The translations under genes were made by a program, and so were the position numbers. Below are positions 1 to 64,000 of a stretch of DNA of 64,000 nt, in pieces. The stretch is taken from positions 8,618,001 through 8,682,000 of the forward strand of contig NZ_CP034463.1 in assembly GCF_003955715.1 (NCBI RefSeq). Direction: 5' to 3'. The stretch comes from Streptomyces aquilus. Lineage in GTDB: Bacteria > Actinomycetota > Actinomycetes > Streptomycetales > Streptomycetaceae. The stretch's first letter is position 1; each line of letters begins with the position of its first letter. The notes beneath the pieces were generated by a model, which worked only from the letters and a program-made list of their open reading frames with translations, did not search any database and had not been told where the DNA came from.

Positions 1-1820
1 GGCCGCAGCGAGCGCAGCACGCCCGTGTTGCCGATGAGGGACGCGACCTCCTGGCCGGAGGTCTTCACCATGCGCCGGACGACCGGGTACGCCTCCGGGT
101 GGACGCTGGACGCGTCCAGCGGGTCGACACCGTCGCGGATGCGGAGGAAGCCCGCGCACTGCTCGTAGGCCTTGGGGCCGAGCCGCGCCACCTTCTTCAG
201 CTCCGTACGGGACTTGAAGGGGCCGTTGGCGTCGCGGTGGGAGACGATGTTCTCGGCGAGCCCGGAGGTGATGCCGGAGACGCGGGCGAGCAGCGGGGCG
301 GACGCGGTGTTCACGTCCACGCCGACGCCGTTCACACAGTCCTCCACCACCGCGTCCAGCGAACGCGACAGCTTCACCTCGGACAGGTCGTGCTGGTACT
401 GGCCGACGCCGATCGACTTCGGGTCGATCTTCACCAGCTCGGCCAGCGGGTCCTGGAGCCGGCGCGCGATGGAGACCGCGCCGCGCAGCGACACGTCCAT
501 GTCGGGCAGCTCCTGGGAGGCGAACGCGGAGGCCGAGTACACCGACGCGCCCGCCTCGGACACCATCACCTTGGTGAGCTTCAGCTCCGGGTGCTTGGTG
601 ATGAGTTCACCGGCGAGCTTGTCGGTCTCGCGGGACGCCGTGCCGTTGCCGATCGCGATCAGCTCGACCGAGTGCCGGGCGGCGAGCACGGCCAGCTTGG
701 CGAGCGCCTCGTCCCACTTGTTGGCCGGGACGTGCGGGTAGATGACGTCCGTGGCGACGACCTTGCCGGTGGCGTCGACGACGGCGACCTTCACACCCGT
801 ACGGAAGCCCGGGTCGAGGCCCAGCGTCGCGCGCGTGCCGGCCGGGGCGGCGAGCAGCAGGTCGCGGAGGTTCTTCGCGAACACGTCGACCGCCTCGTCC
901 TCGGCGGCCGTGCGCAGCCGCAGCCGCAGGTCGATGCCGAGATGCACGAGGATGCGGGTGCGCCAGGCCCAACGGACGGTGTCCTTCAGCCACTTGTCGC
1001 CGGGGCGGCCGCGGTCGGCGATGCCGAACTTGTGGGCGACGATCCCCTCGTAGGACGAAGGACCGTCCGTGGGCTCCTCGGGCTCCAGGACGAGGTCGAG
1101 GACGTCCTCCTTCTCGCCGCGCAGCATCGCCAGGACGCGGTGCGAGGGCAGCTCCTTGAACGGCTCGGAGAAGTCGAAGTAGTCGGCGAACTTGGCGCCC
1201 GCCTCCTCCTTGCCGTCCTTCACCTTCGCGGCGAGGCGCCCGCGCACCCACATGCGCTCGCGCAGTTCACCGATCAGGTCGGCGTCCTCCGAGAAGCGCT
1301 CGGTGAGGATCGCGCGGGCGCCGTCCAGCGCGGCCTGCGGGTCGGCGACGCCCTTGTCGGCGTCGACGAACGCGGCGGCCGCGGCGAGCGGGTCGACCGT
1401 CGGGTCGCCGAGCAGGCCCTCCGCGAGCGGTTCGAGCCCGGCCTCGCGCGCGATCTGTGCCTTGGTGCGCCGCTTGGGCTTGAAGGGCAGGTAGATGTCC
1501 TCCAGGCGCGCCTTGGTCTCGGCGCCCCGGATCTGCGCCTCCAGCTCCTCGGTGAGCTTGCCCTGCTCACGCACCGAGTCGAGGATCGCCGTCCGCCGCT
1601 CCTCCAGCTCCCGCAGATAGCGCAGCCGCTCCTCGATGGTGCGCAGCTGCGCGTCGTCGAGCATCTCGGTCGCTTCCTTGCGGTAGCGGGCGATGAAGGG
1701 CACCGTCGAACCGCCGTCGAGCAGCTCCACGGCGGCCTTGACCTGCCGCTCCCGTACGCCGAGCTCCTCGGCGATCCTTCCTTCGATGGATCCAACGCCG
1801 ATGGGGGTGCCTGTCGTCAC
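1..1820 (-). CDS. tex: Tex-family RNA-binding transcription accessory protein (3' end outside window)
   Basis: Read on the minus strand from GTG at 1818-1820 the protein starts MTTGTPIGVGSIEGRIAEEL and runs about 606 codons to the window edge, so the C-terminus (including the expected S1 RNA-binding domain) is missing. Visible parts match Tex: an N-terminal helical region with the VPFIARYRKEAT motif, a YqgF/RNase H-like domain starting near residue 330 (TLGLDPGFRTG), and a helix-hairpin-helix region (NTASAPLLARVSGI). Tex is a cytoplasmic nucleic-acid-binding protein implicated in transcription; its exact role in Streptomyces is unclear. The start is supported by agreement with the family N-terminus; a purine-rich stretch lies upstream. 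No operon partner is evident downstream within the window. Confidence 0.93.
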   Translation of the reverse strand, partial: MTTGTPIGVGSIEGRIAEELGVRERQVKAAVELLDGGSTVPFIARYRKEATEMLDDAQLRTIEERLRYLRELEERRTAILDSVREQGKLTEELEAQIRGAETKARLEDIYLPFKPKRRTKAQIAREAGLEPLAEGLLGDPTVDPLAAAAAFVDADKGVADPQAALDGARAILTERFSEDADLIGELRERMWVRGRLAAKVKDGKEEAGAKFADYFDFSEPFKELPSHRVLAMLRGEKEDVLDLVLEPEEPTDGPSSYEGIVAHKFGIADRGRPGDKWLKDTVRWAWRTRILVHLGIDLRLRLRTAAEDEAVDVFAKNLRDLLLAAPAGTRATLGLDPGFRTGVKVAVVDATGKVVATDVIYPHVPANKWDEALAKLAVLAARHSVELIAIGNGTASRETDKLAGELITKHPELKLTKVMVSEAGASVYSASAFASQELPDMDVSLRGAVSIARRLQDPLAELVKIDPKSIGVGQYQHDLSEVKLSRSLDAVVEDCVNGVGVDVNTASAPLLARVSGITSGLAENIVSHRDANGPFKSRTELKKVARLGPKAYEQCAGFLRIRDGVDPLDASSVHPEAYPVVRRMVKTSGQEVASLIGNTGVLRSLR

Positions 1821-1900
1821 GATCCCGTACCGCCTTCTCACTGAGGTTGCGCGGCAATTGTGGCAGGTGGCACGGACACCCGGGGATCAGGGCGCGGCCA

Positions 1901-2032
1901 TCAGGCCCGGCGACTGCGGGTGGAACCCGAGGCTCCGCCGAAGAGCCGGGCCAGGGCGCGGAAGGGCAGCGTCACGACGGTGGCGATGGCGCCGCCGATC
2001 TGGCGCAGTACATCAGCGATGGCACGGAACAC
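1901..2032 (-). CDS. 43-aa LPFR-motif small protein
   Basis: A 43-codon gene with GTG start at 2030-2032, preceded by a strong ribosome site (AAAGGAG, minus strand of about 2039-2045). The product begins VFRAIADVLRQIGGAIATVV and continues TLPFRALARLFGG, ending in a basic SRRA tail. It has an amphipathic or hydrophobic helix, an LPFR motif at residues 22-25, and no cysteines. It matches the conserved Streptomyces 'LPFR motif small protein' type as I recall it; its function is unknown. It lies 80 bp upstream of tex on the same strand. An inverted repeat GTCCGG/CCGGAC (about 2049-2069) lies upstream of the ribosome site. A membrane-associated peptide is an inference from composition. Confidence 0.75.
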   Translation of the reverse strand: MFRAIADVLRQIGGAIATVVTLPFRALARLFGGASGSTRSRRA

Positions 2033-2110
2033 GGGGGTCTCCTTTCCCGTCCGGCCACGGTGACCGGACAGCCCCCGGGTACCTCACCCGTGCCCTGCCA
2101 TGCCCTGGTC

Positions 2111-2980
2111 TCAGCCTTTACCGATCAGATCCGCCGGATAAGCCCCCGCCGCCACGGCCGCCCGTGCGAACCCGGTGCCGAGTTCCGTCAGGCGTGCCAC
2201 GCCCTCCGCGCCCAGGTGTTCGTACGGTGCCCGGTCCAGGCGGTCCGTCATGTCCTCGATCTCCTCGCGGAGCGCCACGCCCCGCCCGGTCAGCTCGCCC
2301 GCCTCGTCCAGCAGCCCCCGGTCCCGGAGCCGGCCGCTCGCCGCGTCCCACTCCTCCTGGGTCCAGCCACGGGTCGTGAAGATCCACTTCGGGGTCATGC
2401 CCCGGCCGGTCGCGGTGTGCGTGACCAGGGCCTCCAGTCCGTCCAGCCCTGCCGCCAGCAGCGCCGCGAGGTGTCCGTCGCCCCGGTGCTCGCGCAGCAG
2501 GGTCGTGGCGTGGAAGTACGCCAGGTGCGGTTCCTCGGGCACCGGCAGGTCCGCGTGCGCCGCGTACAGCGGGCGGCCACTGCGCGAACAGGCCTCGGCG
2601 GCCCGCAGCGCCAGCTCCGCGGCCTCCGCGATCTCCGGGGACGTCACCGTCTCCGCGCCGAGCAGCCGTCTGAGGGACGCGTCCACGGCACGCGCGCGTG
2701 CCGTGAGCACGGCCTCCGGCGAGGCGATCGACCACACCGCCGGGACATGCCGGGCGACCAGCTCGTGCTTGTAGTTGTAGAAGGCCGCCGTCACCGCCCC
2801 GGCCGCCACCGGGCCCATCGCGGCGGCCCGCACCGCGAAGTTGACGGCGCGGGGGTGGGTGATCCCGATCCCCGCCAGTTCCGCGTCCGTCTCGGGCGCG
2901 AAGTAGGACGTGGCGTGCAGGGAGTTGAGCACGTTGTGACAGCGGCGGCCGGACCGCGACGCAAGGGCGGCAGAAGTCAT
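2111..2980 (-). CDS. SCO6745 family protein (helix-turn-helix-like)
   Basis: A 289-aa soluble protein starting MTSAALASRSGRRCHNVLNS at ATG 2978-2980. It matches the SCO6745 family, an actinobacterial family with a winged-helix-like C-terminal half (about residues 190-285: MTPKWIFTTRGWTQEEWDAA followed by a helical EEIEDMTDRLD segment). The biochemical function is unknown. Longer in-frame starts exist upstream, but the chosen one agrees with family N-termini. A TetR-type palindrome sits 12 bp upstream of the start codon, so the gene is probably repressor-controlled. It is divergent from the GlxA-type regulator at 3094. Confidence 0.8.
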   Translation of the reverse strand: MTSAALASRSGRRCHNVLNSLHATSYFAPETDAELAGIGITHPRAVNFAVRAAAMGPVAAGAVTAAFYNYKHELVARHVPAVWSIASPEAVLTARARAVDASLRRLLGAETVTSPEIAEAAELALRAAEACSRSGRPLYAAHADLPVPEEPHLAYFHATTLLREHRGDGHLAALLAAGLDGLEALVTHTATGRGMTPKWIFTTRGWTQEEWDAASGRLRDRGLLDEAGELTGRGVALREEIEDMTDRLDRAPYEHLGAEGVARLTELGTGFARAAVAAGAYPADLIGKG

Positions 2981-2991
2981 GCCCGGCAGGT

Positions 2992-3007
2992 TACCAACCG
3001 CTTGGTA
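2992..3007. promoter_or_regulatory. Putative TetR-type operator
   Basis: A perfect inverted repeat TACCAA-CCGC-TTGGTA lies between two divergent genes, 12 bp upstream of the SCO6745-family start codon. The ACCAAnnnnTTGGT form resembles operators used by many TetR-family repressors. No tetR gene adjoins it, so the regulator may be encoded elsewhere. Function is inferred from symmetry and position only. Confidence 0.55.
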
Positions 3008-3093
3008 CGTCGCCCGTGGCCTGGCGGGCCATGGCAGGAAAGGTGGGGTGCTCGTCATTGCGGCCATCCCGTGCCCCGCCAAGAATCGACGGT

Positions 3094-4053
3094 ATGACGC
3101 AGCGAACCGTCCTCGTCGTCCTCTTCGACGACGTGCAGAGCCTTGATGTCACCGGCCCCCTGGAGGTGTTCGCCGGGGCCGAGAGCCACACGCCGGGCAC
3201 CTACCGCATCCGTACCGCCTCCCTGGACGGCGCCGCCGTGCGCACCTCCAGCGGCCTGACCCTCGTACCGGATCTCGCCCTCCCCGACGCCCCCGTCCCG
3301 CACACCCTTCTCGTCCCGGGCGGGCAGGGCACCCGCGGCCCCGACCCCCGCCTCACCGACTGGCTGCGTGAGAACGGGCCGCGTGCCGAGCGGCTGGTCT
3401 CGGTGTGCACCGGCGCGATCCTGCTCGCCGCGGCGGGCCTCCTGGACGGTCACCGCGTCACCACCCACTGGGCGTACAGCGACACGCTCGCCCGCGACCA
3501 TCCGGCCGTCGACGTCGAACCCGATCCGATCTACATCCGGGACGGCCGCGTCGCCACCTCCGCCGGAGTCACCGCCGGCATCGACTTGGCCCTCGCCCTC
3601 GTGGAGGAGGACCTGGACCGGGACGTCGCCCTGACCATCGCCCGCCACCTGGTCGTCTTCCTCCGCCGACCCGGCAACCAGGCCCAGTTCAGCGCCCAGT
3701 TGGCCACCCAGACCGCGCGGCGCGAGCCGCTGCGCGAGGTCCAGCAGTGGATCACCGAGCACCCGGACGGCGACCTCGGCGTCGAGTCCCTCGCCGCCCG
3801 CGCCCGGCTCTCCCCACGCCACTTCGCCCGCGCCTTCCGGGCCGAGACCGGCACGACCCCTGGCCGCTACGTCGACCGGGTCCGCCTCGAACACGCCCGG
3901 CGCCTGCTGGAGGACACCACCGACGGCGTCGAGGAGATCTCCCGCGCCAGCGGCTACGGCACCCCCGAGGCCATGCGCCGCGCCTTCGTCAGAACCCTCG
4001 GCGCGTCACCGGCCGAGTACCGCCGCCGGTTCCACCCGGTACCGGCCCACTGA
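3094..4053 (+). CDS. GlxA family transcriptional regulator (DJ-1/PfpI + AraC HTH)
   Basis: A 319-aa protein starting MTQRTVLVVLFDDVQSLDVT. Residues 1-190 form a DJ-1/PfpI (class I glutamine amidotransferase-like) domain with the nucleophile-elbow cysteine in SVCTGAILL (C105). Residues 210-315 carry two AraC-type helix-turn-helix units (VESLAARARLSPRHFARAF and EEISRASGYGTPEAMRRAF). GlxA-type proteins are regulators whose PfpI domain is thought to sense a ligand. The next gene, also PfpI family, starts 14 bp after the stop, so the pair probably forms an operon and may act on related small molecules. Likely ligand unknown. Confidence 0.9.
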   Translation: MTQRTVLVVLFDDVQSLDVTGPLEVFAGAESHTPGTYRIRTASLDGAAVRTSSGLTLVPDLALPDAPVPHTLLVPGGQGTRGPDPRLTDWLRENGPRAERLVSVCTGAILLAAAGLLDGHRVTTHWAYSDTLARDHPAVDVEPDPIYIRDGRVATSAGVTAGIDLALALVEEDLDRDVALTIARHLVVFLRRPGNQAQFSAQLATQTARREPLREVQQWITEHPDGDLGVESLAARARLSPRHFARAFRAETGTTPGRYVDRVRLEHARRLLEDTTDGVEEISRASGYGTPEAMRRAFVRTLGASPAEYRRRFHPVPAH

Positions 4054-4066
4054 AGGGAGCACCGCC

Positions 4067-4708
4067 ATCACCACGCAGATCGCCATCGTCCTCTTCGACC
4101 GCTTCACCGCCCTCGACGCCGTCGGCCCCTACGAGACCCTCGGCCGGCTCCCCGACGCGGAGACCGTCTTCGTCGCCGAGCGGACCGGACCGGTGCGCAC
4201 CGACACCGGGAACCTCGCCATCACCGCCGACAAGTCCCTGGCCGAGGTGCCGCACCCCGACATCGTCGTCGTCCCCGGCGGGCCGGGGCAGACCCCGCAG
4301 ATGGAGAACCCGGTGCTGCTCGACTGGCTGCGTGCCGCGGACGCCGGCAGCACCTGGACGACCTCGGTGTGCACCGGCTCCCTGCTGCTGGCCGCCGCCG
4401 GACTGCTGGAGGGGCGTCGCGCGACCTCGCACTGGCTGGCCCTGGACTTCCTGAAGGAGTTCGGCGCCGAGCCCACGGGGGAGCGGGTCGTCCTCGACGG
4501 CAAGTACGTCACCGCGGCCGGCGTCTCCTCCGGCATCGACATGGGCCTCACCCTGCTCGGCCGGATCGCCGGCGACGAACACGCCCAGGCCGTCCAGCTG
4601 TTGACCGAGTACGACCCGCGGCCGCCCTACGACGCCGGCTCGCCGGAGAAGGCCCCGGCCCACCTCGTCGAGGAGTTCCGCACCAAGAGCCGCTTCATCC
4701 TCACGTAG
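4067..4708 (+). CDS. DJ-1/PfpI family protein, apparent ATC start
   Basis: A 213-aa stand-alone DJ-1/PfpI protein. The conserved N-terminus (TTQIAIVLFDRFTALDAVGP) is in frame from 4070, but no ATG, GTG, TTG or CTG precedes it. The codon at the expected position is ATC (4067-4069), seven bases after a good ribosome site GAAGGGAG (4052-4059). The first ordinary start, GTG 4193-4195, would delete the first strand and helix of the fold. The elbow cysteine is in SVCTGSLLL (C102 from ATC). Members include isonitrile hydratases and DJ-1-like stress proteins; substrate unknown. It follows the GlxA-type regulator by 14 bp, so co-transcription is likely. Function confidence is high only at family level; the start is uncertain. 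Confidence 0.8.
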   Translation: MTTQIAIVLFDRFTALDAVGPYETLGRLPDAETVFVAERTGPVRTDTGNLAITADKSLAEVPHPDIVVVPGGPGQTPQMENPVLLDWLRAADAGSTWTTSVCTGSLLLAAAGLLEGRRATSHWLALDFLKEFGAEPTGERVVLDGKYVTAAGVSSGIDMGLTLLGRIAGDEHAQAVQLLTEYDPRPPYDAGSPEKAPAHLVEEFRTKSRFILT

Positions 4709-4711
4709 GTC

Positions 4712-5461
4712 TCACCCGGACGTCGTCCAGGTGAAGCGCGGCTGCCTGCGCTCCAGGAACGCGGCGACGCCCTCCGCGGTGTCGCCGCTGCCGCGTGCCT
4801 GCTCCACCCAGTGACCGTCCCGGTCCGTGAGCCCGCCCGCGAACTCCTTCGCCGCCGCCTGCGTCAACTGCGAGCGGGACACCAGGATCCGGGTGAACTC
4901 GGCCACCCGCTTGTCCAGTTCACCCTCCGGCAGCACCTCGTCGACGAGCCCGGTGCGCAGCGCACGCTCCGCGTCGATCAACTCGCCCGAGAACAACAGG
5001 TACTTGGCGGCGGCCGGCCCCACCAGCGCCACCAACCGCCGCGTGGAGGACGCCGGATACACGATCCCCAACTTGGCCGGCGTCACCCCGAACAGCGCGC
5101 CCTCCTCCGCGAACCGCAGATCACAGGCCGCCGCGAGCTGCGCGCCACCGCCCACACAGTGCCCCCGGATCGCCGCCAACGTCGGCTTCGGGAACGCCGC
5201 GAGCGCCTCCTCGGCCGCGACCGCCAGCCCCTGCGCCTCCTCCGGCGACTCCCGCAGCGTGGAGATGTCGGCCCCCGCGCAGAACGTCCCGCCCGCACCG
5301 GTCAGCACCAGCGCCCGTACGTCCGGATCGGCGGCCAGCGTGCCGAGCAGCGGCGGCAGCGACCGCCACATCGCGGCCGTCATGGCGTTGCGCTTGGCCG
5401 GGTGGCGGATGACGACGGTGGCGACCGAGTCGGTCACGCGGTGCTGCAACTGGGGCTCCAT
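4712..5461 (-). CDS. Enoyl-CoA hydratase/isomerase family protein
   Basis: A 249-aa crotonase-fold protein starting MEPQLQHRVTDSVATVVIRH. The oxyanion-hole segments are visible as TFCAGADISTL (about residues 58-69) and GHCVGGGAQLAAACDLRFA (about 100-119), typical of enoyl-CoA hydratases. The glutamates of classical hydratases are not obvious, so the exact reaction (hydration, isomerisation or other CoA-ester chemistry) cannot be assigned. It is convergent with the PfpI gene, the stops being only 3 bp apart, and divergent from the HdeD-like gene, which starts 65 bp away. Confidence 0.88.
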   Translation of the reverse strand: MEPQLQHRVTDSVATVVIRHPAKRNAMTAAMWRSLPPLLGTLAADPDVRALVLTGAGGTFCAGADISTLRESPEEAQGLAVAAEEALAAFPKPTLAAIRGHCVGGGAQLAAACDLRFAEEGALFGVTPAKLGIVYPASSTRRLVALVGPAAAKYLLFSGELIDAERALRTGLVDEVLPEGELDKRVAEFTRILVSRSQLTQAAAKEFAGGLTDRDGHWVEQARGSGDTAEGVAAFLERRQPRFTWTTSG

Positions 5462-5526
5462 GGCCGGATGCTAACCGCACCCGCCGACCGTACGATCGGG
5501 GAGGGGCCCCGGGCGAGGAGGCGCCG

Positions 5527-6165
5527 ATGGCGAGCGACGGCAAGGGCACGAGCGAGACCGCGAAACTGCGCCGCGGGTTCGGCTGGATCGCCGCACTCGG
5601 CGTGATCCTGGTCGTCGCCGGACTCGTCGGCCTCATCTACACCGGCGTGGCCACCCTCACCTCGATGCTCCTGTTCGGCTGGCTGCTGCTCATCGGCGGC
5701 ATCGTGGGGCTGCTGCACGCGATCCAGGCCCGCGGCACCAACTTCTTCTGGCTCGGCGTGGTCGTCGCCGCCCTGAACATCGCGGCCGGCGTGGTCGTCA
5801 TCCGCAGGCCCGAGGCGGCGGCCGAGGCGCTGACCATGTTCGCCGCGCTCCTCTTCCTGACCGGCGGGGTGTTCCGGCTGGTCGGCAGCCTGGTGGTACG
5901 GGGACCGCAGTTCGGCTGGACGCTGGTGCAGGGCGCCTTCGGGCTGCTCCTCGGCATCCTCGTGCTGGCCTCCTGGCCGAGCAGCAGCAAGTACGTCATC
6001 GGCTGCTTCTTCTCCCTCGCGCTCCTCTTCGACGGTCTCGGCCTGATCGCCACCGGCTACGGCGGCCGGCGCATCGTCGGCATGGTCTCGGACCGGCTCG
6101 CCGCCGAGGACGACGCACGGAGCGGAACGAGCGGGTCGCCCGCCAAACCCGTACAACCCGAATAG
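5527..6165 (+). CDS. HdeD/DUF308-family membrane protein
   Basis: A 212-aa integral membrane protein starting MASDGKGTSETAKLRRGFGW. Six hydrophobic segments are visible between about residues 20 and 180 (for example AALGVILVVAGLVGLIYTG, MLLFGWLLLIGGIVGLL, FFWLGVVVAALNIAAGVVVI), arranged as paired helices as in the HdeD/DUF308 family. The C-terminus is a short charged tail ending KPVQPE. In Enterobacteria HdeD is an acid-resistance membrane protein; the function in Streptomyces is unknown. It appears monocistronic. Confidence 0.87.
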   Translation: MASDGKGTSETAKLRRGFGWIAALGVILVVAGLVGLIYTGVATLTSMLLFGWLLLIGGIVGLLHAIQARGTNFFWLGVVVAALNIAAGVVVIRRPEAAAEALTMFAALLFLTGGVFRLVGSLVVRGPQFGWTLVQGAFGLLLGILVLASWPSSSKYVIGCFFSLALLFDGLGLIATGYGGRRIVGMVSDRLAAEDDARSGTSGSPAKPVQPE

Positions 6166-6339
6166 TTCGCAAACGCGGCACAACCGGGGCAGGAGCGATC
6201 CCGTATGTGCCCGGATCTTGCGTGGGTGGTCGCAAACGCTCGATACCTGCTGACTTCTGTTCAGTCATCCGGGGTGGAGCGGTGCGTTACCAACACTCGA
6301 CGTGTGGTGACAATCGAGCGCGAGGGTGGCGACCGGACG

Positions 6340-6828
6340 ATGGAGAACCACGGGCGCGGGTCAGGCCCGCGCCCACCAGGCGGCGCGGATCCGCACCCGC
6401 TGCCTTACGAGGGCGTCTGGCGGTTCACCGCCCCCGCCGTGGACGCCTCGGTCCCGCAGGCACGGCACGCGGTACGGGATCTGCTGCTGCGACAGGGGGT
6501 GCCGGTCTCGGACGAGCTCGTGCAGGGGCTCCTGCTGATCGTCTCCGAGCTGGTCACCAACGCGGTGCGGCACGCGGCCCTGCTGTCGCCGATGCTCGCC
6601 GTTGAGGTGGCCGTCGGCGCCGAGTGGGTGCGGGTGTCCGTCGAGGACAACCACCCCTACCGCCCGACCGCCCTGGAGGCCGACCACAGCGGCGAGGGCG
6701 GGCGGGGACTGCTGCTGGTGCGCGAGGTCACGCGCGAGGCGGGCGGCGTGTGCGACGTGGAGCACACGGCGAACGGCGGCAAGGTGATCTGGGCCGCCCT
6801 GCCGCTCGCGTCCGTGCGGGTGCCGTAG
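6340..6828 (+). CDS. RsbW-like ATP-binding protein (HATPase_c_2)
   Basis: A 162-aa protein starting MENHGRGSGPRPPGG. The GHKL ATPase fold of anti-sigma-type serine kinases is visible: the N-box in LLLIVSELVTNAVRHAA (about residues 65-81) and the G-box in GEGGRGLLLVREV (about 118-130). Streptomyces has dozens of such regulators; partners are anti-sigma-factor antagonists or sigma factors, none of which is encoded here. ATG 6340 follows a purine-rich GAGGGTGG; an in-frame GTG at 6306 would give a longer N-terminus (VTIEREGGDRT...). Convergent with idi. Confidence 0.85.
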   Translation: MENHGRGSGPRPPGGADPHPLPYEGVWRFTAPAVDASVPQARHAVRDLLLRQGVPVSDELVQGLLLIVSELVTNAVRHAALLSPMLAVEVAVGAEWVRVSVEDNHPYRPTALEADHSGEGGRGLLLVREVTREAGGVCDVEHTANGGKVIWAALPLASVRVP

Positions 6829-6868
6829 CAGGCGCTACCAGCGGGTGCCGTGTAGGAGCCGCTACCAG
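6817..6868. repeat. Two-copy direct repeat at a convergent gene junction
   Basis: Two imperfect copies of a 25-27 bp unit (GGGTGCCGTAGCAGGCGCTACCAG type, first at 6817-6841, second at 6842-6868) span the stop of the ATPase gene and the stop of idi. Each copy contains a short hairpin-forming core such as GTAGC-aggc-GCTAC. The duplication supplies the last codons of both genes. It may act as a bidirectional terminator; this is inference. Confidence 0.5.
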
Positions 6869-7455
6869 CCGACGTTCGGGCCGGTCAGCTCCCGCACCGC
6901 GGGCCGGGCCGCGTCCAGGACCGTCATGAACCAGGCCGAGAAGGTGTCCTTCGCGTGCCGCTCGGCCAGCTCGGCCGGCGTCACGAAGGCCGTCGCGCCG
7001 ATCTCCTCCGGGTCGGGGCGCAGCGGTGCCTGCACCATGCCGACGAAGAGGTGGTTGTACTCCTGCTCCACCAGGCCCGATTCCGGGTCCGGGTGGTTGT
7101 AGCGCACCGTGCCCGCCTCCGCGAGCAGCGACGGGGAGGCGCCCAGCTCCTCGTACGTCCGCCGGGCCGCCGCCGCGAACGGGGCCTCGCCCGGGTAGGG
7201 GTGGCCGCAGCAGGTGTTGGACCACACGCCGGGGGAGTGGTACTTGCCCAGCGCCCGCTGCTGGAGCAGCAGTCGGCCCTGCTCGTCGAAGAGGAACACG
7301 GAGAAGGCGCGGTGCAGTTGCCCGGGTGGCTGATGGGCGGCGAGCTTCTCCGCGGTGCCGATCGTGACGCCGTCCTCGTCGACCAGTTCCAGCAGAATCG
7401 GGTCAGCGGTGCCGTTCGACGAACTGTGCGTCGCGGTGGCAGGTGTGATCGGCAT
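6862..7455 (-). CDS. idi: Isopentenyl-diphosphate delta-isomerase (type I)
   Basis: A 197-aa Nudix-fold enzyme that interconverts isopentenyl and dimethylallyl diphosphate. The catalytic cysteine lies in NTCCGHPYPGE (about residue 77) and the catalytic glutamate in VEQEYNHLF (about 125); the Nudix-like RRTYEELGA helix lies between. ATG 7453-7455 (MPITPATATHSSSNG) is preceded by AAGGA at 7-bp spacing; a longer upstream start lacks this. Isoprenoid supply fits the hopanoid operon starting 10 kb away, but idi is transcribed separately and in the opposite direction. Confidence 0.95.
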   Translation of the reverse strand: MPITPATATHSSSNGTADPILLELVDEDGVTIGTAEKLAAHQPPGQLHRAFSVFLFDEQGRLLLQQRALGKYHSPGVWSNTCCGHPYPGEAPFAAAARRTYEELGASPSLLAEAGTVRYNHPDPESGLVEQEYNHLFVGMVQAPLRPDPEEIGATAFVTPAELAERHAKDTFSAWFMTVLDAARPAVRELTGPNVGW

Positions 7456-7643
7456 ACCCATCCTTCGCATCGGTCTTACGCGCCCCAAGTGTGCCGTACG
7501 GACACGACACTCCCGGCCGTTGATCGTGCCCGGCGCGGCGGACGGGGAACCGTCCGGCGCGGCGCTGTGAGGTCAAGGACGCAACCCTGCACCGGATCGC
7601 TGCATTCCGTCCACCGCGGGATGTAGGCGGACTTACCGGACGT

Positions 7644-8585
7644 TCAGTGGCACAGTCGCGCCTCGTGCTCCGCGTGCCCGCCGGGCTCCAGCTGGAAGGT
7701 GCAGTGCTCCACGTCGAAGTGGTCGCCGAGACAGCCCTGGAGCTCGTGGAGCATCTTCTCGTGGCCGATCGCGTTCAGGACGTCGGAGCGCACCACCACG
7801 TGCGCGGAGAGCACCGGCATCCCGGAGGTGATGGTCCAGGCGTGCAGGTCGTGGACGTCCTCGACGCCGTCCAGGGCCAGGACGTGCGCCCGCACCTCGT
7901 CCATGTCGACGTTCTCGGGGGCCGCCTCCAGGAGCACGTCGAGGGTCTCGCGCAGCAGCCTCCAGGTGCGGGGGACGATCATCAGGCCGATGACGAGCGA
8001 GGCGATCGGGTCGGCGGCCTGCCAGCCCGTGGTCAGGATCACCACCGCCGAGATGATCACCGCGAGCGAGCCGAGTGCGTCCGCCGCGACCTCCAGGAAC
8101 GCGCCCCGGACGTTCAGGCTGTCCTTCTGGCCGCGTACCAGCAGGGACAGCGAGATCATGTTCGCGACCAGACCGATCGCGCCGAACACGATGGTCAGCC
8201 CGCCCTCGGTGCCGGCGGGCGTGATGAACCGCTGGATCGCCTCGTACAGGACGTACCCGCCGACGCAGAGCAGCAGCAGACAGTTGGCGAGCGCCGCGAG
8301 GATCTCGGCGCGGGCGTACCCGAAGGTGCGCTTCCCGCTCGGCGGGAGACCCGCGAAGTGGATCGCCATCAGCGCCATGCCGAGGCCCAGTCCGTCCGTC
8401 GCCATGTGCGCCGCGTCCGCGACCAGCGCGAGCGAGTCCGCCATGATGCCGCCGACGATCTCGACCACCATGACGGTGAGCGTGATCGACAGGGCCACCC
8501 GCAGCCTGCCGCGGTACGCCGCGGTCGCCGTACCGCCGGCCGGCGCATGCGAGTGCGCGTGCCCGTGATCGTGCCCTGCCCCCAT
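7644..8585 (-). CDS. Cation diffusion facilitator (CDF) family metal exporter
   Basis: A 313-aa membrane protein starting MGAGHDHGHAHSHAPAGG; the His-rich N-terminus is a likely metal-binding tail. Six transmembrane segments follow (about residues 25-215) and then a cytoplasmic ferredoxin-like domain (about 220-300). The TM2 metal site is ADSLALVADAAHMATD. The TM5 site reads LEVAADALGS, with Glu where zinc CDFs usually have His, so the cation may not be zinc only. The start is fixed by GGAGG nine bases upstream of ATG 8583-8585. It probably exports Zn or a related divalent cation by proton exchange. Confidence 0.9.
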   Translation of the reverse strand: MGAGHDHGHAHSHAPAGGTATAAYRGRLRVALSITLTVMVVEIVGGIMADSLALVADAAHMATDGLGLGMALMAIHFAGLPPSGKRTFGYARAEILAALANCLLLLCVGGYVLYEAIQRFITPAGTEGGLTIVFGAIGLVANMISLSLLVRGQKDSLNVRGAFLEVAADALGSLAVIISAVVILTTGWQAADPIASLVIGLMIVPRTWRLLRETLDVLLEAAPENVDMDEVRAHVLALDGVEDVHDLHAWTITSGMPVLSAHVVVRSDVLNAIGHEKMLHELQGCLGDHFDVEHCTFQLEPGGHAEHEARLCH

Positions 8586-8675
8586 GGAAGCCGCCTCCTG
8601 TGATCGCCGCCTGGCTTCACAGTGAACTACGGGTGGGGGGTATCGGGCAACGCGGCACTGAACACCGTTGTCATG

Positions 8676-8712
8676 TGCCCTGACCTGCGTAAACGAAGCG
8701 CAGGTCAGGGCA
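8676..8712 (-). terminator. Rho-independent-like hairpin after galE
   Basis: A perfect 14-bp inverted repeat: TGCCCTGACCTGCG (8676-8689), a 9-nt loop, and its complement (8699-8712). It starts 8 bp beyond the galE stop. There is no long T tract, as is usual for Streptomyces hairpin terminators. It would insulate galE from the CDF gene downstream on the same strand. Confidence 0.8.
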
Positions 8713-8719
8713 GCCTCAG

Positions 8720-9685
8720 TTACTTGCCGTGATGCAGCTGCCAGCCGGCCCACGCCGACTCGATCATCTCCCGCACCCCGCGCCGGGCCCTCCAGCCGAG
8801 CTCCCGGGCGGCCAGCTCGGCCGAGGCGACCGAGACCGGCGCGTCACCGGGGCGCCGGGGCTCGACGACGGCTTCCCGCCGGTCGCCGGTGACCTCGCCG
8901 ATGACCGTGACCAGCTCCCGAACGGAGACACCCGCGCCGCGCCCGATGTTGACGGTCAGGTCGCCGTCGCGGTCCCCGACCCGTCGCGCGGCCGCGAGAT
9001 GTGCCTCGGCCAGGTCGGCGACATGGATGTAGTCGCGGACGCAGGTGCCGTCCGGCGTCGGATAGTCGTCGCCGAAGATCCGCGGGGCGTCGTCCCGGGT
9101 GAGCCGGTCGAAGACCATCGGCACGATGTTGAAGACACCCGTGTCGGCCAGCTCGGGCGCCGCGGCCCCCGCCACGTTGAAGTAGCGCAGACATACGGTG
9201 GAGATCCCGTGCGCCTGCCCGGCGGCCCGCACCAGCCACTCGCCGGTGAGCTTCGTCTCGCCGTACGGGTTCACGGGGGCGCACGGCGTGTCCTCCGTGA
9301 TGAGCCCCGCGTCCGGATTGCCGTACACGGCCGCCGACGAGGAGAACACGAACCGGCCGACACCGGCCTCGGCGACCGCCTCCAGGAGCGTCGCCAGACC
9401 GCCGACGTTCTCCTGGTAGTAGCGCGTCGGCTGCGCCACCGACTCGGCGACCTGCTTGCGCGCGGCCAGGTGCACCACCCCGGTCACGTCGTGCTCCGCG
9501 AGGACCCGCTTCAGCAGCCCGGCGTCGAGCGACGACCCCCGCACCAGCGGTACGTCCGCCGGGAGCCGCGCGGGAACCCCGGCCGAGAGGTCGTCCAGCG
9601 CGAGGACGCGCTCACCGGCCTCCGTCATGGCCCGCGCCACATGGGCCCCTATGTATCCCGCTCCGCCTGTGATCAGCCATGTCAT
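8720..9685 (-). CDS. galE: UDP-glucose 4-epimerase
   Basis: A 321-aa short-chain dehydrogenase/epimerase starting MTWLITGGAGYIGAHVARAM, with the NAD-binding TGGAGYIG motif. The catalytic Ser region is SSSAAVYG (about residue 114) and the Tyr-Lys pair is in NPYGETK (about 140). The family contains many UDP-sugar epimerases, but the overall sequence, including FNVAGA and GDDYPTPDGTCVRDYIHV, is typical GalE. It converts UDP-glucose and UDP-galactose in the cytosol. It is divergent from the phospho-polyol operon 278 bp away and could feed its glycosyltransferase; that link is inference. Confidence 0.93.
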   Translation of the reverse strand: MTWLITGGAGYIGAHVARAMTEAGERVLALDDLSAGVPARLPADVPLVRGSSLDAGLLKRVLAEHDVTGVVHLAARKQVAESVAQPTRYYQENVGGLATLLEAVAEAGVGRFVFSSSAAVYGNPDAGLITEDTPCAPVNPYGETKLTGEWLVRAAGQAHGISTVCLRYFNVAGAAAPELADTGVFNIVPMVFDRLTRDDAPRIFGDDYPTPDGTCVRDYIHVADLAEAHLAAARRVGDRDGDLTVNIGRGAGVSVRELVTVIGEVTGDRREAVVEPRRPGDAPVSVASAELAARELGWRARRGVREMIESAWAGWQLHHGK

Positions 9686-9963
9686 GGTCGCCCACCCTAT
9701 GCCGAGGCCGGGACGGCCGACGCTATGTCCCAGATGCCCGATCCTGCGGGACGCGGTTTGTGGGCGGGGCCCGTGATCGCCCATGATGATCGCGGCAAAG
9801 GCCGGGGGAGCCGCCGTCGATCGGCCCGTGAACGGGCGGTGAACGCGGGCTTCCCGGCATCCGATAGCCTCTGCCGACATGCCGCCCGGCCGTCACCGGC
9901 AAGGGGCGCCCCCACCGTGTACTCGCCGGCGTGCAGACGTCGGCACCCAGGGAGTGAGTTCGG

Positions 9964-11757
9964 TTGTCGACCGCCATCCTCACCGGTCAGCCGGTCCCCG
10001 GATCGTCGATCGAGGGCGATCTGCGGTCCCTCGGCTTCGACGTCCGGACCGCCACCGACGCCGCCGAGACCGAGACGCTCCTCGCCCAGGTGCCCGCTGA
10101 CCAACGCGTCGCCGTCGTCGACGCCGGCTTCGTCGGCCACCTGCACGCCCTGCGCCTGGGCCTGACCGACCCGCGCTTCCCGCTCGCCGCGATCCCCGGC
10201 GCCGTCACCGCCCAGCCGGCCGGCCGCCAGGCCCTGACCCGCGCGATGGCCCGGGAGAACAGCGCCGGCGGCGGTACGGCGGTCGCCGTCGACCACCTCG
10301 CCGACCGCGTCGTCGCCGCGCTGGACGCGGACGACGCCGGCGTCCACCACCCCGAGCTCGGCAGCCTGGTCGCCGTCGTCCCGGCCGACCCGCAGGCCCG
10401 CAACGAGGCACGGCAGGCCGTCGCCGCCGTCGACGACGAAGCCGTACGCCTGAAGTCGGCCGTGAAGTCCCGCGACGGCTTCTTCACCACGTACTGCATC
10501 AGCCCGTACTCCCGCTACATCGCCCGCTGGTGCGCCCGCCGGGGCCTGACCCCGAACCAGGTCACCACCGCCTCCCTGATCACCGCCCTCATCGCGGCGG
10601 CCTGCGCGGCCACCGGCACCCGCGGCGGCTTCGTCGCGGCGGGCGTCCTGCTGATCGCCTCCTTCGTCCTCGACTGCACCGACGGCCAGCTCGCCCGCTA
10701 CTCCCTCCAGTACTCCACGCTCGGCGCCTGGCTGGACGCCACCTTCGACCGGGCCAAGGAGTACGCCTACTACGCGGGCCTCGCGCTGGGAGCGGCCCGC
10801 GGCGGCGACGACGTATGGGCGCTCGCGCTCGGCGCGATGGTCCTCCAGACCTGCCGGCACGTCGTCGACTTCTCCTTCAACGAGGCCAACCACGACGCCA
10901 CCGCCAACACCAGCCCCACCGCCGCCCTCTCCGACAAGCTCGACAGCGTCGGCTGGACGGTGTGGATACGGCGCATGATCGTGCTGCCGATCGGCGAGCG
11001 CTGGGCGATAATCGCGGTCCTCACGGCGCTGACCACCCCCCGCATCACCTTCTACGCGCTCCTCATCGGCTGCGCGTTCGCGGCGACCTACACCACGGCG
11101 GGCCGGGTGCTGCGCTCGCTGACCCGCAAGGCCCAGCGCACGGACCGGGCGGCGAAGGCGCTGGCGGACCTGGCGGACAGCGGGCCGCTGGCCGAACTGC
11201 TCACCCGGGGCCTGCCCGACAAGGTCCACGGTCTGGCGCCGCTGAACGCGGCCTTCGGCGGGGCGCTCCTGGCGGTCACGGCCGCCGTGTTCGGGCCCAG
11301 CTGGCAGGTCGTCGCGGCGGCCGGCCTCTACGTCGTGCTGGCCGGCGAGTCCGTCAACCACCCCCTCAAGGGCGCCCTCGACTGGCTCATCCCGCCTTTC
11401 TTCCGCGCCGCCGAATACGGCACCGTCCTCATCCTCGCGGCCAAAGCGGACGTGAACGGAGCCCTTCCTGCGGCTTTCGGGCTGGTGGCGGCGGTCGCCT
11501 ACCATCACTACGACACGGTGTACCGCATCCGCGGCAACGCCGGCGCGTCCCCGGCCTGGCTGGTGCGCGCCATCGGGGGGCACGAAGGACGGACGCTGCT
11601 CGTCACCGTCCTCGCCGCGCTGCTCACCGCCTCGCAGTTCACGGTCGCGCTCACGGCTCTCGCCGTGGCCGTGGCCCTGGTGGTGCTCTTCGAGAGCATC
11701 CGCTTCTGGGTGTCCTCCGGGGCGCCCGCCGTACACGATGAAGGAGAACCCGCATGA
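9964..11757 (+). CDS. CDP-alcohol phosphatidyltransferase with DUF5941-like C-terminus
   Basis: A 597-aa protein with TTG start 9964-9966 after AGGGAG. Residues 1-160 are a soluble Ala/Asp-rich domain I do not recognise firmly. Residues 170-400 are a CDP-alcohol phosphotransferase membrane domain with an intact signature: D237-C-T-D240-G with the AR pair, then GAWLD and FD supplying the third and fourth Asp. Residues 400-597 are a further membrane region resembling DUF5941 (FFRAAEYGT, AYHHYDTVYRIRG). Such enzymes transfer a phospho-alcohol from a CDP-activated donor to an acceptor alcohol at the membrane. It is the first gene of a seven-gene operon (ATGA overlap with the next). The acceptor and donor are unknown. 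Confidence 0.85.
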   Translation: MSTAILTGQPVPGSSIEGDLRSLGFDVRTATDAAETETLLAQVPADQRVAVVDAGFVGHLHALRLGLTDPRFPLAAIPGAVTAQPAGRQALTRAMARENSAGGGTAVAVDHLADRVVAALDADDAGVHHPELGSLVAVVPADPQARNEARQAVAAVDDEAVRLKSAVKSRDGFFTTYCISPYSRYIARWCARRGLTPNQVTTASLITALIAAACAATGTRGGFVAAGVLLIASFVLDCTDGQLARYSLQYSTLGAWLDATFDRAKEYAYYAGLALGAARGGDDVWALALGAMVLQTCRHVVDFSFNEANHDATANTSPTAALSDKLDSVGWTVWIRRMIVLPIGERWAIIAVLTALTTPRITFYALLIGCAFAATYTTAGRVLRSLTRKAQRTDRAAKALADLADSGPLAELLTRGLPDKVHGLAPLNAAFGGALLAVTAAVFGPSWQVVAAAGLYVVLAGESVNHPLKGALDWLIPPFFRAAEYGTVLILAAKADVNGALPAAFGLVAAVAYHHYDTVYRIRGNAGASPAWLVRAIGGHEGRTLLVTVLAALLTASQFTVALTALAVAVALVVLFESIRFWVSSGAPAVHDEGEPA

Positions 11758-12506
11758 TCGGCCTCGTGCTGGCGGCCGGCGCCGGACGGCGTCTGCGCCC
11801 CTACACCGACAGCCTTCCCAAGGCTCTGGTGCCGGTGGGCCCCGCGGGCATAGAGGGCGAGCCCACGGTTCTGGACCTGACGCTCGGCAACTTCGCCGAG
11901 ATCGGGCTGACCGAGGTCGCGATCATCGTCGGCTACCGCAAGGAAGCCGTGTACGCGCGCAAGGAGGCGCTGGAGGCGAAGTACGGCCTCAAGCTCGCCC
12001 TCATCGACAACGACAAGGCCGAGGAGTGGAACAACGCCTACTCCCTGTGGTGCGGCCGTGACGCCCTCAAGGACGGCGTGATCCTCGCCAACGGCGACAC
12101 CGTGCACCCGGTCTCCGTCGAGAAGACGCTGCTCGCCGCCCGTGGCGAGGGCAAGCGGATCATCCTCGCCCTCGACGCCGTGAAGTCGCTCGCGGACGAG
12201 GAGATGAAGGTCGTCGTCGACCCCGCCAAGGGCGTCACGAAGATCACCAAGCTGATGGACCCCGCCGAGGCCACCGGCGAGTACATCGGTGTCACGCTCA
12301 TCGAGGGCGACGCCGCCCCCGAGCTGGCCGACGCGCTGAAGACGGTCTGGGAGACCGACCCGCAGCAGTTCTACGAGCACGGGTACCAGGAACTGGTGAA
12401 CCGTGGCTTCAGGATCGACGTCGCGCCGATCGGTGACGTGCAGTGGGTGGAGATCGACAACCACGACGATCTCGCCCGCGGACGGGAGATCGCGTGCCTC
12501 TACTGA
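11754..12506 (+). CDS. Sugar/polyol-phosphate nucleotidyltransferase
   Basis: A 250-aa enzyme starting MIGLVLAAGAGRRLRPYTDS, carrying the nucleotidyltransferase signature LAAGAGRRLRPYTDSLPKAL. The metal-binding Asp region is ANGDTVHPV (about residue 119). Start ATG 11754 overlaps the preceding stop (ATGA). Placed between two CDP-alcohol phosphotransferases and a polyol-phosphate dehydrogenase-like gene, it most plausibly makes a CDP-activated polyol or inositol phosphate, as CTP:phospho-alcohol cytidylyltransferases do. Nucleotide and substrate specificity cannot be read from the sequence. Confidence 0.85.
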   Translation: MIGLVLAAGAGRRLRPYTDSLPKALVPVGPAGIEGEPTVLDLTLGNFAEIGLTEVAIIVGYRKEAVYARKEALEAKYGLKLALIDNDKAEEWNNAYSLWCGRDALKDGVILANGDTVHPVSVEKTLLAARGEGKRIILALDAVKSLADEEMKVVVDPAKGVTKITKLMDPAEATGEYIGVTLIEGDAAPELADALKTVWETDPQQFYEHGYQELVNRGFRIDVAPIGDVQWVEIDNHDDLARGREIACLY

Positions 12507-13555
12507 CCCGGCTCATCCCCGCGCCGGTCGTCGTCGACATCCGCCCGGGTGCCCTCGACGACCTGGTCGGCGTCCTCGCCGACGAGCGCATCTCGCACTC
12601 CGGCAGGCTCGCCGTCGCCGTCAGCGGCGGCTCCGGCGCCCGGCTGCGCCAGCGGCTCGAACCCTCGCTCCCCGGCGCCACCTGGTACGAGGTCGGCGGC
12701 GGCACCCTCGACGACGCGGTCCGGCTGGCGAGCGACATAAAGGCCGGCCACTACGACGCGGTCGTGGGCCTCGGCGGCGGCAAGATCATCGACTGCGCCA
12801 AGTTCGCCGCGGCGCGCGTCGGCCTGCCGCTGGTCGCCGTCCCGACGAACCTCGCCCACGACGGCCTGTGCTCCCCGGTCGCGACCCTCGACAACGACGC
12901 GGGCCGCGGCTCCTACGGCGTACCGAACCCGATCGCGGTCGTCATCGACCTCGACGTCATCCACGAGGCCCCGGCCCGCTTCGTGCGCGCGGGCATCGGC
13001 GACGCCATCTCCAACATCTCCGCGATCGCGGACTGGGAGCTGGCCAACCGGGTCAAGGGCGAGAAGATCGACGGCCTGGCCGCCGCGATCGCCCGCCAGG
13101 CCGGTGAAGCGGTCCTCAGGCACCCCGGCGGCATAGGGGACACGGACTTCCTCCAGGTGCTCGCCGAGGCGCTCGTGCTCAGCGGTATCGCGATGTCGGT
13201 CTCGGGCGACTCCCGCCCGTCCTCCGGTGCCTGCCACGAGATCAACCACGCCTTCGACCTGCTGTTCCCCAAGCGCGCCGCCGCGCACGGCGAGCAGTGC
13301 GGCCTCGGCGCGGCCTTCGCGATGTTCCTGCGCGGCGCCCACGAGGAGTCCGCGTACATGGCGGAGGTGCTGCGCCGGCACGGCCTGCCGGTGCTCCCGG
13401 AGGAGATCGGCTTCAGCGTGGACGAGTTCGTCCGCGCCGTCGAGTTCGCCCCCGAGACCCGGCCCGGCCGGTACACGATCCTCGAACACCTCGACCTCAA
13501 GACCGACCAGATCAAGGATCTCTACGTCGACTATGTCAAGACCATCGGTAGCTGA
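12494..13555 (+). CDS. sn-Glycerol-1-phosphate dehydrogenase-like (EgsA/AraM) iron-type alcohol dehydrogenase
   Basis: A 353-aa protein from GTG 12494-12496, overlapping the previous gene by 13 bp. The NAD(P)-binding glycine motif is VVGLGGGKIIDCAKF (about residues 92-106). Likely metal ligands are D123 (LAHDGLCSP), H248 (GACHEINH) and H265 (AAHGEQCG), the Asp-His-His set of the EgsA branch of iron-containing alcohol dehydrogenases. Known EgsA/AraM enzymes reduce dihydroxyacetone phosphate to sn-glycerol-1-phosphate. Here it would supply a polyol phosphate for activation by the adjacent nucleotidyltransferase. Related enzymes reduce other ketose phosphates, so the product is uncertain. Confidence 0.82.
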   Translation: MPLLTRLIPAPVVVDIRPGALDDLVGVLADERISHSGRLAVAVSGGSGARLRQRLEPSLPGATWYEVGGGTLDDAVRLASDIKAGHYDAVVGLGGGKIIDCAKFAAARVGLPLVAVPTNLAHDGLCSPVATLDNDAGRGSYGVPNPIAVVIDLDVIHEAPARFVRAGIGDAISNISAIADWELANRVKGEKIDGLAAAIARQAGEAVLRHPGGIGDTDFLQVLAEALVLSGIAMSVSGDSRPSSGACHEINHAFDLLFPKRAAAHGEQCGLGAAFAMFLRGAHEESAYMAEVLRRHGLPVLPEEIGFSVDEFVRAVEFAPETRPGRYTILEHLDLKTDQIKDLYVDYVKTIGS

Positions 13556-14312
13556 ACTCCGTCCGGTCGTGCACCCCGCAGGGGTGAAGGACCGGCGCAG
13601 CGGTGAGCACTGGATGGGGCGCCTCTACATGCGCGAGGTGTCCCTGCGGGTGGACCGCTACCTGGTGAACACCAGGGTCACGCCCAACCAGCTCACGTAC
13701 CTGATGACCGTCTTCGGCGTCCTCGCGGCCCCGGCACTGATCGTGCCGGGGATCCCGGGGGCCGTGCTCGGTGTGGTCTGCGTGCAGATGTATCTGCTGC
13801 TGGACTGCGTCGACGGCGAGATCGCCCGCTGGAAGAAGCAGTACTCGCTCAACGGCGTCTACCTCGACCGGGTCGGCGCCTATCTGACCGACGCCGCCGT
13901 CCTCGTCGGCTTCGGGCTGCGCTCGGCCGACCTGTTCGGCAGCGGCCGTATCGACTGGCTGTGGGCGTTCCTCGGCACGCTCGCCGCGCTCGGCGCCATC
14001 CTGATCAAGGCGGAGACCGACCTCGTCGGCGTCGCCCGGCACCAGGCCGGCAAGCCGCCCGTGCAGGAGTCGGCGGCCGAGATGCGCTCCTCCGGCATGG
14101 CGCTGGCCCGCAAGGCCGCGTCCCTGCTGAAGTTCCACCGCCTCATCCTCGGCATCGAGGCGTCCCTGCTGATCCTGGTCCTGGCCGTCGCGGACCACCT
14201 GCGCGGCGACCTGTTCTGGTCCCGCCTCGGTGTCGCCGTACTGGCCGGCATCGCGCTGCTCCAGACGCTGCTGCACCTGGTGTCCATCCTCGCGTCGAGC
14301 AGGCTGAAGTGA
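13533..14312 (+). CDS. Second CDP-alcohol phosphatidyltransferase family protein
   Basis: A 259-aa membrane protein starting MSRPSVAELRPVVHPAG at ATG 13533, overlapping the dehydrogenase by 23 bp. The family signature is D91-C-V-D94-G with A98-R99, then G108 and D112. The fourth Asp expected at residue 116 is Ala (GVYLDRVGA), although D120 lies one turn later. Several hydrophobic segments (about 45-85, 130-155, 200-255) make it polytopic. In CDP-alcohol phosphotransferases the fourth Asp is proposed as the catalytic base, so the chemistry or register may differ here. It may act after the first transferase in the same pathway, on a different acceptor. It ends GTGA, coupled to the glycosyltransferase. 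Confidence 0.82.
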   Translation: MSRPSVAELRPVVHPAGVKDRRSGEHWMGRLYMREVSLRVDRYLVNTRVTPNQLTYLMTVFGVLAAPALIVPGIPGAVLGVVCVQMYLLLDCVDGEIARWKKQYSLNGVYLDRVGAYLTDAAVLVGFGLRSADLFGSGRIDWLWAFLGTLAALGAILIKAETDLVGVARHQAGKPPVQESAAEMRSSGMALARKAASLLKFHRLILGIEASLLILVLAVADHLRGDLFWSRLGVAVLAGIALLQTLLHLVSILASSRLK

Positions 14313-15205
14313 GCGCCCCCGCCAGCGCGCCCCTGAAGGTCGGCGCCGTCATCATCACGATGGGCAACCGGCCCGAGGAACTCCGCGCCCTGCTCGACTC
14401 GGTCGCCAAGCAGGACGGTGACCGCGTCGAGGTGGTCGTCGTCGGCAACGGCTCGCCCGTCCCGGACGTCCCCGCGGGCGTCCGCACGATCGAGCTGCCC
14501 GAGAACCTCGGCATCCCCGGCGGCCGCAACGTCGGCATCGAGGCCTTCGGTCCCAGCGGTCGCGATGTCGACATATTGCTCTTCCTCGACGACGACGGCC
14601 TCCTCGCGAACCACGACACCGCCGAGCTGTGCCGCACCGCGTTCGCCGAGGACCCGAAGCTCGGCATCATCAGCTTCCGCATCGCCGACCCGGACACCGG
14701 CGTCACCCAGCGCCGTCACGTCCCGCGGCTGCGCGCGGCGGACCCGATGCGCTCCTCGCGCGTGACCACGTTTCTCGGCGGCGCCAACGCCGTCCGCACC
14801 CAGGTCTTCGCCGAAGTCGGCGGCCTCCCGGACGAATTCTTCTACGCGCACGAGGAAACCGACCTGGCATGGCGGGCCCTCGACGCGGGCTGGATGATCG
14901 ACTACCGGTCCGACATGGTGCTGTACCACCCGACGACCGCGCCCTCGCGGCACGCGGTCTACCACCGCATGGTCGCCCGCAACCGCGTCTGGCTCGCCCG
15001 CCGCAACCTCCCCGCCCTCCTGGTCCCCGTCTACCTCGGGGTCTGGATGCTGCTCACCCTGCTGCGCCGCCCCTCGCGGCCCGCGCTCAAGGCATGGTTC
15101 GGCGGATTCCGGGAAGGCTGGACCACCGCGTGCGGCCCACGCAAGCCCATGAAGTGGCGTACCGTGTGGCGGCTGACCCGACTGGGCCGGCCCCCGGTCA
15201 TCTGA
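14309..15205 (+). CDS. Family 2 glycosyltransferase
   Basis: A 298-aa enzyme from GTG 14309-14311 (GTGA overlap). The GT-A fold is visible: the N-terminal strand VGAVIITMGNRPEELRALLD, the NLGIPGGRNVGIE motif of GT2 rhamnosyl/galactosyl-type transferases, the metal-binding FLDDDG (about residues 91-96), and the acceptor-site EETDLAWR (about 188-195). A hydrophobic segment near residue 240 (LLVPVYLGVWMLLTLL) probably anchors it to the membrane. In this operon it would glycosylate the phospho-polyol intermediate before export. Donor sugar unknown; GalE upstream makes UDP-galactose a candidate. Confidence 0.88.
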   Translation: MSAPASAPLKVGAVIITMGNRPEELRALLDSVAKQDGDRVEVVVVGNGSPVPDVPAGVRTIELPENLGIPGGRNVGIEAFGPSGRDVDILLFLDDDGLLANHDTAELCRTAFAEDPKLGIISFRIADPDTGVTQRRHVPRLRAADPMRSSRVTTFLGGANAVRTQVFAEVGGLPDEFFYAHEETDLAWRALDAGWMIDYRSDMVLYHPTTAPSRHAVYHRMVARNRVWLARRNLPALLVPVYLGVWMLLTLLRRPSRPALKAWFGGFREGWTTACGPRKPMKWRTVWRLTRLGRPPVI

Positions 15206-15301
15206 CAAGCTCGAACCAGAGAGCGGCCGGGCCGACACCCGGCCCTGGCTCATGCCCAAGCCCGCACAGGCTGCGCATCTCGAAGACGAAAGTTTCCACC
15301 A

Positions 15302-16237
15302 GTGAGTGAGACAACGCATGACGGCGGAGTCGCGGTGACCGCGCCTCCGTCGCCCGACGAGGGCCTCACGGCGGCAGAGCTCGCCGCCAAGTACGGGCTG
15401 GCCGTGAGCGGTGCCCGCCCCTCGCTCGCCGAGTACGTCCGTCAGCTCTGGGACCGGCGCCACTTCATCCTCGCGTTCTCGCGGGCGAAGCTGACCGCCC
15501 AGTACAGCCAGGCCAAGCTCGGCCAGCTCTGGCAGGTGGCCACCCCGCTGCTGAACGCACTGGTCTACTTCTTCATCTTCGGCCTGCTGCTGGGCGCCCG
15601 GAAGGGCATCCCGCACGACATCTACGTGCCGTTCCTGGTGACCGGCGTGTTCGTCTTCACCTTCACCCAGAGCTCGGTCCTCGCGGGCGTGCGCGCGATC
15701 TCCGGCAACCTGGGCCTGGTGCGGGCCCTGCACTTCCCGCGGGCGTCCCTGCCGATCTCGTTCGCGCTCCAGCAGCTCCAGCAGCTGCTGTACTCGATGA
15801 TCGTGCTGGTCGTGGTCATGGTGGCGTTCGGCAGCTACCCGGGCCTGTCCTGGCTGCTGGTCGTCCCGGCCCTGGTCCTGCACTTCGTCTTCAACACCGG
15901 CCTCGCGCTGATCTTCGCCCGCATGGGCAGCAAGACCCCCGACCTGGCCCAGCTGATGCCCTTCGTGCTGCGCACCTGGATGTACGCGTCCGGCGTCATG
16001 TTCAGCATCCCGGCCATGCTCGCCGACAAGGACGTGCCGGGCTGGGTCACCGAGGTCCTGCAATGGAACCCCGCCGCGATCTACATGGACCTGATCCGCT
16101 TCGCGCTGATCGACGGCTACGGCTCCGAGTACCTGCCCCCGCACGTGTGGCTCTTCGCCGTCGGCTGGGCCGTGCTCGCCGGCGCGTCCGGGTTCGTCTA
16201 CTTCTGGAAGGCGGAAGAGAGGTACGGCCGTGGCTGA
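15302..16237 (+). CDS. ABC-2 transporter permease (TagG/Wzm type)
   Basis: A 311-aa permease starting at GTG 15302 (MSETTHDGGVAVTAPPSPDE). A soluble N-terminal stretch of about 60 residues is followed by the ABC-2 membrane domain with six hydrophobic segments (for example ALVYFFIFGLLLGARK, YVPFLVTGVFVFTF, LYSMIVLVVVMVAFGSY). This class exports completed lipid-linked polysaccharides or teichoic-acid-type polymers. It overlaps the ATPase gene by 8 bp. A 96-bp gap separates it from the glycosyltransferase, so an internal promoter is possible; only a weak ribosome site is seen. Confidence 0.9.
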   Translation: MSETTHDGGVAVTAPPSPDEGLTAAELAAKYGLAVSGARPSLAEYVRQLWDRRHFILAFSRAKLTAQYSQAKLGQLWQVATPLLNALVYFFIFGLLLGARKGIPHDIYVPFLVTGVFVFTFTQSSVLAGVRAISGNLGLVRALHFPRASLPISFALQQLQQLLYSMIVLVVVMVAFGSYPGLSWLLVVPALVLHFVFNTGLALIFARMGSKTPDLAQLMPFVLRTWMYASGVMFSIPAMLADKDVPGWVTEVLQWNPAAIYMDLIRFALIDGYGSEYLPPHVWLFAVGWAVLAGASGFVYFWKAEERYGRG

Positions 16238-17021
16238 CACCGAGCAGAAGGCGGTCCCCCAGGACCCTCGCCCCACCGTCATCGCGGACGACCTGCACAT
16301 CGTCTACCGCGTCAACGGCGCCAAGTCCGGCAAGGGCAGCGCCACCGCGGCCCTCAGCCGTATCGTCAAGCGCGGCGAGGAGCGCGGGGTGCGCAAGGTG
16401 CACGCCGTGCGCGGTGTCTCCTTCGTCGCCTACCGCGGCGAGGCCATCGGCCTCATCGGCTCCAACGGCTCCGGCAAGTCGACGCTGCTGCGCGCCATCG
16501 CCGGTCTGCTGCCCGCCGAGAGCGGCAGGGTCTACACCGACGGCCAGCCCTCGCTGCTCGGCGTCAACGCGGCCCTGATGAACGACCTCACCGGCGAGCG
16601 GAACGTCATATTGGGCGGGCTCGCCATGGGCATGTCCCGGGAGCAGATCAAGGAGCGCTACCAGGAGATCGTCGACTTCTCGGGTATCAACGAGAAGGGC
16701 GACTTCATCACCCTGCCGATGCGCACCTACTCCTCCGGTATGGCGGCCCGCCTGCGGTTCTCCATCGCCGCGGCCAAGGACCACGACGTCCTGATGATCG
16801 ACGAGGCGCTGGCCACCGGCGACCGCAAGTTCCAGAAGCGCTCCGAGGCGCGCATCCGGGAACTGCGCAAGGAGGCCGGCACGGTGTTTCTCGTCAGCCA
16901 CAACAACAAGTCGATCCGTGACACCTGCAACCGTGTCCTGTGGCTGGAGCGCGGCGAGCTGCGCATGGACGGTCCGACCGACGAGGTCCTCAAGGAGTAC
17001 GAGAAGTTCACGGGCAAGTAG
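16230..17021 (+). CDS. ABC transporter ATP-binding protein (TagH/Wzt type)
   Basis: A 263-aa ATPase starting at GTG 16230. Walker A is GSNGSGKST (residues 77-85), the signature is YSSGMAARLRF (about 170), Walker B is VLMIDEALATGD (about 188-199), and the switch His is in VSHNNKS. The atypical signature (SSGM rather than LSGGQ) and the N-terminal insertion are characteristic of polysaccharide/teichoic-acid exporters. There is no C-terminal carbohydrate-binding extension as in some Wzt proteins. It pairs with the permease and ends the operon; a strong terminator follows 40 bp later. Confidence 0.92.
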   Translation: MADTEQKAVPQDPRPTVIADDLHIVYRVNGAKSGKGSATAALSRIVKRGEERGVRKVHAVRGVSFVAYRGEAIGLIGSNGSGKSTLLRAIAGLLPAESGRVYTDGQPSLLGVNAALMNDLTGERNVILGGLAMGMSREQIKERYQEIVDFSGINEKGDFITLPMRTYSSGMAARLRFSIAAAKDHDVLMIDEALATGDRKFQKRSEARIRELRKEAGTVFLVSHNNKSIRDTCNRVLWLERGELRMDGPTDEVLKEYEKFTGK

Positions 17022-17061
17022 TCCACGCGAGCGTGGACGAACCGGGTCATGACGCTTCGCG

Positions 17062-17092
17062 GGGCCCCGCCGGAACTGCTCCGGCGGGGCCC
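17062..17092 (+). terminator. Strong hairpin terminator after the exporter operon
   Basis: A perfect 13-bp inverted repeat, GGGCCCCGCCGGA (17062-17074), a 5-nt loop, and the complement (17080-17092). It lies 40 bp after the ABC ATPase stop and separates the phospho-polyol operon from the hopanoid operon. There is no T tract, as is common in actinobacteria. Confidence 0.85.
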
Positions 17093-17337
17093 TGCGTCTG
17101 CAAAGGAAACGTCAACTTCGGTACCCCGCAGGAATCTTGAAGTCAATCGGTGTGTTGTTGTGATGTGCAGGACACCCCGGCGATCCCAGCGGCGCTGTAC
17201 AACGTAAGCTGTACCGGTCCCGAATCGCGGCAAGTGGGGCGATAATGCCCGACACCCTCAGTCAGGGCCGCCGCGTGGAAGGCCGGGCGGCGTGTCCGAA
17301 ATAGTGTGCATTGGGTCGGCGGTGTAGAACGGGAGAT
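17093..17337 (+). promoter_or_regulatory. Upstream region of the hopanoid operon
   Basis: About 245 bp without a gene. It contains a GCTGTAC direct repeat (17194-17200 and 17208-17214, 14-bp period), which also gives the inverted pair GTACA/TGTAC with an 8-bp spacer (17197-17214). A GATAAT sequence (17241-17246) could be a -10 element, but no convincing -35 is visible. This is where the hopanoid promoter and any operator must lie; assignments here are tentative. Confidence 0.4.
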
Positions 17338-17409
17338 GTGACGGCTATGGCTACGGAGACTCCCCAGCTCAACGCATGTGCCGTCCGCGCCCCGGGCAGT
17401 CGGCGGTGA
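17338..17409 (+). CDS. Possible leader ORF coupled to hpnC
   Basis: A 23-codon frame from GTG 17338, or 20 codons from ATG 17347 (MATETPQLNACAVRAPGSRR), is preceded by GGGAG (17331-17335). Its TGA (17407-17409) overlaps the hpnC GTG (17406-17408), giving a GTGA coupling junction. hpnC itself has no clear ribosome site, which makes translational coupling plausible. It has one Cys and no homology I recognise. It could equally be an untranslated leader. Confidence 0.35.
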   Translation: MTAMATETPQLNACAVRAPGSRR

Positions 17410-18308
17410 CGGGGACCGACAGGGCCCGCGCCTCGGATCCGGAGCGCGGCACACTCGACAAGGCCGCGGGAGAGAACTTCCCCGTGGCCCCCTTCTTCCT
17501 GCCCCGGGCCTGGCGCACCGACCTCATGGCCGTCTACGGCTTCGCCCGCCTCGTCGACGACATCGGCGACGGCGACCTCGCCCCCGGCGGCGCCGACGCC
17601 CGGCTCCTCGGCGTCTCCCCCGAGGAGGCCGACGACCGTCTGGTGATGCTGGACGCCTTCGAGGCCGACCTCGGCCGGGTCTTCACCGGCGAGCCCCGCC
17701 ACCCCCTGCTGCGCCGCCTGCAACCCACGGTCCGCCGCCGCGCGCTCAGCCCCGAACCGTTTCTCGGCCTGATCGCCGCGAACCGCCAGGACCAGCTGGT
17801 CACGCGGTACGAGACCTACGACGACCTGCTCGCGTACTGCGAACTGTCGGCCAACCCCGTCGGCCGCCTGGTCCTCGCCGTCACCGGCACCTCGACCCCG
17901 GAGCGGGTCCGCCTCTCCGACGCGATCTGCACGGCGCTGCAGATCGTCGAACACCTCCAGGACGTGACCGAGGACCTCGGCCGCGACCGCATCTATCTGC
18001 CCGCCGCGGACATGAAGCGTTTCCATGTCCAGGAGGCGGATCTCGCCACGGGGACCGCAGGCGCATCGGTGCGCGCACTGGTTGCGTACGAAGCAGAACA
18101 CGCCCGCTGTCTCCTGAATGAAGGCGCCCCTCTGGTGGGTAGCGTCCACGGCAGGTTGAAGCTGCTGCTCGCGGGGTTCGTGGCGGGGGGAAGGGCGGCG
18201 ATCCGAGCGATCGCCGCCGCCGAATACGACGTACTTCCCGGCCCGCCCAAGCCCGGCAAGCTCCAGCTGCTGCGCGAGGCGGGCGTGACTCTGCGAGGAG
18301 AGGGGTGA
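17406..18308 (+). CDS. hpnC: Squalene/hydroxysqualene-pathway synthase HpnC
   Basis: A 300-aa trans-isoprenyl diphosphate synthase (squalene/phytoene synthase fold), start GTG 17406 (VTGTDRARASDPERG). Two Asp-rich motifs are visible: RLVDDIGDG (about residues 53-61) and EHLQDVTEDLGRDRIYLP (about 182-199). In the HpnCDE route, HpnD makes presqualene diphosphate, HpnC converts it to hydroxysqualene, and HpnE reduces that to squalene. It is the first enzyme gene of the hopanoid operon and overlaps hpnD by 4 bp (GTGA). An in-frame ATG at 17376 exists but would extend past the usual N-terminus. Confidence 0.9.
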   Translation: MTGTDRARASDPERGTLDKAAGENFPVAPFFLPRAWRTDLMAVYGFARLVDDIGDGDLAPGGADARLLGVSPEEADDRLVMLDAFEADLGRVFTGEPRHPLLRRLQPTVRRRALSPEPFLGLIAANRQDQLVTRYETYDDLLAYCELSANPVGRLVLAVTGTSTPERVRLSDAICTALQIVEHLQDVTEDLGRDRIYLPAADMKRFHVQEADLATGTAGASVRALVAYEAEHARCLLNEGAPLVGSVHGRLKLLLAGFVAGGRAAIRAIAAAEYDVLPGPPKPGKLQLLREAGVTLRGEG

Positions 18309-19255
18309 TCCGGACCGTGGAGGCCGAACCACACGTGTCCGCACCGGTACTCGCCGCCTACAGCTACTGCGAGGCCGTCACCGGACAGCAGGCACGGAAC
18401 TTCGCGTACGGCATCAGGCTGCTGCCGGTGTCCAAGCGCCGCGCGATGTCGGCGTTGTACGCCTTCTCGCGCCGCGTCGACGACATCGGTGACGGCTCGC
18501 TGGCGCCCGACGTGAAGGCCGCGAGACTCGAGGACACCCGGGCGATGCTGGCCCGGGTGCGCGAGGGCGCGGTCGACGAGGACGACACCGACCCGGTCGC
18601 GGTCGCCCTCACGCATGCCGCGACGGCGTTCCCGATCCCGCTCGGCGGCCTGGACGAGCTGATCGACGGCGTCCTGATGGACGTCCGCGGCGAGACCTAC
18701 GAGACCTGGGACGACCTGAAGGTCTACTGCCGCTGTGTCGCGGGCGCCATCGGGCGGCTCTCGCTCGGCGTGTTCGGTACGGAACCGGGGGCGCGCGGCG
18801 TCGAGCGCGCGCCGGAGTATGCCGACACGCTCGGGCTCGCGCTTCAGCTCACCAACATCCTCAGGGACGTCCGCGAGGACGCCGGGGACGGGCGCACCTA
18901 TCTCCCGGCCGACGACCTCGCGAAGTTCGGCTGCTCGGCCGGGTTCAGCGGGCCGACCCCACCGGAGGGCTCCGACTTCGCGGGCCTCGTCCACTTCGAA
19001 GTGCGACGGGCCCGCGCCCTTTTCGCCGAGGGCTACCGGCTGCTCCCCATGCTCGACCGGCGCAGCGGCGCCTGTGTCGCCGCCATGGCCGGCATCTACC
19101 GCCGCCTCCTGGACCGCATCGAGCGCGACCCCGAGGCCGTGCTGCGCGGCCGGGTGTCGCTGCCCGGGCGCGAGAAGGCGTACGTCGCCGTACGCGGGCT
19201 GTCCGGGCTGGACGCCCGGCATGTCACCCGTAGAGCCGTCAGGAGGCGCGCCTGA
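18305..19255 (+). CDS. hpnD: Presqualene diphosphate synthase HpnD
   Basis: A 316-aa squalene/phytoene synthase-fold protein from GTG 18305. The Asp-rich motifs are SRRVDDIGDG (about residues 58-67) and NILRDVREDAGDGRTYLP (about 184-201), the latter better matching true synthases than the HpnC version. It condenses two farnesyl diphosphates to presqualene diphosphate. It is translationally coupled to hpnC (GTGA) and to the following 46-aa ORF (TGATG). Confidence 0.92.
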   Translation: MIRTVEAEPHVSAPVLAAYSYCEAVTGQQARNFAYGIRLLPVSKRRAMSALYAFSRRVDDIGDGSLAPDVKAARLEDTRAMLARVREGAVDEDDTDPVAVALTHAATAFPIPLGGLDELIDGVLMDVRGETYETWDDLKVYCRCVAGAIGRLSLGVFGTEPGARGVERAPEYADTLGLALQLTNILRDVREDAGDGRTYLPADDLAKFGCSAGFSGPTPPEGSDFAGLVHFEVRRARALFAEGYRLLPMLDRRSGACVAAMAGIYRRLLDRIERDPEAVLRGRVSLPGREKAYVAVRGLSGLDARHVTRRAVRRRA

Positions 19256-19395
19256 TGGACAAAACGGTCCAAGGTGATGCCACCGGAGAAAAGTGGCAGG
19301 CAACCCTCCGGCAGGGCGATGCGTCCCTGACTGCAACGGCCGGCCGCGCACCGATCAAGCACCGCGGCCGCCGCGCAGGGGAGGGTGCACGATGA
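19255..19395 (+). CDS. 46-aa small protein (DUF6380-like) between hpnD and hpnE
   Basis: A 46-codon frame starting MDKTVQGDATGEKWQATLRQ and ending RRAGEGAR. Its ATG overlaps the hpnD stop (TGATG) and its TGA overlaps the hpnE start (ATGA), so it exactly bridges the two genes by coupling at both ends. A good ribosome site (AGGAGG) lies just upstream of its start, within the end of hpnD. It is basic, without a membrane segment. It resembles small Streptomyces DUF6380 proteins as I recall them; function unknown. It may be a real microprotein or a translated spacer that carries ribosomes to hpnE. Confidence 0.6.
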   Translation: MDKTVQGDATGEKWQATLRQGDASLTATAGRAPIKHRGRRAGEGAR

Positions 19396-20786
19396 CCGAC
19401 GGCCAGCAGTCCGGGCGGGACGCCGTCGTGATCGGCGGCGGGCTCGCCGGCATCACCTCCGCGCTCGCTCTGGCCGACGCGGGTGTCCGCGTCACCCTGC
19501 TCGAAGGCCGGCCCCGCCTGGGCGGCCTCGCCTTCTCCTTCCAGCGCGGCGACCTGACCGTCGACAACGGACAGCACGTCTATCTGCGCTGCTGCACCGC
19601 CTACCGCTGGTTCCTCGACCGGATCGAGGGCACCGCGCTGGCGCCGTTGCAGGATCGTCTCGACGTGCCCGTGGTCGACGTCGACAAGCCCGCGGGACGG
19701 CGGCTCGGCAGGCTGCGGCGGGACGCGCTGCCGGTGCCCCTGCATCTGGGGCGCAGCCTCGCCACGTATCCGCATCTCTCGCTCGCCGACCGCGCCAAGG
19801 TGGGCCGGGCCGCGCTCGCGCTCAAGGGGCTCGACCTCGCCGATCCGGACCTGGACTCGCAGGACTTCGGCAGCTGGCTGACCGCGCACGGTCAGTCGGC
19901 GCGTGCCGTCGAGGCCCTGTGGGACCTGGTCGGGGTCGCCACCCTCAACGCGGTCGCGGGCGACGCCTCGCTGGGGCTCGCCGCGATGGTGTTCAAGACC
20001 GGTCTGCTGTCCGACCCGGGCGCGGCCGACATCGGATGGGCGCACGTCCCGCTGGGCGAACTGCATGACCGGCTCGCCCGCAAGGCGCTCGACTCAGCGG
20101 GCGTGCGTACCGAGGTCCGTACACGCGTCACCTCCATCTCCACTGACGAGAACGGGACGTGGACCGTCCAGGTTCCCGGCGAGACGCTGCGGGCGGACGC
20201 CGTGGTCCTCGCCGTACCCCAGCGCGAGGCCCATGACCTGCTGCCCGAGGGTGCGCTGGACGCTCCGGAAAATCTTCTGCGGATCGGCACCGCGCCGATC
20301 CTCAACGTGCACGTGGTCTATGACCGCAAGGTGCTGGAAAAGCCTTTCTTCGCGGCCCTCGGCACCCCGGTGCAGTGGGTCTTCGACCGCACCGACGCCT
20401 CCGGGCTGCGGGAGGGCCAGTACCTCGCGCTGTCGCAGTCGGCGGCGCACGACGAGATCGACGAGCCCGTCGCCGTACTGCGGGAGCGCTACCTCCCGGA
20501 ACTGGAGCGACTGCTGCCCGGCACCCGGGGTGCCGAGGTGAAGGACTTCTTCGTGACCAGGGAGCGGACGGCGACGTTCGATCCCGCCCCCGGCGTCGGG
20601 CGGCTGCGGCCCGGCGCCCGTACCAGAGCCCCCGGCCTCTACCTGGCCGGAGCGTGGACCGCCACTGGGTGGCCCGCGACCATGGAGAGTGCGGTCCGCA
20701 GTGGCGTGAGTGCGGCGGACGCCGCGCTGAGCGCCCTGGGCCGGCCCCGCCCGAGTCACCTCTTCGACGTAGAGGAGGCGGCGTGA
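19392..20786 (+). CDS. hpnE: Hydroxysqualene dehydroxylase HpnE
   Basis: A 464-aa FAD-dependent amine-oxidase/phytoene-desaturase-fold protein starting MTDGQQSGRDAVVIGGGLAG. The dinucleotide-binding motif is VIGGGLAGITSALALADAG (about residues 13-31); the C-terminal FAD motif is LYLAGAWTATGWPATMESAV (about 416-435). It reduces hydroxysqualene to squalene. ATG 19392 is preceded by GGAGG at 8-bp spacing and overlaps the stop of the 46-aa ORF. It is followed by the prenyl synthase with a TGATG overlap. Confidence 0.92.
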   Translation: MTDGQQSGRDAVVIGGGLAGITSALALADAGVRVTLLEGRPRLGGLAFSFQRGDLTVDNGQHVYLRCCTAYRWFLDRIEGTALAPLQDRLDVPVVDVDKPAGRRLGRLRRDALPVPLHLGRSLATYPHLSLADRAKVGRAALALKGLDLADPDLDSQDFGSWLTAHGQSARAVEALWDLVGVATLNAVAGDASLGLAAMVFKTGLLSDPGAADIGWAHVPLGELHDRLARKALDSAGVRTEVRTRVTSISTDENGTWTVQVPGETLRADAVVLAVPQREAHDLLPEGALDAPENLLRIGTAPILNVHVVYDRKVLEKPFFAALGTPVQWVFDRTDASGLREGQYLALSQSAAHDEIDEPVAVLRERYLPELERLLPGTRGAEVKDFFVTRERTATFDPAPGVGRLRPGARTRAPGLYLAGAWTATGWPATMESAVRSGVSAADAALSALGRPRPSHLFDVEEAA

Positions 20787-21913
20787 TGCTCGATCAGCAT
20801 GCGGCAGGCCCCCGCACCCCCGGTACCGCAACAAGAGGAGAGACTGTGCCCACTGTGCCCCCGGCCTCGAAGGCTGCCGACGCGGTGGACGTGACCGCGC
20901 TCCTGGAGCGCGGCCGGACCCTGGCCACACCGGTACTGCGGGCGGCGATCGACCGCCTGGCCGCTCCCATGGACACCGTTTCCGCCTACCACTTCGGCTG
21001 GATCGACGCCGACGGCAACCCCACGGCCGGCGACGGCGGCAAGGCCGTACGTCCCGCGCTCGCCGTGCTCTCCGCCGAGGTCACCGGCGCCGAGCCCGAG
21101 GCCGGCATCCCGGGCGCCGTCGCCGTGGAGCTGGTCCACAACTTCTCGCTGCTGCACGACGACCTGATGGACGGCGACGAGCAGCGCCGCCACCGCGACA
21201 CCGTGTGGAAGGTGCACGGCCCCGCCCAGGCGATCCTCGTCGGCGACGCCCTCTTCGCGCTCGCCAACGAGGTCCTCCTCGAACTCGGCACCGTGGAGGC
21301 CGGCCGCGCCACCCGCCGCCTGACCGCCGCCACCCGCGCCCTCATCGACGGCCAGGCCCAGGACATCTCCTACGAGCACCGCGACCGCGTCAGCGTCGAG
21401 GAGTGCCTGGAGATGGAGGGCAACAAGACCGGCGCCCTGCTGGCCTGCGCCAGCTCCATCGGCGCCGTGCTCGGCGGCGCGGACGACCGCACCGCCGACA
21501 CCCTGGAGAAGTACGGCTACCACCTCGGCCTCGCCTTCCAGGCCGTGGACGACCTCCTCGGCATCTGGGGCGACCCGGTCTCCACCGGCAAGCAGACCTG
21601 GAGCGACCTGCGCCAGCGCAAGAAGTCCCTGCCGGTCGTGGCCGCGCTCGCGGCGGACGGTCCGGCCGCCGAGCGGCTCGGCGAGATCCTCGCCGCCGAC
21701 GCCAAGAGCAGCGACTTCGAGAACTTCTCCGAGGAGGAGTTCGCGGCCCGCGCCGCCCTCATCGAGGAGGCGGGCGGCCGGGACTGGACGGCCCAGGAAG
21801 CACGCCGTCAGCACACCATCGCGGTCGAGGCCCTGGACGCCATCGACATGCCCGACCGGGTACGGGCGCAGTTCACGGCCCTCGCCGACTTCGTCGTCGT
21901 TCGAAAGAGATGA
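20786..21913 (+). CDS. Polyprenyl (farnesyl/geranylgeranyl-type) diphosphate synthase
   Basis: A trans-prenyltransferase of 375 aa from ATG 20786, or 355 aa from GTG 20846 (VPTVPPASKAADAV). Both starts have good ribosome sites (GAGGAGG and AGAGGAGA); I chose the longer because it overlaps the hpnE stop (TGATG). The first Asp-rich motif is LLHDDLMDGDEQRR and the second FQAVDDLLGIWGD. It should make the C15 farnesyl diphosphate used by HpnD; chain length cannot be proven by eye. It lies inside the hopanoid operon, so it is a dedicated supply enzyme. Confidence 0.9.
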   Translation: MLDQHAAGPRTPGTATRGETVPTVPPASKAADAVDVTALLERGRTLATPVLRAAIDRLAAPMDTVSAYHFGWIDADGNPTAGDGGKAVRPALAVLSAEVTGAEPEAGIPGAVAVELVHNFSLLHDDLMDGDEQRRHRDTVWKVHGPAQAILVGDALFALANEVLLELGTVEAGRATRRLTAATRALIDGQAQDISYEHRDRVSVEECLEMEGNKTGALLACASSIGAVLGGADDRTADTLEKYGYHLGLAFQAVDDLLGIWGDPVSTGKQTWSDLRQRKKSLPVVAALAADGPAAERLGEILAADAKSSDFENFSEEEFAARAALIEEAGGRDWTAQEARRQHTIAVEALDAIDMPDRVRAQFTALADFVVVRKR

Positions 21914-21947
21914 TCACTATCGGTCGAATATCCCTCGCGTAGTCGCC

Positions 21948-21982
21948 GGCCGGTGCCGAAGGCACCACTGGGCGCACCGGCC
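21948..21982 (+). promoter_or_regulatory. Mutually exclusive hairpins upstream of shc
   Basis: In the 121-bp gap before shc, the arm GGCCGGTGC (21948-21956) pairs with GCACCGGCC (21974-21982). The overlapping GGTGCC (21952-21957) can instead pair with GGCACC (21961-21966). The two structures share bases and cannot coexist. A 10-codon mini-ORF (21910-21942, MITIGRISLA) ends just upstream. This could be an attenuation or RNA-processing site within the operon, or chance in GC-rich DNA. Confidence 0.3.
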
Positions 21983-22034
21983 GACGGCGGACCCACAGCA
22001 GAGCACCACTTGCACACTGCACGAAGGGGAAGCC

Positions 22035-24026
22035 ATGACAGCGACGACCGACGGAAGCACCGGGGCACTGCCGCCCCGCGCTGCCGCGGCCAGCGACACC
22101 GACATCAACACCCCCGTGGCGGCCGGGGTGCGCGAAGCCGCCGCGTCGGCCGTCCGGCGCGCCACCGACCACCTGCTGGCGCGGCAGGACGCCGAAGGCT
22201 GGTGGAAGGGCGACCTCGAGACCAACGTCACGATGGACGCCGAGGACCTGCTGCTCCGTCAGTTCCTGGGCATCCGCGACGAGTCGACCACCCGCGCCGC
22301 CGGACTCTTCATCCGCGGCGAGCAGCGCGAGGACGGCACCTGGGCCTCCTTCTACGGCGGACCCGGCGAACTCTCCACCACCATCGAGGCGTACGTCGCG
22401 CTGCGGCTGGCCGGGGACGCCCCCGACGCCCCGCACATGGCGAAGGCGGCGGCGTGGATCCGCGAGCAGGGCGGTATCGCCTCGGCCCGGGTCTTCACCC
22501 GGATCTGGCTCGCCCTGTTCGGCTGGTGGAAGTGGGAGGACCTGCCCGAACTCCCGCCCGAGCTCATCTACTTCCCGAAGTGGATGCCGCTCAACATCTA
22601 CGACTTCGGCTGCTGGGCCCGGCAGACCATCGTCCCGCTGACGATCGTCTCCGCCAAGCGGCCGGTGCGGCCCGCGCCCTTCCCGCTGGACGAGCTGCAC
22701 ACCGACCCCGCCCACCCCAACCCGGCCAAGCCCCTCGCCCCGGTGGCGAGTTGGGACGGCGCCTTCCAGCGGCTCGACAAGGCGCTGCACCAGCTGCGCA
22801 AGGTCGCCCCGCGCCGACTGCGGAAGGCGGCCATGAACTCCGCCGCCCGCTGGATCATCGAGCGGCAGGAGAACGACGGCTGCTGGGGCGGCATCCAGCC
22901 GCCGGCCGTGTACTCGGTCATCGCCCTGCACCTGCTCGGCTACGACCTCGAACACCCCGTGATGCGCGAGGGGCTGGCGTCCCTGGACCGCTTCGCCGTC
23001 TGGCGTGAGGACGGGGCCCGGATGATCGAGGCCTGCCAGTCGCCGGTGTGGGACACCTGCCTCGCGACCATCGCCCTCGTCGACGCCGGCGTGGCCCCCG
23101 ATCATCCGCAGCTCGTCAAGGCGGCGGACTGGATGCTGGGCGAGGAGATCGTCCGGCCCGGCGACTGGTCCGTGAAGCGTCCCCAACTGCCGCCGGGCGG
23201 CTGGGCGTTCGAGTTCCACAACGACAACTACCCCGACATCGACGACACCGCCGAGGTCGTCCTCGCGCTGCGCCGGGTCCGGCACCACGACCCGGATCGG
23301 GTGGAGAACGCCATCGGACGCGGGGTGCGCTGGAACCTCGGCATGCAGTCCAGGAACGGGGCCTGGGGTGCCTTCGACGTCGACAACACCAGCCCCTTCC
23401 CCAACCGGCTGCCGTTCTGCGACTTCGGCGAGGTCATCGACCCGCCGTCCGCCGATGTCACCGCCCATGTGGTGGAGATGCTGGCCGTCGAGGGACTCGC
23501 CCACGACCCGCGCACCCGGCGCGGCATCGAGTGGCTGCTCGCCGAACAGGAGCCGAACGGCTCGTGGTTCGGGCGCTGGGGCGTCAACTACATCTACGGG
23601 ACGGGGTCCGTGGTCCCCGCGCTGGTCGCCGCCGGCATCCCCGCCGCGCACCCGGCGATCCGCCGGGCCGTGACCTGGCTGGAGACCGTCCAGAACGACG
23701 ACGGCGGCTGGGGTGAGGACCTGCGCTCCTACAAGGACTCCAAGGAGTGGAGCGGCCGCGGCGCCTCCACCGCCTCGCAGACGGCCTGGGCGCTGATGGC
23801 CCTGCTGGCCGCCGGCGAGAAGGACTCCAAGGCCGTCGAGCGGGGCGTCGAGTGGCTCGCCGCCACCCAGCGCGCGGACGGCTCGTGGGACGAGCCCTAC
23901 TTCACCGGGACCGGCTTCCCCTGGGACTTCTCCATCAACTACCACCTCTACCGACAGGTCTTCCCGCTCACGGCACTCGGCCGCTACGTCCACGGAGAAC
24001 CGTTCTCCCAAGCGGGGGAGGCATGA
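22035..24026 (+). CDS. shc: Squalene-hopene cyclase
   Basis: A 663-aa class II triterpene cyclase starting MTATTDGSTGALPPRAAAAS. The catalytic DxDD motif is D401-I-D-D404 followed by TAEV. Several QW repeats are visible (for example QDAEGWWKGD, QEPNGSWFGRWG, QNDDGGWGED, QRADGSWDE). It cyclises squalene to hopene and hopanol, probably at the inner membrane surface through a non-polar plateau. The start is supported by AAGGGGAAG nine bases upstream. The next gene starts 1 bp after the stop. Confidence 0.97.
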   Translation: MTATTDGSTGALPPRAAAASDTDINTPVAAGVREAAASAVRRATDHLLARQDAEGWWKGDLETNVTMDAEDLLLRQFLGIRDESTTRAAGLFIRGEQREDGTWASFYGGPGELSTTIEAYVALRLAGDAPDAPHMAKAAAWIREQGGIASARVFTRIWLALFGWWKWEDLPELPPELIYFPKWMPLNIYDFGCWARQTIVPLTIVSAKRPVRPAPFPLDELHTDPAHPNPAKPLAPVASWDGAFQRLDKALHQLRKVAPRRLRKAAMNSAARWIIERQENDGCWGGIQPPAVYSVIALHLLGYDLEHPVMREGLASLDRFAVWREDGARMIEACQSPVWDTCLATIALVDAGVAPDHPQLVKAADWMLGEEIVRPGDWSVKRPQLPPGGWAFEFHNDNYPDIDDTAEVVLALRRVRHHDPDRVENAIGRGVRWNLGMQSRNGAWGAFDVDNTSPFPNRLPFCDFGEVIDPPSADVTAHVVEMLAVEGLAHDPRTRRGIEWLLAEQEPNGSWFGRWGVNYIYGTGSVVPALVAAGIPAAHPAIRRAVTWLETVQNDDGGWGEDLRSYKDSKEWSGRGASTASQTAWALMALLAAGEKDSKAVERGVEWLAATQRADGSWDEPYFTGTGFPWDFSINYHLYRQVFPLTALGRYVHGEPFSQAGEA

Positions 24027-24027
24027 G

Positions 24028-24669
24028 ATGAGCACCCCGCCCGCCCCGGCCCCGCTGCTGATCGCCTGCGCGCTCGGCATCGAGCACCTGGCCCTGCGCA
24101 GCGGCGACCGGGGCGGCGCCGACGGTCCGGTCACCGTGCTCCGCACGGGCATGGGTCCCAAGGCGGCCCAGCGGGCCGTCACCCGGGCTCTCGCGGAGCC
24201 GGCACTCGCCGACGCCGCCGTGCTCGCCACCGGCTTCTGCGCCGGGCTCGCGCCCGGCATGCACCCGGGCGACCTCGTCGTCGCCGACGAGACCCGGGAT
24301 GCGGCGGGAACCGTTCCGTGCGTGGGAACCGACCTACTCGTCAAGGAGCTGGTGCGGGCCCTGCCCGGACGCACCGTCCACACCGGACCCCTCACCGGCT
24401 CCGATCACGTCGTACGCGGTCATGAACGCTCCGATCTGCTCGCGACCGGCGCGATCGCCGTCGACATGGAGTCAGCGGCCACGCTCCACAGCGCCGTGCG
24501 CGCGGGCCCACGCCCCGTTGCGGCCGTCCGGGTGGTCGTGGACGCTCCAGAACATGAACTCGTCCGGATCGGCACGGTGCGCGGTGGAATATCGGCTTTC
24601 CGCGTCCTTCGTTCCGTCCTTCCCGCTTTCTACGAATGGCACCGTTCCTTGCTGCTCCCCAGGAGGTGA
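24028..24669 (+). CDS. hpnG: Adenosylhopane nucleosidase/phosphorylase HpnG
   Basis: A 213-aa protein of the MTA/SAH nucleosidase-nucleoside phosphorylase superfamily, starting MSTPPAPAPLLIACALGIEH. The diagnostic purine-ribose site AVDMESAAT lies near residue 150 and the catalytic Asp in VVVDAPEHE near 173. HpnG removes adenine from adenosylhopane on the way to ribosylhopane and then bacteriohopanetetrol or aminotriol. It is placed directly between shc and hpnH, as expected. It overlaps no gene; hpnH follows 5 bp after its stop. Confidence 0.88.
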   Translation: MSTPPAPAPLLIACALGIEHLALRSGDRGGADGPVTVLRTGMGPKAAQRAVTRALAEPALADAAVLATGFCAGLAPGMHPGDLVVADETRDAAGTVPCVGTDLLVKELVRALPGRTVHTGPLTGSDHVVRGHERSDLLATGAIAVDMESAATLHSAVRAGPRPVAAVRVVVDAPEHELVRIGTVRGGISAFRVLRSVLPAFYEWHRSLLLPRR

Positions 24670-24674
24670 GCCAG

Positions 24675-25697
24675 ATGGCCATGCCGCTGCGTCAGTCCAT
24701 CAAGGTCGCTACATACTTGGCCGAACAGAAGCTCCGCAAGCGGGACAAGTTCCCGCTGATCGTGGAGCTGGAACCCCTCTTCGCGTGCAACCTGAAATGC
24801 GAGGGCTGCGGCAAGATCCAGCATCCGGCGGGCGTGCTCAAGCAGCGCATGCCGGTGGCGCAGGCCGTCGGGGCGGTCCTCGAGTCCGGTGCGCCGATGG
24901 TGTCCATCGCCGGCGGTGAGCCGCTGATGCACCCTCAGATCGACGAGATCGTGCGGCAGCTGGTGGCGAAGAAGAAGTACGTCTTCCTCTGCACCAACGC
25001 CATGCTGCTGCGCAAGAAGATGGACAAGTTCAAGCCCTCGCCCTACTTCGCCTTCGCCGTGCACATCGACGGGCTGCGCGAGCGGCACGACGAGTCCGTG
25101 GCCAAGGAGGGCGTGTTCGACGAGGCGGTGGAGGCGATCAAGGAGGCCAAGAAGCGCGGCTTCCGGGTCACCACCAACTCGACCTTCTTCAACACCGACA
25201 CCCCGCAGACCATCATCGAGGTGCTCAACTTCCTCAACGACGACCTCAAGGTCGACGAGATGATGATCTCGCCCGCCTACGCCTACGAGAAGGCCCCCGA
25301 CCAGGAGCACTTCCTGGGCGTGGAGCAGACCCGCGAGCTGTTCAAGAAGGCCTTCGCGGGCGGCAACCGGCGCAAGTGGCGGCTCAACCACTCCCCGCTC
25401 TTCCTGGACTTCCTGGAGGGCAAGGTCGACTTCCCGTGCACCGCCTGGGCGATCCCGAACTACTCCCTGTTCGGCTGGCAGCGCCCCTGCTACCTGATGA
25501 GCGACGGGTACGTCCCGACGTACCGCGAACTCATCGAGGAGACCGACTGGGACAAGTACGGCCGCGGCAAGGACCCGCGCTGCGCCAACTGCATGGCGCA
25601 CTGCGGCTACGAGCCCACCGCCGTCCTCGCCACCATGGGCTCGCTCAAGGAGTCGCTGCGCGCGATGCGCGAGACGGTCTCCGGGAACCGGGAGTGA
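24675..25697 (+). CDS. hpnH: Adenosyl-hopene transferase HpnH (radical SAM)
   Basis: A 340-aa radical SAM enzyme starting [20 protein letters not shown]. The [4Fe-4S] cluster motif CNLKCEGC gives C38, C42 and C45. The SAM-binding GGE follows in SIAGGEPL (about residue 80). A C-terminal Cys-rich segment ([13 protein letters not shown], about 300-312) may bind a further cluster. It adds the 5'-deoxyadenosyl group to diploptene to form adenosylhopane. Start ATG 24675 follows a near-perfect ribosome site (AGGAGGTGA). Confidence 0.95.
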
Positions 25698-25701
25698 GGT
25701 C

Positions 25702-26859
25702 ATGACCGCCGTCTCCCTCGGCGTCCCCGAGCTGCCGGTCCGGCCGATCGCCGAGCGACGGATGTCGCGGCAGATCCAGGTCGGGCCGGTGGCGGTCGGG
25801 GGCGGCGCCCCGGTGTCGGTGCAGTCGATGACGACGACCCGCACCTCCGACATCGGCGCCACCCTCCAGCAGATCGCCGAACTCACCGCGTCCGGCTGCC
25901 AGATCGTCCGCGTCGCCTGTCCCACGCAGGACGACGCGGACGCGCTGGCCACCATCGCCCGCAAGTCCCAGATCCCGGTGATCGCGGACATCCACTTCCA
26001 GCCCAAGTACGTGTTCGCGGCGATCGAGGCCGGCTGTGCGGCCGTACGCGTCAATCCCGGGAACATCAAGCAGTTCGACGACAAGGTGAAGGAGATCGCC
26101 CGGGCCGCCCGCGATCACGGCACGCCGATCCGGATCGGCGTCAACGCCGGTTCGCTGGACCGGCGGTTGCTCCAGAAGTACGGCAGGGCGACGCCCGAGG
26201 CGCTCGTGGAGTCGGCGCTGTGGGAGGCGTCGCTCTTCGAGGAGCACGGGTTCCGGGACATCAAGATCTCCGTGAAGCACAACGACCCCGTGGTGATGGT
26301 GCGGGCGTACCAACTGCTCGCCGAGCAGTGCGACTACCCGCTGCACCTGGGCGTCACCGAGGCCGGCCCCGCCTTCCAGGGGACGATCAAGTCGGCCGTC
26401 GCCTTCGGGGCGCTGCTGTCGCGGGGGATCGGCGACACCATCCGGGTGTCGCTGTCCGCGCCGCCCGCCGAGGAGGTGAAGGTCGGCATCCAGATCCTGG
26501 AGTCCCTGGGGCTGCGGCAACGCCGTCTGGAGATCGTGTCGTGTCCGTCCTGCGGGCGCGCCCAGGTCGACGTCTACAAGCTGGCCGACGAGGTCACGGC
26601 GGGCCTGGAGGGCATGGAAGTGCCCCTGCGGGTAGCCGTGATGGGTTGTGTGGTCAACGGCCCCGGAGAGGCGCGGGAGGCCGACCTCGGGGTCGCCTCC
26701 GGCAACGGCAAGGGGCAGATCTTCGTGAAGGGCGAGGTCGTCAAGACCGTCCCCGAGTCGAAGATCGTGGAGACCCTCATCGAGGAAGCGATGAAGATCG
26801 CCGAACAGATGGAGCAGGACGGCGTCGCGTCGGGGGAGCCGGCCGTCACCGTGAGCTGA
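25702..26859 (+). CDS. ispG: 4-Hydroxy-3-methylbut-2-enyl diphosphate synthase (IspG/GcpE)
   Basis: A 385-aa MEP-pathway enzyme starting [20 protein letters not shown]. It has the N-terminal TIM-barrel ([28 protein letters not shown]) and the C-terminal iron-sulfur domain, with cluster cysteines in SCPSCGRAQ (about residues 281-284) and GCVVNGPGE (about 315). It converts MEcPP to HMBPP. Its location inside the hopanoid operon suggests a pathway-dedicated copy; Streptomyces normally carries another ispG elsewhere. It starts 4 bp after the hpnH stop. Confidence 0.95.
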
Positions 26860-26886
26860 ACAGCACGGACCGAAGGGGGCCCGAGC

Positions 26887-28818
26887 GTGACGATTCTGGA
26901 GAACATCCGGGGACCACGCGACCTGAAGGCGCTGTCCGAGACGGAACTCGGTGAACTGTCCGAAGAGATCAGAGAGTTCCTGGTGCACTCGGTCGCCAGG
27001 ACCGGCGGACACCTCGGGCCCAACCTGGGGGTGGTGGAACTCTCCATCGCGCTCCACCGGGTCTTCGAGTCGCCGGTCGACCGCATCGTGTGGGACACCG
27101 GCCATCAGAGCTACGTCCACAAGATCCTGACAGGGCGTCAGGACTTCTCCAAGCTGCGCGGCAAGGGCGGCCTGTCCGGCTACCCCTCGCGCGAGGAGTC
27201 CGAGCACGACATCGTCGAGAACAGCCACGCCTCCACCGCGCTCGGCTGGGCCGACGGACTCGCCAAGGCCCGCCAGGTGCAGGGCGAGAAGGGGCACGTG
27301 GTCGCGGTCATCGGCGACGGCGCGCTCACCGGCGGCATGGCCTGGGAGGCGCTGAACAACATCGCGGCCGCCAAGGACCGGCCGCTGATCATCGTCGTCA
27401 ACGACAACGAACGGTCCTACGCGCCCACCATCGGCGGCCTCGCCAACCACCTGGCCACCCTGCGCACGACCGACAGCTACGAGAAGGTGCTGGCCTGGGG
27501 CAAGGACGTGCTCCAGCGCACGCCGGTCGTGGGCATGACGGTGTACGAGGCGCTGCACGGGGCGAAGAAGGGCTTCAAGGACGCCTTCGCGCCGCAGGGG
27601 CTCTTCGAGGACCTGGGGCTGAAGTACGTCGGCCCCATCGACGGACACGACATCGGGGCCGTCGAGTCGGCGCTGCGGCGCGCGAAACGCTTCCACGGGC
27701 CCGTCCTCATCCACTGCCTCACCGAGAAGGGGCGCGGCTACGAACCCGCCCTCGCCCACGAGGAGGACCACTTCCACACCGTCGGCGTGATGGACCCGCT
27801 CACCTGCGAGCCCCTCTCACCGTCCAACGGGCCGTCCTGGACCTCGGTGTTCGGCGACGAGATCGTCAGGATCGGCCAGGAGCGCGAGGACGTCGTGGCG
27901 ATCACGGCGGCCATGCTGCACCCGGTGGGGCTCGGCAAGTTCGCCGAACGCTTCCCGGACCGGGTGTGGGACGTCGGGATCGCCGAGCAGCACGCGGCCG
28001 TGTCGGCGGCCGGGCTCGCGACCGGCGGGCTGCATCCCGTCGTCGCGGTGTACGCCACCTTCCTGAACCGCGCTTTCGACCAGTTGCTGATGGATGTCGC
28101 CCTGCACCGCTGCGGAGTCACCTTCGTCCTGGACCGGGCCGGGGTCACGGGCGTCGACGGGGCCTCCCACAACGGCATGTGGGACATGTCGATCCTCCAG
28201 GTCGTCCCCGGCCTGCGGATCGCCGCGCCCCGCGACGCCGACCAGTTGCGGGCGCAGCTGCGGGAGGCCGTCGCGGTGGACGACGCGCCGACGCTGGTGC
28301 GGTTCCCGAAGGAGTCGGTCGGCCCCGCGGTCCCCGCGGTGGATCATGTGGGCGGCATGGACGTGCTGCACCGAGGGGAACGGCCCGAGGTGCTCATGGT
28401 GGCCGTCGGTGTCATGGCACCCGTCTGCCTCCAGGCCGCCGAGCTGTTGGCGGCGCGGGGCATCAACTGCACGGTCGTGGACCCCCGTTGGGTCAAGCCG
28501 GTCGATGCGGCGCTGCCCGGCCTGGCCGCCGAGCACCGGTTGGTCGCCGTCGTCGAGGACAACAGCCGCGCGGCAGGCGTCGGCGCCGCGGTCGCGCTGG
28601 CCCTCGGCGACGCCGAAGTCGACGTACCGGTACGGCGGTTCGGCATCCCGGAGCAGTTCCTCGCGCACGCCAAGCGCGGCGAGGTGCTCGCCGACATCGG
28701 TCTCACGCCGGTCGAGATCGCCGGACGGATCAGCGCGAGCCTGACCGTCAAGGAGGCCGAGGAGACCCTGGCCGTCGAGGAGCAAGCCGACGGCCCCATG
28801 AAGGAGAAGGCTGAATGA
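26887..28818 (+). CDS. dxs: 1-Deoxy-D-xylulose-5-phosphate synthase
   Basis: A 643-aa thiamine-diphosphate enzyme from GTG 26887 ([20 protein letters not shown]). The TPP/Mg motif is [17 protein letters not shown] (about residues 144-160); the transketolase-like central domain includes the GIAEQHA catalytic Glu region (about 362-368). It condenses pyruvate and glyceraldehyde-3-phosphate to DXP, the entry step of the MEP pathway. Like ispG it is an operon-specific copy that would raise precursor supply when hopanoids are made. Its stop overlaps hpnO (ATGA). Confidence 0.96.
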
Positions 28819-30200
28819 CCACCGAGTTCGACCTCGGCAGACTCCTCGCCGAGCGCGGAGCCGAGCGCTACGAGCTGCACACCAGGTACCTCAACCACCA
28901 GCTCCCGCGCATGCTGCACACCATCGGCTTCGACAAGGTCTACGAGCGGGCCGAGGGCGCCTACTTCTGGGACGCGGACGGCAACGACTACCTGGACATG
29001 CTCGCCGGATTCGGGGTGATGGGCCTGGGGCGCCACCACCCCGTCGTCCGCAAGGCGCTGCACGACGTCCTCGACGCCGGCCTCGCGGACCTCACCCGCT
29101 TCGACTGCCAGCCGCTGCCCGGGCTGCTGGCGGAGAAGCTGCTCGCGCACAGCCCGCATCTGGACCGGGTGTTCTTCGGCAACAGCGGCACCGAGGCGGT
29201 CGAGACCGCGCTGAAGTTCGCCCGCCGTGCCACCGGCAAGCCCCGCGTCCTGTACTGCGAGCACGCCTTCCACGGGCTTACCACGGGCTCGCTGTCGGTC
29301 AACGGCGAGGACGGCTTCCGCGACGGCTTCGCCCCGCTGCTGCCCGACACCGCCGTCCCCCTCGGTGATCTCGACGCCCTGGCACGGGAGTTGAAGAAGG
29401 GCGACGTAGCCGCCCTGATCGTCGAGCCGATCCAGGGCAAGGGCGTCCACGAGGCGCCGCCCGGCTATCTGCGGGCCGCCCAGGAACTGCTGCACAAGCA
29501 CAAGGCGCTGCTCGTCGCGGACGAGGTGCAGACCGGGCTCGGGCGCACCGGCGACTTCTACGCCTACCAGCACGAGGACGGTGTCGAACCCGACCTGGTG
29601 TGCGTGGCGAAGGCACTGTCCGGCGGGTATGTGCCCGTGGGCGCCACGCTCGGCAAGGACTGGATCTTCAAGAAGGTCTACTCGTCGATCGACCGCGTCC
29701 TGGTGCACTCGGCGAGCTTCGGGTCCAACGCGCAGGCCATGGCGGCCGGCCTGGCGGTGCTGTCCGTCATGGAGAACGAGCAGATCGTCGCCAACGCCCG
29801 GGCGACGGGTGAGCTGCTGAAGTCCCGGCTCGGGGCGCTCGTCGACAAGTACGAGCTGCTCGCCGACGTGCGCGGCCGGGGCCTGATGGTCGGCATCGAG
29901 TTCGGGCGGCCCAAGTCGCTGGCGCTGCGCAGCCGTTGGACCATGCTCCAGGCCGCGCGCAAGGGGCTGTTCGCCCAGATGGTCGTCGTACCCCTGCTCC
30001 AGCGGCACCGGATTCTGACGCAGGTGTCCGGCGACCACCTGGAGGTGATCAAGCTGATTCCGCCGCTGACGGTGGGGGAGCGGGAGGTGGACCGCTTCGT
30101 CGACGCCTTCACGGAGATCATGGACGACGCTCACGGCGGGGGCGGGCTGATCTGGGACTTCGGCAAGACGCTCGTGAAGCAGGCGGTGGCCAACCGGTAG
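28815..30200 (+). CDS. hpnO: Class III aminotransferase HpnO
   Basis: A 461-aa PLP-dependent class III (ornithine/acetylornithine-type) aminotransferase starting [20 protein letters not shown]. The cofactor site includes [18 protein letters not shown], the Asp-containing [13 protein letters not shown] and the Schiff-base Lys in [10 protein letters not shown] (about residue 272). In hopanoid clusters HpnO converts a ribosylhopane-derived aldehyde to bacteriohopaneaminotriol. It is coupled to dxs (ATGA) and is the last enzyme gene of the operon. Confidence 0.9.
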
Positions 30201-30218
30201 CAGTCTTCCCCAGGATTT

Positions 30219-30253
30219 TTGCCTCTGAGGCAAGAAATTTGCCGCAGAGGCAA
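30219..30253 (+). promoter_or_regulatory. Tandem operator pair before the XRE-cupin gene
   Basis: Two 15-bp palindromes: TTGCCTCTGAGGCAA (30219-30233) and TTGCCGCAGAGGCAA (30239-30253). Their centres are 20 bp apart, about two helical turns, as expected for cooperative dimer binding on one face. They lie 19 bp after the hpnO stop and 12 bp before the start of an XRE-cupin regulator, which is the obvious candidate to bind them. The consensus is TTGCCNNNGAGGCAA-like. Autoregulation is inferred. Confidence 0.7.
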
Positions 30254-30265
30254 ACCTCGGGCTGA

Positions 30266-30892
30266 ATGGAGAGCATGAGCTCTCCGGAATCCGAGCCGGG
30301 CCCGGCCGACTCCCTGCCCGCCGTCGCGCCGCAGCTGCGGGCGCTGCGCCGCCGCGCCTCCCTCACGCTGGAGGCCGCCGCCCGCAGCGCCGGGCTCTCG
30401 CCCGCCCACCTCTCCCGGCTGGAGACCGGGCAGCGCCAGCCCTCGCTGCCGATGCTGCTCGCGCTCGCCCGTGTCTACGGTACGACCGTCTCCGAACTGC
30501 TCGGTGAGACGGTCACCGAACGGGACGCCGTGGTGCGCGCCGCCGACATGGAACCGACCGCCGCCGGAGGCTGGACCTACTGGCAGGCCGGAGCGGCCGG
30601 ACGCGGCATGCAGGCCCTGCGGGTGCAGGTGCCGTACGGCTCACAGGGCGACATCGTGCGCGTCCATCCCGGCGAGGAGTGGCTGTACGTGCTGCGCGGC
30701 CGCCTCCGGCTGCGGCTCGGGGACACCACGCACCGGCTCGGCCCCGGCGACAGCGCGCACTTCGACTCGCTCACCCCGCACCGCATCGCGGCCCAGGACC
30801 CCGACGGGACCGAGCTGCTCTTCGTCCACACCCTGCTGCAAAGCCCCACGGCCACCCTGTGCCTGGGCCCGACCCCTGGAGAGACGCCATGA
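30266..30892 (+). CDS. XRE-family HTH and cupin-domain regulator
   Basis: A 208-aa regulator starting MESMSSPESEPGPADSLPAV. Residues 20-75 form a Cro/CI helix-turn-helix (LTLEAAARSAGLSPAHLSRLETG); residues 110-195 form a cupin barrel with metal-ligand-like residues (HPGEEWLYVLRGRLRL, GPGDSAHF, H near LTPH). Such proteins sense small molecules or metals. ATG 30275 is an alternative start with GGAG three bases upstream. It overlaps a 40-aa membrane-protein gene (ATGA). It follows hpnO by 65 bp and may regulate itself and possibly the hopanoid operon. Confidence 0.88.
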   Translation: MESMSSPESEPGPADSLPAVAPQLRALRRRASLTLEAAARSAGLSPAHLSRLETGQRQPSLPMLLALARVYGTTVSELLGETVTERDAVVRAADMEPTAAGGWTYWQAGAAGRGMQALRVQVPYGSQGDIVRVHPGEEWLYVLRGRLRLRLGDTTHRLGPGDSAHFDSLTPHRIAAQDPDGTELLFVHTLLQSPTATLCLGPTPGETP

Positions 30893-31011
30893 CCGACATG
30901 GAGGAGAAGTTCCCGCGAGCCCTGTGGGTGCGGCTGATCATCTACATCGCCGTCGGCCATGTGTTCGCGGCCTTCATCTACCTGCTGTTCGAGGTGGGCG
31001 CCGGGCAGTGA
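30889..31011 (+). CDS. 40-aa single-pass membrane microprotein (DUF6126-like)
   Basis: A 40-aa protein starting MTDMEEKFPRALWVRLIIYI and ending LLFEVGAGQ. It has one hydrophobic helix (about residues 13-35) with a basic N-terminal flank. Its ATG overlaps the XRE-cupin stop, so the two are translationally coupled. It matches the small DUF6126 family found beside XRE-cupin regulators in Streptomyces, as I recall it. The role is unknown; tethering or signalling to the regulator is a reasonable hypothesis. Confidence 0.8.
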   Translation: MTDMEEKFPRALWVRLIIYIAVGHVFAAFIYLLFEVGAGQ

Positions 31012-31026
31012 GTCACGGGACCGGCC

Positions 31027-31824
31027 CTAGTCGAGCAGGCGCTCGCGCAGCCGCTCCCGGATCTCCGGCGTGATGCCGAGCCCCTGCTCCAGATAGGCGT
31101 CGACGCCGCCCCAGGTCTCCTCGATGGTCTCGAAGGCGGCCTCCAGATACTCCGCGCGCGCGTCGAAGAGCGGCGCGAGCAGCTCCATGACCTCGGGGGA
31201 GTAGGCGGCGGCCGAGCTGCTGCTGCGGTGCACCTTGTAGCGGCGGTGCTTGGCGTTGGACTCCAGGTAGTCGGCGACGATCGCCTCCCGCTCCACGCCG
31301 AGCGCCAGCAGCGTCACCGCTATCGACAGGCCCGCGCGGTCCTTGCCCGCCGCGCAGTGCATCAGCGCCGGGACGCTGTCCTCGGCGAGGGAGTGCAGCA
31401 CACGCGCGTGCTCGGCGGTGCGCTCCTTCACGATCTTCCGATACGAGGCGATCATCCGGTTCGCCCCCTTGTTGTCGCCGAGGATCTCGCGCAGCTGCTC
31501 GATCTCGCCGTCCCGGACCATCTTCCAGAACTCCGCGCCGTCCGCCGGGTCGCTCAGCGGCAGGTTCACATTGCGCACCCCCGACAGCTCGACGTCCGGA
31601 CCCTCCAGCTTCTGGTCCGAGGCGTTGCGGAAGTCGAAGATGGTGTGCAGCCCCAGGGAGTCCAGGAACGCGGCGTCCTCGTCGGTCGCGTGCGCGAGAT
31701 GGCCGCTGCGGAACAGCACTCCGTACCGCACCCGCCGGCCGTCCTCGGTCGGAAGGCCGCCCACGTCACGGAAGTTGCGGACTCCGGCCAGCTCGGGCTC
31801 GGTCGACGGGATCTGCTGCGTCAC
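31027..31824 (-). CDS. Tyrosine-protein phosphatase (PtpB/Siw14-like)
   Basis: A 265-aa phosphatase starting from GTG 31822-31824 (VTQQIPSTEPELAGVRNFRD). The P-loop is HCAAGKDRAG (about residues 171-180), the CX4KDR form of the tyrosine/lipid phosphatase family; the RNFRDVGGLPT N-terminal motif is typical of the same family. The ribosome site GGGAGGAG lies five bases upstream. It may dephosphorylate phosphotyrosine proteins or phosphoinositides. It is convergent with the 40-aa microprotein gene and divergent from the alpha-galactosidase gene. Confidence 0.9.
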   Translation of the reverse strand: MTQQIPSTEPELAGVRNFRDVGGLPTEDGRRVRYGVLFRSGHLAHATDEDAAFLDSLGLHTIFDFRNASDQKLEGPDVELSGVRNVNLPLSDPADGAEFWKMVRDGEIEQLREILGDNKGANRMIASYRKIVKERTAEHARVLHSLAEDSVPALMHCAAGKDRAGLSIAVTLLALGVEREAIVADYLESNAKHRRYKVHRSSSSAAAYSPEVMELLAPLFDARAEYLEAAFETIEETWGGVDAYLEQGLGITPEIRERLRERLLD

Positions 31825-32003
31825 GGGGGCTCCTCCCAGCCGGCCCCGTCGCCGCGGCTCGCCGACGGGCACGCTCTTGACGATACGACATGGGTTCCTG
31901 GGGCAATGAGTTGTCCACAGGCGTTGCATCCGGGCACCTCAGGCCTCGATGATGTTGATACTTGAGTGCCACTGTTCGCCCCTGTTTGTATCTGTGAGGT
32001 TCC

Positions 32004-34085
32004 ATGCTGGAGATCGCCCCCAACGGCCGCACCTGGCTCCTGACCGGGCCCGCCAGCAGCTACGCCGTCCACCTCACCGAGGGCGACGAGCTGCTGCATC
32101 TGCACTGGGGCCCCACCATCGCCCTTGCGGACGCCGAGGCGCTCGCGGTCCGTCCGCTGCCCGACTACTGGCCTTTCGAGTCCCCGCTCGACGGGCGCGA
32201 GGAGTACCCGGTCGAGGGTGGCCCCCGCTTCGTCCGGCCCGCCCTTTCGGTGCGCACCGACGAGCGCCGCGGCACCGAGTGGAGCTTCGAGGCGTACGAG
32301 ACCGACGCCGACGCCGACGAGCTGAGGCTGCGGTTCCGGGACGGCGGTCTCCTCGTCACGCTGCACTACCGGATGCGCGGCGACGTGGTGGAGCGCTGGA
32401 CCACCCTGGAGAACCAGGGCGACGACGCCCTGGAGCTGCTGCGCGCCGACTCCGCCACCTGGACGCTGCCCGACCGCGAGGACTGGCGGCTCTCCCAGCT
32501 GCACGGCCGCTGGGCCGCCGAGTCCCGGCTCGTGCGCGCCCCCCTCACCTACGGTGAGAAGGTCATCGGCAGCCGCCGCGGCCACACCAGCCACCAGCAC
32601 CTGCCCTGGGTCGCCCTCGACACCGACGCCGGTGAGGAGCGCGGCGAGGTCTACGCCTGCGCGCTCGGCTGGTCGGGCTCCTGGCGGATCGCGGTGGCCC
32701 AACTCCCCGACGCGCGCGTGCAGATCACCGGCGGTGCCGGGTACGACGAGTCGGGGCTGCTGAGGCTGGCGGCGGGTGAGTCGTTCACGACCCCCGTCTT
32801 CGCGGGGCTGTGGAGCGACGGCGGCTTCGGCGGCGCCAGCCGCGCGTGGCACGCCTACCAGCGGACGTACGTCGTCCCGGACGCCGAGCAGGACCGTCCG
32901 GTGCTGTTCAACTCCTGGGAGGCCACCGAGTTCGACATCTCCGAGGAGCAGCAGGGGAACCTCGCGCGGCGGGCCGCGGCCATCGGCGTCGAGCTGTTCG
33001 TCGTGGACGACGGCTGGTTCGGCGCCCGCACCAGCGACCGCGCCGGACTCGGCGACTGGACGGTCAACCGCGACCGCTTCCCGGGCGGCCTGAAGCCCCT
33101 CGCCGACTACGTGCACGGGCTCGGGATGCAGTTCGGCATCTGGGTCGAGCCCGAGATGGTCAACCCGGACAGCGACCTGTACCGGGCACACCCCGACTGG
33201 GTGCAGTTCCAGCCGGGACGAAAGCGGACGGAGCTGCGCAATCAGCTCGTCCTCAATCTCGCGCGCGAGGACGTCCAGGAGTACCTGTGGGGGCAGCTCG
33301 ACGCCCTGCTGTCCAGCGCCCCGATCGACTACGTGAAGTGGGACTTCAACCGCTGCTTCACCGACGCGGGCTGGCCCGGCGACGCCTATCCGCAGCGGCT
33401 CTGGGTCGACCATGTGCACGCCTTCTATGCCCTGTTGGACCGGCTGCGGGCCGCCCACCCCGGCGTCGCCTTCGAGTCCTGCTCGGGCGGCGGCGGCCGC
33501 ATCGACCTCGGCGTCCTGGGCCGTACGGACCAGGTGTGGACCTCCGACAACACCGACCCGCTCGACCGGCTCGCCATCCAGCACGGCTTCAGTCAGATCC
33601 ACCCCGCGCGCGTGATGGCGGCCTGGGTCACCGACAGTCCGAACGCCATGCTCAACGGCCGGGTCAGCTCGCTGCGCTTCCGCTTCGTCAGCGCCATGGC
33701 AGGGGTGCTCGGTGTCGGCGGCGACCTCACCCGGTGGAGCGAGGAGGAGCTCGCCGAGGCCCGCGAGTGGGTGGAGCTCTACAAGGACATCCGGCCGCTC
33801 GTGCAGCGCGGCGACCAGTACCGGCTCCGGGCGCCGCAGGGCGACGGCCTGAGCGCCGTGCAGTACGTCCTCGGGGACGAGACCGTCGTCCTGGCCTGGC
33901 TCCAGTCGCAGCGGTACGGCGAACCCGTTCCGGCGCTGCGGCTGCGCGGGCTCGACCCGAAGGCGTCGTATGAATGCCGTGAAACGGGCGAAATTCACAG
34001 AGGTGCCGTATTGCTGCATCACGGGCTGCGGGTGGGATTGCGGGGCGATCTGGATGCGGCAGTTCTACGGCTGCGTCGCATCTGA
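32004..34085 (+). CDS. Alpha-galactosidase (GH36)
   Basis: A 693-aa cytosolic glycoside hydrolase starting MLEIAPNGRTWLLTGPASSY, with no signal peptide. The three-domain GH36 layout is visible: N-terminal beta-sandwich, (beta/alpha)8 catalytic barrel, and a C-terminal beta domain. The nucleophile is D447 in YVKWDFNR and the acid/base D515 in TSDNTDPLD; FESCSGGGGRID is the characteristic galactose-binding loop. It releases terminal alpha-galactose from raffinose-type oligosaccharides. It is monocistronic, with a 179-bp divergent promoter region shared with the phosphatase. Confidence 0.95.
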   Translation: MLEIAPNGRTWLLTGPASSYAVHLTEGDELLHLHWGPTIALADAEALAVRPLPDYWPFESPLDGREEYPVEGGPRFVRPALSVRTDERRGTEWSFEAYETDADADELRLRFRDGGLLVTLHYRMRGDVVERWTTLENQGDDALELLRADSATWTLPDREDWRLSQLHGRWAAESRLVRAPLTYGEKVIGSRRGHTSHQHLPWVALDTDAGEERGEVYACALGWSGSWRIAVAQLPDARVQITGGAGYDESGLLRLAAGESFTTPVFAGLWSDGGFGGASRAWHAYQRTYVVPDAEQDRPVLFNSWEATEFDISEEQQGNLARRAAAIGVELFVVDDGWFGARTSDRAGLGDWTVNRDRFPGGLKPLADYVHGLGMQFGIWVEPEMVNPDSDLYRAHPDWVQFQPGRKRTELRNQLVLNLAREDVQEYLWGQLDALLSSAPIDYVKWDFNRCFTDAGWPGDAYPQRLWVDHVHAFYALLDRLRAAHPGVAFESCSGGGGRIDLGVLGRTDQVWTSDNTDPLDRLAIQHGFSQIHPARVMAAWVTDSPNAMLNGRVSSLRFRFVSAMAGVLGVGGDLTRWSEEELAEAREWVELYKDIRPLVQRGDQYRLRAPQGDGLSAVQYVLGDETVVLAWLQSQRYGEPVPALRLRGLDPKASYECRETGEIHRGAVLLHHGLRVGLRGDLDAAVLRLRRI

Positions 34086-34375
34086 GCTTTCTGTCCGAAT
34101 TGGTGGCTTCCGTAGCCTTCATTCCAACTCGCTCTGGAATAAGGGAAGCTGTGCGAACGGCACGTGAGCAGCGTCATATCGGTGACCCTGAGTCGTTCGT
34201 CATGTTCACGTAATTCGCTGTCAAAAGCTGGGTGATTGCGTTCCGGGAAGGCCCGCCAAAACACGGAGGGTGACCGTGAATTTCGCGGCGGATCAAGAGG
34301 AACGCAATCACCCTGGAACCTCTTACTTGTCCCTTTGCGTCTTCCTCGCTTACGTTCGCCACCAATCCGGACGGA

Positions 34376-34556
34376 CGCCCAATCCTGCCGCCGACCGGAA
34401 TCCGCACAACTCACCCGTGAACGGCAGGAGCGGGGGACCCACAGGTACAACCGCCTGGACCGGTCTTCCGGAACAGGCTTGGGGTTAAGTCGCACCTCGG
34501 TGCGTCCGGACATCTCCAGTCCGCACCCGACAGCTCACCTCGCAGGCGCCGGAGAG
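34376..34556 (+). ncRNA. ydaO-yuaA (cyclic di-AMP) riboswitch
   Basis: The leader of the LysM-M23 gene carries the ydaO conserved core segments in order: AATCCTGCCG near 34381, GAGCGGGGGACCCA at 34429-34442, GGGGTTAAGTC near 34481-34491, and CCGACAGCTCACCTCGCAGG near 34527-34546, followed by the ribosome site GGAGAGGA. This layout matches the actinobacterial ydaO class found before cell-wall hydrolase genes. ydaO RNAs bind c-di-AMP and usually turn expression off. Boundaries are approximate. The preceding 290 bp (34086-34375) hold no gene I can support. Confidence 0.88.
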
Positions 34557-34565
34557 GAATTCGCC

Positions 34566-35504
34566 ATGCCCGCGAAGGGTAAGCACCGCCGTCCGAAGTC
34601 CCAGCGCCTCACCCGCTCGATCGCCGTCGCCGGAACCGGTGGCGCCGCACTCGCCCTGCCTCTGATGGGGGCCGCAGGCGCCCACGCGGCCACCGGTCAG
34701 TCCGTGGCGCAGTCGGTTTCGGAAAAGGCCGTCCGGTCCGTTCCGGTCGCCGCGAAGACGGCCACCGAGAAGGCCACGCAGAAGAAGGGCGCCGCGAACA
34801 CCGCGACCGTGCGCACCTATTCGGTGAAGGCCGGTGACTACCTCTCGAAGATCGCCGACGAGCAGAACGTCACCGGCGGCTGGAAGAAGCTGTACTCGGA
34901 CAACCGTGAGGCCGTCGGTTCCGACCCCTCGCTCATCCACCCCGGCCTGAAGCTCACGCTGGGCAAGAAGGCGGCGGCGAGCACGGACAGGTCCGCCGGC
35001 TCCGAGAAGTCCACGAGCACCGAGAAGTCCTCGTCCTCCTCGAACGCGACGACCGCCACCCAGAGCAGCGAGTCCGCCGGCACCGGCAGCTCCAGCGGCT
35101 TCACCCTGCCCGTCTCCGGCGCCACCGTCGGCACGGGCTACCACGTGGCCGGCAGCATGTGGTCCAGCGGCTACCACACGGGCGTCGACTTCGTCGTCCC
35201 GACCGGCACCTCGCTGAAGGCCGTGGGCGCGGGCACCGTCGTCTCCGCCGGCTGGGGCGGCGCGTACGGCAACCAGGTCGTCATCCGGCTCGCCGACGGC
35301 TACTACGCGCAGTACGCCCACCTGTCCGCGCTCTCGGTCTCGGCCGGCCAGACCGTCACCGAGGGGCAGCAGGTCGGCCTCTCCGGTGCCACCGGCAACG
35401 TGACGGGTCCGCACCTCCACTTCGAGATCCGGACGACGCCGGACTACGGCTCGGACATCGACCCGGTCGGGTACCTCCGTTCGAAGGGCGTCGCCGTCGG
35501 CTGA
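34566..35504 (+). CDS. LysM and M23-family cell-wall endopeptidase
   Basis: A 312-aa secreted protein starting MPAKGKHRRPKSQRLTRSIA. An N-terminal signal segment ends near the AGAHAATG cleavage region (about residue 43). A LysM peptidoglycan-binding domain covers about 80-138 (YSVKAGDYLSKIADEQN). A Ser/Thr-rich linker follows, then the M23 domain with zinc ligands H204 and D208 (GYHTGVDF) and H283-x-H285 (PHLHFEIR). It probably cuts peptide cross-links in peptidoglycan during germination or growth. Expression is under the ydaO riboswitch just upstream. Terminated by a hairpin. Confidence 0.93.
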   Translation: MPAKGKHRRPKSQRLTRSIAVAGTGGAALALPLMGAAGAHAATGQSVAQSVSEKAVRSVPVAAKTATEKATQKKGAANTATVRTYSVKAGDYLSKIADEQNVTGGWKKLYSDNREAVGSDPSLIHPGLKLTLGKKAAASTDRSAGSEKSTSTEKSSSSSNATTATQSSESAGTGSSSGFTLPVSGATVGTGYHVAGSMWSSGYHTGVDFVVPTGTSLKAVGAGTVVSAGWGGAYGNQVVIRLADGYYAQYAHLSALSVSAGQTVTEGQQVGLSGATGNVTGPHLHFEIRTTPDYGSDIDPVGYLRSKGVAVG

Positions 35505-35519
35505 CGCTCCCCCCGATGC

Positions 35520-35561
35520 CACCGAAGGCCGGATCCCGATCCCCGGGTCCGGCCTTCGGTG
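35520..35561 (+). terminator. Hairpin terminator after the M23 peptidase
   Basis: A perfect inverted repeat, CACCGAAGGCCGGA (35520-35533) and its complement (35548-35561), encloses a 14-nt GC-rich loop. It starts 15 bp after the stop codon. Confidence 0.85.
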
Positions 35562-35664
35562 TCGGGTCTTGCCGTTTCATGATCGGTTCATTGCGGTCTT
35601 GTGGCGCGGCTGCCCAAAGCGTCGACAGGGAGGCGAGGGTGGGACCACAGTGATCTCCGAAGCG

Positions 35665-35680
35665 ATGCAAGCGCTTTCTG
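35665..35680. promoter_or_regulatory. LacI-family-type operator before the rhamnogalacturonan operon
   Basis: The sequence ATGCAAGCGCTTTCTG has the symmetric core AAGCGCTT (35669-35676), the CpG-centred form used by LacI-family sugar repressors. It lies 38 bp before the start of the PL26-like gene. No LacI gene is adjacent, so the cognate regulator would be encoded elsewhere. Confidence 0.5.
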
Positions 35681-35717
35681 ACCGTCATGGCATCCGCACC
35701 CGCATCCGGAGGTCCCC

Positions 35718-38441
35718 GTGCCCGGCGTCGACCGACGCACCGTCATCAAGGGCGCCGCAGCCGCGGCCGCCGCGGCCCAGTTCTCCTGGGCACTGTCCCG
35801 CACCGCCGCCGCGGCGGACGCCGACGACACCGAACTGCACTGGCTGGAGGGCTCGGCGCCCGACGTCCACGCCGGTGCCACCTGGGGCGTGCCGTGGGCG
35901 CGCGGGGCGTACCGGCCGGAGCAGTCCTTCCGGCTGACGACCGCCGCGGGCGACGACGTCCCCGTCCAGAGCTGGGTCACCGGCTACTGGCCTGACGGCT
36001 CGGTGAAGTGGACGGCGCACGCCCTCGCACCCGGCGCGCCGAAGGCCTCCGCCTACAAGCTCGCGGCGGGCACTCCGGCCGCGCCGGAGCAGCAGGTCAC
36101 GGTCACCCGGTCCGCGGGCCGCGTCGAGGTGTCGACCGGCGTCATCACCGCCGTGTTCGGCGCCAAGGGCTCCGACACCGTCGTACGGAGTGTGCGGCGC
36201 GGGTCGGCCGAGATCGCCCGGAACGGCAAGCTGGTCGCCCTGCGGCAGGAGTCGGTGCGGGAGGGCGCGGACCTCTCGCACTTCGCCGGCCGGGTCGAGA
36301 AGGTCGAGGTGGAGCAGGACGGTCCGGTCCGGGCCGTCGTCCGCGTCGAGGGCCGGCACCGCGACGGCGGGCGGGCCTGGCTGCCGTACACCCTGCGCTT
36401 CTCCTTCTTCGCCGGTGCCGACTCCTTCCGTCTGGTGCACACCTTCGTCTGGGACGGCGAGCAGACGCCGGGCTCGGATCAGGGGGACTTCCTGCGCGGT
36501 CTGGGCGTCCGCTTCACCGTGCCGCTGAGCGACCGGCCCTACGACCGCCATGTGCGGTTCGCCGACTCCGGCGGCGGTCTGTTCAGCGAGGCCGTCCAGG
36601 GCATCACCGGGCTGCGCCGCGACCCCGGAGCGGCGGTGCGCGCGGCCCAGATCGCCGGTGAGCGGCTGCCCGCCACCTCGACCTGGGACCCCCGGGTCGC
36701 CGACCGCCTCGCCTACATCCCGGCCTGGGGCGACTACACCCTGACCCAGCCCAACGCCGACGGCTACACCGTCCGCAAGCGCACCAAGGCCGGCTACGGC
36801 TGGATCCACGCCGCGGCCGGCCGCCGTGCCGGAGGCCTCGGCTACGTCGGCGGTGCGAGCGGCGGACTCTCCTTCGGACTACGGGACTTCTGGCAGCGCC
36901 ACCCGGCCCAGCTGGACGTACGCGGAGCGGCGGGAGACGCCGCCGAGGCCACCGTATGGCTGTACTCGCCGGAGGCCCAGCCGCTCGACCTGCGCTTCTA
37001 CCACGACGGGTTGGGGCAGGACACGTACGAGGAGCAGTCCGACGGCGGACTGGAGATCACGTACGAGGACTACGAGCCGGGCTTCGGCACCCCGTACGGC
37101 ATCGCGCGGACGAGTGAACTGACCTTCTGGGCCGTCGAGAAGACCCCTTCCGCCGATGTTCTCGCCGCGCAGGCCGCCGCCGTCGCGACCCCGCCGCTGC
37201 TCGCCGCGACGCCCCAACGACTGCATGCTGCCGGGGTGTTCGGCGACTGGGCGCCCGTCGACCGGTCCAGCGCGGCGCGTTCGGCGATCGAGGACCACCT
37301 CGACGACCTGTTCGCCTACTACCGCGACCAGCGTGAACAGCACCGCTGGTACGGCTTCCTCGACTACGGCGACGTCCAGCACACCTACGACAACGACCGG
37401 CACGTCTGGCGGTACGACGTCGGCGGATACGCCTGGGACAACTCGGAGTTGGGCACCGACCTCTGGCTCTGGTACCACTTCCTGCGCACCGGGTCCGCCG
37501 AGGTGTTCCGGTTCGCGGAGGCGATGACCCGGCACACCGGCGAGGTCGACGTCTACCACCTCGGCAAGTGGGCGGGCCTCGGCACCCGGCACGGCGTGCA
37601 GCACTGGGCGGACAGCGCCAAGCAGGTCCGCATCTCCACGGCCGCCAACCGCCGCTTCCTCTACTTCCTCACCGGCGACGAACGCACCGGCGACCTGCTG
37701 TCCGAACTCGTCGACGTGGAGCGGACGTTCCTGGCGGTCGACCCGCAGCGCAAGGTCCGCACCGACGGCTACACGCCCGACGACCGGCACGCGCTGTCCG
37801 TCGGCTTCGGAACCGACTGGGGCGGCATCTCGGCGGCCTGGCTCACCGAGTGGGAGCGGCGGGGCCCCAACGCCGAGAAGGCGAAGGCGAAGCTGGTCAA
37901 CTCGCTGCGGACGATCGCCGCGCAGCCGGCCGGCTTCTTCACCGGCACGGGTCTGCTCGACGCGGACACCGGCAAGTTCGCGATCACCACGAGCACGGCC
38001 GTGAGCGTGTCGCACCTGAGTGCCGTGTTCGGCCTCGTCGAGACCAACAGCGAACTCGTGTCCTTGTTCGGCGACGAGGAGCCCGAGTTCCGCACCACCT
38101 GGCTGAACTACGCGCAGTACTACAACGCCACCGACGCCCAGAAGAAGCAACTCACCGGTTCCACCTGGAAGTCGGCGCTGCCCGCCGCGCACTCGCGGAT
38201 CACCGCCTACGCGGCCCAGCGCAGGAACGACCCGACGCTCGCCACGCGCGCGTGGAAGGAGTTCTTCACCGGCAGCGACACCTACTTCCCGTCCAACGAC
38301 TGGAACCCCGTGACGATCAAGGCGCCGGCGGTGCTGCGGACGACCGAGGAGATCCCCTGGATCTCCACCAACTCCTCGGCCCAGTGGGCGCTCGCGGCCA
38401 TCCAGAACCTCGCCCTGATCGGCGATCGGATCCCGTCATGA
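35718..38441 (+). CDS. Secreted exo-rhamnogalacturonan lyase-like protein (PL26/PcRGLX type)
   Basis: A 907-aa protein from GTG 35718 with GGAGG five bases upstream. It has a Tat signal (DRRTVIKGAAAAAAAAQFSW) cleaved near residue 35. The body matches the PcRGLX-like family: an N-terminal beta-sandwich RIFT-type domain (about 40-300), a central domain, and a C-terminal alpha/alpha toroid (about 480-900, with DRHVWRYDVGGYAWDNSELG and HWADSAKQVR). Known members cleave rhamnogalacturonan I from pectin. It is the first gene of a three-gene secreted operon with an esterase and a DUF6250-like protein. Activity is inferred from the family. Confidence 0.82.
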   Translation: MPGVDRRTVIKGAAAAAAAAQFSWALSRTAAAADADDTELHWLEGSAPDVHAGATWGVPWARGAYRPEQSFRLTTAAGDDVPVQSWVTGYWPDGSVKWTAHALAPGAPKASAYKLAAGTPAAPEQQVTVTRSAGRVEVSTGVITAVFGAKGSDTVVRSVRRGSAEIARNGKLVALRQESVREGADLSHFAGRVEKVEVEQDGPVRAVVRVEGRHRDGGRAWLPYTLRFSFFAGADSFRLVHTFVWDGEQTPGSDQGDFLRGLGVRFTVPLSDRPYDRHVRFADSGGGLFSEAVQGITGLRRDPGAAVRAAQIAGERLPATSTWDPRVADRLAYIPAWGDYTLTQPNADGYTVRKRTKAGYGWIHAAAGRRAGGLGYVGGASGGLSFGLRDFWQRHPAQLDVRGAAGDAAEATVWLYSPEAQPLDLRFYHDGLGQDTYEEQSDGGLEITYEDYEPGFGTPYGIARTSELTFWAVEKTPSADVLAAQAAAVATPPLLAATPQRLHAAGVFGDWAPVDRSSAARSAIEDHLDDLFAYYRDQREQHRWYGFLDYGDVQHTYDNDRHVWRYDVGGYAWDNSELGTDLWLWYHFLRTGSAEVFRFAEAMTRHTGEVDVYHLGKWAGLGTRHGVQHWADSAKQVRISTAANRRFLYFLTGDERTGDLLSELVDVERTFLAVDPQRKVRTDGYTPDDRHALSVGFGTDWGGISAAWLTEWERRGPNAEKAKAKLVNSLRTIAAQPAGFFTGTGLLDADTGKFAITTSTAVSVSHLSAVFGLVETNSELVSLFGDEEPEFRTTWLNYAQYYNATDAQKKQLTGSTWKSALPAAHSRITAYAAQRRNDPTLATRAWKEFFTGSDTYFPSNDWNPVTIKAPAVLRTTEEIPWISTNSSAQWALAAIQNLALIGDRIPS

Positions 38442-39487
38442 GACGTGCCGCACTGATCGCGGCGGTGGCCGCGGGCCTGGTCATGGGGGCGGTACAACCC
38501 GTGGCGGCCTCCGGGGACCTCGTGCGACCGGATGACCGGCGCCTCGCCTACGAGGGCCACTGGGGGCGCACCGCGGAGGCGGCGGTCACCGTCACCTCCG
38601 GTTCCCGGCTGGGCTTCCGCTTCACCGGGGACAGCGTCCACGCCCTGTTCGACGTCTCGTCGATCACCGTGCCCGCGCAGATCCACGTGTCGGTCGACGG
38701 CGGCCCGAAGCGGCTGTACGCCGTCGACCGCGAGGACATCGAGATCACCGCAGCCGGGCGCGGCCCGCACCGGGTCGAGCTGTCGGTGAAGGACGTGTTC
38801 TCCCGCGCGAACCGGTGGACCCCGCCCCTGGAGACCGGCGTCGTGCTGACCGGCGTGCGCGGGCGGCTGCTGCCGCAACGGCCCGTGCACGAGCCGCGGT
38901 TCGCCTTCTACGGCGACTCCGTCACGCAGGGCGTCATGGCCCTGTGCGAGGTCAACACCTCGGACTGCGCCGACGGCACCGCCGCCTACCCCACGCTGGT
39001 CGCCGACGCCCTGCACGCCTCCCTGACCCAGGTCGGCTTCGGACGGCAGGGGGTGCTCCGGACGGGCAACGGGGGAGTGCCGACGGCATCCGACGCCTAT
39101 GGCTGGAACTACGCCGGCTCCAGGGCGGATTCGGACCGGCACGCCGATGTGATCGTGGTGAACCAGGGCACCAACGACACCGCGTGGGGCCCGGCGGAGT
39201 TCCGTGCCGCCTACCGCGCCTACCTGGACGAGCTGCGGGCCGCCGCACCGCACGCCCGCATCCTCGCGCTGCGGCCCCTCACCGGGGCGCACGCCGACGA
39301 CATCGCGGCCGTCGTCGCCGAACTCGCGGACCGGCGCGTCGAGTTCGTCGACACCAGCGGCTGGCTCTCCCCGGCGGAGGGCGACTTCAACGGGGACGTC
39401 CACCCCAGCGCCCAAGGCCATCGCAAGGTGGCCGACCGACTGATCGCCCTTCTGGAAGGAGCCGTCTCCCATGACCACCACGCGTAG
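38438..39487 (+). CDS. Secreted SGNH/GDSL esterase, likely pectin deacetylase
   Basis: A 349-aa secreted protein starting MRRAALIAAVAAGLVMGAVQ, with a Sec signal cleaved near AAS (residue 25). Residues 30-145 form a beta-sandwich like the CE2 N-terminal domain; the SGNH hydrolase domain has S161 (FYGDSVTQG), NQGTND, and the D320-x-H322 pair (GDVHPSAQGH). It probably removes acetyl groups from rhamnogalacturonan or xylan, exposing the backbone to the lyase. The ATG overlaps the lyase stop (ATGA). Confidence 0.87.
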   Translation: MRRAALIAAVAAGLVMGAVQPVAASGDLVRPDDRRLAYEGHWGRTAEAAVTVTSGSRLGFRFTGDSVHALFDVSSITVPAQIHVSVDGGPKRLYAVDREDIEITAAGRGPHRVELSVKDVFSRANRWTPPLETGVVLTGVRGRLLPQRPVHEPRFAFYGDSVTQGVMALCEVNTSDCADGTAAYPTLVADALHASLTQVGFGRQGVLRTGNGGVPTASDAYGWNYAGSRADSDRHADVIVVNQGTNDTAWGPAEFRAAYRAYLDELRAAAPHARILALRPLTGAHADDIAAVVAELADRRVEFVDTSGWLSPAEGDFNGDVHPSAQGHRKVADRLIALLEGAVSHDHHA

Positions 39488-40187
39488 AGCCTTCGGAGCC
39501 CTCGCCGCAGGCGTCGCCCTCGCGGCCCTCGCCCCCGCAGCCGGCGCGAGCGCGACCCCGCGCCACCGCCGTCTCCTCGCCCACGACGACTTCCGGCACG
39601 GCCTCGGCCAGTGGGCCGTCGAACTGGAGAAGGGCGGCACCGTCACCGCTTCCCGCGGCGTCCTGGAGTCCGACGTCCCCGCCGGCGCGACGATCTGGTT
39701 CCGCAAGCGCCTCGAAGGCCCGTACGTCATCGAGTACACGGCGACCCCCGTCTCCGCGGGCGGCGTCAACGACCGGGTCTCCGACCTCAACAACTTCTGG
39801 AACGCGACCGACGTCCGGTCCCCCGACGACCTCTTCGCCACCCAGCGTGGCGGCGCCCTGGCCGAGTACGACTACCTCAAGACCTACTACGTCGGCTACG
39901 GCGCCAACACCAACACCACCACCCGGCTGCGCCGGTACGTCGGCGAGGCCGGGGTGCGGCCGCTGGTCTACGACTACACGGAGCCGCTGCTCGTGCCCGA
40001 TCAGCCGCACCGGGTCCGGATCGTGTCCGACGGCTCCACCCAGCGGTGGTGGGTCAACGGGCGGCTGGTCTTCGACTACAGCGACCCGGAGCCGTACACC
40101 AGCGGCCACTTCGCCTTCCGCACCACATGGAGCCACTTCCGCTTCAGCGACTTCCGGGTGTGGCGGTTGAGCCCACAACATCCCTGA
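39471..40187 (+). CDS. Secreted DUF6250-like beta-sandwich protein
   Basis: A 238-aa protein starting MTTTRRAFGALAAGVALAAL, with a Tat signal (TRRAFGALA) cleaved near residue 28. The mature part is a concanavalin/jelly-roll-like beta-sandwich (DDFRHGLGQWAVELEKGG, GHFAFRTTWSHFRFSDFRVW). It resembles DUF6250, which accompanies pectin- and rhamnogalacturonan-degrading enzymes. It overlaps the esterase by 17 bp, so the three genes form one operon. Activity is unknown; a carbohydrate-binding or lyase role is possible. Confidence 0.78.
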   Translation: MTTTRRAFGALAAGVALAALAPAAGASATPRHRRLLAHDDFRHGLGQWAVELEKGGTVTASRGVLESDVPAGATIWFRKRLEGPYVIEYTATPVSAGGVNDRVSDLNNFWNATDVRSPDDLFATQRGGALAEYDYLKTYYVGYGANTNTTTRLRRYVGEAGVRPLVYDYTEPLLVPDQPHRVRIVSDGSTQRWWVNGRLVFDYSDPEPYTSGHFAFRTTWSHFRFSDFRVWRLSPQHP

Positions 40188-40299
40188 ACGGAGAGGTATT
40201 CCAGGCTTGGCCAACACTTTAGGAGTGGCTTATATCACCGCACGTCAAGCCCTCCTTACGGTCGCGTAGGTCACATTCGAAGGGGAATCATGGGCCGAT

Positions 40300-41118
40300 G
40301 TGGCAGACGATTCGAAGAGTGACAGCAGAGCAGTGATCGGGTCGTACGTTGCGGTGGGGGACAGCTTCACCGAGGGCGTGGGCGATCCCGGCCCCGACGG
40401 GGCATTCGTCGGCTGGGCCGACCGGTTCGCGGTGCTTCTCGCGGACCGGTTGCCCGAGGGCGACTTCCGGTACACCAACCTCGCCGTGCGCGGGAAGCTC
40501 CTCGACCAGATCGTCGAGGACCAGCTTCCGAAGGCCCTGGAGCTCGCCCCCGACCTGGTCTCCTTCTGCGCGGGCGGCAACGACATCATCCGGCCCGGCA
40601 CCGACCCCGACGAGGTCGCCGAGCGCTTCGAGCGGGCGATCGAGCGGCTCACCGCCGTCGCCGGCACCGTCATGGTGACGACCGGCTTCGACACCCGTGG
40701 CGTGCCGGTGCTCAAGCATCTGCGCGGCAAGATCGCGACGTACAACGGACATGTGCGGGCCATCGCCGACCGGTACGGCTGTCCCGTGCTCGACCTGTGG
40801 TCGCTGAAGACGGTCCAGGACCGCCGGGCCTGGGACGGCGACCGGCTCCACCTCTCTCCCGAGGGGCACACGCGCGTGGCGCTCCGGGCGGGCCAGGTGC
40901 TCGGCCTGGCGGTCCCGGCCGACCCCGACCAGCCGTGGCCCCCGCTGCCGCCCCGCGGCACGCTGGAGGTGCGGCGGGACGACGTCCATTGGGCGCGGGA
41001 GTACCTGGTGCCGTGGATCGGGCGGCGGTTGCGCGGTGAGTCCTCGGGCGACCATGTGACGGCCAAGGGGGCGCTGTCGCCGGACGACATCAAGATGCGG
41101 ATCGGCAAGGTGGCCTGA
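40300..41118 (+). CDS. SGNH/GDSL family hydrolase
   Basis: A 272-aa cytosolic esterase-type protein from GTG 40300 (MADDSKSDSRAVIGSYVAVG). The nucleophile is in AVGDSFTEG (about residue 23), followed by FCAGGNDI (block III) and the Asp-His pair in DGDRLHLSPEGH. No signal peptide. Substrate unknown. It is preceded by GAAGGGGAA about 13 bases upstream of the start. It is separate from the upstream pectin operon. Confidence 0.88.
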   Translation: MADDSKSDSRAVIGSYVAVGDSFTEGVGDPGPDGAFVGWADRFAVLLADRLPEGDFRYTNLAVRGKLLDQIVEDQLPKALELAPDLVSFCAGGNDIIRPGTDPDEVAERFERAIERLTAVAGTVMVTTGFDTRGVPVLKHLRGKIATYNGHVRAIADRYGCPVLDLWSLKTVQDRRAWDGDRLHLSPEGHTRVALRAGQVLGLAVPADPDQPWPPLPPRGTLEVRRDDVHWAREYLVPWIGRRLRGESSGDHVTAKGALSPDDIKMRIGKVA

Positions 41119-41232
41119 CCGGGCGCGTGCTCCACCAGTGAGGTGACCGCGCGGGAGTGGTGCGCGGTCCGGTTCATGACGTGGTGCTGGGATGACCGCA
41201 CTGTCGCCCCACCCCGGAAGGACCGGACGCGC

Positions 41233-41991
41233 ATGCCCGTTCCCCGTACGCCGGTCACGGCGGTCGCCGTGACCCTCCTCGCCCTGGGCCTGCCCACCGT
41301 CGCGGCCCCGGCGGCCCTCGCGGCCGGCACCGGCGGCCACGCTCCCTCGATCGCCGTCGCCGCGGCTCCCGCCACCGTCACCGTGACCGGTGAGGGCAGC
41401 GCGGTCGGCGAGCCGGACATCGCCCTGGTCGGCGCCGGGGTGGAGGCCGTCGCCAAGACGACGCAGGCCGCGCTCGAGGCGCAGAACACGGCGTCCGCCG
41501 CGCTGTTGAAGGCGGTCCGTGCCCAAGGCGTCGCCGACCGGGACATCCGGACCGAGAACGTGTCCCTCAGCCCCGTCTACGACTACACGGACGGCGAGTC
41601 CACGCTGAAGGGCTACCAGGCCGCCCAGTCCTTCTCGATCAAGGTCCGCGAGCCGGCCGCCACCGGTGCGCTCCTCCAGGCCGTCACCGACGCCACCGGC
41701 GACGCGGGCCGCATCACCTCCGTCGTCTTCGACCTCGACGACCGCCGTCCGCTCCAGGCCCGCGCCCGCGAGGCCGCGCACGACGACGCCCACACCAAGG
41801 CCGCCCAGTACGCCCGCCTCGCCGGCCTCCACCTCGGCCGCCTCGTCTCCCTGAACGAGGGCGGCACCGGCTACTTCGCCCCGTCCCCACCCGTGTCCGC
41901 GGACGCGCCCGCCGGCTTCGGCGCGGTACCGCTGGCGCCGGGGGAGATCAAGGCCACGGCTACGGTCACGGCGGTGTACGAACTGACCTGA
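41233..41991 (+). CDS. Secreted SIMPL-domain protein
   Basis: A 252-aa secreted protein starting MPVPRTPVTAVAVTLLALGL, with a Sec signal ending near AAG (residue 33). The SIMPL/DUF541 domain begins at ATVTVTGEGSAVGEPDIA and includes SLSPVYDYTDGESTLKGYQA. Members form ring-shaped periplasmic or extracytoplasmic assemblies; the physiological role is uncertain. ATG 41233 follows GGAAGGA. It is convergent with the TetR gene. Confidence 0.87.
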   Translation: MPVPRTPVTAVAVTLLALGLPTVAAPAALAAGTGGHAPSIAVAAAPATVTVTGEGSAVGEPDIALVGAGVEAVAKTTQAALEAQNTASAALLKAVRAQGVADRDIRTENVSLSPVYDYTDGESTLKGYQAAQSFSIKVREPAATGALLQAVTDATGDAGRITSVVFDLDDRRPLQARAREAAHDDAHTKAAQYARLAGLHLGRLVSLNEGGTGYFAPSPPVSADAPAGFGAVPLAPGEIKATATVTAVYELT

Positions 41992-42019
41992 GCGAGGCCC
42001 GCCGCGAGGGCCGCCGCCT

Positions 42020-42640
42020 TCAGCGCTCCTGGGCGCTCAACGTGCCGGCTCCCAGCCCGAGTTCCCGGGCCAGTGCCTCGTCCGCCCACTCCTGGGCGCG
42101 CGCCCGGGACACGGCGCCCGGGTACGACGTCAGCTGGACGGCGAGTCCGTCGAGCAGGGCGGTCAGCCGCAGGGCCGAGGCGGCCGGGTCCGGGCACCGG
42201 AACTCGCCCGCGGCCACGCCCTGCGCGATGACCTCGGCGATCGCCGCCTTCCACTGCTTGTCGAGCTCGCGGGTGACCTCCTGGAGGGCGGGCTCGCGCA
42301 AGGAGGCCGCCCAGCCCTCGATCCACAGCCGCCAGCCCTTGGCCTGACCCGTGGGCGCGTACCAGCGCACGGCCGACCGCAGCCGGCGCAGCGCCGTGGT
42401 CCGGCGGCCGAGCAGCTTGCGCAGCTGGGCGAGGTCGTCCTCGGCGGCGTACGTGAACGCGGCGGCGACCAGCTTCTCCTTGGTCGAGAAGTGGTACAGC
42501 ACCAGCGCGTTGCTCACCCCGAGCGACGAGGCCACGTCGGCGATCCTGACCGCCGCCACGCCGCGCTCCTCGATCTGCCCGATGGCGGCCCGCAGCAATT
42601 CCTCGCGCCGCTCCGCCACGCTCAACCGCACTCTCGCCAC
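42020..42640 (-). CDS. TetR family transcriptional regulator
   Basis: A 206-aa regulator from GTG 42638-42640 (MARVRLSVAERREELLRAAI). The N-terminal HTH is ADVASSLGVSNALVLYHFSTKEKL (about residues 34-57); the C-terminal ligand domain has a helix matching TetR_C dimers. It lies downstream of an amino-acid dehydrogenase gene on the same strand, with a 44-45 bp tandem repeat between them. A palindrome upstream of the dehydrogenase is a plausible target. Confidence 0.9.
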   Translation of the reverse strand: MARVRLSVAERREELLRAAIGQIEERGVAAVRIADVASSLGVSNALVLYHFSTKEKLVAAAFTYAAEDDLAQLRKLLGRRTTALRRLRSAVRWYAPTGQAKGWRLWIEGWAASLREPALQEVTRELDKQWKAAIAEVIAQGVAAGEFRCPDPAASALRLTALLDGLAVQLTSYPGAVSRARAQEWADEALARELGLGAGTLSAQER

Positions 42641-42664
42641 GCGGCCACCCTAATCCGTGCCGGT

Positions 42665-42884
42665 GCGCGGGGAGACGGGACCTCCGTCCGCACCGGTACC
42701 AGTGCCGGTGCTCGGGAGATGGGACCTCCGCCCCTACCGGTACCAGTGGCGGTGCCCGGGAGATGGGACCTCCGCCCCTACCGGTACCAGTGGCGGTGCC
42801 CGGGGAGATGGGACCTCCGTCCGCACCGGTACCAGTGCCGGTGCCCGGGGAGATGGGACCTCCACCCCTACCGGTACCACCCGA
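42665..42884. repeat. 44-45 bp tandem repeat, five copies
   Basis: Five tandem units with anchors GGGACCTCC at 42677, 42721, 42765, 42810 and 42855 (periods 44, 44, 45, 45). Units 1 and 4 share the GTCCGCACCGG variant, and units 2 and 3 share GCCCCTACCGG; unit 5 is a shortened CACCCCTACC form that merges with the dehydrogenase stop region. Each unit contains ACCGGTACC, able to pair within itself, and GGAG/CTCC arms. It fills the gap between the dehydrogenase and TetR genes, so it could act as a series of terminators or attenuators. Copy number probably varies between strains. Confidence 0.9.
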
Positions 42885-44046
42885 ACCGCTCGGCGATCGC
42901 CGGCAGCCGCTCCGCGACGATCGCGTGGGCGGCGGCCCGCGGGGACGTCCCGTCGGCCTCCGCGCGGGCCAGCATCTGCTCGACCAGGGCGCGCATGGAG
43001 CGGCGGGTGTGGGTGAACGCCTCCTCCGCGTCGGCGCCGATGTCGCCGAACAGGGTCCACCACCACCAGGCGTTCGTGCCGGAGTTCACGACCACGTCCG
43101 GCAGCACGGTGACGGCGCGCGCGGCCAGCAGGGCCTCGGCCGCGGGCAGGACGGGCATGTTGGCCGCCTCGACGATCCAGCGGGCGGTGACACGCTCCTG
43201 GTTCGCGACGTCGATCGCGTACGACACGGCGGCCGGCACCAGCACCTCCGCGTCGACGGACAGCCAGGCGTCGCCCGGCAGTTCGCGGTCGCCGGGCCGG
43301 AGCACGGCACGGTCGACGGTGCCGTAGGCGTCCCGAGCGGCGAGCAGCGCCTCGACGTCCAGGCCCTCGGGGTTGGCGATCGTGCCCTTGATGTCGGCGA
43401 CGGCGACGATCGTCAGGCCCGCGCGCGCGAGGAACCTCGCCGTCGCTCCGCCCATCGTGCCGAGCCCCTGCACGCAGACTCGCGTCCCGGCGTGCGGCAC
43501 GCCGGCCCGGTCCAGGGCCGTGAGCACCGACTCGGCGACCCCGCAGCCGCCGACCAGTTCGTCGAGCCCGATGCCGTCCACCTCGACGGCGAACGCGTCC
43601 GCGAGCCGCTTCCGAGCCGCCTTCTCGTCGTCCAGCAGGGGATAGACGGCCTGGACGGATGAGACGAGCCCCGCCTCGGCCGCCGCCCGGTCCACCAGGT
43701 CCTGGGTCAGGCCGAGGTCCTCGCCCGTGGTCCAGAAACTCTCGACGTACGGTCGCATCGCGCGCAGGAAGCGCACGAGCAGGGTGTACGCCGCCGGGTC
43801 CCGGGGATCGCAGTCGATGCCGCCCTTGGCGCCGCCCAACGGGACGTAACGGCCCTGGGGGTTGTAGTGCAGCGCCTCCTTCATGGTCATGCCGCGGGCG
43901 AGCCCGGTGACCTCCTCCAAGGTGCAGCCCTCACGCATCCGCAGCCCGCCGCTGGAGACTCCGCGCACCAGCCGGTCGACGACCAGGAAGCCCTGGCGAC
44001 CGGTGACGTGGTCGGTCCAGGTGAGCGAGAGCAAGGGGGTGGTCAT
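42868..44046 (-). CDS. Glu/Leu/Phe/Val dehydrogenase family protein
   Basis: A 392-aa NAD(P)-dependent amino-acid dehydrogenase starting MTTPLLSLTWTDHVTGRQGF. Catalytic-domain markers are SSGGLRMREGCT, the Lys in GMTMKEAL and YVPLGGAKGGIDCDP (about residues 69-83); the Rossmann motif is GLGTMGGATARFL (about 194-206). It deaminates a branched-chain, aromatic or glutamate substrate reversibly; specificity is not decidable by eye. The ribosome site CAGGAG lies just upstream. The last codons form part of the downstream tandem repeat. Confidence 0.9.
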   Translation of the reverse strand: MTTPLLSLTWTDHVTGRQGFLVVDRLVRGVSSGGLRMREGCTLEEVTGLARGMTMKEALHYNPQGRYVPLGGAKGGIDCDPRDPAAYTLLVRFLRAMRPYVESFWTTGEDLGLTQDLVDRAAAEAGLVSSVQAVYPLLDDEKAARKRLADAFAVEVDGIGLDELVGGCGVAESVLTALDRAGVPHAGTRVCVQGLGTMGGATARFLARAGLTIVAVADIKGTIANPEGLDVEALLAARDAYGTVDRAVLRPGDRELPGDAWLSVDAEVLVPAAVSYAIDVANQERVTARWIVEAANMPVLPAAEALLAARAVTVLPDVVVNSGTNAWWWWTLFGDIGADAEEAFTHTRRSMRALVEQMLARAEADGTSPRAAAHAIVAERLPAIAERFGWYR

Positions 44047-44064
44047 GGGGGCTCCTGGGGCGGT

Positions 44065-44084
44065 TACTGAACAACGAGTCAGTA
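44065..44084. promoter_or_regulatory. Putative TetR-type operator before the dehydrogenase
   Basis: An inverted repeat TACTGA-8 bp-TCAGTA (44065-44070 and 44079-44084) lies 19 bp upstream of the dehydrogenase start. Its centre is ACAACGAG. The TetR gene on the same strand downstream is the simplest candidate repressor. No direct proof. Confidence 0.5.
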
Positions 44085-44130
44085 TCTTCTTGACATGTCC
44101 GGCGTGGTGTCAATCCGAACCGAAACGCGA

Positions 44131-44161
44131 TTGACAGCACACCGCGCGCCCTCGATAGGTT
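44131..44161 (+). promoter_or_regulatory. Probable promoter of the MOSC gene
   Basis: TTGACA (44131-44136) and TAGGTT (44156-44161) are spaced 19 bp apart, 38 bp before the MOSC start. This is a reasonable primary-sigma promoter, although the spacer is longer than the usual 17-18. Confidence 0.5.
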
Positions 44162-44198
44162 CCCTTTGGGAACGTACTGATCGCGAAGGGGGACGGGG

Positions 44199-45041
44199 AT
44201 GGCCAAGGTCGTCGAGTTGACGTACTACCCGGTGAAGGGGTGTGCCGGGATCCCGGCGAGCGAGGCGGCGGTGACGCCGGCCGGGCTCGCGCACGACCGC
44301 TCCTTCATGGTCGTCAGTGAGGAGGGGGTGTTCCGGACGCAGCGGCGTGACCCCCGGCTCGCGCTGATCCTGCCCGGCGTCGACAGCGCCGGCGAGCGGC
44401 TCACGCTCCGCGCGCCGGACCACGGCGAAGTGGCCGTCGACGTCGACACCACCGGCGTACGGCGGCCGGTCGAGCTGTTCGGGACGCCGTACCGGGGCAT
44501 CGACCAGGGCGACACCGTCGCGCAGTGGCTCTCCGAGGTGCTCGGCGCCCCGAGCAGGCTCGTGCGGGTGCCACCGGAGCACGACAGGGTGACCGACGGC
44601 CGGACACCGGGAACCGCGGGCTGGGCGGACAGCGGCGCCCTGCACGTCCTGTCGCGGTCCAGCCTCGACCTGCTCAACGGCAAGCTCGCCGAACGCGGCG
44701 CGGAACCCCTGGCCATGAACCGCTTCCGCCCCAACATCGTGATCGGCGGCTGGGACGTCCCGCACACCGAGGACCGCGCCCACCGCATACGGATCGGCGA
44801 CACCGAGCTGGCCTACGCGAAGCTCGCCGTCCGCTGCGCCGTCACCCTGGTGGACCAGGAACACGGCGCCAAGGACGGCCCCGAACCCATCCGCACCCTG
44901 GCCGGATACCGGCGCGGAGCCGCCGGCACGGTGTTCGGCGTGAAGTTCTCCGTGCCGCGACCGGGGAAGGTGGCGGTCGGCGACGAGGTGGACGTCACGG
45001 CGTGGGGCGAGGCCGAGGTGCCGCACCCGGCCGAGGTGTAG
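44199..45041 (+). CDS. MOSC-domain protein with N-terminal beta-barrel
   Basis: A 280-aa cytosolic protein starting MAKVVELTYYPVKGCAGIPA. Residues 1-115 form the MOSC N-terminal beta-barrel (SFMVVSEEGVFRTQRRDPRL); residues 130-275 form the MOSC domain with the conserved Cys in KLAVRCAVTLVDQEHG (about residue 210). MOSC proteins deliver sulfur or bind the molybdenum cofactor, as in mARC-type reductases. No molybdenum genes adjoin it. The substrate is unknown. Confidence 0.9.
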   Translation: MAKVVELTYYPVKGCAGIPASEAAVTPAGLAHDRSFMVVSEEGVFRTQRRDPRLALILPGVDSAGERLTLRAPDHGEVAVDVDTTGVRRPVELFGTPYRGIDQGDTVAQWLSEVLGAPSRLVRVPPEHDRVTDGRTPGTAGWADSGALHVLSRSSLDLLNGKLAERGAEPLAMNRFRPNIVIGGWDVPHTEDRAHRIRIGDTELAYAKLAVRCAVTLVDQEHGAKDGPEPIRTLAGYRRGAAGTVFGVKFSVPRPGKVAVGDEVDVTAWGEAEVPHPAEV

Positions 45042-45127
45042 TTCATACGCCCGTGACCACGGCGATCCGGGTTTGTCGGAGAGGCCGACCATAATGGAAG
45101 ACCTCACCGACTCCACCTGGAGGTACC

Positions 45128-46390
45128 GTGTCCGTTTTCGGTTCCCTGAGCTCCGGGCTCCGCGCCCTGCAGCCCGAGGCCTTCGGTGTGGACCCGAGCG
45201 GTGAGCGCCTCGCCCGCATCCGCAGGTCGCCCCACTTCAAGGACGGCGTCTTCCAGAACCCGGGTGGCGAGGCCCGGATCCGGCCCTCCGGCTCGACGCT
45301 GGAGCTCGCGAAGGTCTTCTTCGACAAGGAGGAGCGCCCCCGCCGCTCGCCCAAGGGCACGATCCCGGTGCACCCGACCACCCTGGCCGACATCGCGAAG
45401 CCGCCGGTCACCGGGCTGCGGCTGACCTGGATGGGCCACTCCAGCGTGCTCGCCGAGATCGACGGACACCGGGTGCTCTTCGACCCGGTCTGGGGCGAGC
45501 GCTGTTCCCCGTTCCCCTTCGCGGGCCCGAAGCGGCTCCACCCGGTGCCGCTGCCACTGGCCGCGCTGGGCCCGGTCGACGTCGTCGTCATCTCCCACGA
45601 CCACTACGACCACCTGGACATGCCCACCATCAAGGCGCTGGCCGACACGGACACCCTGTTCGCCGTGCCGCTCGGCGTCGGCGCCCACCTCGAACACTGG
45701 GGCGTCTCCGCCGGCCGGCTGCGCGAGCTGGACTGGCACGAGGCGACCAAGGTCGGCGGGCTCACCCTCACCGCCACTCCGGCCCGCCACTTCTGCGGCC
45801 GCGGTCTGCGCAACACCCAGCACACGCTCTGGGCGTCCTGGGTCGTCGAAGGGGAGGCCCACCGGGTCTACCACAGCGGTGACACCGGCTACTTCGACGG
45901 CTTCAAGGAGATCGGCGCCGAGCACGGGCCGTTCGACGCCACGATGATCCAGATCGGCGCGTACAGCGACTTCTGGCCGGACATCCACATGACGCCGGCG
46001 GAGGGCATGCGCGCCCACCTCGACCTCCAGGGCGGCCCGTCGGCCGGCCTCATGCTGCCGATCCACTGGGCCACCTTCAACCTGGCCACGCACGCGTGGG
46101 CGGAGCCGGGCGAGGGCACGATCGCGGCGGCCCGCGCGGAGGGCACGCGCATCGCCCTGCCGCGCCCGGGCGAGCCCTTCGAGCCGACCGGCGAGGGCGT
46201 GCCGGTCGAGCCGTGGTGGCGCGGGGTCGCGGCGGCGCCCGCCGGGGGCTGGCCGACGGCGGAGCTCGTCACGGAGGCCGGGATCAAGACGACGTCGGAG
46301 GCGGCGGCGCGGGCCCAGGAGGACGCGGCGGGGTCGGTGGGTTCGGAAGGTGAGGGGAGCGGGGAGCCGGCGGCGGTGCCGGCGGGCTGA
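45128..46390 (+). CDS. MBL-fold metallo-hydrolase (NAPE-PLD/UlaG-like)
   Basis: A 420-aa protein from GTG 45128 with GGAGG five bases upstream. The metallo-beta-lactamase zinc site is VISHDHYDHLDM (about residues 157-168), with further His in CGRGLRNTQH and YHSGDTGYFDG. The layout matches the NAPE-PLD/RomA subfamily. No signal peptide is seen. The C-terminal about 50 residues are Ala/Glu/Gly-rich and disordered. Substrate unknown; lipid or lactone hydrolysis is the usual guess. It is convergent with the histidine phosphatase gene. Confidence 0.9.
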   Translation: MSVFGSLSSGLRALQPEAFGVDPSGERLARIRRSPHFKDGVFQNPGGEARIRPSGSTLELAKVFFDKEERPRRSPKGTIPVHPTTLADIAKPPVTGLRLTWMGHSSVLAEIDGHRVLFDPVWGERCSPFPFAGPKRLHPVPLPLAALGPVDVVVISHDHYDHLDMPTIKALADTDTLFAVPLGVGAHLEHWGVSAGRLRELDWHEATKVGGLTLTATPARHFCGRGLRNTQHTLWASWVVEGEAHRVYHSGDTGYFDGFKEIGAEHGPFDATMIQIGAYSDFWPDIHMTPAEGMRAHLDLQGGPSAGLMLPIHWATFNLATHAWAEPGEGTIAAARAEGTRIALPRPGEPFEPTGEGVPVEPWWRGVAAAPAGGWPTAELVTEAGIKTTSEAAARAQEDAAGSVGSEGEGSGEPAAVPAG

Positions 46391-46407
46391 TCCCCAGGAA
46401 CCCCGCG

Positions 46408-47103
46408 TCAAGCGGGCCGACTCGACCCACCCGGGTTCTCGGTCGGCCAGACGGGACATGACCACTCACCCGCCGCCACGCCGACCTCGACCACGGTCCC
46501 ATGGGGCAGGGGGCGACCCCACACCCGCTCCGCGGAGAGGTCGGCACACAGGGAAACCAAGCCGACCGTCACTGTGCCGACATGAGTGACGACCACGACG
46601 GTGCCCCCGGCGTGGGCTTCGACGATGCGTTCCATCGAGGCTTGGAAGCGCGCGACGACCGATCCGCCCGTCTCGCCCAGCGGGAGTTTCGCGTCCAGGT
46701 CGCCGTCCACGATCCACCGACGAAGGACGTCCTGGGACCTGCGGCCGGCCGCTGCGTCCGAGGATCGCTCGAGTACGCCGACCCCGTACTCGGTCAGACC
46801 GTGGTCGCGTTGCACCGGCAGGTCCAGGGTGAAGCCCTTCGCGACGATGTCGGCCGTCTCGACCGCGCGTCTGGCCGGGCTGGAGCAGACGGCGGTGACG
46901 GGCTCGGATCTCAAGCCAGCGAGGGCGGCTTCGGCCTGTTCCCGGCCGAGGTCGGTGAGCCCGGCTCCGGGAGGTTCGCTCGACAGGATGCCCGCGGCGT
47001 TGTCCACGGATTGGCAGTGCCTGAGGAACAGTACGCGGGTGCGCGGTGCCGAGCGGGAGAGGGGTTGATCGGTCGCGTGTGGCGGCCCTGCACGGTCACT
47101 CAT
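46408..47103 (-). CDS. Histidine phosphatase superfamily protein (RHC variant)
   Basis: A 231-aa protein starting MSDRAGPPHATDQPLSRSAP. It has the phosphoglycerate-mutase-like fold with LFLRHCQSVDNA at about residues 25-36, where the usual RHG motif reads RHC. Other catalytic residues are present: SSPARRAVETAD, the Glu in LTEYGVG, and the second His in VVVVTHVGTVTVG. ATG 47101-47103 has GAGGGG five bases upstream; the adjacent ATG 47104-47106 is an alternative. Substrate unknown. Confidence 0.85.
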   Translation of the reverse strand: MSDRAGPPHATDQPLSRSAPRTRVLFLRHCQSVDNAAGILSSEPPGAGLTDLGREQAEAALAGLRSEPVTAVCSSPARRAVETADIVAKGFTLDLPVQRDHGLTEYGVGVLERSSDAAAGRRSQDVLRRWIVDGDLDAKLPLGETGGSVVARFQASMERIVEAHAGGTVVVVTHVGTVTVGLVSLCADLSAERVWGRPLPHGTVVEVGVAAGEWSCPVWPTENPGGSSRPA

Positions 47104-47252
47104 CATTTCCCCTCGCTCATGGGGATCACCGCGATCGGTCGATCGTAGCTTCCTGAACCAGTGGCGTGTGAACGGTTTTTCGTGATCGCGTGGAGCGTGA
47201 CGGCAGGACGACACGAAGCCGACGGTTGCCACGCGCGGAAAGCGAGGGACAG

Positions 47253-47526
47253 GTGGCGGAGAGGGAGGCCGAGTCGGCCGACCGGACCGAGGCGGTGGCA
47301 CCCGCGTCCCTGTGGCACAACAGGGACTTCCTGCCGCTGTGGACCGGCCAGGTGCTCTCGACGCTGGGCACCAGGATGTCCTCGGTCGCCCTCCCGCTGC
47401 TCGTCCTGTCGATGACCGGATCGGCGAGCAAGGCGGGTGTCGCGGGTTTCGTGTCGACCCTTCCCGGCGCTGATCGCCACGGCGAGTCCGGGGATCCGCA
47501 CGGAGGCTGTCCTGACCGGGCGTTGA
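47253..47526 (+). pseudogene. Decayed MFS transporter remnant
   Basis: From GTG 47253 the frame gives an MFS N-terminus (LWHNRDFLPLWTGQVLSTLG, then a TM2-like segment GSASKAGVAGFVSTLP). At 47466 the frame shifts by one base: the other frame continues PALIATASPGIRTEAVLTGR and then stops at 47524-47526. Even when joined, the product would be about 91 aa, far below the roughly 400 aa of an MFS transporter. It is therefore a frameshifted and internally deleted relic. The original frame runs on as junk to about 47687. Confidence 0.7.
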
Positions 47527-47980
47527 CCCGGGGTGGGTCACCCGCCTGCGGTGCTCGCGAGTCGCTACGGAGAGTGAAGCGCATGGGAGCACTTGTCCGT
47601 GCCCAGGGTCGTTGTGGAATGACACCCCCATGGCCGGAGGCTGTAGCCGGGGATGGCGAGGCGCTGATTCGGGCGCTCCGATTCTGACCGCCTCTGACCA
47701 GCACTGATCGATCCCTGAAGTGAACTGTACGAGCTGTCCGCGGGCTTATCGGGCTGTAGTACGAGCCCTCATACCAGAGCGGGACGCTCCCCGTACGAGT
47801 TTGTCAACTGCCCACCGCACATGATGCGTTGGCGACTACTGTGAGTGGTCGTCGGGCGACGCAGGGCCGAAATCCCGGCGCTCTCGACCGACACCGTGTC
47901 GTGAGGACCAGACCGGAGGAGGGAGTCGACGCGATGGGAATCCCCCCAGCTCGACCGCGACCGGGAGCCGGGGGAAGCCG
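47527..47980 (+). other. Gene-free stretch before the conservon
   Basis: About 450 bp without a supportable gene. It should hold the conservon promoter; a TTGTCA (47801-47806) is the best -35-like hexamer, but no matching -10 is clear. No convincing operator palindrome is seen. Confidence 0.5.
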
Positions 47981-50521
47981 GTGACCGACGACCGCGTCGG
48001 AGTGCGTGCCACCCGTGGCGAGCGCACCCGGGAACCGGCGGGAACGCGCACCGGGCCCCGGGAGCCCGGCCGTGGGCCCGCGAACCAGTCCGGCCGTGGA
48101 CAGACGGGCCAGCCCAGCCGTGGACGGAGCCAGCCCGGGCGGGGACCGGCGAGCCCGCCCGGCGACCAGGCCGCCCACCGGGCCAGTACCCGGACCAGCA
48201 CGAGGACACCGATGTCTCAGCTCCGCGCACCGGCGGCGCGCGCCGACCGCCGCGAAGGCGGCCGGCACGGCAAGCCGGCCGTCCGGCCCGTGACCGCGCT
48301 GCCCGAGACCCACATACGGCCTCAGCTGCTGCGGCTCGCCGTGCTGCCGCCCATCGCGGTCGCCCTCGCCGCCTCCGCGGCCGTCCTCTTCACCGTCCGC
48401 TCCACCGGCGCCCGGCCCGGCCTCACCTTCTGGGGTGTCCTCGCCGGCGCCGTCTCGGTCGCGCTCGCCGCCATCCTCATCGCCGCCGTCGCCGCCGACC
48501 GCGCCGCCAAGTCGGTCAGCGACCGCATCGGCGCCCTGCGCCGCACCACCGCACGGGGTGAGGCCGATCTGCGGGCCCTCGTCGAGGCGTTGCGGCGTGG
48601 CGACGGGCCGCCCCAGCGCACCCCGCGCAGCGGTCCACCGGACGGTGCCGACGACTTCGACCTGCTCGCCGCCGACCTGGCCCGCGCCCACGACGGCGCC
48701 GTCACCGCCGTCGTCCAGGCCGCCCAACTGTCCAGCCAGGCGGGCAGCGAGCAGAAGCTGGAGGTCTTCCTCAACCTCGCCCGGCGCCTGCAATCGCTGG
48801 TGCACCGGGAGATCTCCATCCTCGACGAGCTGGAAAACGAGATCGAGGACCCCGACCTGCTCAAGGGCCTCTTCCACGTCGACCACCTCGCCACCCGCAT
48901 CCGCCGCCACGCCGAGAACCTCGCCGTGCTCGGCGGCGCCGTCTCGCGCCGGCAGTGGAGCCACCCCGTATCCATGACCGAGGTGCTGCGCTCGGCCATC
49001 GCCGAGGTCGAGCAGTACTCCCGCGTCAAGCTCGTGCCGCCCATCGACGGCACCCTGCGCGGGCACGCCGTCGCCGACGTCATCCACCTGCTCGCCGAAC
49101 TGGTCGAGAACGCCACGGTGTTCTCCGCCCCGCACACCCAAGTACTGCTGCGCGCCAACCTCGTCACCTCCGGGCTCGCCGTCGAGGTCGAGGACCGCGG
49201 CCTCGGCATGCCCGTCGCCGAGCAGAACAAGATGAACGCCCTGCTCACCGACCCCGACCAGGTCAACGTGGGGAGCCTGCTGGCGGACGGCCGTATCGGA
49301 CTGTTCGTCGTCTCGCAGCTCGCCCGGCGGCACGGCATCCACGTCCGGCTCCAGACCAACATCTACGGCGGTGTCCAGGCCGTACTCGTCGTACCGCAAG
49401 GCCTGTTGGGCGCGGAGCCGGGGGTGCCCGGGGTCGTACCCGGGGCCTCGGACGGGACGGGGGGCGCGGGGCCGGTTGGCGGGGGAGCGGGTGTGCCCCC
49501 GGCGCCGGCCGGGGCGCCGCGATCGGCTCGCGGTCCTGCGGGAGACGTACGGCCGTCCATGCCGGTGCCGGGCGCGCCGGGCACCTCCGTGCCGCCGCGG
49601 CAGTATCCGCAGGAGGGGGCTGGGCCGGGGGCCCTGGGAGACACTGGTCCGCAGCGGGTCGTTCCCGGCGCCGGTCCCGGCGTACGGTCCGCTCGGCAGC
49701 CGGACGCTCCGCGCGGCTCGGGACCCGCGGCGAACGGCGGTGAGCCCGTCGTACCGCTGCCCGTGCGCGGCAGCCACCAGGAGCGGCCCAACCCGGCGGA
49801 GGCCGTGCCGGGCATCCGGCCCGACGACCGGCGGCTCGTCGCGCAGAGCGCCGCCATGCCGCCCACCCCGCGCACCGGCACCGTCCGCGGCACCATGGGC
49901 AAGCCCCAACTGCCCAGGCGCCGTGCCCAGGAGCACATCGCACCCCAACTCCGCGACGGCCCGGCGGCGCCGCGGCCGGACGCCGAGTATCTCGCCGGCC
50001 ACGACCCGGGGCTCATGGCGGCCTTCCAACGCGGCATCGGCCTCGCCGAGGCCCAGCAGCACATGGAGGCGGAGGCCATCGGGGGCACGGACCTCGGCGC
50101 GTATGCCATGGGGGCAGCGCACATGGGCACGGCCCACGTGGAGCCGTCTCACATGGACCACGTGGACCACGTGGACACGGCCCACATGGAGCTGTCCCAC
50201 ATGGACGCGCCGGACACCGACGCATCGCACACGGACACGCCGCCGCACACGGGCGCACTGCACATGTACACGGGCTCGATCACCGACGCCGATCGGAGCC
50301 GTGCGGGTCTGACGGAAACAGGCCTGACGGACGTGGGTCTGACGGACCCGGGCCTGACCGAAACAGGCCTGACGGACGCGCGCGCGACGCATACGGGCCT
50401 GACCGGCACCGGTCCGTCCCCCACGGGCCCGAGTCACCTGACCCCCGGTCACACCAGCCCGGCTCACGCCCGCCCCGACCACACCCCCACCCGGCACGAC
50501 GGGAGCGCATCAGCCGGATGA
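47981..50521 (+). CDS. Conservon sensor histidine-kinase-like protein (CvnA type)
   Basis: An 846-aa membrane protein from GTG 47981 after GGGGAAG. Residues 1-105 are basic and low-complexity; two transmembrane helices follow (about 113-133 and 146-170). The HATPase domain spans about 330-470, with N-box LLAELVENATVFS and G-box EDRGLGMP. The C-terminal 370 residues are disordered, with a His/Met/Asp-rich part (50108-50275) and GLT pentapeptide repeats (50306-50410). In conservons, CvnA forms a membrane-associated complex with CvnB, CvnC and CvnD, resembling a G-protein-coupled system. It overlaps an in-frame start of the next gene. Confidence 0.88.
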   Translation: MTDDRVGVRATRGERTREPAGTRTGPREPGRGPANQSGRGQTGQPSRGRSQPGRGPASPPGDQAAHRASTRTSTRTPMSQLRAPAARADRREGGRHGKPAVRPVTALPETHIRPQLLRLAVLPPIAVALAASAAVLFTVRSTGARPGLTFWGVLAGAVSVALAAILIAAVAADRAAKSVSDRIGALRRTTARGEADLRALVEALRRGDGPPQRTPRSGPPDGADDFDLLAADLARAHDGAVTAVVQAAQLSSQAGSEQKLEVFLNLARRLQSLVHREISILDELENEIEDPDLLKGLFHVDHLATRIRRHAENLAVLGGAVSRRQWSHPVSMTEVLRSAIAEVEQYSRVKLVPPIDGTLRGHAVADVIHLLAELVENATVFSAPHTQVLLRANLVTSGLAVEVEDRGLGMPVAEQNKMNALLTDPDQVNVGSLLADGRIGLFVVSQLARRHGIHVRLQTNIYGGVQAVLVVPQGLLGAEPGVPGVVPGASDGTGGAGPVGGGAGVPPAPAGAPRSARGPAGDVRPSMPVPGAPGTSVPPRQYPQEGAGPGALGDTGPQRVVPGAGPGVRSARQPDAPRGSGPAANGGEPVVPLPVRGSHQERPNPAEAVPGIRPDDRRLVAQSAAMPPTPRTGTVRGTMGKPQLPRRRAQEHIAPQLRDGPAAPRPDAEYLAGHDPGLMAAFQRGIGLAEAQQHMEAEAIGGTDLGAYAMGAAHMGTAHVEPSHMDHVDHVDTAHMELSHMDAPDTDASHTDTPPHTGALHMYTGSITDADRSRAGLTETGLTDVGLTDPGLTETGLTDARATHTGLTGTGPSPTGPSHLTPGHTSPAHARPDHTPTRHDGSASAG
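50108..50275 (+). repeat. His/Met/Asp-rich coding region in CvnA tail
   Basis: This 168-bp region of the kinase gene encodes a tract rich in HMD, HVD and SHMD motifs. At DNA level it is built of short near-repeats such as CACATGGA and GACCACGTGG. Composition suggests metal binding or a low-complexity linker. No domain match is known to me. Confidence 0.6.
50306..50410 (+). repeat. 15-bp tandem repeat encoding GLTxx pentapeptides
   Basis: Seven 15-bp units encode GLTET, GLTDV, GLTDP, GLTET, GLTDA, RATHT and GLTGT. Six keep the GLT core. They lie near the C-terminus of the CvnA-type kinase. Such repeats are prone to copy-number change. Confidence 0.85.
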
Positions 50522-50551
50522 CCACCCCTGCCACCGCCCACGCCCCCCTCT

Positions 50552-50580
50552 CCACCCCCACCCCCACCCCCACCCCCACG
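50552..50580 (+). repeat. Hexanucleotide (CCCCAC)n microsatellite
   Basis: About four to five tandem CCCCAC units lie between the kinase stop and the roadblock start at 50632. If translation began at the ATG overlapping the kinase stop (50518), the repeat would encode a PTPTPTP stretch. It is a candidate site for slipped-strand variation. Confidence 0.7.
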
Positions 50581-50631
50581 CCAACCCCCAGCGCTCCCGC
50601 AGACCTTCGTACCTCAAGGAGTCGATCCACC

Positions 50632-51075
50632 ATGGCGAGCGAAGCGCCGACCGGCCAGGTATCCGATCTCGACTGGCTGATGAGCGGCCTCGTGCAGCGC
50701 GTACCGCACACCACCAGCGCGGTCCTGCTGTCCTGCGACGGGCTCGTGAAGTCGGTCCACGGGCTCGACACCGACAGCGCCGACCACATGGCCGCCCTGG
50801 CCTCCGGCCTGTACTCCCTCGGACGCAGCGCGGGCGTCCGCTTCGGTGACGGCGGAGACGTCCGTCAGGTGGTCGTCGAGCTCGACTCGACGCTGCTGTT
50901 CGTGACCACCGCGGGCTCCGGCACCTGTCTCGCCGTGCTCGCCGGCCGCGAGGCCGACGCGGCCGTCCTCGGCTACGAGATGGCCATGCTGGTCAAGAGC
51001 GTTCGCCCCTATCTGGTGACCGCACCCCGGCAGCACGCCGTCGAGTCCCCGGCGTCCCCGGTGATGAGGCCTTGA
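50632..51075 (+). CDS. Roadblock/LC7-domain protein (CvnB type)
   Basis: A 147-aa protein starting MASEAPTGQVSDLDWLMSGL, the usual CvnB N-terminus. The roadblock/LC7 fold spans about residues 10-125 (VLLSCDGLVKSVHGLDTDSA, VVVELDSTLLFVTTAGSGT). ATG 50632 follows AAGGAG at 11-bp spacing. An alternative ATG 50518 overlaps the kinase stop and would add 38 low-complexity residues (TTPATAHAPLSTPTPT). CvnB probably regulates the CvnD GTPase. Confidence 0.9.
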   Translation: MASEAPTGQVSDLDWLMSGLVQRVPHTTSAVLLSCDGLVKSVHGLDTDSADHMAALASGLYSLGRSAGVRFGDGGDVRQVVVELDSTLLFVTTAGSGTCLAVLAGREADAAVLGYEMAMLVKSVRPYLVTAPRQHAVESPASPVMRP

Positions 51076-51077
51076 GC

Positions 51078-51449
51078 GTGGCGGCGGCCGGCGACGGGCC
51101 CTGGCTCGACGACGCGGCCGGACGCCTGGTGCGCCCTTTCACGGTCAGCAACGGCCGTACCCGGCCCACCGTCGCGCTCGACCTCCTGTCGCAGGTGATG
51201 GCCACCGGCGCCACCCCTCTCGGCTACCTCGGCCCCGAGCACACGCAGGCGCTCGACCTGTGTCGCGCGCCCGTCTCGGTCGCCGAGGTCGCCGCACATC
51301 TGAAGCTGCCGGCCGCGGTCACCAAGGTGCTGCTGTCGGACCTCGTCGACTGCGGGGCGCTCACCACCAAACCCCCGGAGTTCCACCACAACCCCACTGA
51401 CCGGGCTCTTCTGGAGGCAGTGCTCGATGGACTACGACGACAGCTCTGA
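51078..51449 (+). CDS. DUF742 protein (CvnC type)
   Basis: A 123-aa protein from GTG 51078 (VAAAGDGPWLDDAAGRLVRP). The DUF742 core is visible (YLGPEHTQALDLCRAPVSVA, EVAAHLKLPAAVTKVLLSDL), a winged-helix-like fold. GAGG lies eight bases upstream; a TTG at 51072 overlaps the previous stop and is less likely. It overlaps the GTPase gene by 23 bp. Confidence 0.9.
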   Translation: MAAAGDGPWLDDAAGRLVRPFTVSNGRTRPTVALDLLSQVMATGATPLGYLGPEHTQALDLCRAPVSVAEVAAHLKLPAAVTKVLLSDLVDCGALTTKPPEFHHNPTDRALLEAVLDGLRRQL

Positions 51450-52026
51450 CCCCTTCCCCACCGCACTCAAGATCCTGGTGGCCGGAGGCTTCGGAGTAGG
51501 CAAGACGACCTTCGTGGGCGCGGTCAGTGAGATCGCCCCGCTCAGCACGGAGGAACTGCTCACCACGGTCAGCGCCGCGACCGACAACCTGGACGGCATC
51601 GAGAACAAGGTCGAGACGACCGTCGCCATGGACTTCGGCCGTATCACCCTCGACCCGGAACATGTGCTGTACCTGTTCGGCACGCCCGGGCAGGAGCGGT
51701 TCTGGTTCATGTGGGACGAGCTCTCGGAGGGCGCGCTCGGCGCGGTCATCCTCGCCGACACCCGGCGCCTGGAGGACTGCTTCGCGGCCGTCGACTTCTT
51801 CGAGCAGCGCGGCCTCGGATTCATCGTCGCGATCAACGAGTTCGACGGCTCGTACCGCTACGACCCCGAGGAGGTCCGCGCCGCCATCGACCTCGCCCCG
51901 GAGATCCCCGTCATCCGCTGCGACGCCCGGATCTCCAGCTCGGGTGTCCAGACCCTGCTGACCCTCGTACGCCACCTCATCGCCCACGCCCCGGCGCCCG
52001 CGCCGAGCCACGGCGCCCACAGGTGA
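51427..52026 (+). CDS. Conservon GTPase (CvnD type)
   Basis: A 199-aa small GTP-binding protein starting MDYDDSSDPFPTALKILVAG. Walker A is GGFGVGKTT (about residues 20-28), switch/G3 is LFGTPGQERF (about 82-91), and the base-specificity motif is NEFD in AINEFDG (about 138), a variant of NKxD. It acts with CvnA to CvnC at the membrane. Start overlaps the DUF742 gene by 23 bp. Confidence 0.93.
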   Translation: MDYDDSSDPFPTALKILVAGGFGVGKTTFVGAVSEIAPLSTEELLTTVSAATDNLDGIENKVETTVAMDFGRITLDPEHVLYLFGTPGQERFWFMWDELSEGALGAVILADTRRLEDCFAAVDFFEQRGLGFIVAINEFDGSYRYDPEEVRAAIDLAPEIPVIRCDARISSSGVQTLLTLVRHLIAHAPAPAPSHGAHR

Positions 52027-52101
52027 TCGCCGTGCACATCTTGTCGCCCACCACTCCACGGAGCCGCATATGACCTTCGCCCACCGCGCCGGAACCCGCC
52101 G

Positions 52102-52680
52102 ATGAGCTACGACCCGGTGCGTCCCGCCGGTCGCCTGCTGCTCACCCCCGAGGACAAGGAGGCCCCCGCCCGGGCTCGCCGACTGCACGGGCTGGGCCTG
52201 GGGGAGCGCCCGGAGCCCGCGCTCGACGCGTTCGCCGACCGGCTCGCCGAGGTGACCGGGGCGCCGTACGCCATGGTCAACTTCCTTGACGAGTACGGGC
52301 AGTTCTTCGCCGGGCTGCACGTCCCCGCCGTCCGGCCGGTCCTCGTCGACGCGGACGGGACCAAGCCGGAGCTCGGCCGCCGGCTGGCGCGCGACCACGG
52401 TTTCTGCCCGCATGTGGTGGTGCGGCGCAAGGCGTTGGTCCTGGAGGACGTCAGCGACTATCCGCGGTTCGCCGGCAATCCCGTCGTCGACGAGTTCGGC
52501 ATCCGCTCCTATCTGGGCGCACCGCTCGTCGACCGGGGCGGCATGGTCCTCGGCACGGTGTGCGTCGCCGATGTGGAGCCGCGGCCCTGGGGGAAGAGCG
52601 GTCTGGAGACCATCAAGTCGGCGGCGGCGGAACTCGTCGCGCGCGTGGAGCGGATGGAGGCGGACGGCCTGCCCCTGTGA
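52102..52680 (+). CDS. GAF-domain sensor protein of the conservon
   Basis: A 192-aa protein starting MSYDPVRPAGRLLLTPEDKE. The GAF domain spans about residues 30-180 (VTGAPYAMVNFLDEYGQFFA, VLEDVSDYPRFAGNPVVDEF, YLGAPLVDRGGMVLGTVCV). It lies 75 bp after the GTPase on the same strand and probably belongs to the same operon. The Cys in HGFCPHVV could bind a cofactor or adduct. Ligand unknown. Confidence 0.87.
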   Translation: MSYDPVRPAGRLLLTPEDKEAPARARRLHGLGLGERPEPALDAFADRLAEVTGAPYAMVNFLDEYGQFFAGLHVPAVRPVLVDADGTKPELGRRLARDHGFCPHVVVRRKALVLEDVSDYPRFAGNPVVDEFGIRSYLGAPLVDRGGMVLGTVCVADVEPRPWGKSGLETIKSAAAELVARVERMEADGLPL

Positions 52681-52720
52681 ACGTGTGCCGGCTTCGTACG
52701 CCCTGACGCCCCGTCGTCGC

Positions 52721-53356
52721 TCACACCCCGCCCCGCCAGACGTTGTCGAACGCGGCGCTCTCGATCGCCCGCCGCTGCCGCACCGCCTCCAGCTCCATCA
52801 CCGCGTCCCCGACGGCCGCCAGCACGGTCGTCACGGTGTCGTCGGTGAGGTCCGCCGCGTCACCGGCCGGTTCGTCCTGGATGCCGGCCGCGGCGGCCAG
52901 GGCGGCGAACACCGGCTCGCCCGAGGCCCGGCGCGCCTCGGCGCGATGCCGCTCCGGCGAGTCCACCAGCTCGGCGTGTCCGGCCCGCTGGGCGATCCGC
53001 AGCCCGCGCGGGCGGGCGCTCAGCCCCTCCTGCTCCAGCGCGGAGTCGTACGCCGCGGAGAGCCCGCGGCCCCGGCGCCACAGCCAGTCCTCTACCGACT
53101 CGTACGGCTCCTGTCGTACGACGGTGGCGGCAGCCTCCGTCAGCAGGGGGTCGACCGGCACCGACTGCGCGCCCGGCACGACATGGTCGCCGTCCACCGC
53201 CAGCGCGCCCGCCTCCACGAGGTCGAGCAGCTCGGAGGCCGCGAGCGCGAGCGACAGATCGCCCTGTTCCAGGGGTCGGTCCTGGGCCGCCGCCAGGGCG
53301 ACGATCGCGAGATCACGTGCGGTGTTCATCGGCGGCTCCACATCGGTCGCAGGCAT
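52721..53356 (-). CDS. GPP34-family (Golgi phosphoprotein 3-like) protein
   Basis: A 211-aa protein from ATG 53354-53356 (MPATDVEPPMNTARDLAIVA), with GGGAGG eight bases upstream. An internal ATG at 53327-53329 (MNTARDLAI) with GGAG is the alternative start. The GPP34 domain (LSLALAASELLDLVEAGALA, EDWLWRRGRGLSAAYD) resembles GOLPH3, a phosphoinositide-binding protein in eukaryotes. The role in Streptomyces is unknown. It is convergent with the GAF gene. Confidence 0.83.
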   Translation of the reverse strand: MPATDVEPPMNTARDLAIVALAAAQDRPLEQGDLSLALAASELLDLVEAGALAVDGDHVVPGAQSVPVDPLLTEAAATVVRQEPYESVEDWLWRRGRGLSAAYDSALEQEGLSARPRGLRIAQRAGHAELVDSPERHRAEARRASGEPVFAALAAAAGIQDEPAGDAADLTDDTVTTVLAAVGDAVMELEAVRQRRAIESAAFDNVWRGGV

Positions 53357-53561
53357 CCTCGCCCCTCCCAACGGGCCGGTGGGCGGCGGTGTTCCCCACC
53401 CACGGGTGGCGTGAAGAAGATCTGCGGCGGCGCTTAAGAAAACCTCGATGGACCTGAGGGGGCGTCGTACGGCAGATTGCTACGCGATTCCACCCCTCTT
53501 CCCGGCTGCGGGCCGCTTCGGCGTGCCCGCGCGCGGGAACGCACCCTCAGGAGCCGTAGCG

Positions 53562-54590
53562 GTGAAGGCGCTGGTCAAGGAGAAGGCGGAGCCCGGACTG
53601 TGGCTCGCGGACGTGCCCGAGCCCGCCGTGGGACCCGGCGACGTACTGATCAAGGTGCTGCGCACCGGCATCTGCGGCACCGATCTGCACATCCGGTCCT
53701 GGGACGGCTGGGCGCAGCAGACGATCCGTACGCCGCTGGTGCTCGGGCACGAGTTCGTCGGCGAGGTCGTCGAGACCGGCCGTGACGTCGTCGACATCGC
53801 CGTGGGCGACCGGGTCAGCGGCGAGGGGCACCTCGTGTGCGGCAAGTGCCGCAACTGCCTCGCCGGCCGCCGCCACCTGTGCCGGGCCACGGTCGGGCTC
53901 GGCGTCGGACGGGACGGGGCCTTCGCGGAGTACGTCGCCCTGCCCGCCTCGAACGTGTGGGTGCACCGCGTCCCCGTGGACCTCGACGTGGCCGCGATCT
54001 TCGACCCGTTCGGCAACGCCGTGCACACCGCGCTGTCCTTCCCGCTGGTCGGCGAGGACGTGCTGATCACCGGGGCCGGGCCGATCGGCCTGATGGCGGC
54101 GGCCGTGGCCAAGCACGCCGGGGCCCGCAACGTCGTCGTCACCGACGTCAGCGAGGAGCGCCTCGACCTCGCCCGCAAGATCGGCGTCAGCCTCGCGCTC
54201 AACGTCGCCGAGTCCTCGATCGCCGACGGCCAGCGCTCCCTGGGGCTGCGCGAGGGCTTCGACATCGGCCTGGAGATGTCCGGCAACCCGACCGCGATGC
54301 GCGACATGATCGCCAACATGACGCACGGCGGCCGGATCGCCATGCTCGGCCTGCCCGCGCAGGAGTTCCCGGTCGACTGGGCCCGCATCGTCACCTCGAT
54401 GATCACCATCAAGGGCATCTACGGCCGTGAGATGTTCGAGACCTGGTACGCGATGTCGGTCCTCCTGGAGGGCGGTCTCGACCTCGCCCCCGTGATCACC
54501 GGCCGCTACGGCTACCGCGACTACGAGGCGGCGTTCGCGGACGCCGCCAGCGGCCGCGGCGGCAAGGTCATCCTCGACTGGACTGCGTAA
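53562..54590 (+). CDS. tdh: L-threonine 3-dehydrogenase
   Basis: A 342-aa zinc medium-chain dehydrogenase from GTG 53562 ([20 protein letters not shown]) with AGGAG nine bases upstream. Catalytic zinc ligands are in GICGTDLHI and GHEFVGE; structural zinc cysteines are in [19 protein letters not shown]. The NAD motif is [12 protein letters not shown] (about residues 171-182). It oxidises threonine to 2-amino-3-oxobutyrate. The next gene, kbl, consumes this product; the two are 34 bp apart. Confidence 0.95.
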
Positions 54591-54624
54591 CTCCGGACCG
54601 CGTAACCCTTTAGGAGCCCCTCCC

Positions 54625-55830
54625 ATGTTCGACTCTGTCCGTGACGATCTCCGCGCCACCCTCGACGAGATCCGCGCCGCCGGTCTGCACAAGCCCGAGC
54701 GCGTCATCGGCACCCCGCAGTCCGCGACCGTGAACGTCACCGCGGGCGGCCGCCCCGGTGAGGTCCTCAACTTCTGCGCCAACAACTACCTCGGTCTCGC
54801 CGACCACCCCGAGGTCGTCGCCGCCGCCCACGAGGCGCTCGACCGCTGGGGCTACGGCATGGCGTCCGTGCGCTTCATCTGCGGTACGCAGGAGGTGCAC
54901 AAGGAGCTGGAGGCCCGACTCTCGGCCTTCCTCGGCCAGGAGGACACGATCCTCTACTCCTCCTGCTTCGACGCCAACGGCGGTGTCTTCGAGACCCTCC
55001 TCGGCCCCGAGGACGCGGTCATCTCCGACGCCCTCAACCACGCGTCGATCATCGACGGCATCCGCCTGTCCAAGGCCCGCCGCCTCCGCTACGCCAACCG
55101 CGACATGGCCGACCTGGAACGGCAGTTGAAGGACGCCTCCGACGCGCGCCGCCGCCTGATCGTCACCGACGGCGTGTTCTCCATGGACGGCTATGTGGCC
55201 CCGCTGCGCGAGATCTGCGACCTCGCCGACCGCTACGACGCCATGGTCATGGTCGACGACTCGCACGCCGTCGGCTTCGTCGGCCCCGGCGGCCGCGGCA
55301 CCCCCGAGCTGCACGGCGTCATGGACCGCGTCGACATCATCACCGGCACCCTCGGCAAGGCGCTCGGCGGCGCGTCCGGCGGCTATGTGGCGGCCCGCGC
55401 GGAGATCGTCGCCCTGCTGCGCCAGCGCTCCCGCCCGTACCTGTTCTCCAACACCCTCGCCCCGGTGATCGCCGCCGCCTCCCTCACGGTCCTCGACCTG
55501 CTGGAGTCGGCGGACGACCTGCGGGTCCGGCTGAACGAGAACACGGCCCTGTTCCGCCGCCGGATGACCGAGGAGGGCTTCGAGATCCTCCCCGGCGACC
55601 ACGCCATCGCCCCCGTGATGATCGGCGACGCGGCCAAGGCGGGCCGCCTCGCGGAGCTGCTCCTGGAGCGCGGCGTGTACGTGATCGGCTTCTCCTACCC
55701 GGTGGTGCCCCAGGGCCAGGCCCGCATCCGCGTCCAGCTCTCCGCGGCCCACTCCACGGAGGACGTGAACCGCGCGGTGGACGCCTTCGTCGCGGCCCGG
55801 GACGAGCTGGAGGCGGAGGCGGCTGGCTGA
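54625..55830 (+). CDS. kbl: Glycine C-acetyltransferase (2-amino-3-ketobutyrate CoA ligase)
   Basis: A 401-aa PLP enzyme of the alpha-oxoamine synthase family, starting [20 protein letters not shown]. The family core is [30 protein letters not shown], and the Schiff-base Lys in [14 protein letters not shown] (about residue 245). It splits 2-amino-3-oxobutyrate with CoA to glycine and acetyl-CoA. Together with tdh it forms the threonine-to-glycine route. Ribosome site AGGAGC lies just upstream. Confidence 0.95.
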
Positions 55831-55867
55831 GCCCGAGCACACGGGGGCATTTGAGACAATCGATCCC

Positions 55868-56776
55868 ATGATCGAAGCGCGGCGGCTGCACATCCTCCGG
55901 GCGGTGGCCGACCACCGTACGGTGACGGCGGCTGCCGCCGCGCTGTATCTCACGCCCTCGGCGGTGTCCCAGCAGCTCACGGCCCTGGAGCAGGAAACCG
56001 GGCACCGCCTGGTCGAGCGCGGCGCGAAGGGCGTACGGCTGACCGCGGCCGGCGAGATCCTGCTGAACCACACCAACGCCGTTCTCGCCCAGCTGGAGCG
56101 CGCGGAGGCCGAACTGGCCGCGTACGGCTCGGGCGAGGCCGGCACGGTCACCGTCGCCTCCTTCGCGACCGGCATCGCCCTGGTCGTCGCGCCCGCGGTG
56201 GCGAGGCTCGCGGTGACCTCCCCGGGCATCCGCATCCGCGTCCAGGACGCCGAGGGCGACGCCAGCCTGCCGATGGTCCTGGACCGGCAGGTCGACGTCG
56301 CGGTCGCCGTCGAGTACCGCGGGGCACCCCCGGCCGACGACCCCCGTCTGACCCACGTCTCCCTGTACGCCGAGCCCTTCGACGCGGTCGTCCCGGTGAG
56401 CCACCGGCTGGCGGAGGCGGGCGAGGTGCCGTTGGCGGAGCTGGCCAAGGACCCGTGGATCGGCCCCTACCCGGGCAACCCCTGCCATGAGGTCGTCGTC
56501 CTGGCCTGCGAGAACGCGGGCTTCCAGCCCAGTCTCGAACACTCCTCGGACGACTTCCGCGCGGTCGTCGCCCTCGCCTCGGCCGGCGCGGGTGTGGCGC
56601 TCGTACCCCGCTCGGCGCTGATCGGCATGGACCTCACGGGTGTCGTCGTACGACCGGTCGACGGCGTCGCACCCACCCGGCGGGTGTTCGCGGCGGTACG
56701 GCGGGGCGCGGAGGGGCATCCGCTGATCCGGCCGGTGATCGAGGCGCTGGCGGGGGTGGCGGAGAGCGGGACGTAA
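55868..56776 (+). CDS. LysR family transcriptional regulator
   Basis: A 302-aa regulator starting MIEARRLHILRAVADHRTVT. The N-terminal winged HTH (AAALYLTPSAVSQQLTALEQ, about residues 21-40) is followed by a periplasmic-binding-protein-like effector domain (about 90-295). It lies 37 bp after kbl on the same strand, but LysR targets are often divergent; co-regulation of tdh-kbl is possible and untested. Confidence 0.92.
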   Translation: MIEARRLHILRAVADHRTVTAAAAALYLTPSAVSQQLTALEQETGHRLVERGAKGVRLTAAGEILLNHTNAVLAQLERAEAELAAYGSGEAGTVTVASFATGIALVVAPAVARLAVTSPGIRIRVQDAEGDASLPMVLDRQVDVAVAVEYRGAPPADDPRLTHVSLYAEPFDAVVPVSHRLAEAGEVPLAELAKDPWIGPYPGNPCHEVVVLACENAGFQPSLEHSSDDFRAVVALASAGAGVALVPRSALIGMDLTGVVVRPVDGVAPTRRVFAAVRRGAEGHPLIRPVIEALAGVAESGT

Positions 56777-56784
56777 CCTGGCCG

Positions 56785-56817
56785 TTTCATATCCGGGATA
56801 GTGTCCCGGATATGAAA
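56785..56817 (+). promoter_or_regulatory. Perfect palindromic operator overlapping the XRE-cupin start
   Basis: A 14-bp arm TTTCATATCCGGGA (56785-56798), a 5-bp spacer, and its exact complement (56804-56817). The start codon ATG 56812-56814 lies inside the right arm. TAGTGT (56799-56804) could be a -10 element that would place the transcription start at or near the ATG, giving a leaderless mRNA; no ribosome site precedes this ATG. Self-repression by the XRE-cupin protein is the natural inference. Confidence 0.8.
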
Positions 56818-57396
56818 CAAGCGGAAGCCGAGACCGTCCCGGACCCCGTCGACGCCCGACTGGGTGCCCGGCTGGCCGAACTGCGCGCCGAACGCGGCTG
56901 GTCCCTCGGGGAGTTGGCCGAGCGCGCCGGAGTGAGCAAGTCGACGCTGTCGCGGGCCGAGCGCGCCGAGATCAGCCCCACCGCCTCCCTGCTGAACCGC
57001 CTGTGCGCGGTCCACGGACGGACCATGTCCCAGCTGCTCAGCGAGGTCGAGACCGAGCCCCCGCTCCTGGTCCGGGCCGCCGAGCAGCCCGTGTGGGAGG
57101 ACCGGGCCTCCGGTTTCGTACGGCGCTCCGTGTCACCGCCCCACAGCGGGCTGCGCGGCGAACTCGTCGAGGGACGGCTCGCCCCGGGCTCCGACATCGC
57201 GTACGACAGGCCGCCCGTGCCCGGGCTCGAACAGCACATCTGGGTCCTGGAAGGCGCGCTGGACATGACCGCGCAGGACGTCGAGCACCGACTCGACACG
57301 GGGGACTGCCTGCGGCTGCGGGTGTGGGGGCCGACACGGTTCCGGTGCGCCGGGCCGGAGCCGGTGCGGTACGTGCTGGCGGTGGTGCTGCCGTGA
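56812..57396 (+). CDS. XRE-family HTH and cupin-domain regulator
   Basis: A 194-aa regulator starting MKQAEAETVPDPVDARLGAR. Residues 20-72 form a Cro/CI HTH (WSLGELAERAGVSKSTLSRAE); residues 110-194 form a cupin barrel (APGSDIAYDRPPVPGLEQHIWVLEG is split by a turn). It is coupled to a GNAT acetyltransferase (GTGA overlap), a common pairing in Streptomyces. The cupin may bind the acetyltransferase substrate or product. A perfect palindrome overlaps its start codon. Confidence 0.92.
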   Translation: MKQAEAETVPDPVDARLGARLAELRAERGWSLGELAERAGVSKSTLSRAERAEISPTASLLNRLCAVHGRTMSQLLSEVETEPPLLVRAAEQPVWEDRASGFVRRSVSPPHSGLRGELVEGRLAPGSDIAYDRPPVPGLEQHIWVLEGALDMTAQDVEHRLDTGDCLRLRVWGPTRFRCAGPEPVRYVLAVVLP

Positions 57397-57926
57397 TCGT
57401 CACCCGACTCGACGCCGACCAAGTGCAGCTGTACGTCGAGGAGTTGGCCGACCTGATGGCCGACACCGTGGACGGCGGCGCCTCCATCGGCTTCCTCGCA
57501 CCCCTCGACCGCGCGACGGCCGTCGCCTGGTGGAAGGAACGGGCGGCCGCGGTGGCGTCCGGACAACTCGCCGTCTGGATCGCCCGTGCCGACGACCGGA
57601 CGCTCGGCACCGTCAGCCTGGCCTTCCCCGACAAGCCCAACAGCTGCCACCGCGCCGAACTGGTCAAGCTGATGGTCCACCGGGACGCGCGCGGGCGCGG
57701 TCTGGGACGCGGGCTCCTGACGGCCGCCGAACAGGCCGCCGCCGACGCCGGCATCACCCTGCTCCACCTCGACACCGAGACCGACAGCCCGGCGGAGCGC
57801 CTCTACACCTCGGCCGGTTGGACCAGGGTCGGCGTGATCCCCGACTACGCGGCCGACCCGGGCGGGGTCCTGCGGGGCACCACCCTCTACTACAAGGAGC
57901 TCGGGACAACCGCTCCCACCAGGTGA
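57393..57926 (+). CDS. GNAT family N-acetyltransferase
   Basis: A 177-aa acetyltransferase from GTG 57393 (VIVTRLDADQVQLYVEELAD). The acetyl-CoA motif is KLMVHRDARGRGLGRGLLTA (about residues 90-109), with the RGxGLG core. The substrate is unknown; small amines or antibiotics are typical for this class. It is coupled to the XRE-cupin regulator (GTGA), so both are expected to be induced together. Confidence 0.92.
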   Translation: MIVTRLDADQVQLYVEELADLMADTVDGGASIGFLAPLDRATAVAWWKERAAAVASGQLAVWIARADDRTLGTVSLAFPDKPNSCHRAELVKLMVHRDARGRGLGRGLLTAAEQAAADAGITLLHLDTETDSPAERLYTSAGWTRVGVIPDYAADPGGVLRGTTLYYKELGTTAPTR

Positions 57927-57956
57927 TTGTCAGTGGCAGCCGCTACGGTGCGTGTC

Positions 57957-58316
57957 ATGCCGGATGCCGAAGACGTACGCCGTATCGCCCTGTCCCTGCC
58001 GGACACCACGGAGAAGATCGCCTGGAGCATGCCCACGTTCCGGGTCGCGGGGAAGATGTTCGCCACGCTCCCCGAGGAGGAGACCTCCCTCGCGGTCCGC
58101 TGCCCCAAGGAGGAGCGGGACGAACTGGTGCTCGCCGAGCCGGAGAAGTTCTGGATCGCCGACCACGAGGCGCAGTTCGCCTGGGTCCGGGCCCGCCTCG
58201 CCGCGCTGGAGGACGAGGACGAACTGCGGGACATCCTGGCCGACTCCTGGCGCCAGGCCGCCCCGCCCCGACTCCTCGACAGCTATCCGGAGTTGGGGCG
58301 TCCGGTCGGCGAGTGA
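57957..58316 (+). CDS. MmcQ/YjbR family protein
   Basis: A 119-aa protein starting MPDAEDVRRIALSLPDTTEK. The MmcQ/YjbR fold (LPDTTEKIAWSMPTFRVAGK, FWIADHEAQFAWVRARLAAL) is a small double-wing-like domain, often called DNA-binding on structural grounds only. No clear ribosome site is seen. Function unknown. Confidence 0.87.
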   Translation: MPDAEDVRRIALSLPDTTEKIAWSMPTFRVAGKMFATLPEEETSLAVRCPKEERDELVLAEPEKFWIADHEAQFAWVRARLAALEDEDELRDILADSWRQAAPPRLLDSYPELGRPVGE

Positions 58317-58411
58317 AATTCCCCGGGCGCTGTCAGTGCCCCGTGGCATGATCCGGAGGCGTGGCGGCTGGGGAGCCTGCGGGTGCGGGTGGTGCCGGGA
58401 GGGGTGTGGGG

Positions 58412-59719
58412 ATGACCGGGGTGTCGTCGAAGGGGGAGGCGTACGGCGCGAGCGCCGAGGACATCGGCCCTCGCCGGGCGAGCGAGGCGGCCGTGCCCGC
58501 CGTCTGGTCACGGGACTTCGCCCTGTTCTTCGTCGCGCGGGCCGTCGCCGCCCTCGGCCACACCATCCTCCCGGTCGCCCTGGCCGCCGGTCTGCTGGAG
58601 CACGGCTACGGGGCGGGCGCGGTGGGCCTCGCGATGGCTTCCTCGGCCGCGTCCTTCGCCGGGCTCGTGGTCTTCGGCGGTGTCATCGCCGACCGCTTCG
58701 ACACCCGCAAGGTGATGATCGGCGCCGACGTGGTGCGGCTGGGCACCCAGACCCTCGCCGCCGCGCTCTTCTTCTCCGGGCATGTGGTGCTGTGGCAGAT
58801 CTGCGCCATCGGCTTCGTCAACGGCGTGGCGGGCGCCCTGTTCCAGCCCGGTGTCGCCAGCACCGTTCCGCGGCTGGCCGCCGATGTGCAGGGCGCGAAC
58901 GGCGCGATACGCATCGCGGAGGCCGGCGCCCAGCTCGCCGGCCCCGCCCTCGCCGGACTGCTCGTCGGCTTCGCCTCGGCCGGCGGCGTCTTCGCCGTGG
59001 ACGCCGCCATGTACGCGGTCAGCGCCCTGTGCCTGCTGGCGCTCCGGCTGCCGCCGCGCGCCCCGGACGACGGACCGGCGCCGCGCGCGGCCAGCACCTT
59101 CCGGGCCGATCTGGCCACCGGCTGGCGGGAGTTCAGGGGCCGCACCTGGCTGTGGGGAGTGATAGCCATCTGGGGCCTGTACATGATCTCCGTGTCCGGC
59201 CCCACCGTCCCGCTGGTCGCCACCGAGGTCGTCCAGGACCACGGCCCGCGCGCCTACGGCCTGGTGAACTCCGCGCTCGGCGCCGGCACCGTCGTCGGCG
59301 GACTCCTCGCCCTGCGGCTGCGCCCGCGCCGGATGCTGCGCGCCGGATCGATCGCCCTGGTCGGCTTCGGAGCCTTCCCGGCGGCCGTCGGCGCGGGCCT
59401 CGGCGTGCCCGCCATGATGGCCGGAGCCGCCGTCGCCGGGACGGGCATGGCGTTCTGGAGCGTGATGTGGTCGACCAGCATCCAGACCCAGGTCCCGCCC
59501 GACGCCCTCAACCGCATCCACGCCTACGACGTCGCGGGCTCCCTCGCCCTGATGCCGGTCGGCCAGGCACTCGCGGGCCCGTCCGCCGGGGCCCTCGGCG
59601 CCGACCATGTGCTGCTGGTCGCGGGGGTGATGAGCCTGGTCGTCTGCGGTGCCCTGCTCTCGGTGCCGGCGATACGCGACCTGGTACGCGCCGACGCCGT
59701 GGCTTCGCCTTCCCGATAA
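58412..59719 (+). CDS. MFS transporter
   Basis: A 435-aa membrane protein from ATG 58412 (MTGVSSKGEAYGASAEDIGP) with GGGAGGGG upstream. About twelve hydrophobic segments are visible between residues 35 and 420; motif A appears as GGVIADRFDTRKVMIGADV after TM2. It resembles the enterobactin/macrolide-type exporter group. Substrate unknown. An in-frame GTG at 58361 would add a Gly/Ala-rich extension. Confidence 0.9.
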   Translation: MTGVSSKGEAYGASAEDIGPRRASEAAVPAVWSRDFALFFVARAVAALGHTILPVALAAGLLEHGYGAGAVGLAMASSAASFAGLVVFGGVIADRFDTRKVMIGADVVRLGTQTLAAALFFSGHVVLWQICAIGFVNGVAGALFQPGVASTVPRLAADVQGANGAIRIAEAGAQLAGPALAGLLVGFASAGGVFAVDAAMYAVSALCLLALRLPPRAPDDGPAPRAASTFRADLATGWREFRGRTWLWGVIAIWGLYMISVSGPTVPLVATEVVQDHGPRAYGLVNSALGAGTVVGGLLALRLRPRRMLRAGSIALVGFGAFPAAVGAGLGVPAMMAGAAVAGTGMAFWSVMWSTSIQTQVPPDALNRIHAYDVAGSLALMPVGQALAGPSAGALGADHVLLVAGVMSLVVCGALLSVPAIRDLVRADAVASPSR

Positions 59720-59800
59720 ACGGGTGCGCGACCACCGACCCGAGTGCGGTATTGTTTCACTGCACGTTCGGCCGGGGGAAACCCCAGGTCAGACGGACAC

Positions 59801-59874
<74 letters not shown>

Positions 59875-59883
59875 CGGTGTGAG

Positions 59884-59917
59884 AGGGCCTTCACAGGCGA
59901 CAGCCTGTGAAGGCCCT
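59884..59917 (+). terminator. Hairpin terminator after tRNA-Pro
   Basis: A perfect 15-bp stem AGGGCCTTCACAGGC (59884-59898), loop GACA, and complement (59903-59917), followed by TTCTTCG. It lies 9 bp after the tRNA and 11 bp before the convergent stop at 59929, so it may serve both directions. Confidence 0.9.
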
Positions 59918-59928
59918 TCTTCGTGCCG

Positions 59929-60840
59929 TCAGTTCGCCCCGAGCACGGACCCCAGCGCCTCGTCGACCGTCGGGTGGGCGAAGTCGAAGCCGGCCTTGAG
60001 CAGGGCCGACGGTACGGCACGGCAACTGCACGTGATGCCTGTCGCGAACTCCCCGAGCACCGCCCGGAGCGCGAACGCGGGCACGGCGGCCAACGTGGGC
60101 CGGTGCAGCGCCCGGCCCAGCGCCTCGGTGACGGCACGGTTGGTCACCGGTTCGGGGGCCGTGAAATTGACCGGACCTGAAAGCTCCTCGGCGGCGATCG
60201 CGAAACGCAGCGCCGCGAGGTGATCGGTGAGCGAGATGAACGGCCAGTACTGCTCGCCCGAGCCCAGCCGACCCCCCAGACCGAAGCGGAACAACGGCAG
60301 CAGACGGCCGAAGGCGCCGCCCTTCGCCGAGACCACGAGGCCGGTACGCGGATGCACGACCCGGACCCCGGCCTCCCGGGCCGGGTCGGCGGCGGCCTCC
60401 CAGGCGGCGCACACGTCCGCCAGGAAGTCGTCCCCCGCGGGTGCGCTCTCCTCGATGACCAGGTCACCGGTGTCGCCGTAGTAGCCGGTCGCGGACGCGG
60501 AGACGAGCACGCGTGGGGGAGTGGCCGCCTCGGCGCAGGCCCGCGCGATCGTCTCGGTCCCGGCGGTCCGGCTCCGGCGGATCTCCGCCTTGTACGCGGC
60601 GTTCCAGCGCCGGTCCCCGATCCCGGCGCCCGCCAGATGCACGACCGCGTCGACCCCGTCCAGCGCGCCGGGCTGGACCACGCCGCCGACCGGGTCCCAC
60701 CATGCCGACTCGCCACCGTCCCCGGGGGTGACGGCCGAGCGGTCGCGCACGAGGCGGAGGACGCCGTGGCCGTCGGCGAGGAGCGAGCGGGTGAGGGCGG
60801 AACCGATGAGTCCGGTGGAACCGGTGATCGCGACGCGCAT
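59929..60840 (-). CDS. TIGR01777-family NAD-dependent epimerase-like protein
   Basis: A 303-aa extended short-chain dehydrogenase-like protein starting MRVAITGSTGLIGSALTRSL. The dinucleotide motif is TGSTGLIG (residues 6-13); VLVSASATGYYGD lies near residue 110 and a C-terminal DUF1731-like region follows (about 240-300). The enzymatic reaction is unknown; an E. coli member is YfcH. It shares the convergent space with the tRNA. Confidence 0.88.
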   Translation of the reverse strand: MRVAITGSTGLIGSALTRSLLADGHGVLRLVRDRSAVTPGDGGESAWWDPVGGVVQPGALDGVDAVVHLAGAGIGDRRWNAAYKAEIRRSRTAGTETIARACAEAATPPRVLVSASATGYYGDTGDLVIEESAPAGDDFLADVCAAWEAAADPAREAGVRVVHPRTGLVVSAKGGAFGRLLPLFRFGLGGRLGSGEQYWPFISLTDHLAALRFAIAAEELSGPVNFTAPEPVTNRAVTEALGRALHRPTLAAVPAFALRAVLGEFATGITCSCRAVPSALLKAGFDFAHPTVDEALGSVLGAN

Positions 60841-60980
60841 GGCGTCCTCCCAGGCTGGGGTCGTGCGTCCTAGTCGTTCAAATTTGAACCCAACCTACTC
60901 CGTGCCGTGTCCCGACCGCCGAGGAGGGGCCTGTGACATGGCTCATCGCGCGGCTTTCCCGGCGAGGGAAGGCGGCGCGT

Positions 60981-62144
60981 TCACGCCTGCGCTGACGCGA
61001 GGTCCACCCAGGTCCGCCGCTCCGCGGACCGCGTCATCGCGTCCAGGGCCGCCGCGCTCGCCACCGCATCCTGGAGCGTCGCGCCGTACGGGGTCCCCTC
61101 GGCGATCGAACGGAGGAACCCGTACGCCTCGATGACCTTCAGGTCGTCGTAGCCCATGGTGTTGGCGGAGCCTGGCTGGAAGGCGCCGAACTCGCCCGCG
61201 CCCGGGCCGACGTAGAGCGTGCTGACGGGCTGGTCCTGGTAGGCCGTGCCGCGGCTGACGCCGAGTTCGCCCATGCGCCGGTAGTCCCAGAAGACCGCGC
61301 CGGTGGTGCCGTGGATCTCGAAGCCGTAGTTGTTCTGTTCGCCGACCGAGACCCGGCAGGCCTCCAAGACGCCTCGGGCGCCGGAGGAGAAGCGGAGGAG
61401 GCAGTTGACGTAGTCGTCGTTCTCGACCGGGCCCAGCTCGCCGCCCGTCGCGCGGGTGTGGCCCGCGGTGGCGCCGGAGGGGCGGGCCCGCTCGGGGACG
61501 AAGATCGCGGTGTCGGCGGTGAGCGACTCGATCTCCCCGAGGAGGTGGCGGGCGAGGTCCACGCCATGCGAGGCGAGGTCGCCCAGCACTCCGCTGCCGC
61601 CGCGCTCCAGCTCGTACCGCCAGGTCAGGGCACCCTCGGGATGGGCGGCGTAGTCGCTGAAGAGGCGGATGCGGATGTGGGTGACGGTGCCGATCTCGCC
61701 GGCGGCGATCAGTTCCCGGGCGGCCTGGACGGCGGGCGCGTTGCGGTAGTTGAAGCCGACCGTGCCCTGGACGCCTGCCTTGGCGACCGCGTCGGCCACC
61801 GCGCCGGCGTCCTCGGCGGTCAGGCCGACCGGCTTCTCGATCCAGATGTGCTTGCCCGCCTCGGCCATCGCGACGCCGATCTCGCGGTGCAGGAAGTTCG
61901 GGGCGGTGATGCTCACGGCCCGCACGCGCGGGTCGGCGGCGACCTCGCGCCAGTCGCGGGTCGCGGACGCGAAGCCGTACTGGTCCGCGGCCTGCTCGGC
62001 GCGGCCGGGCACCTCGTCGGCGACGGTCACGAGCTCCGGTCGCAGCGGCAGCTGCGGGAAATGGTGCGGCAGCCGGGCGTAGGCCTGGGTGTGCACCCGC
62101 CCCATCCAGCCGAAACCCACCACGGCGATGCCGAGCCTGTCCAC
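60981..62144 (-). CDS. Gfo/Idh/MocA family oxidoreductase
   Basis: A 387-aa NAD(P)-dependent oxidoreductase from GTG 62142-62144 (MDRLGIAVVGFGWMGRVHTQ). The Rossmann motif is GFGWMGRVH (residues 10-18), and the catalytic Lys is in HIWIEKPVGLTAED (about residue 100). A C-terminal beta-sheet domain binds the sugar or polyol. Related enzymes oxidise inositol or sugar derivatives. It is divergent from a LacI regulator with two operator-like palindromes between them, so it is very likely sugar-inducible. Confidence 0.92.
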   Translation of the reverse strand: MDRLGIAVVGFGWMGRVHTQAYARLPHHFPQLPLRPELVTVADEVPGRAEQAADQYGFASATRDWREVAADPRVRAVSITAPNFLHREIGVAMAEAGKHIWIEKPVGLTAEDAGAVADAVAKAGVQGTVGFNYRNAPAVQAARELIAAGEIGTVTHIRIRLFSDYAAHPEGALTWRYELERGGSGVLGDLASHGVDLARHLLGEIESLTADTAIFVPERARPSGATAGHTRATGGELGPVENDDYVNCLLRFSSGARGVLEACRVSVGEQNNYGFEIHGTTGAVFWDYRRMGELGVSRGTAYQDQPVSTLYVGPGAGEFGAFQPGSANTMGYDDLKVIEAYGFLRSIAEGTPYGATLQDAVASAAALDAMTRSAERRTWVDLASAQA

Positions 62145-62171
62145 GATGACCGCCCTTCCTCATGCCTGTCC

Positions 62172-62199
62172 TGGAGTTTTGGACCGTTCCAAAGCTCCG
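62172..62199. promoter_or_regulatory. LacI-type operator near the oxidoreductase promoter
   Basis: A palindrome TTTGGA-CCGT-TCCAAA (62178-62193), extended by flanking GGAG and CTCC arms, lies 33 bp upstream of the oxidoreductase start. It shares the TGGA-N4-TCCA core with the second site near lacI. This is the expected form for a LacI-family repressor. Confidence 0.7.
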
Positions 62200-62260
62200 G
62201 TGGCTCACGATGGAGCCGTTCACGTTGAGTGTCAAGGGCTTGCGAGGCGAACAGCAGGTG

Positions 62261-62272
62261 TGGAACGGTCCA
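62261..62272. promoter_or_regulatory. LacI-type operator at the lacI start
   Basis: A palindrome TGGA-ACGG-TCCA ends 3 bp before the ATG of the LacI regulator. It matches the core of the site at 62178-62193. Autoregulation is inferred. Confidence 0.65.
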
Positions 62273-62275
62273 GGC

Positions 62276-63268
62276 ATGAGGACCCCGACCATCCGTGACG
62301 TCGCCGAACGCGCCGGCGTGTCCAAGTCGCTGGTCTCGCTGGTGCTGCGCGGCTCCGAGGGCGTACGTCCCGAGAAGCGCGCGGCCGTCCTCGCCGCCGT
62401 CGAGGAACTCGGCTACCGGCCCAACGCCGCCGCCCGCAGCCTCAGCGAGCGTCGCACCCGCACGGTCGGCGTGCTCCTGAACGACCTGCGCAACCCCTGG
62501 TTCGTGGAACTCCTCGACGGGCTCAACTCCCGCCTCTACGACAGCGGACTGCACACCCTGCTCGCCGACGGGCACCTCAACCGCCGGCTCGGCGAGGACC
62601 TCACCCGCACCTTCACCGAACTGCGCGTCGACGGCCTGATCGCGGTCGGCACGCTCCAGGACCCCGGGGCGCTGCGCACCGCCGCCGGGCAGGTCCCGAC
62701 CGTCGTCGCGGGCGCCCGTGAACCGGAGCTGCCCGGCGTGGACGTCGTCGCCAACGACGACGAACACGGCGCCCGCCTCGCCACCGAGCACCTCATCGGG
62801 CTCGGCCACCGGCACATCGCGCACATCGCCGCGCAGGGAGCCGTGGGCGAGCTGCGGCGGAGGAGCTTCGAGGCGGTGATGCGGGAGCACGGGCTGAACG
62901 GGGTCACTGAGCAGGGCGACCTCACCGAAGAGGGCGGCTACCGGGCCACCGTACGACTGCTCAACCGCCCTCAGCGGCCCACCGCGATCTTCGCCGCCAA
63001 CGACATGACCTGCGTCGGCGCGCTGTCCGCCGCCGAGGAGAGCGGCCTGCGGGTGCCGCGGGACCTGTCCCTCGTCGGCTACGACAACACCTATCTGTCC
63101 CGGCTGCGCCATCTGTGGCTGACCACGGTGGACAACGCGAGCCGCGACGTGGGCCGGCGCGCGGCCCAGCGGCTGCTCGACCGGATCGAGGACCCGGACC
63201 GGCCGCGCGAGGTCGAACTCGCCGCGCCCGTCCTGGAGGTGCGCGGCACCACGGCACCGCCCCGCTAG
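62276..63268 (+). CDS. LacI family transcriptional regulator
   Basis: A 330-aa regulator starting MRTPTIRDVAERAGVSKSLV. The LacI HTH (TIRDVAERAGVSKSLVSLVL) occupies residues 5-24; the hinge region is YRPNAAARSL; the periplasmic-binding-type effector domain spans about 65-325. It is divergent from the Gfo/Idh/MocA gene, with two shared operators in between. The two are predicted to form a sugar- or polyol-responsive unit. The stop overlaps the convergent MarR gene by 4 bp. Confidence 0.94.
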   Translation: MRTPTIRDVAERAGVSKSLVSLVLRGSEGVRPEKRAAVLAAVEELGYRPNAAARSLSERRTRTVGVLLNDLRNPWFVELLDGLNSRLYDSGLHTLLADGHLNRRLGEDLTRTFTELRVDGLIAVGTLQDPGALRTAAGQVPTVVAGAREPELPGVDVVANDDEHGARLATEHLIGLGHRHIAHIAAQGAVGELRRRSFEAVMREHGLNGVTEQGDLTEEGGYRATVRLLNRPQRPTAIFAANDMTCVGALSAAEESGLRVPRDLSLVGYDNTYLSRLRHLWLTTVDNASRDVGRRAAQRLLDRIEDPDRPREVELAAPVLEVRGTTAPPR

Positions 63269-63723
63269 TCCGCCCGCATACGGCGGTTGACCTCGCCCAG
63301 CCCGTCGGCGAGGGACGTCAGCTGCTCCGGGGTCAGCACGTCGATGAGCAGCTCGCGGACGAGTGCCACATGGCCCGGCGCCGCCCGCTCCAGCATGCGG
63401 CGGCCGGCGGCGGTCAGGACGGCGTAGACCGCGCGGGGCTCGCTCGGGCAGGAACGGCGGTTCACCAGGCCCGCCTTCTCCAACTGGCCGATCTGGTACG
63501 TCAGTCCGCTCTTGGTGTGGAACAGCGCGTCGGCGAGCGCGCTCATGCGCATCTCGCGGCCCGGCGCGGCCTCCAGACGGACGAGGATCTCGTACTGGAG
63601 GTGCGTGATCCCCACATCGTCCTTGAGCTGCTGGTCGAGCCGCCGGTCGATGAGCGCCCCGGCGGCCACGAAGGCGTACCAGGCGCGGCGCTCCTCCTCG
63701 TCCAGCCAGCGCGGTGCGGTCAT
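63265..63723 (-). CDS. MarR family transcriptional regulator
   Basis: A 152-aa winged-helix regulator starting MTAPRWLDEEERRAWYAFVA. The DNA-recognition region is MSALADALFHTKSGLTYQIG (about residues 68-87), followed by the wing PSEPRAVYAVLTAAGRRML. It lies 17 bp downstream of a GH43-like gene on the same strand. It is likely a small-molecule or oxidant sensor; ligand unknown. Confidence 0.93.
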   Translation of the reverse strand: MTAPRWLDEEERRAWYAFVAAGALIDRRLDQQLKDDVGITHLQYEILVRLEAAPGREMRMSALADALFHTKSGLTYQIGQLEKAGLVNRRSCPSEPRAVYAVLTAAGRRMLERAAPGHVALVRELLIDVLTPEQLTSLADGLGEVNRRMRAD

Positions 63724-63740
63724 GCCCTCACCGTAGACGG

Positions 63741-64000
63741 TCAGCCGCCGCCGTCGAGGTCGGTGCACCGGCGGACGACCCGCAGCTCATGACCGTTGAG
63801 CTCCATCTCGTACAGCTTCCCGCGGGCGTTCTCGAACGGCCGGTGCAGGATCATCGTCAGCCGGCCCTCGAAGGTGCGGAACAGCATGCCGTGGCCGCTG
63901 TCGTCACGGACCAGCGGCCGCCGCTGGAGCCACGGGCCCCGCACGTCACCGGACTCGGAGACGGCGTACGTCTGGACGTAACCGCCGCTGATGTTGCCGT
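63741..64000 (-). CDS. GH43-like glycoside hydrolase, C-terminal fragment
   Basis: The last 86 codons of a gene running off the window edge on the minus strand. The visible part reads GNISGGYVQTYAVSESGDVR and then GHGMLFRTFEGRLTMILHRP, a sequence typical of the GH43 beta-propeller fifth blade near the C-terminus. Such enzymes cleave arabinan or xylan side chains. The N-terminal catalytic part lies outside the window, so activity and localisation cannot be judged. Confidence 0.72.
   Translation of the reverse strand, partial: GNISGGYVQTYAVSESGDVRGPWLQRRPLVRDDSGHGMLFRTFEGRLTMILHRPFENARGKLYEMELNGHELRVVRRCTDLDGGG

Follow-up and report, generated by a model that had tools for sequence, protein, structure and literature searches.

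A seven-gene operon in Streptomyces aquilus as a probable CDP-glycerol supply for wall teichoic acid synthesis

A tightly packed operon of seven genes in Streptomyces aquilus looks like a unit that supplies wall teichoic acid synthesis and may also initiate it. Judged from the protein families, an archaeal-type route should replace the usual glycerol-3-phosphate enzyme, and glycerol phosphate of mirror-image configuration is expected. The operon probably supplies CDP-glycerol for a wall polymer that is built in the cytoplasm; that the glycerol phosphate has the sn-1 form is slightly favoured, and a TagA/TagB-like role for three of the transferases (g1, g4 and g5) is proposed tentatively. This reading draws on gene content, conservation, co-inheritance, the non-overlap of three CDP-polyol sources and one case in which TagD takes the place of two operon genes. 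All seven genes lie on the plus strand of the window (the whole stretch of 64,000 nucleotides that was analysed), between positions 9964 and 17021:

g1, 9964-11757, plus strand: TTG start; CDP-OH_P_transf (39 bits) and DUF5941 (314 bits)
g2, 11754-12506, plus strand: NTP_transferase family; putative CTP:glycerol-1-phosphate cytidylyltransferase
g3, 12494-13555, plus strand: GTG start; Fe-ADH_2 family; predicted EgsA/AraM-like glycerol-1-phosphate dehydrogenase
g4, 13533-14312, plus strand: ATG start; CDP-OH_P_transf, over the Pfam cut-off
g5, 14309-15205, plus strand: GT2 glycosyltransferase
g6, 15302-16237, plus strand: ABC2_membrane; polysaccharide/teichoic-type ABC exporter permease
g7, 16230-17021, plus strand: TagH/Wzt-type ABC exporter ATPase
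GC-rich hairpin, 17058-17096, plus strand: 39 bases, 3' of g7; probable transcription stop before a squalene synthase gene

The earlier note on this DNA described seven genes, mostly overlapping by 4-23 bases, and both the genes and their names stand: all seven have family matches, with overlaps of 4 (g1/g2), 13 (g2/g3), 23 (g3/g4), 4 (g4/g5) and 8 bases (g6/g7) and a single gap, of 96 bases, between g5 and g6. The starts of g3 and g4 were chosen by us inside longer open frames, that of g4 being 13533 by reading and 13584 by the gene caller. The gene content also supports the earlier view of one unit that would make a polyol phosphate, activate it with CDP, transfer it, glycosylate it and export it. 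Conservation across Streptomyces, which had been suggested as a check on the seven-gene block, is borne out for the genes searched: g3 is present in 199 of 199 genomes, and g2, g3 and g4, the three genes searched for in the class sample, stand side by side in all 22 of its Streptomyces.

The putative source of CDP-1-glycerol is the pair g2 and g3. The g3 protein scores 245.8 bits against the NCBI glycerol-1-phosphate dehydrogenase model, under the cut-off of 413, and 91.5 bits against glycerol dehydrogenase. Its best solved matches are glycerol-1-phosphate dehydrogenases (4rgq and 4rfl, 151 bits), and the Asp/His/His positions, which presumably bind metal, are conserved together with the DGxxSP positions; the glycerol-1-phosphate type of chemistry proposed earlier is borne out by this homology. 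Similar as it is to EgsA/AraM enzymes in these respects, g3 differs from them in being coupled to a nucleotidyltransferase, in scoring below the curated cut-off and in its setting, an operon from which a prenyl-ether lipid gene is absent. By profile, the best solved structures for g2 are 1jyk (CTP:phosphocholine cytidylyltransferase), 4jd0 and 6pd1, which we take to be LicC, an inositol-1-phosphate cytidylyltransferase and PntC; however, choline, inositol or phosphonate genes were not recognised in the operon, and a phosphonate reading of g2 was dropped on that ground. The two genes are inherited together, occurring jointly in 59 of the 61 genomes that have either (a raw genome count, uncorrected for shared ancestry, made after the weak g3 genomes G072 and G113 had been removed), and the two exceptions lie at contig ends. 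By coordinates they adjoin in 58 of these 59 genomes, G079 being the exception with about 10 kb between them, and g2 is immediately 5' of g3 at 80 of 80 loci.

The g1 protein consists of an N-terminal domain of unknown fold, a CDP-alcohol phosphotransferase core and a C-terminal DUF5941. Its motif, DxxDGxxAR(x8)GxxxDxxxD, is intact, and among 51 g1 sequences 50 have Asp at motif position 4, the remaining one giving no motif match. The g4 protein lacks the fourth Asp of this motif, a feature absent from the earlier note: the residue is Ala here, and among 112 g4 sequences, a few loci being counted twice, it is His in 87, Ala in 25 and Asp in none. Despite the altered motif, g4 is still over the Pfam family cut-off. 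Outside Streptomyces, g4 is accompanied by g5 at 54 of the 80 loci. Neither a degenerate second CDP-alcohol phosphotransferase domain in DUF5941 nor a degenerate cytidylyltransferase in the N-terminal domain of g1 was supported by profile comparison (probabilities of 0.2% and 0.6%, against 99.3% for the positive control, the g1 core with g4, and 0.0-0.3% for the negative controls, GT2 and permease profiles).

Across 246 genomes, three CDP-polyol sources show no co-occurrence, as raw genome counts uncorrected for shared ancestry: g2/g3 in 61 genomes, an unrelated nucleotidyltransferase in 29, and a TagD-like protein of at least 100 bits in 18, a line set after the data were seen, in a gap between 109 and 84 bits, with only one of the 18 over the curated TagD cut-off. 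One of the three is present in 75 of the 77 genomes with a TagF homologue and in 33 of the 169 without one, in a survey that scored four candidates per genome; a TagF match is absent from five g3 genomes, one of them Streptomyces (G243). The swap for TagD is seen at locus L058, where TagD (204.8 bits, cut-off 165.4), GalE, g4 and g5 form a same-strand run, and a search of that genome for g2-g3 found none. In L163 the unrelated nucleotidyltransferase forms a fusion with a TarF-like protein (270 bits, cut-off 550). Because all three sources are missing from six of the 81 genomes with g4, and an IspD-SDR gene takes their place in three of the four examined (L039, L049 and L059; none was seen in L050), g4 need not use CDP-glycerol.

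TagD itself (TIGR01518) gave no match in the S. aquilus genome, and only one of the 246 genomes, not a Streptomyces, was over its cut-off of 165.4 bits. Weak matches of up to 65.8 bits occur in 12 of 22 Streptomyces; the same search in control genomes gave matches in 12 of 14, two of them over the cut-off. Five of the 12 weak matches were inspected: that of G057 scores 74 bits as HldE-type and 60 as TagD, and those of G234, G216, G143 and G039 score 64-65 bits as TagD and 60-64 as HldE-type, and these Streptomyces may have a remote TagD. The TagA family (PF03808) is over its cut-off in four of the 22 Streptomyces, among them S. aquilus, where the match lies outside the operon at 1.46 Mb. We found no answer in the literature consulted to the origin of CDP-glycerol in Streptomyces where TagD is not recognisable, or to the start of teichoic acid synthesis mostly without TagA. 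Nor did we find a described product for this set of genes, in keeping with the earlier note, but the block is not wholly new to the literature: in the part of it that was accessible, a 2026 synteny survey (PMC13118837) associates the region with teichoic acid biosynthesis.

A family search found no TagF/TarL-type polymerase among the seven operon genes. From the missing teichoic-acid polymerase and ligase the earlier note had argued that the product may be a small glycophospholipid or a short phosphopolyol chain and not a wall polymer, a step that the rest of the genome does not bear out. A TagF-type protein (Glyphos_transf, 390 bits) is encoded some 4.2 Mb away from the operon, at 4.44 Mb; two distant TagF-like genes at 3.71 Mb accompany an IspD-SDR fusion that exceeds the cut-off for ribitol-5-phosphate cytidylyltransferase; LCP enzymes give 12 matches over the cut-off; and relatives often carry such genes alongside the block. 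For the exporter, the best model of g7 is TagH (184 bits, cut-off 320 not reached), followed by galactan Wzt (157 bits, cut-off not reached), and the best NCBI model of g6 is the galactan exporter Wzm (64 bits, cut-off 380 not reached). The cargo of g6/g7 may be a different one, since a second exporter pair (L151), itself a relative of g6/g7, is encoded roughly 5.5 kb from TagF. This TagF-type protein with its exporter pair is a candidate counterpart of the TagF locus of S. coelicolor (SCO2997, known to us from a title cited in PMC7831098).

At 45 of the 80 loci an LCP, distant TagF-like or GlfT2 gene lies within about 8 kb, and at 52 if IspD-type genes, which can be housekeeping, are counted; the score lines for neighbours were chosen after the data were seen. 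LCP genes are near 33 loci, IspD/TarI-type genes near 45 and distant TagF-like genes near 19; labels such as TagF-like and TarI-like come from reference sequences, of which a few were scanned, those TagF-like genes that were scanned giving 26-40 bits to Glyphos_transf. Nine loci have the full set of LCP, TagF-like, IspD-type, g4 and g5. At 19 Micromonosporaceae loci (18 by motif, plus L138), the gene after g2-g3 encodes a short CDP-alcohol phosphotransferase of another type, and no nearby wall gene scored above the thresholds, absences being soft with our home-made gene caller; at these loci the arrangement is consistent with a soluble product or a lipid. Three loci from metagenome-assembled genomes, L071, L072 (a short contig) and L146, have g2-g3 without the remaining block.

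The preferred pathway would begin with the reduction of dihydroxyacetone phosphate to sn-glycerol-1-phosphate by g3, as its homology suggests, and g2 would then use CTP to form CDP-1-glycerol, as co-inheritance and the TagD swap suggest. With less assurance, g1, g4 and g5 may take the place of TagA/TagB and begin or lengthen a lipid-linked glycan from a CDP-polyol and a nucleotide sugar, and TagF-type enzymes encoded elsewhere may share the same CDP-glycerol. The lipid-linked product would be exported by g6/g7 and attached to peptidoglycan by LCP enzymes encoded elsewhere.

In Bacillus, TagA and TagB make the linkage unit, TagA giving the GlcNAc-ManNAc linkage unit. The operon resembles the Bacillus/Staphylococcus pathway (TagO-TagA-TagB-TagD-TagF-TagGH-LCP) in its putative TagGH-like exporter and predicted CDP-polyol donor, and in the TagF-type, ribitol-type and LCP genes that S. 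aquilus has in its genome and many relatives have, some in distant versions, beside the block. In contrast to that pathway, the CDP-glycerol source would be a glycerol-1-phosphate dehydrogenase with an NTP_transferase-type enzyme and not TagD, TagA is mostly not found in Streptomyces, and two CDP-alcohol phosphotransferases and a GT2 enzyme are added. In the archaeal/Aquifex glycerophosphoinositol route a CDP-alcohol phosphotransferase step follows the cytidylyltransferase. That route has a glycerol phosphate cytidylyltransferase, the activity predicted for g2, and in A. fulgidus this activity prefers Gro1P (PMC8262930, accessible part), but here the context has a glycosyltransferase, an exporter and wall-gene neighbours.

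It is possible, though put forward tentatively, that CDP-1-glycerol arises from DHAP without TagD throughout Streptomyces and in many further actinomycetes, that their wall teichoic acids or linkage units are built from sn-glycerol-1-phosphate, the mirror image of those of Bacillus, and that priming, the task of TagB elsewhere, falls to CDP-alcohol phosphotransferases of the membrane, one of them with a changed catalytic motif. If true, CDP-1-glycerol, described as probably absent from bacteria in what could be seen of a 2021 paper (PMC8262930), belongs to the core metabolism of a large group of bacteria, and bacteria have no single fixed handedness of wall glycerol phosphate. The pathway bears on growth, since tagO is not deletable in S. 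coelicolor, as far as the accessible text of PMC7300013 goes. As to configuration, GlpQ digestion is blocked by substituents and by ribitol units. The enzyme frees sn-glycerol-3-phosphate from unsubstituted wall teichoic acid and not from intact sn-1 lipoteichoic acid, in the portion of PMC7086022 available.

One alternative, that the operon makes a linkage unit only, narrows the preferred reading and does not oppose it. Here g1/g4 would put one or two glycerol phosphates on a lipid-linked sugar made by g5, and other polymerases would build any chain. Wall polymers differ between Streptomyces species. Variation of one wall glycan is described in the accessible part of PMC13274773. The universal presence of g3 in Streptomyces in spite of these differences, the 18 of 22 Streptomyces with TagA not over the cut-off, and the retention of g4-g5 while the CDP-polyol source changes all speak for it; the acceptor is without direct evidence, however, and g4 is without the usual fourth Asp, which leaves it somewhat doubtful. 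A lipid product is unlikely: g1 or g4 would move CDP-1-glycerol to diacylglycerol or a glycolipid by a Kennedy-type route, giving phosphatidylglycerol-like or glycosylated phospholipids, and with diacylglycerol, by our reasoning, the natural headgroup configuration. The 19 loci with only g2-g3 and a short phosphotransferase agree with this, as does the match of g1 and g4 to inositol-phosphate-type CDP-alcohol phosphotransferases, several of which are lipid enzymes, but the GT2 enzyme and exporter within the operon, the wall genes near many other loci and the cross-genome link to TagF argue against it.

It is similarly improbable that the product of g3, which g2 then activates, is a different polyol phosphate, derived for instance from a pentulose or tetrulose phosphate. 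The score of g3 under the curated cut-off and the IspD/TarI-type neighbours leave room for this, but the best solved matches of g3, the replacement of g2-g3 by TagD in L058 and the absence of any overlap with TagD-like genomes favour glycerol. Some of the phosphotransferases that g1 and g4 resemble yield soluble products, but with an exporter and a GT2 enzyme in the operon and wall-gene neighbourhoods in relatives, a soluble glycerophospho-solute of the glycerophosphoinositol kind is very improbable.

The link to a neighbouring hopanoid operon, from which the earlier note drew a role in envelope properties, finds no backing. A squalene/phytoene synthase gene does follow g7, with the hairpin in between. 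No terminator was found after g7 by a scan whose rule needs a T-rich tail, and the hairpin has no T tail; the 91-nucleotide stretch that contains it folds at -51.4 kcal/mol (z -4.28). With the hairpin separating the two, and none of the 80 loci outside Streptomyces having squalene synthase within about 8 kb, the hopanoid connection seems to be one of position.

The operon consists of seven plus-strand genes (9964-17021, by gene calling on the window), which family profiles assign as follows:

g1, plus strand, CDP-alcohol phosphotransferase with DUF5941
g2, plus strand, nucleotidyltransferase
g3, plus strand, EgsA-like dehydrogenase
g4, plus strand, second CDP-alcohol phosphotransferase
g5, plus strand, GT2
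g6/g7, plus strand, exporter

The tight packing described in the earlier note, mostly by overlaps of 4-23 bp, is borne out, with overlaps of 4, 13, 23, 4 and 8 bases and a single gap of 96 bases. The conservation across Streptomyces that it proposed to check was also found: g3 is present in 199 of 199 genomes, and g2-g3-g4 are contiguous in 22 of 22 (class sample, by coordinates). The closest named homologues of g1, at 97%, belong to S. aquilus and S. antibioticus. A GalE-type epimerase lies divergently on the minus strand (window 8720-9880).

On the basis of homology and co-inheritance, g3 would convert DHAP to sn-glycerol-1-phosphate (G1P), from which g2 would make CDP-1-glycerol for wall teichoic acid. 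Residues 102-348 of g3 (numbering from 12443) align with the G1P dehydrogenases 4rgq and 4rfl at 151 bits, and residues 103-359 with 3ce9, labelled a glycerol dehydrogenase, at 149 bits. Against the G1P dehydrogenase model g3 scores 246 bits, under the cut-off of 413, compared with 91.5 bits for glycerol dehydrogenase. It keeps the DGxxSP motif and the metal-binding Asp/His/His positions. The nearest profile matches to g2 are 1jyk (CTP:phosphocholine cytidylyltransferase), 4jd0 and 6pd1.

All four Asp residues of the CDP-alcohol phosphotransferase motif are present in 50 of 51 g1 sequences, the motif not being found in the other. The fourth Asp occurs in none of 112 g4 sequences (His in 87, Ala in 25, a few loci being counted twice, e.g., L124/L044 and L146/L035); of the 22 operon copies in Streptomyces, 21 have Ala at this position. 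Such regularity suggests that the chemistry or acceptor differs, not that the motif is decaying. Two Streptomyces loci (L032 and L046) carry second g4 homologues outside the operon, 49-52% identical to g4 and also with Ala at the fourth position.

The earlier note regarded G1P chemistry as notable in a bacterium. G1P is not foreign to bacteria, since it enters lipoteichoic acid via phosphatidylglycerol; the same source places sn-3 in the wall teichoic acid and sn-1 in the lipoteichoic acid of Bacillus (PMC7086022). The novelty would be CDP-1-glycerol as donor, not G1P as such. PMC13118837 already connects this block with the biosynthesis of teichoic acid. PMC6431249 and PMC5059525, which also discuss lipids, assign G1P dehydrogenase genes to Streptomyces; PMC8262930 confines the AraM-dependent lipid pathway to Bacillales, considers CDP-1-glycerol likely absent from bacteria, and describes some cytidylyltransferases as accepting both enantiomers. 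The wall polymer of S. griseus is described in PMC13274773 as containing ribitol phosphate together with a terminal glycerol phosphate. Nothing on a G1P/CDP-1-glycerol route appears in the available portions of PMC7831098, PMC12286996, PMC6629963 and PMC5974469, and no proposal of G1P-based CDP-glycerol for actinobacterial walls was found among the matches listed in searches of open-licence literature.

The wall teichoic acid pathway of this 10.39 Mb genome is scattered. A GT2-TagF protein at 4.436-4.438 Mb scores 390 bits for Glyphos_transf and 149 bits, of the 550 needed, for the TarF model. A few kb away lie GalE and another exporter pair, which matches g6/g7 at 454 and 465 bits:

L151:16973-18767, this second exporter pair, similar in sequence to g6/g7, in the vicinity of TagF and GalE, own genome

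This GalE is a relative of the window epimerase. An IspD-SDR fusion at 3.71 Mb (168 bits) exceeds the ribitol-5-P cytidylyltransferase cut-off of 166; also at 3.71 Mb are two genes distantly related to TagF (22.6 and 35 bits), and a third such gene is at 0.865 Mb. The genome has 12 LCP matches, a profile search of it gave no match to TagD, and its single TagA-family gene is at 1.46 Mb; of the 22 Streptomyces, only 4 have this family above cut-off. With TagF, IspD-SDR and LCP elsewhere, TagD unmatched and TagA rare, the operon may supply parts missing from the canonical set. A role there for g1, g4 and g5 would follow from their neighbourhood and the missing TagA, and the acceptor would be an undecaprenyl-linked sugar, judging from the exporter type and TagO. 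The tagO gene (SCO5365) of S. coelicolor could not be deleted, according to PMC7300013. Some Streptomyces (L168-L172) have weak TagD/HldE-like nucleotidyltransferases, far under both curated cut-offs.

Across the class sample of 246 genomes, g4 occurs in 81 (E<=1e-10), g3 in 62 (1e-15; 60 once two weak ones are dropped), g2 in 60 (1e-30) and a TagF homologue in 77 (1e-40). TagD-like proteins (at least 100 bits) occur in 18, one above the curated cut-off, and another nucleotidyltransferase, seen beside blocks without g3, in 29 (1e-25). Of the 61 genomes with g2 or g3, 59 have both, and the two exceptions are at contig ends. The three sources g2/g3, TagD-like and the other nucleotidyltransferase never overlap (10.5 overlaps expected under independence, 224 non-Streptomyces genomes). 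One of these three sources is present in 75 of 77 TagF genomes (the exceptions are G167 and G168) versus 33 of 169 without TagF; P values for the co-occurrence and exclusion overstate the case because shared ancestry is ignored.

The sole TagD over cut-off (G221, locus L058; 204.8 bits) lies in a same-strand run of TagD, GalE, g4 and g5, and g2 and g3 have no match anywhere in that genome. The other nucleotidyltransferase is fused with a TarF-like domain in G046 (L163:7357-9204; 270 bits, cut-off 550), and its gene adjoins a TarF-like gene in G028 (L164). This swap and these linkages point to a predicted common role of the three sources in CDP-polyol supply for teichoic acid. The other nucleotidyltransferase, never found with g2-g3, is possibly a new CDP-polyol synthase family.

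Querying named genomes with g3 yields at least 587 relatives, of which the best 80 loci, none from Streptomyces, were kept; they were chosen by match quality rather than sampled at random, and neighbours come from our own gene calls, so some may be missed. Among these best 80 of at least 587, g2 is immediately 5' of g3 in all 80, and 54 also carry g4 and g5. Nearby are LCP (33), distant TagF-like (19), GlfT2 (3) and IspD/TarI-type genes (45); 45 loci have one or more of LCP, TagF-like and GlfT2, or 52 when IspD-type is added, and LCP, TagF-like, IspD-type, g4 and g5 all occur in 9. Squalene synthase is near none of these 80, which speaks against the hopanoid link drawn from the position of the operon. 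L086 and L092, for example, show the complete order LCP, GT2, TagF-like, IspD-SDR fusion, g1, DUF5941 gene and g2-g5. The TagF-like proteins scanned are distant, reaching 26-40 bits against a Glyphos_transf cut-off of 22.1, and matched no NCBI model, except for a GT2-TagF fusion in L065 (326 bits); the IspD-SDR proteins scanned score near both the IspD and ribitol-5-P models.

In Micromonosporaceae, g2-g3 form a minimal trio with a short CDP-alcohol phosphotransferase of a third kind (18 loci recognised by motif, namely L085, L094, L112, L115 and 14 more, plus L138), near which our gene calls gave no wall genes over the thresholds used. In three Nocardioides loci (L073, L074 and L076) and in L036, g2-g3 occur together with GlfT2 and an exporter, where the product is perhaps a galactan bearing glycerol-phosphate. 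Additional copies exist in two Streptomyces loci, both 3' of an RNase E/G-type gene: g2-g3 followed by an Obg-type gene (L033:8802-10603), and g3 alone (L034:9379-10449).
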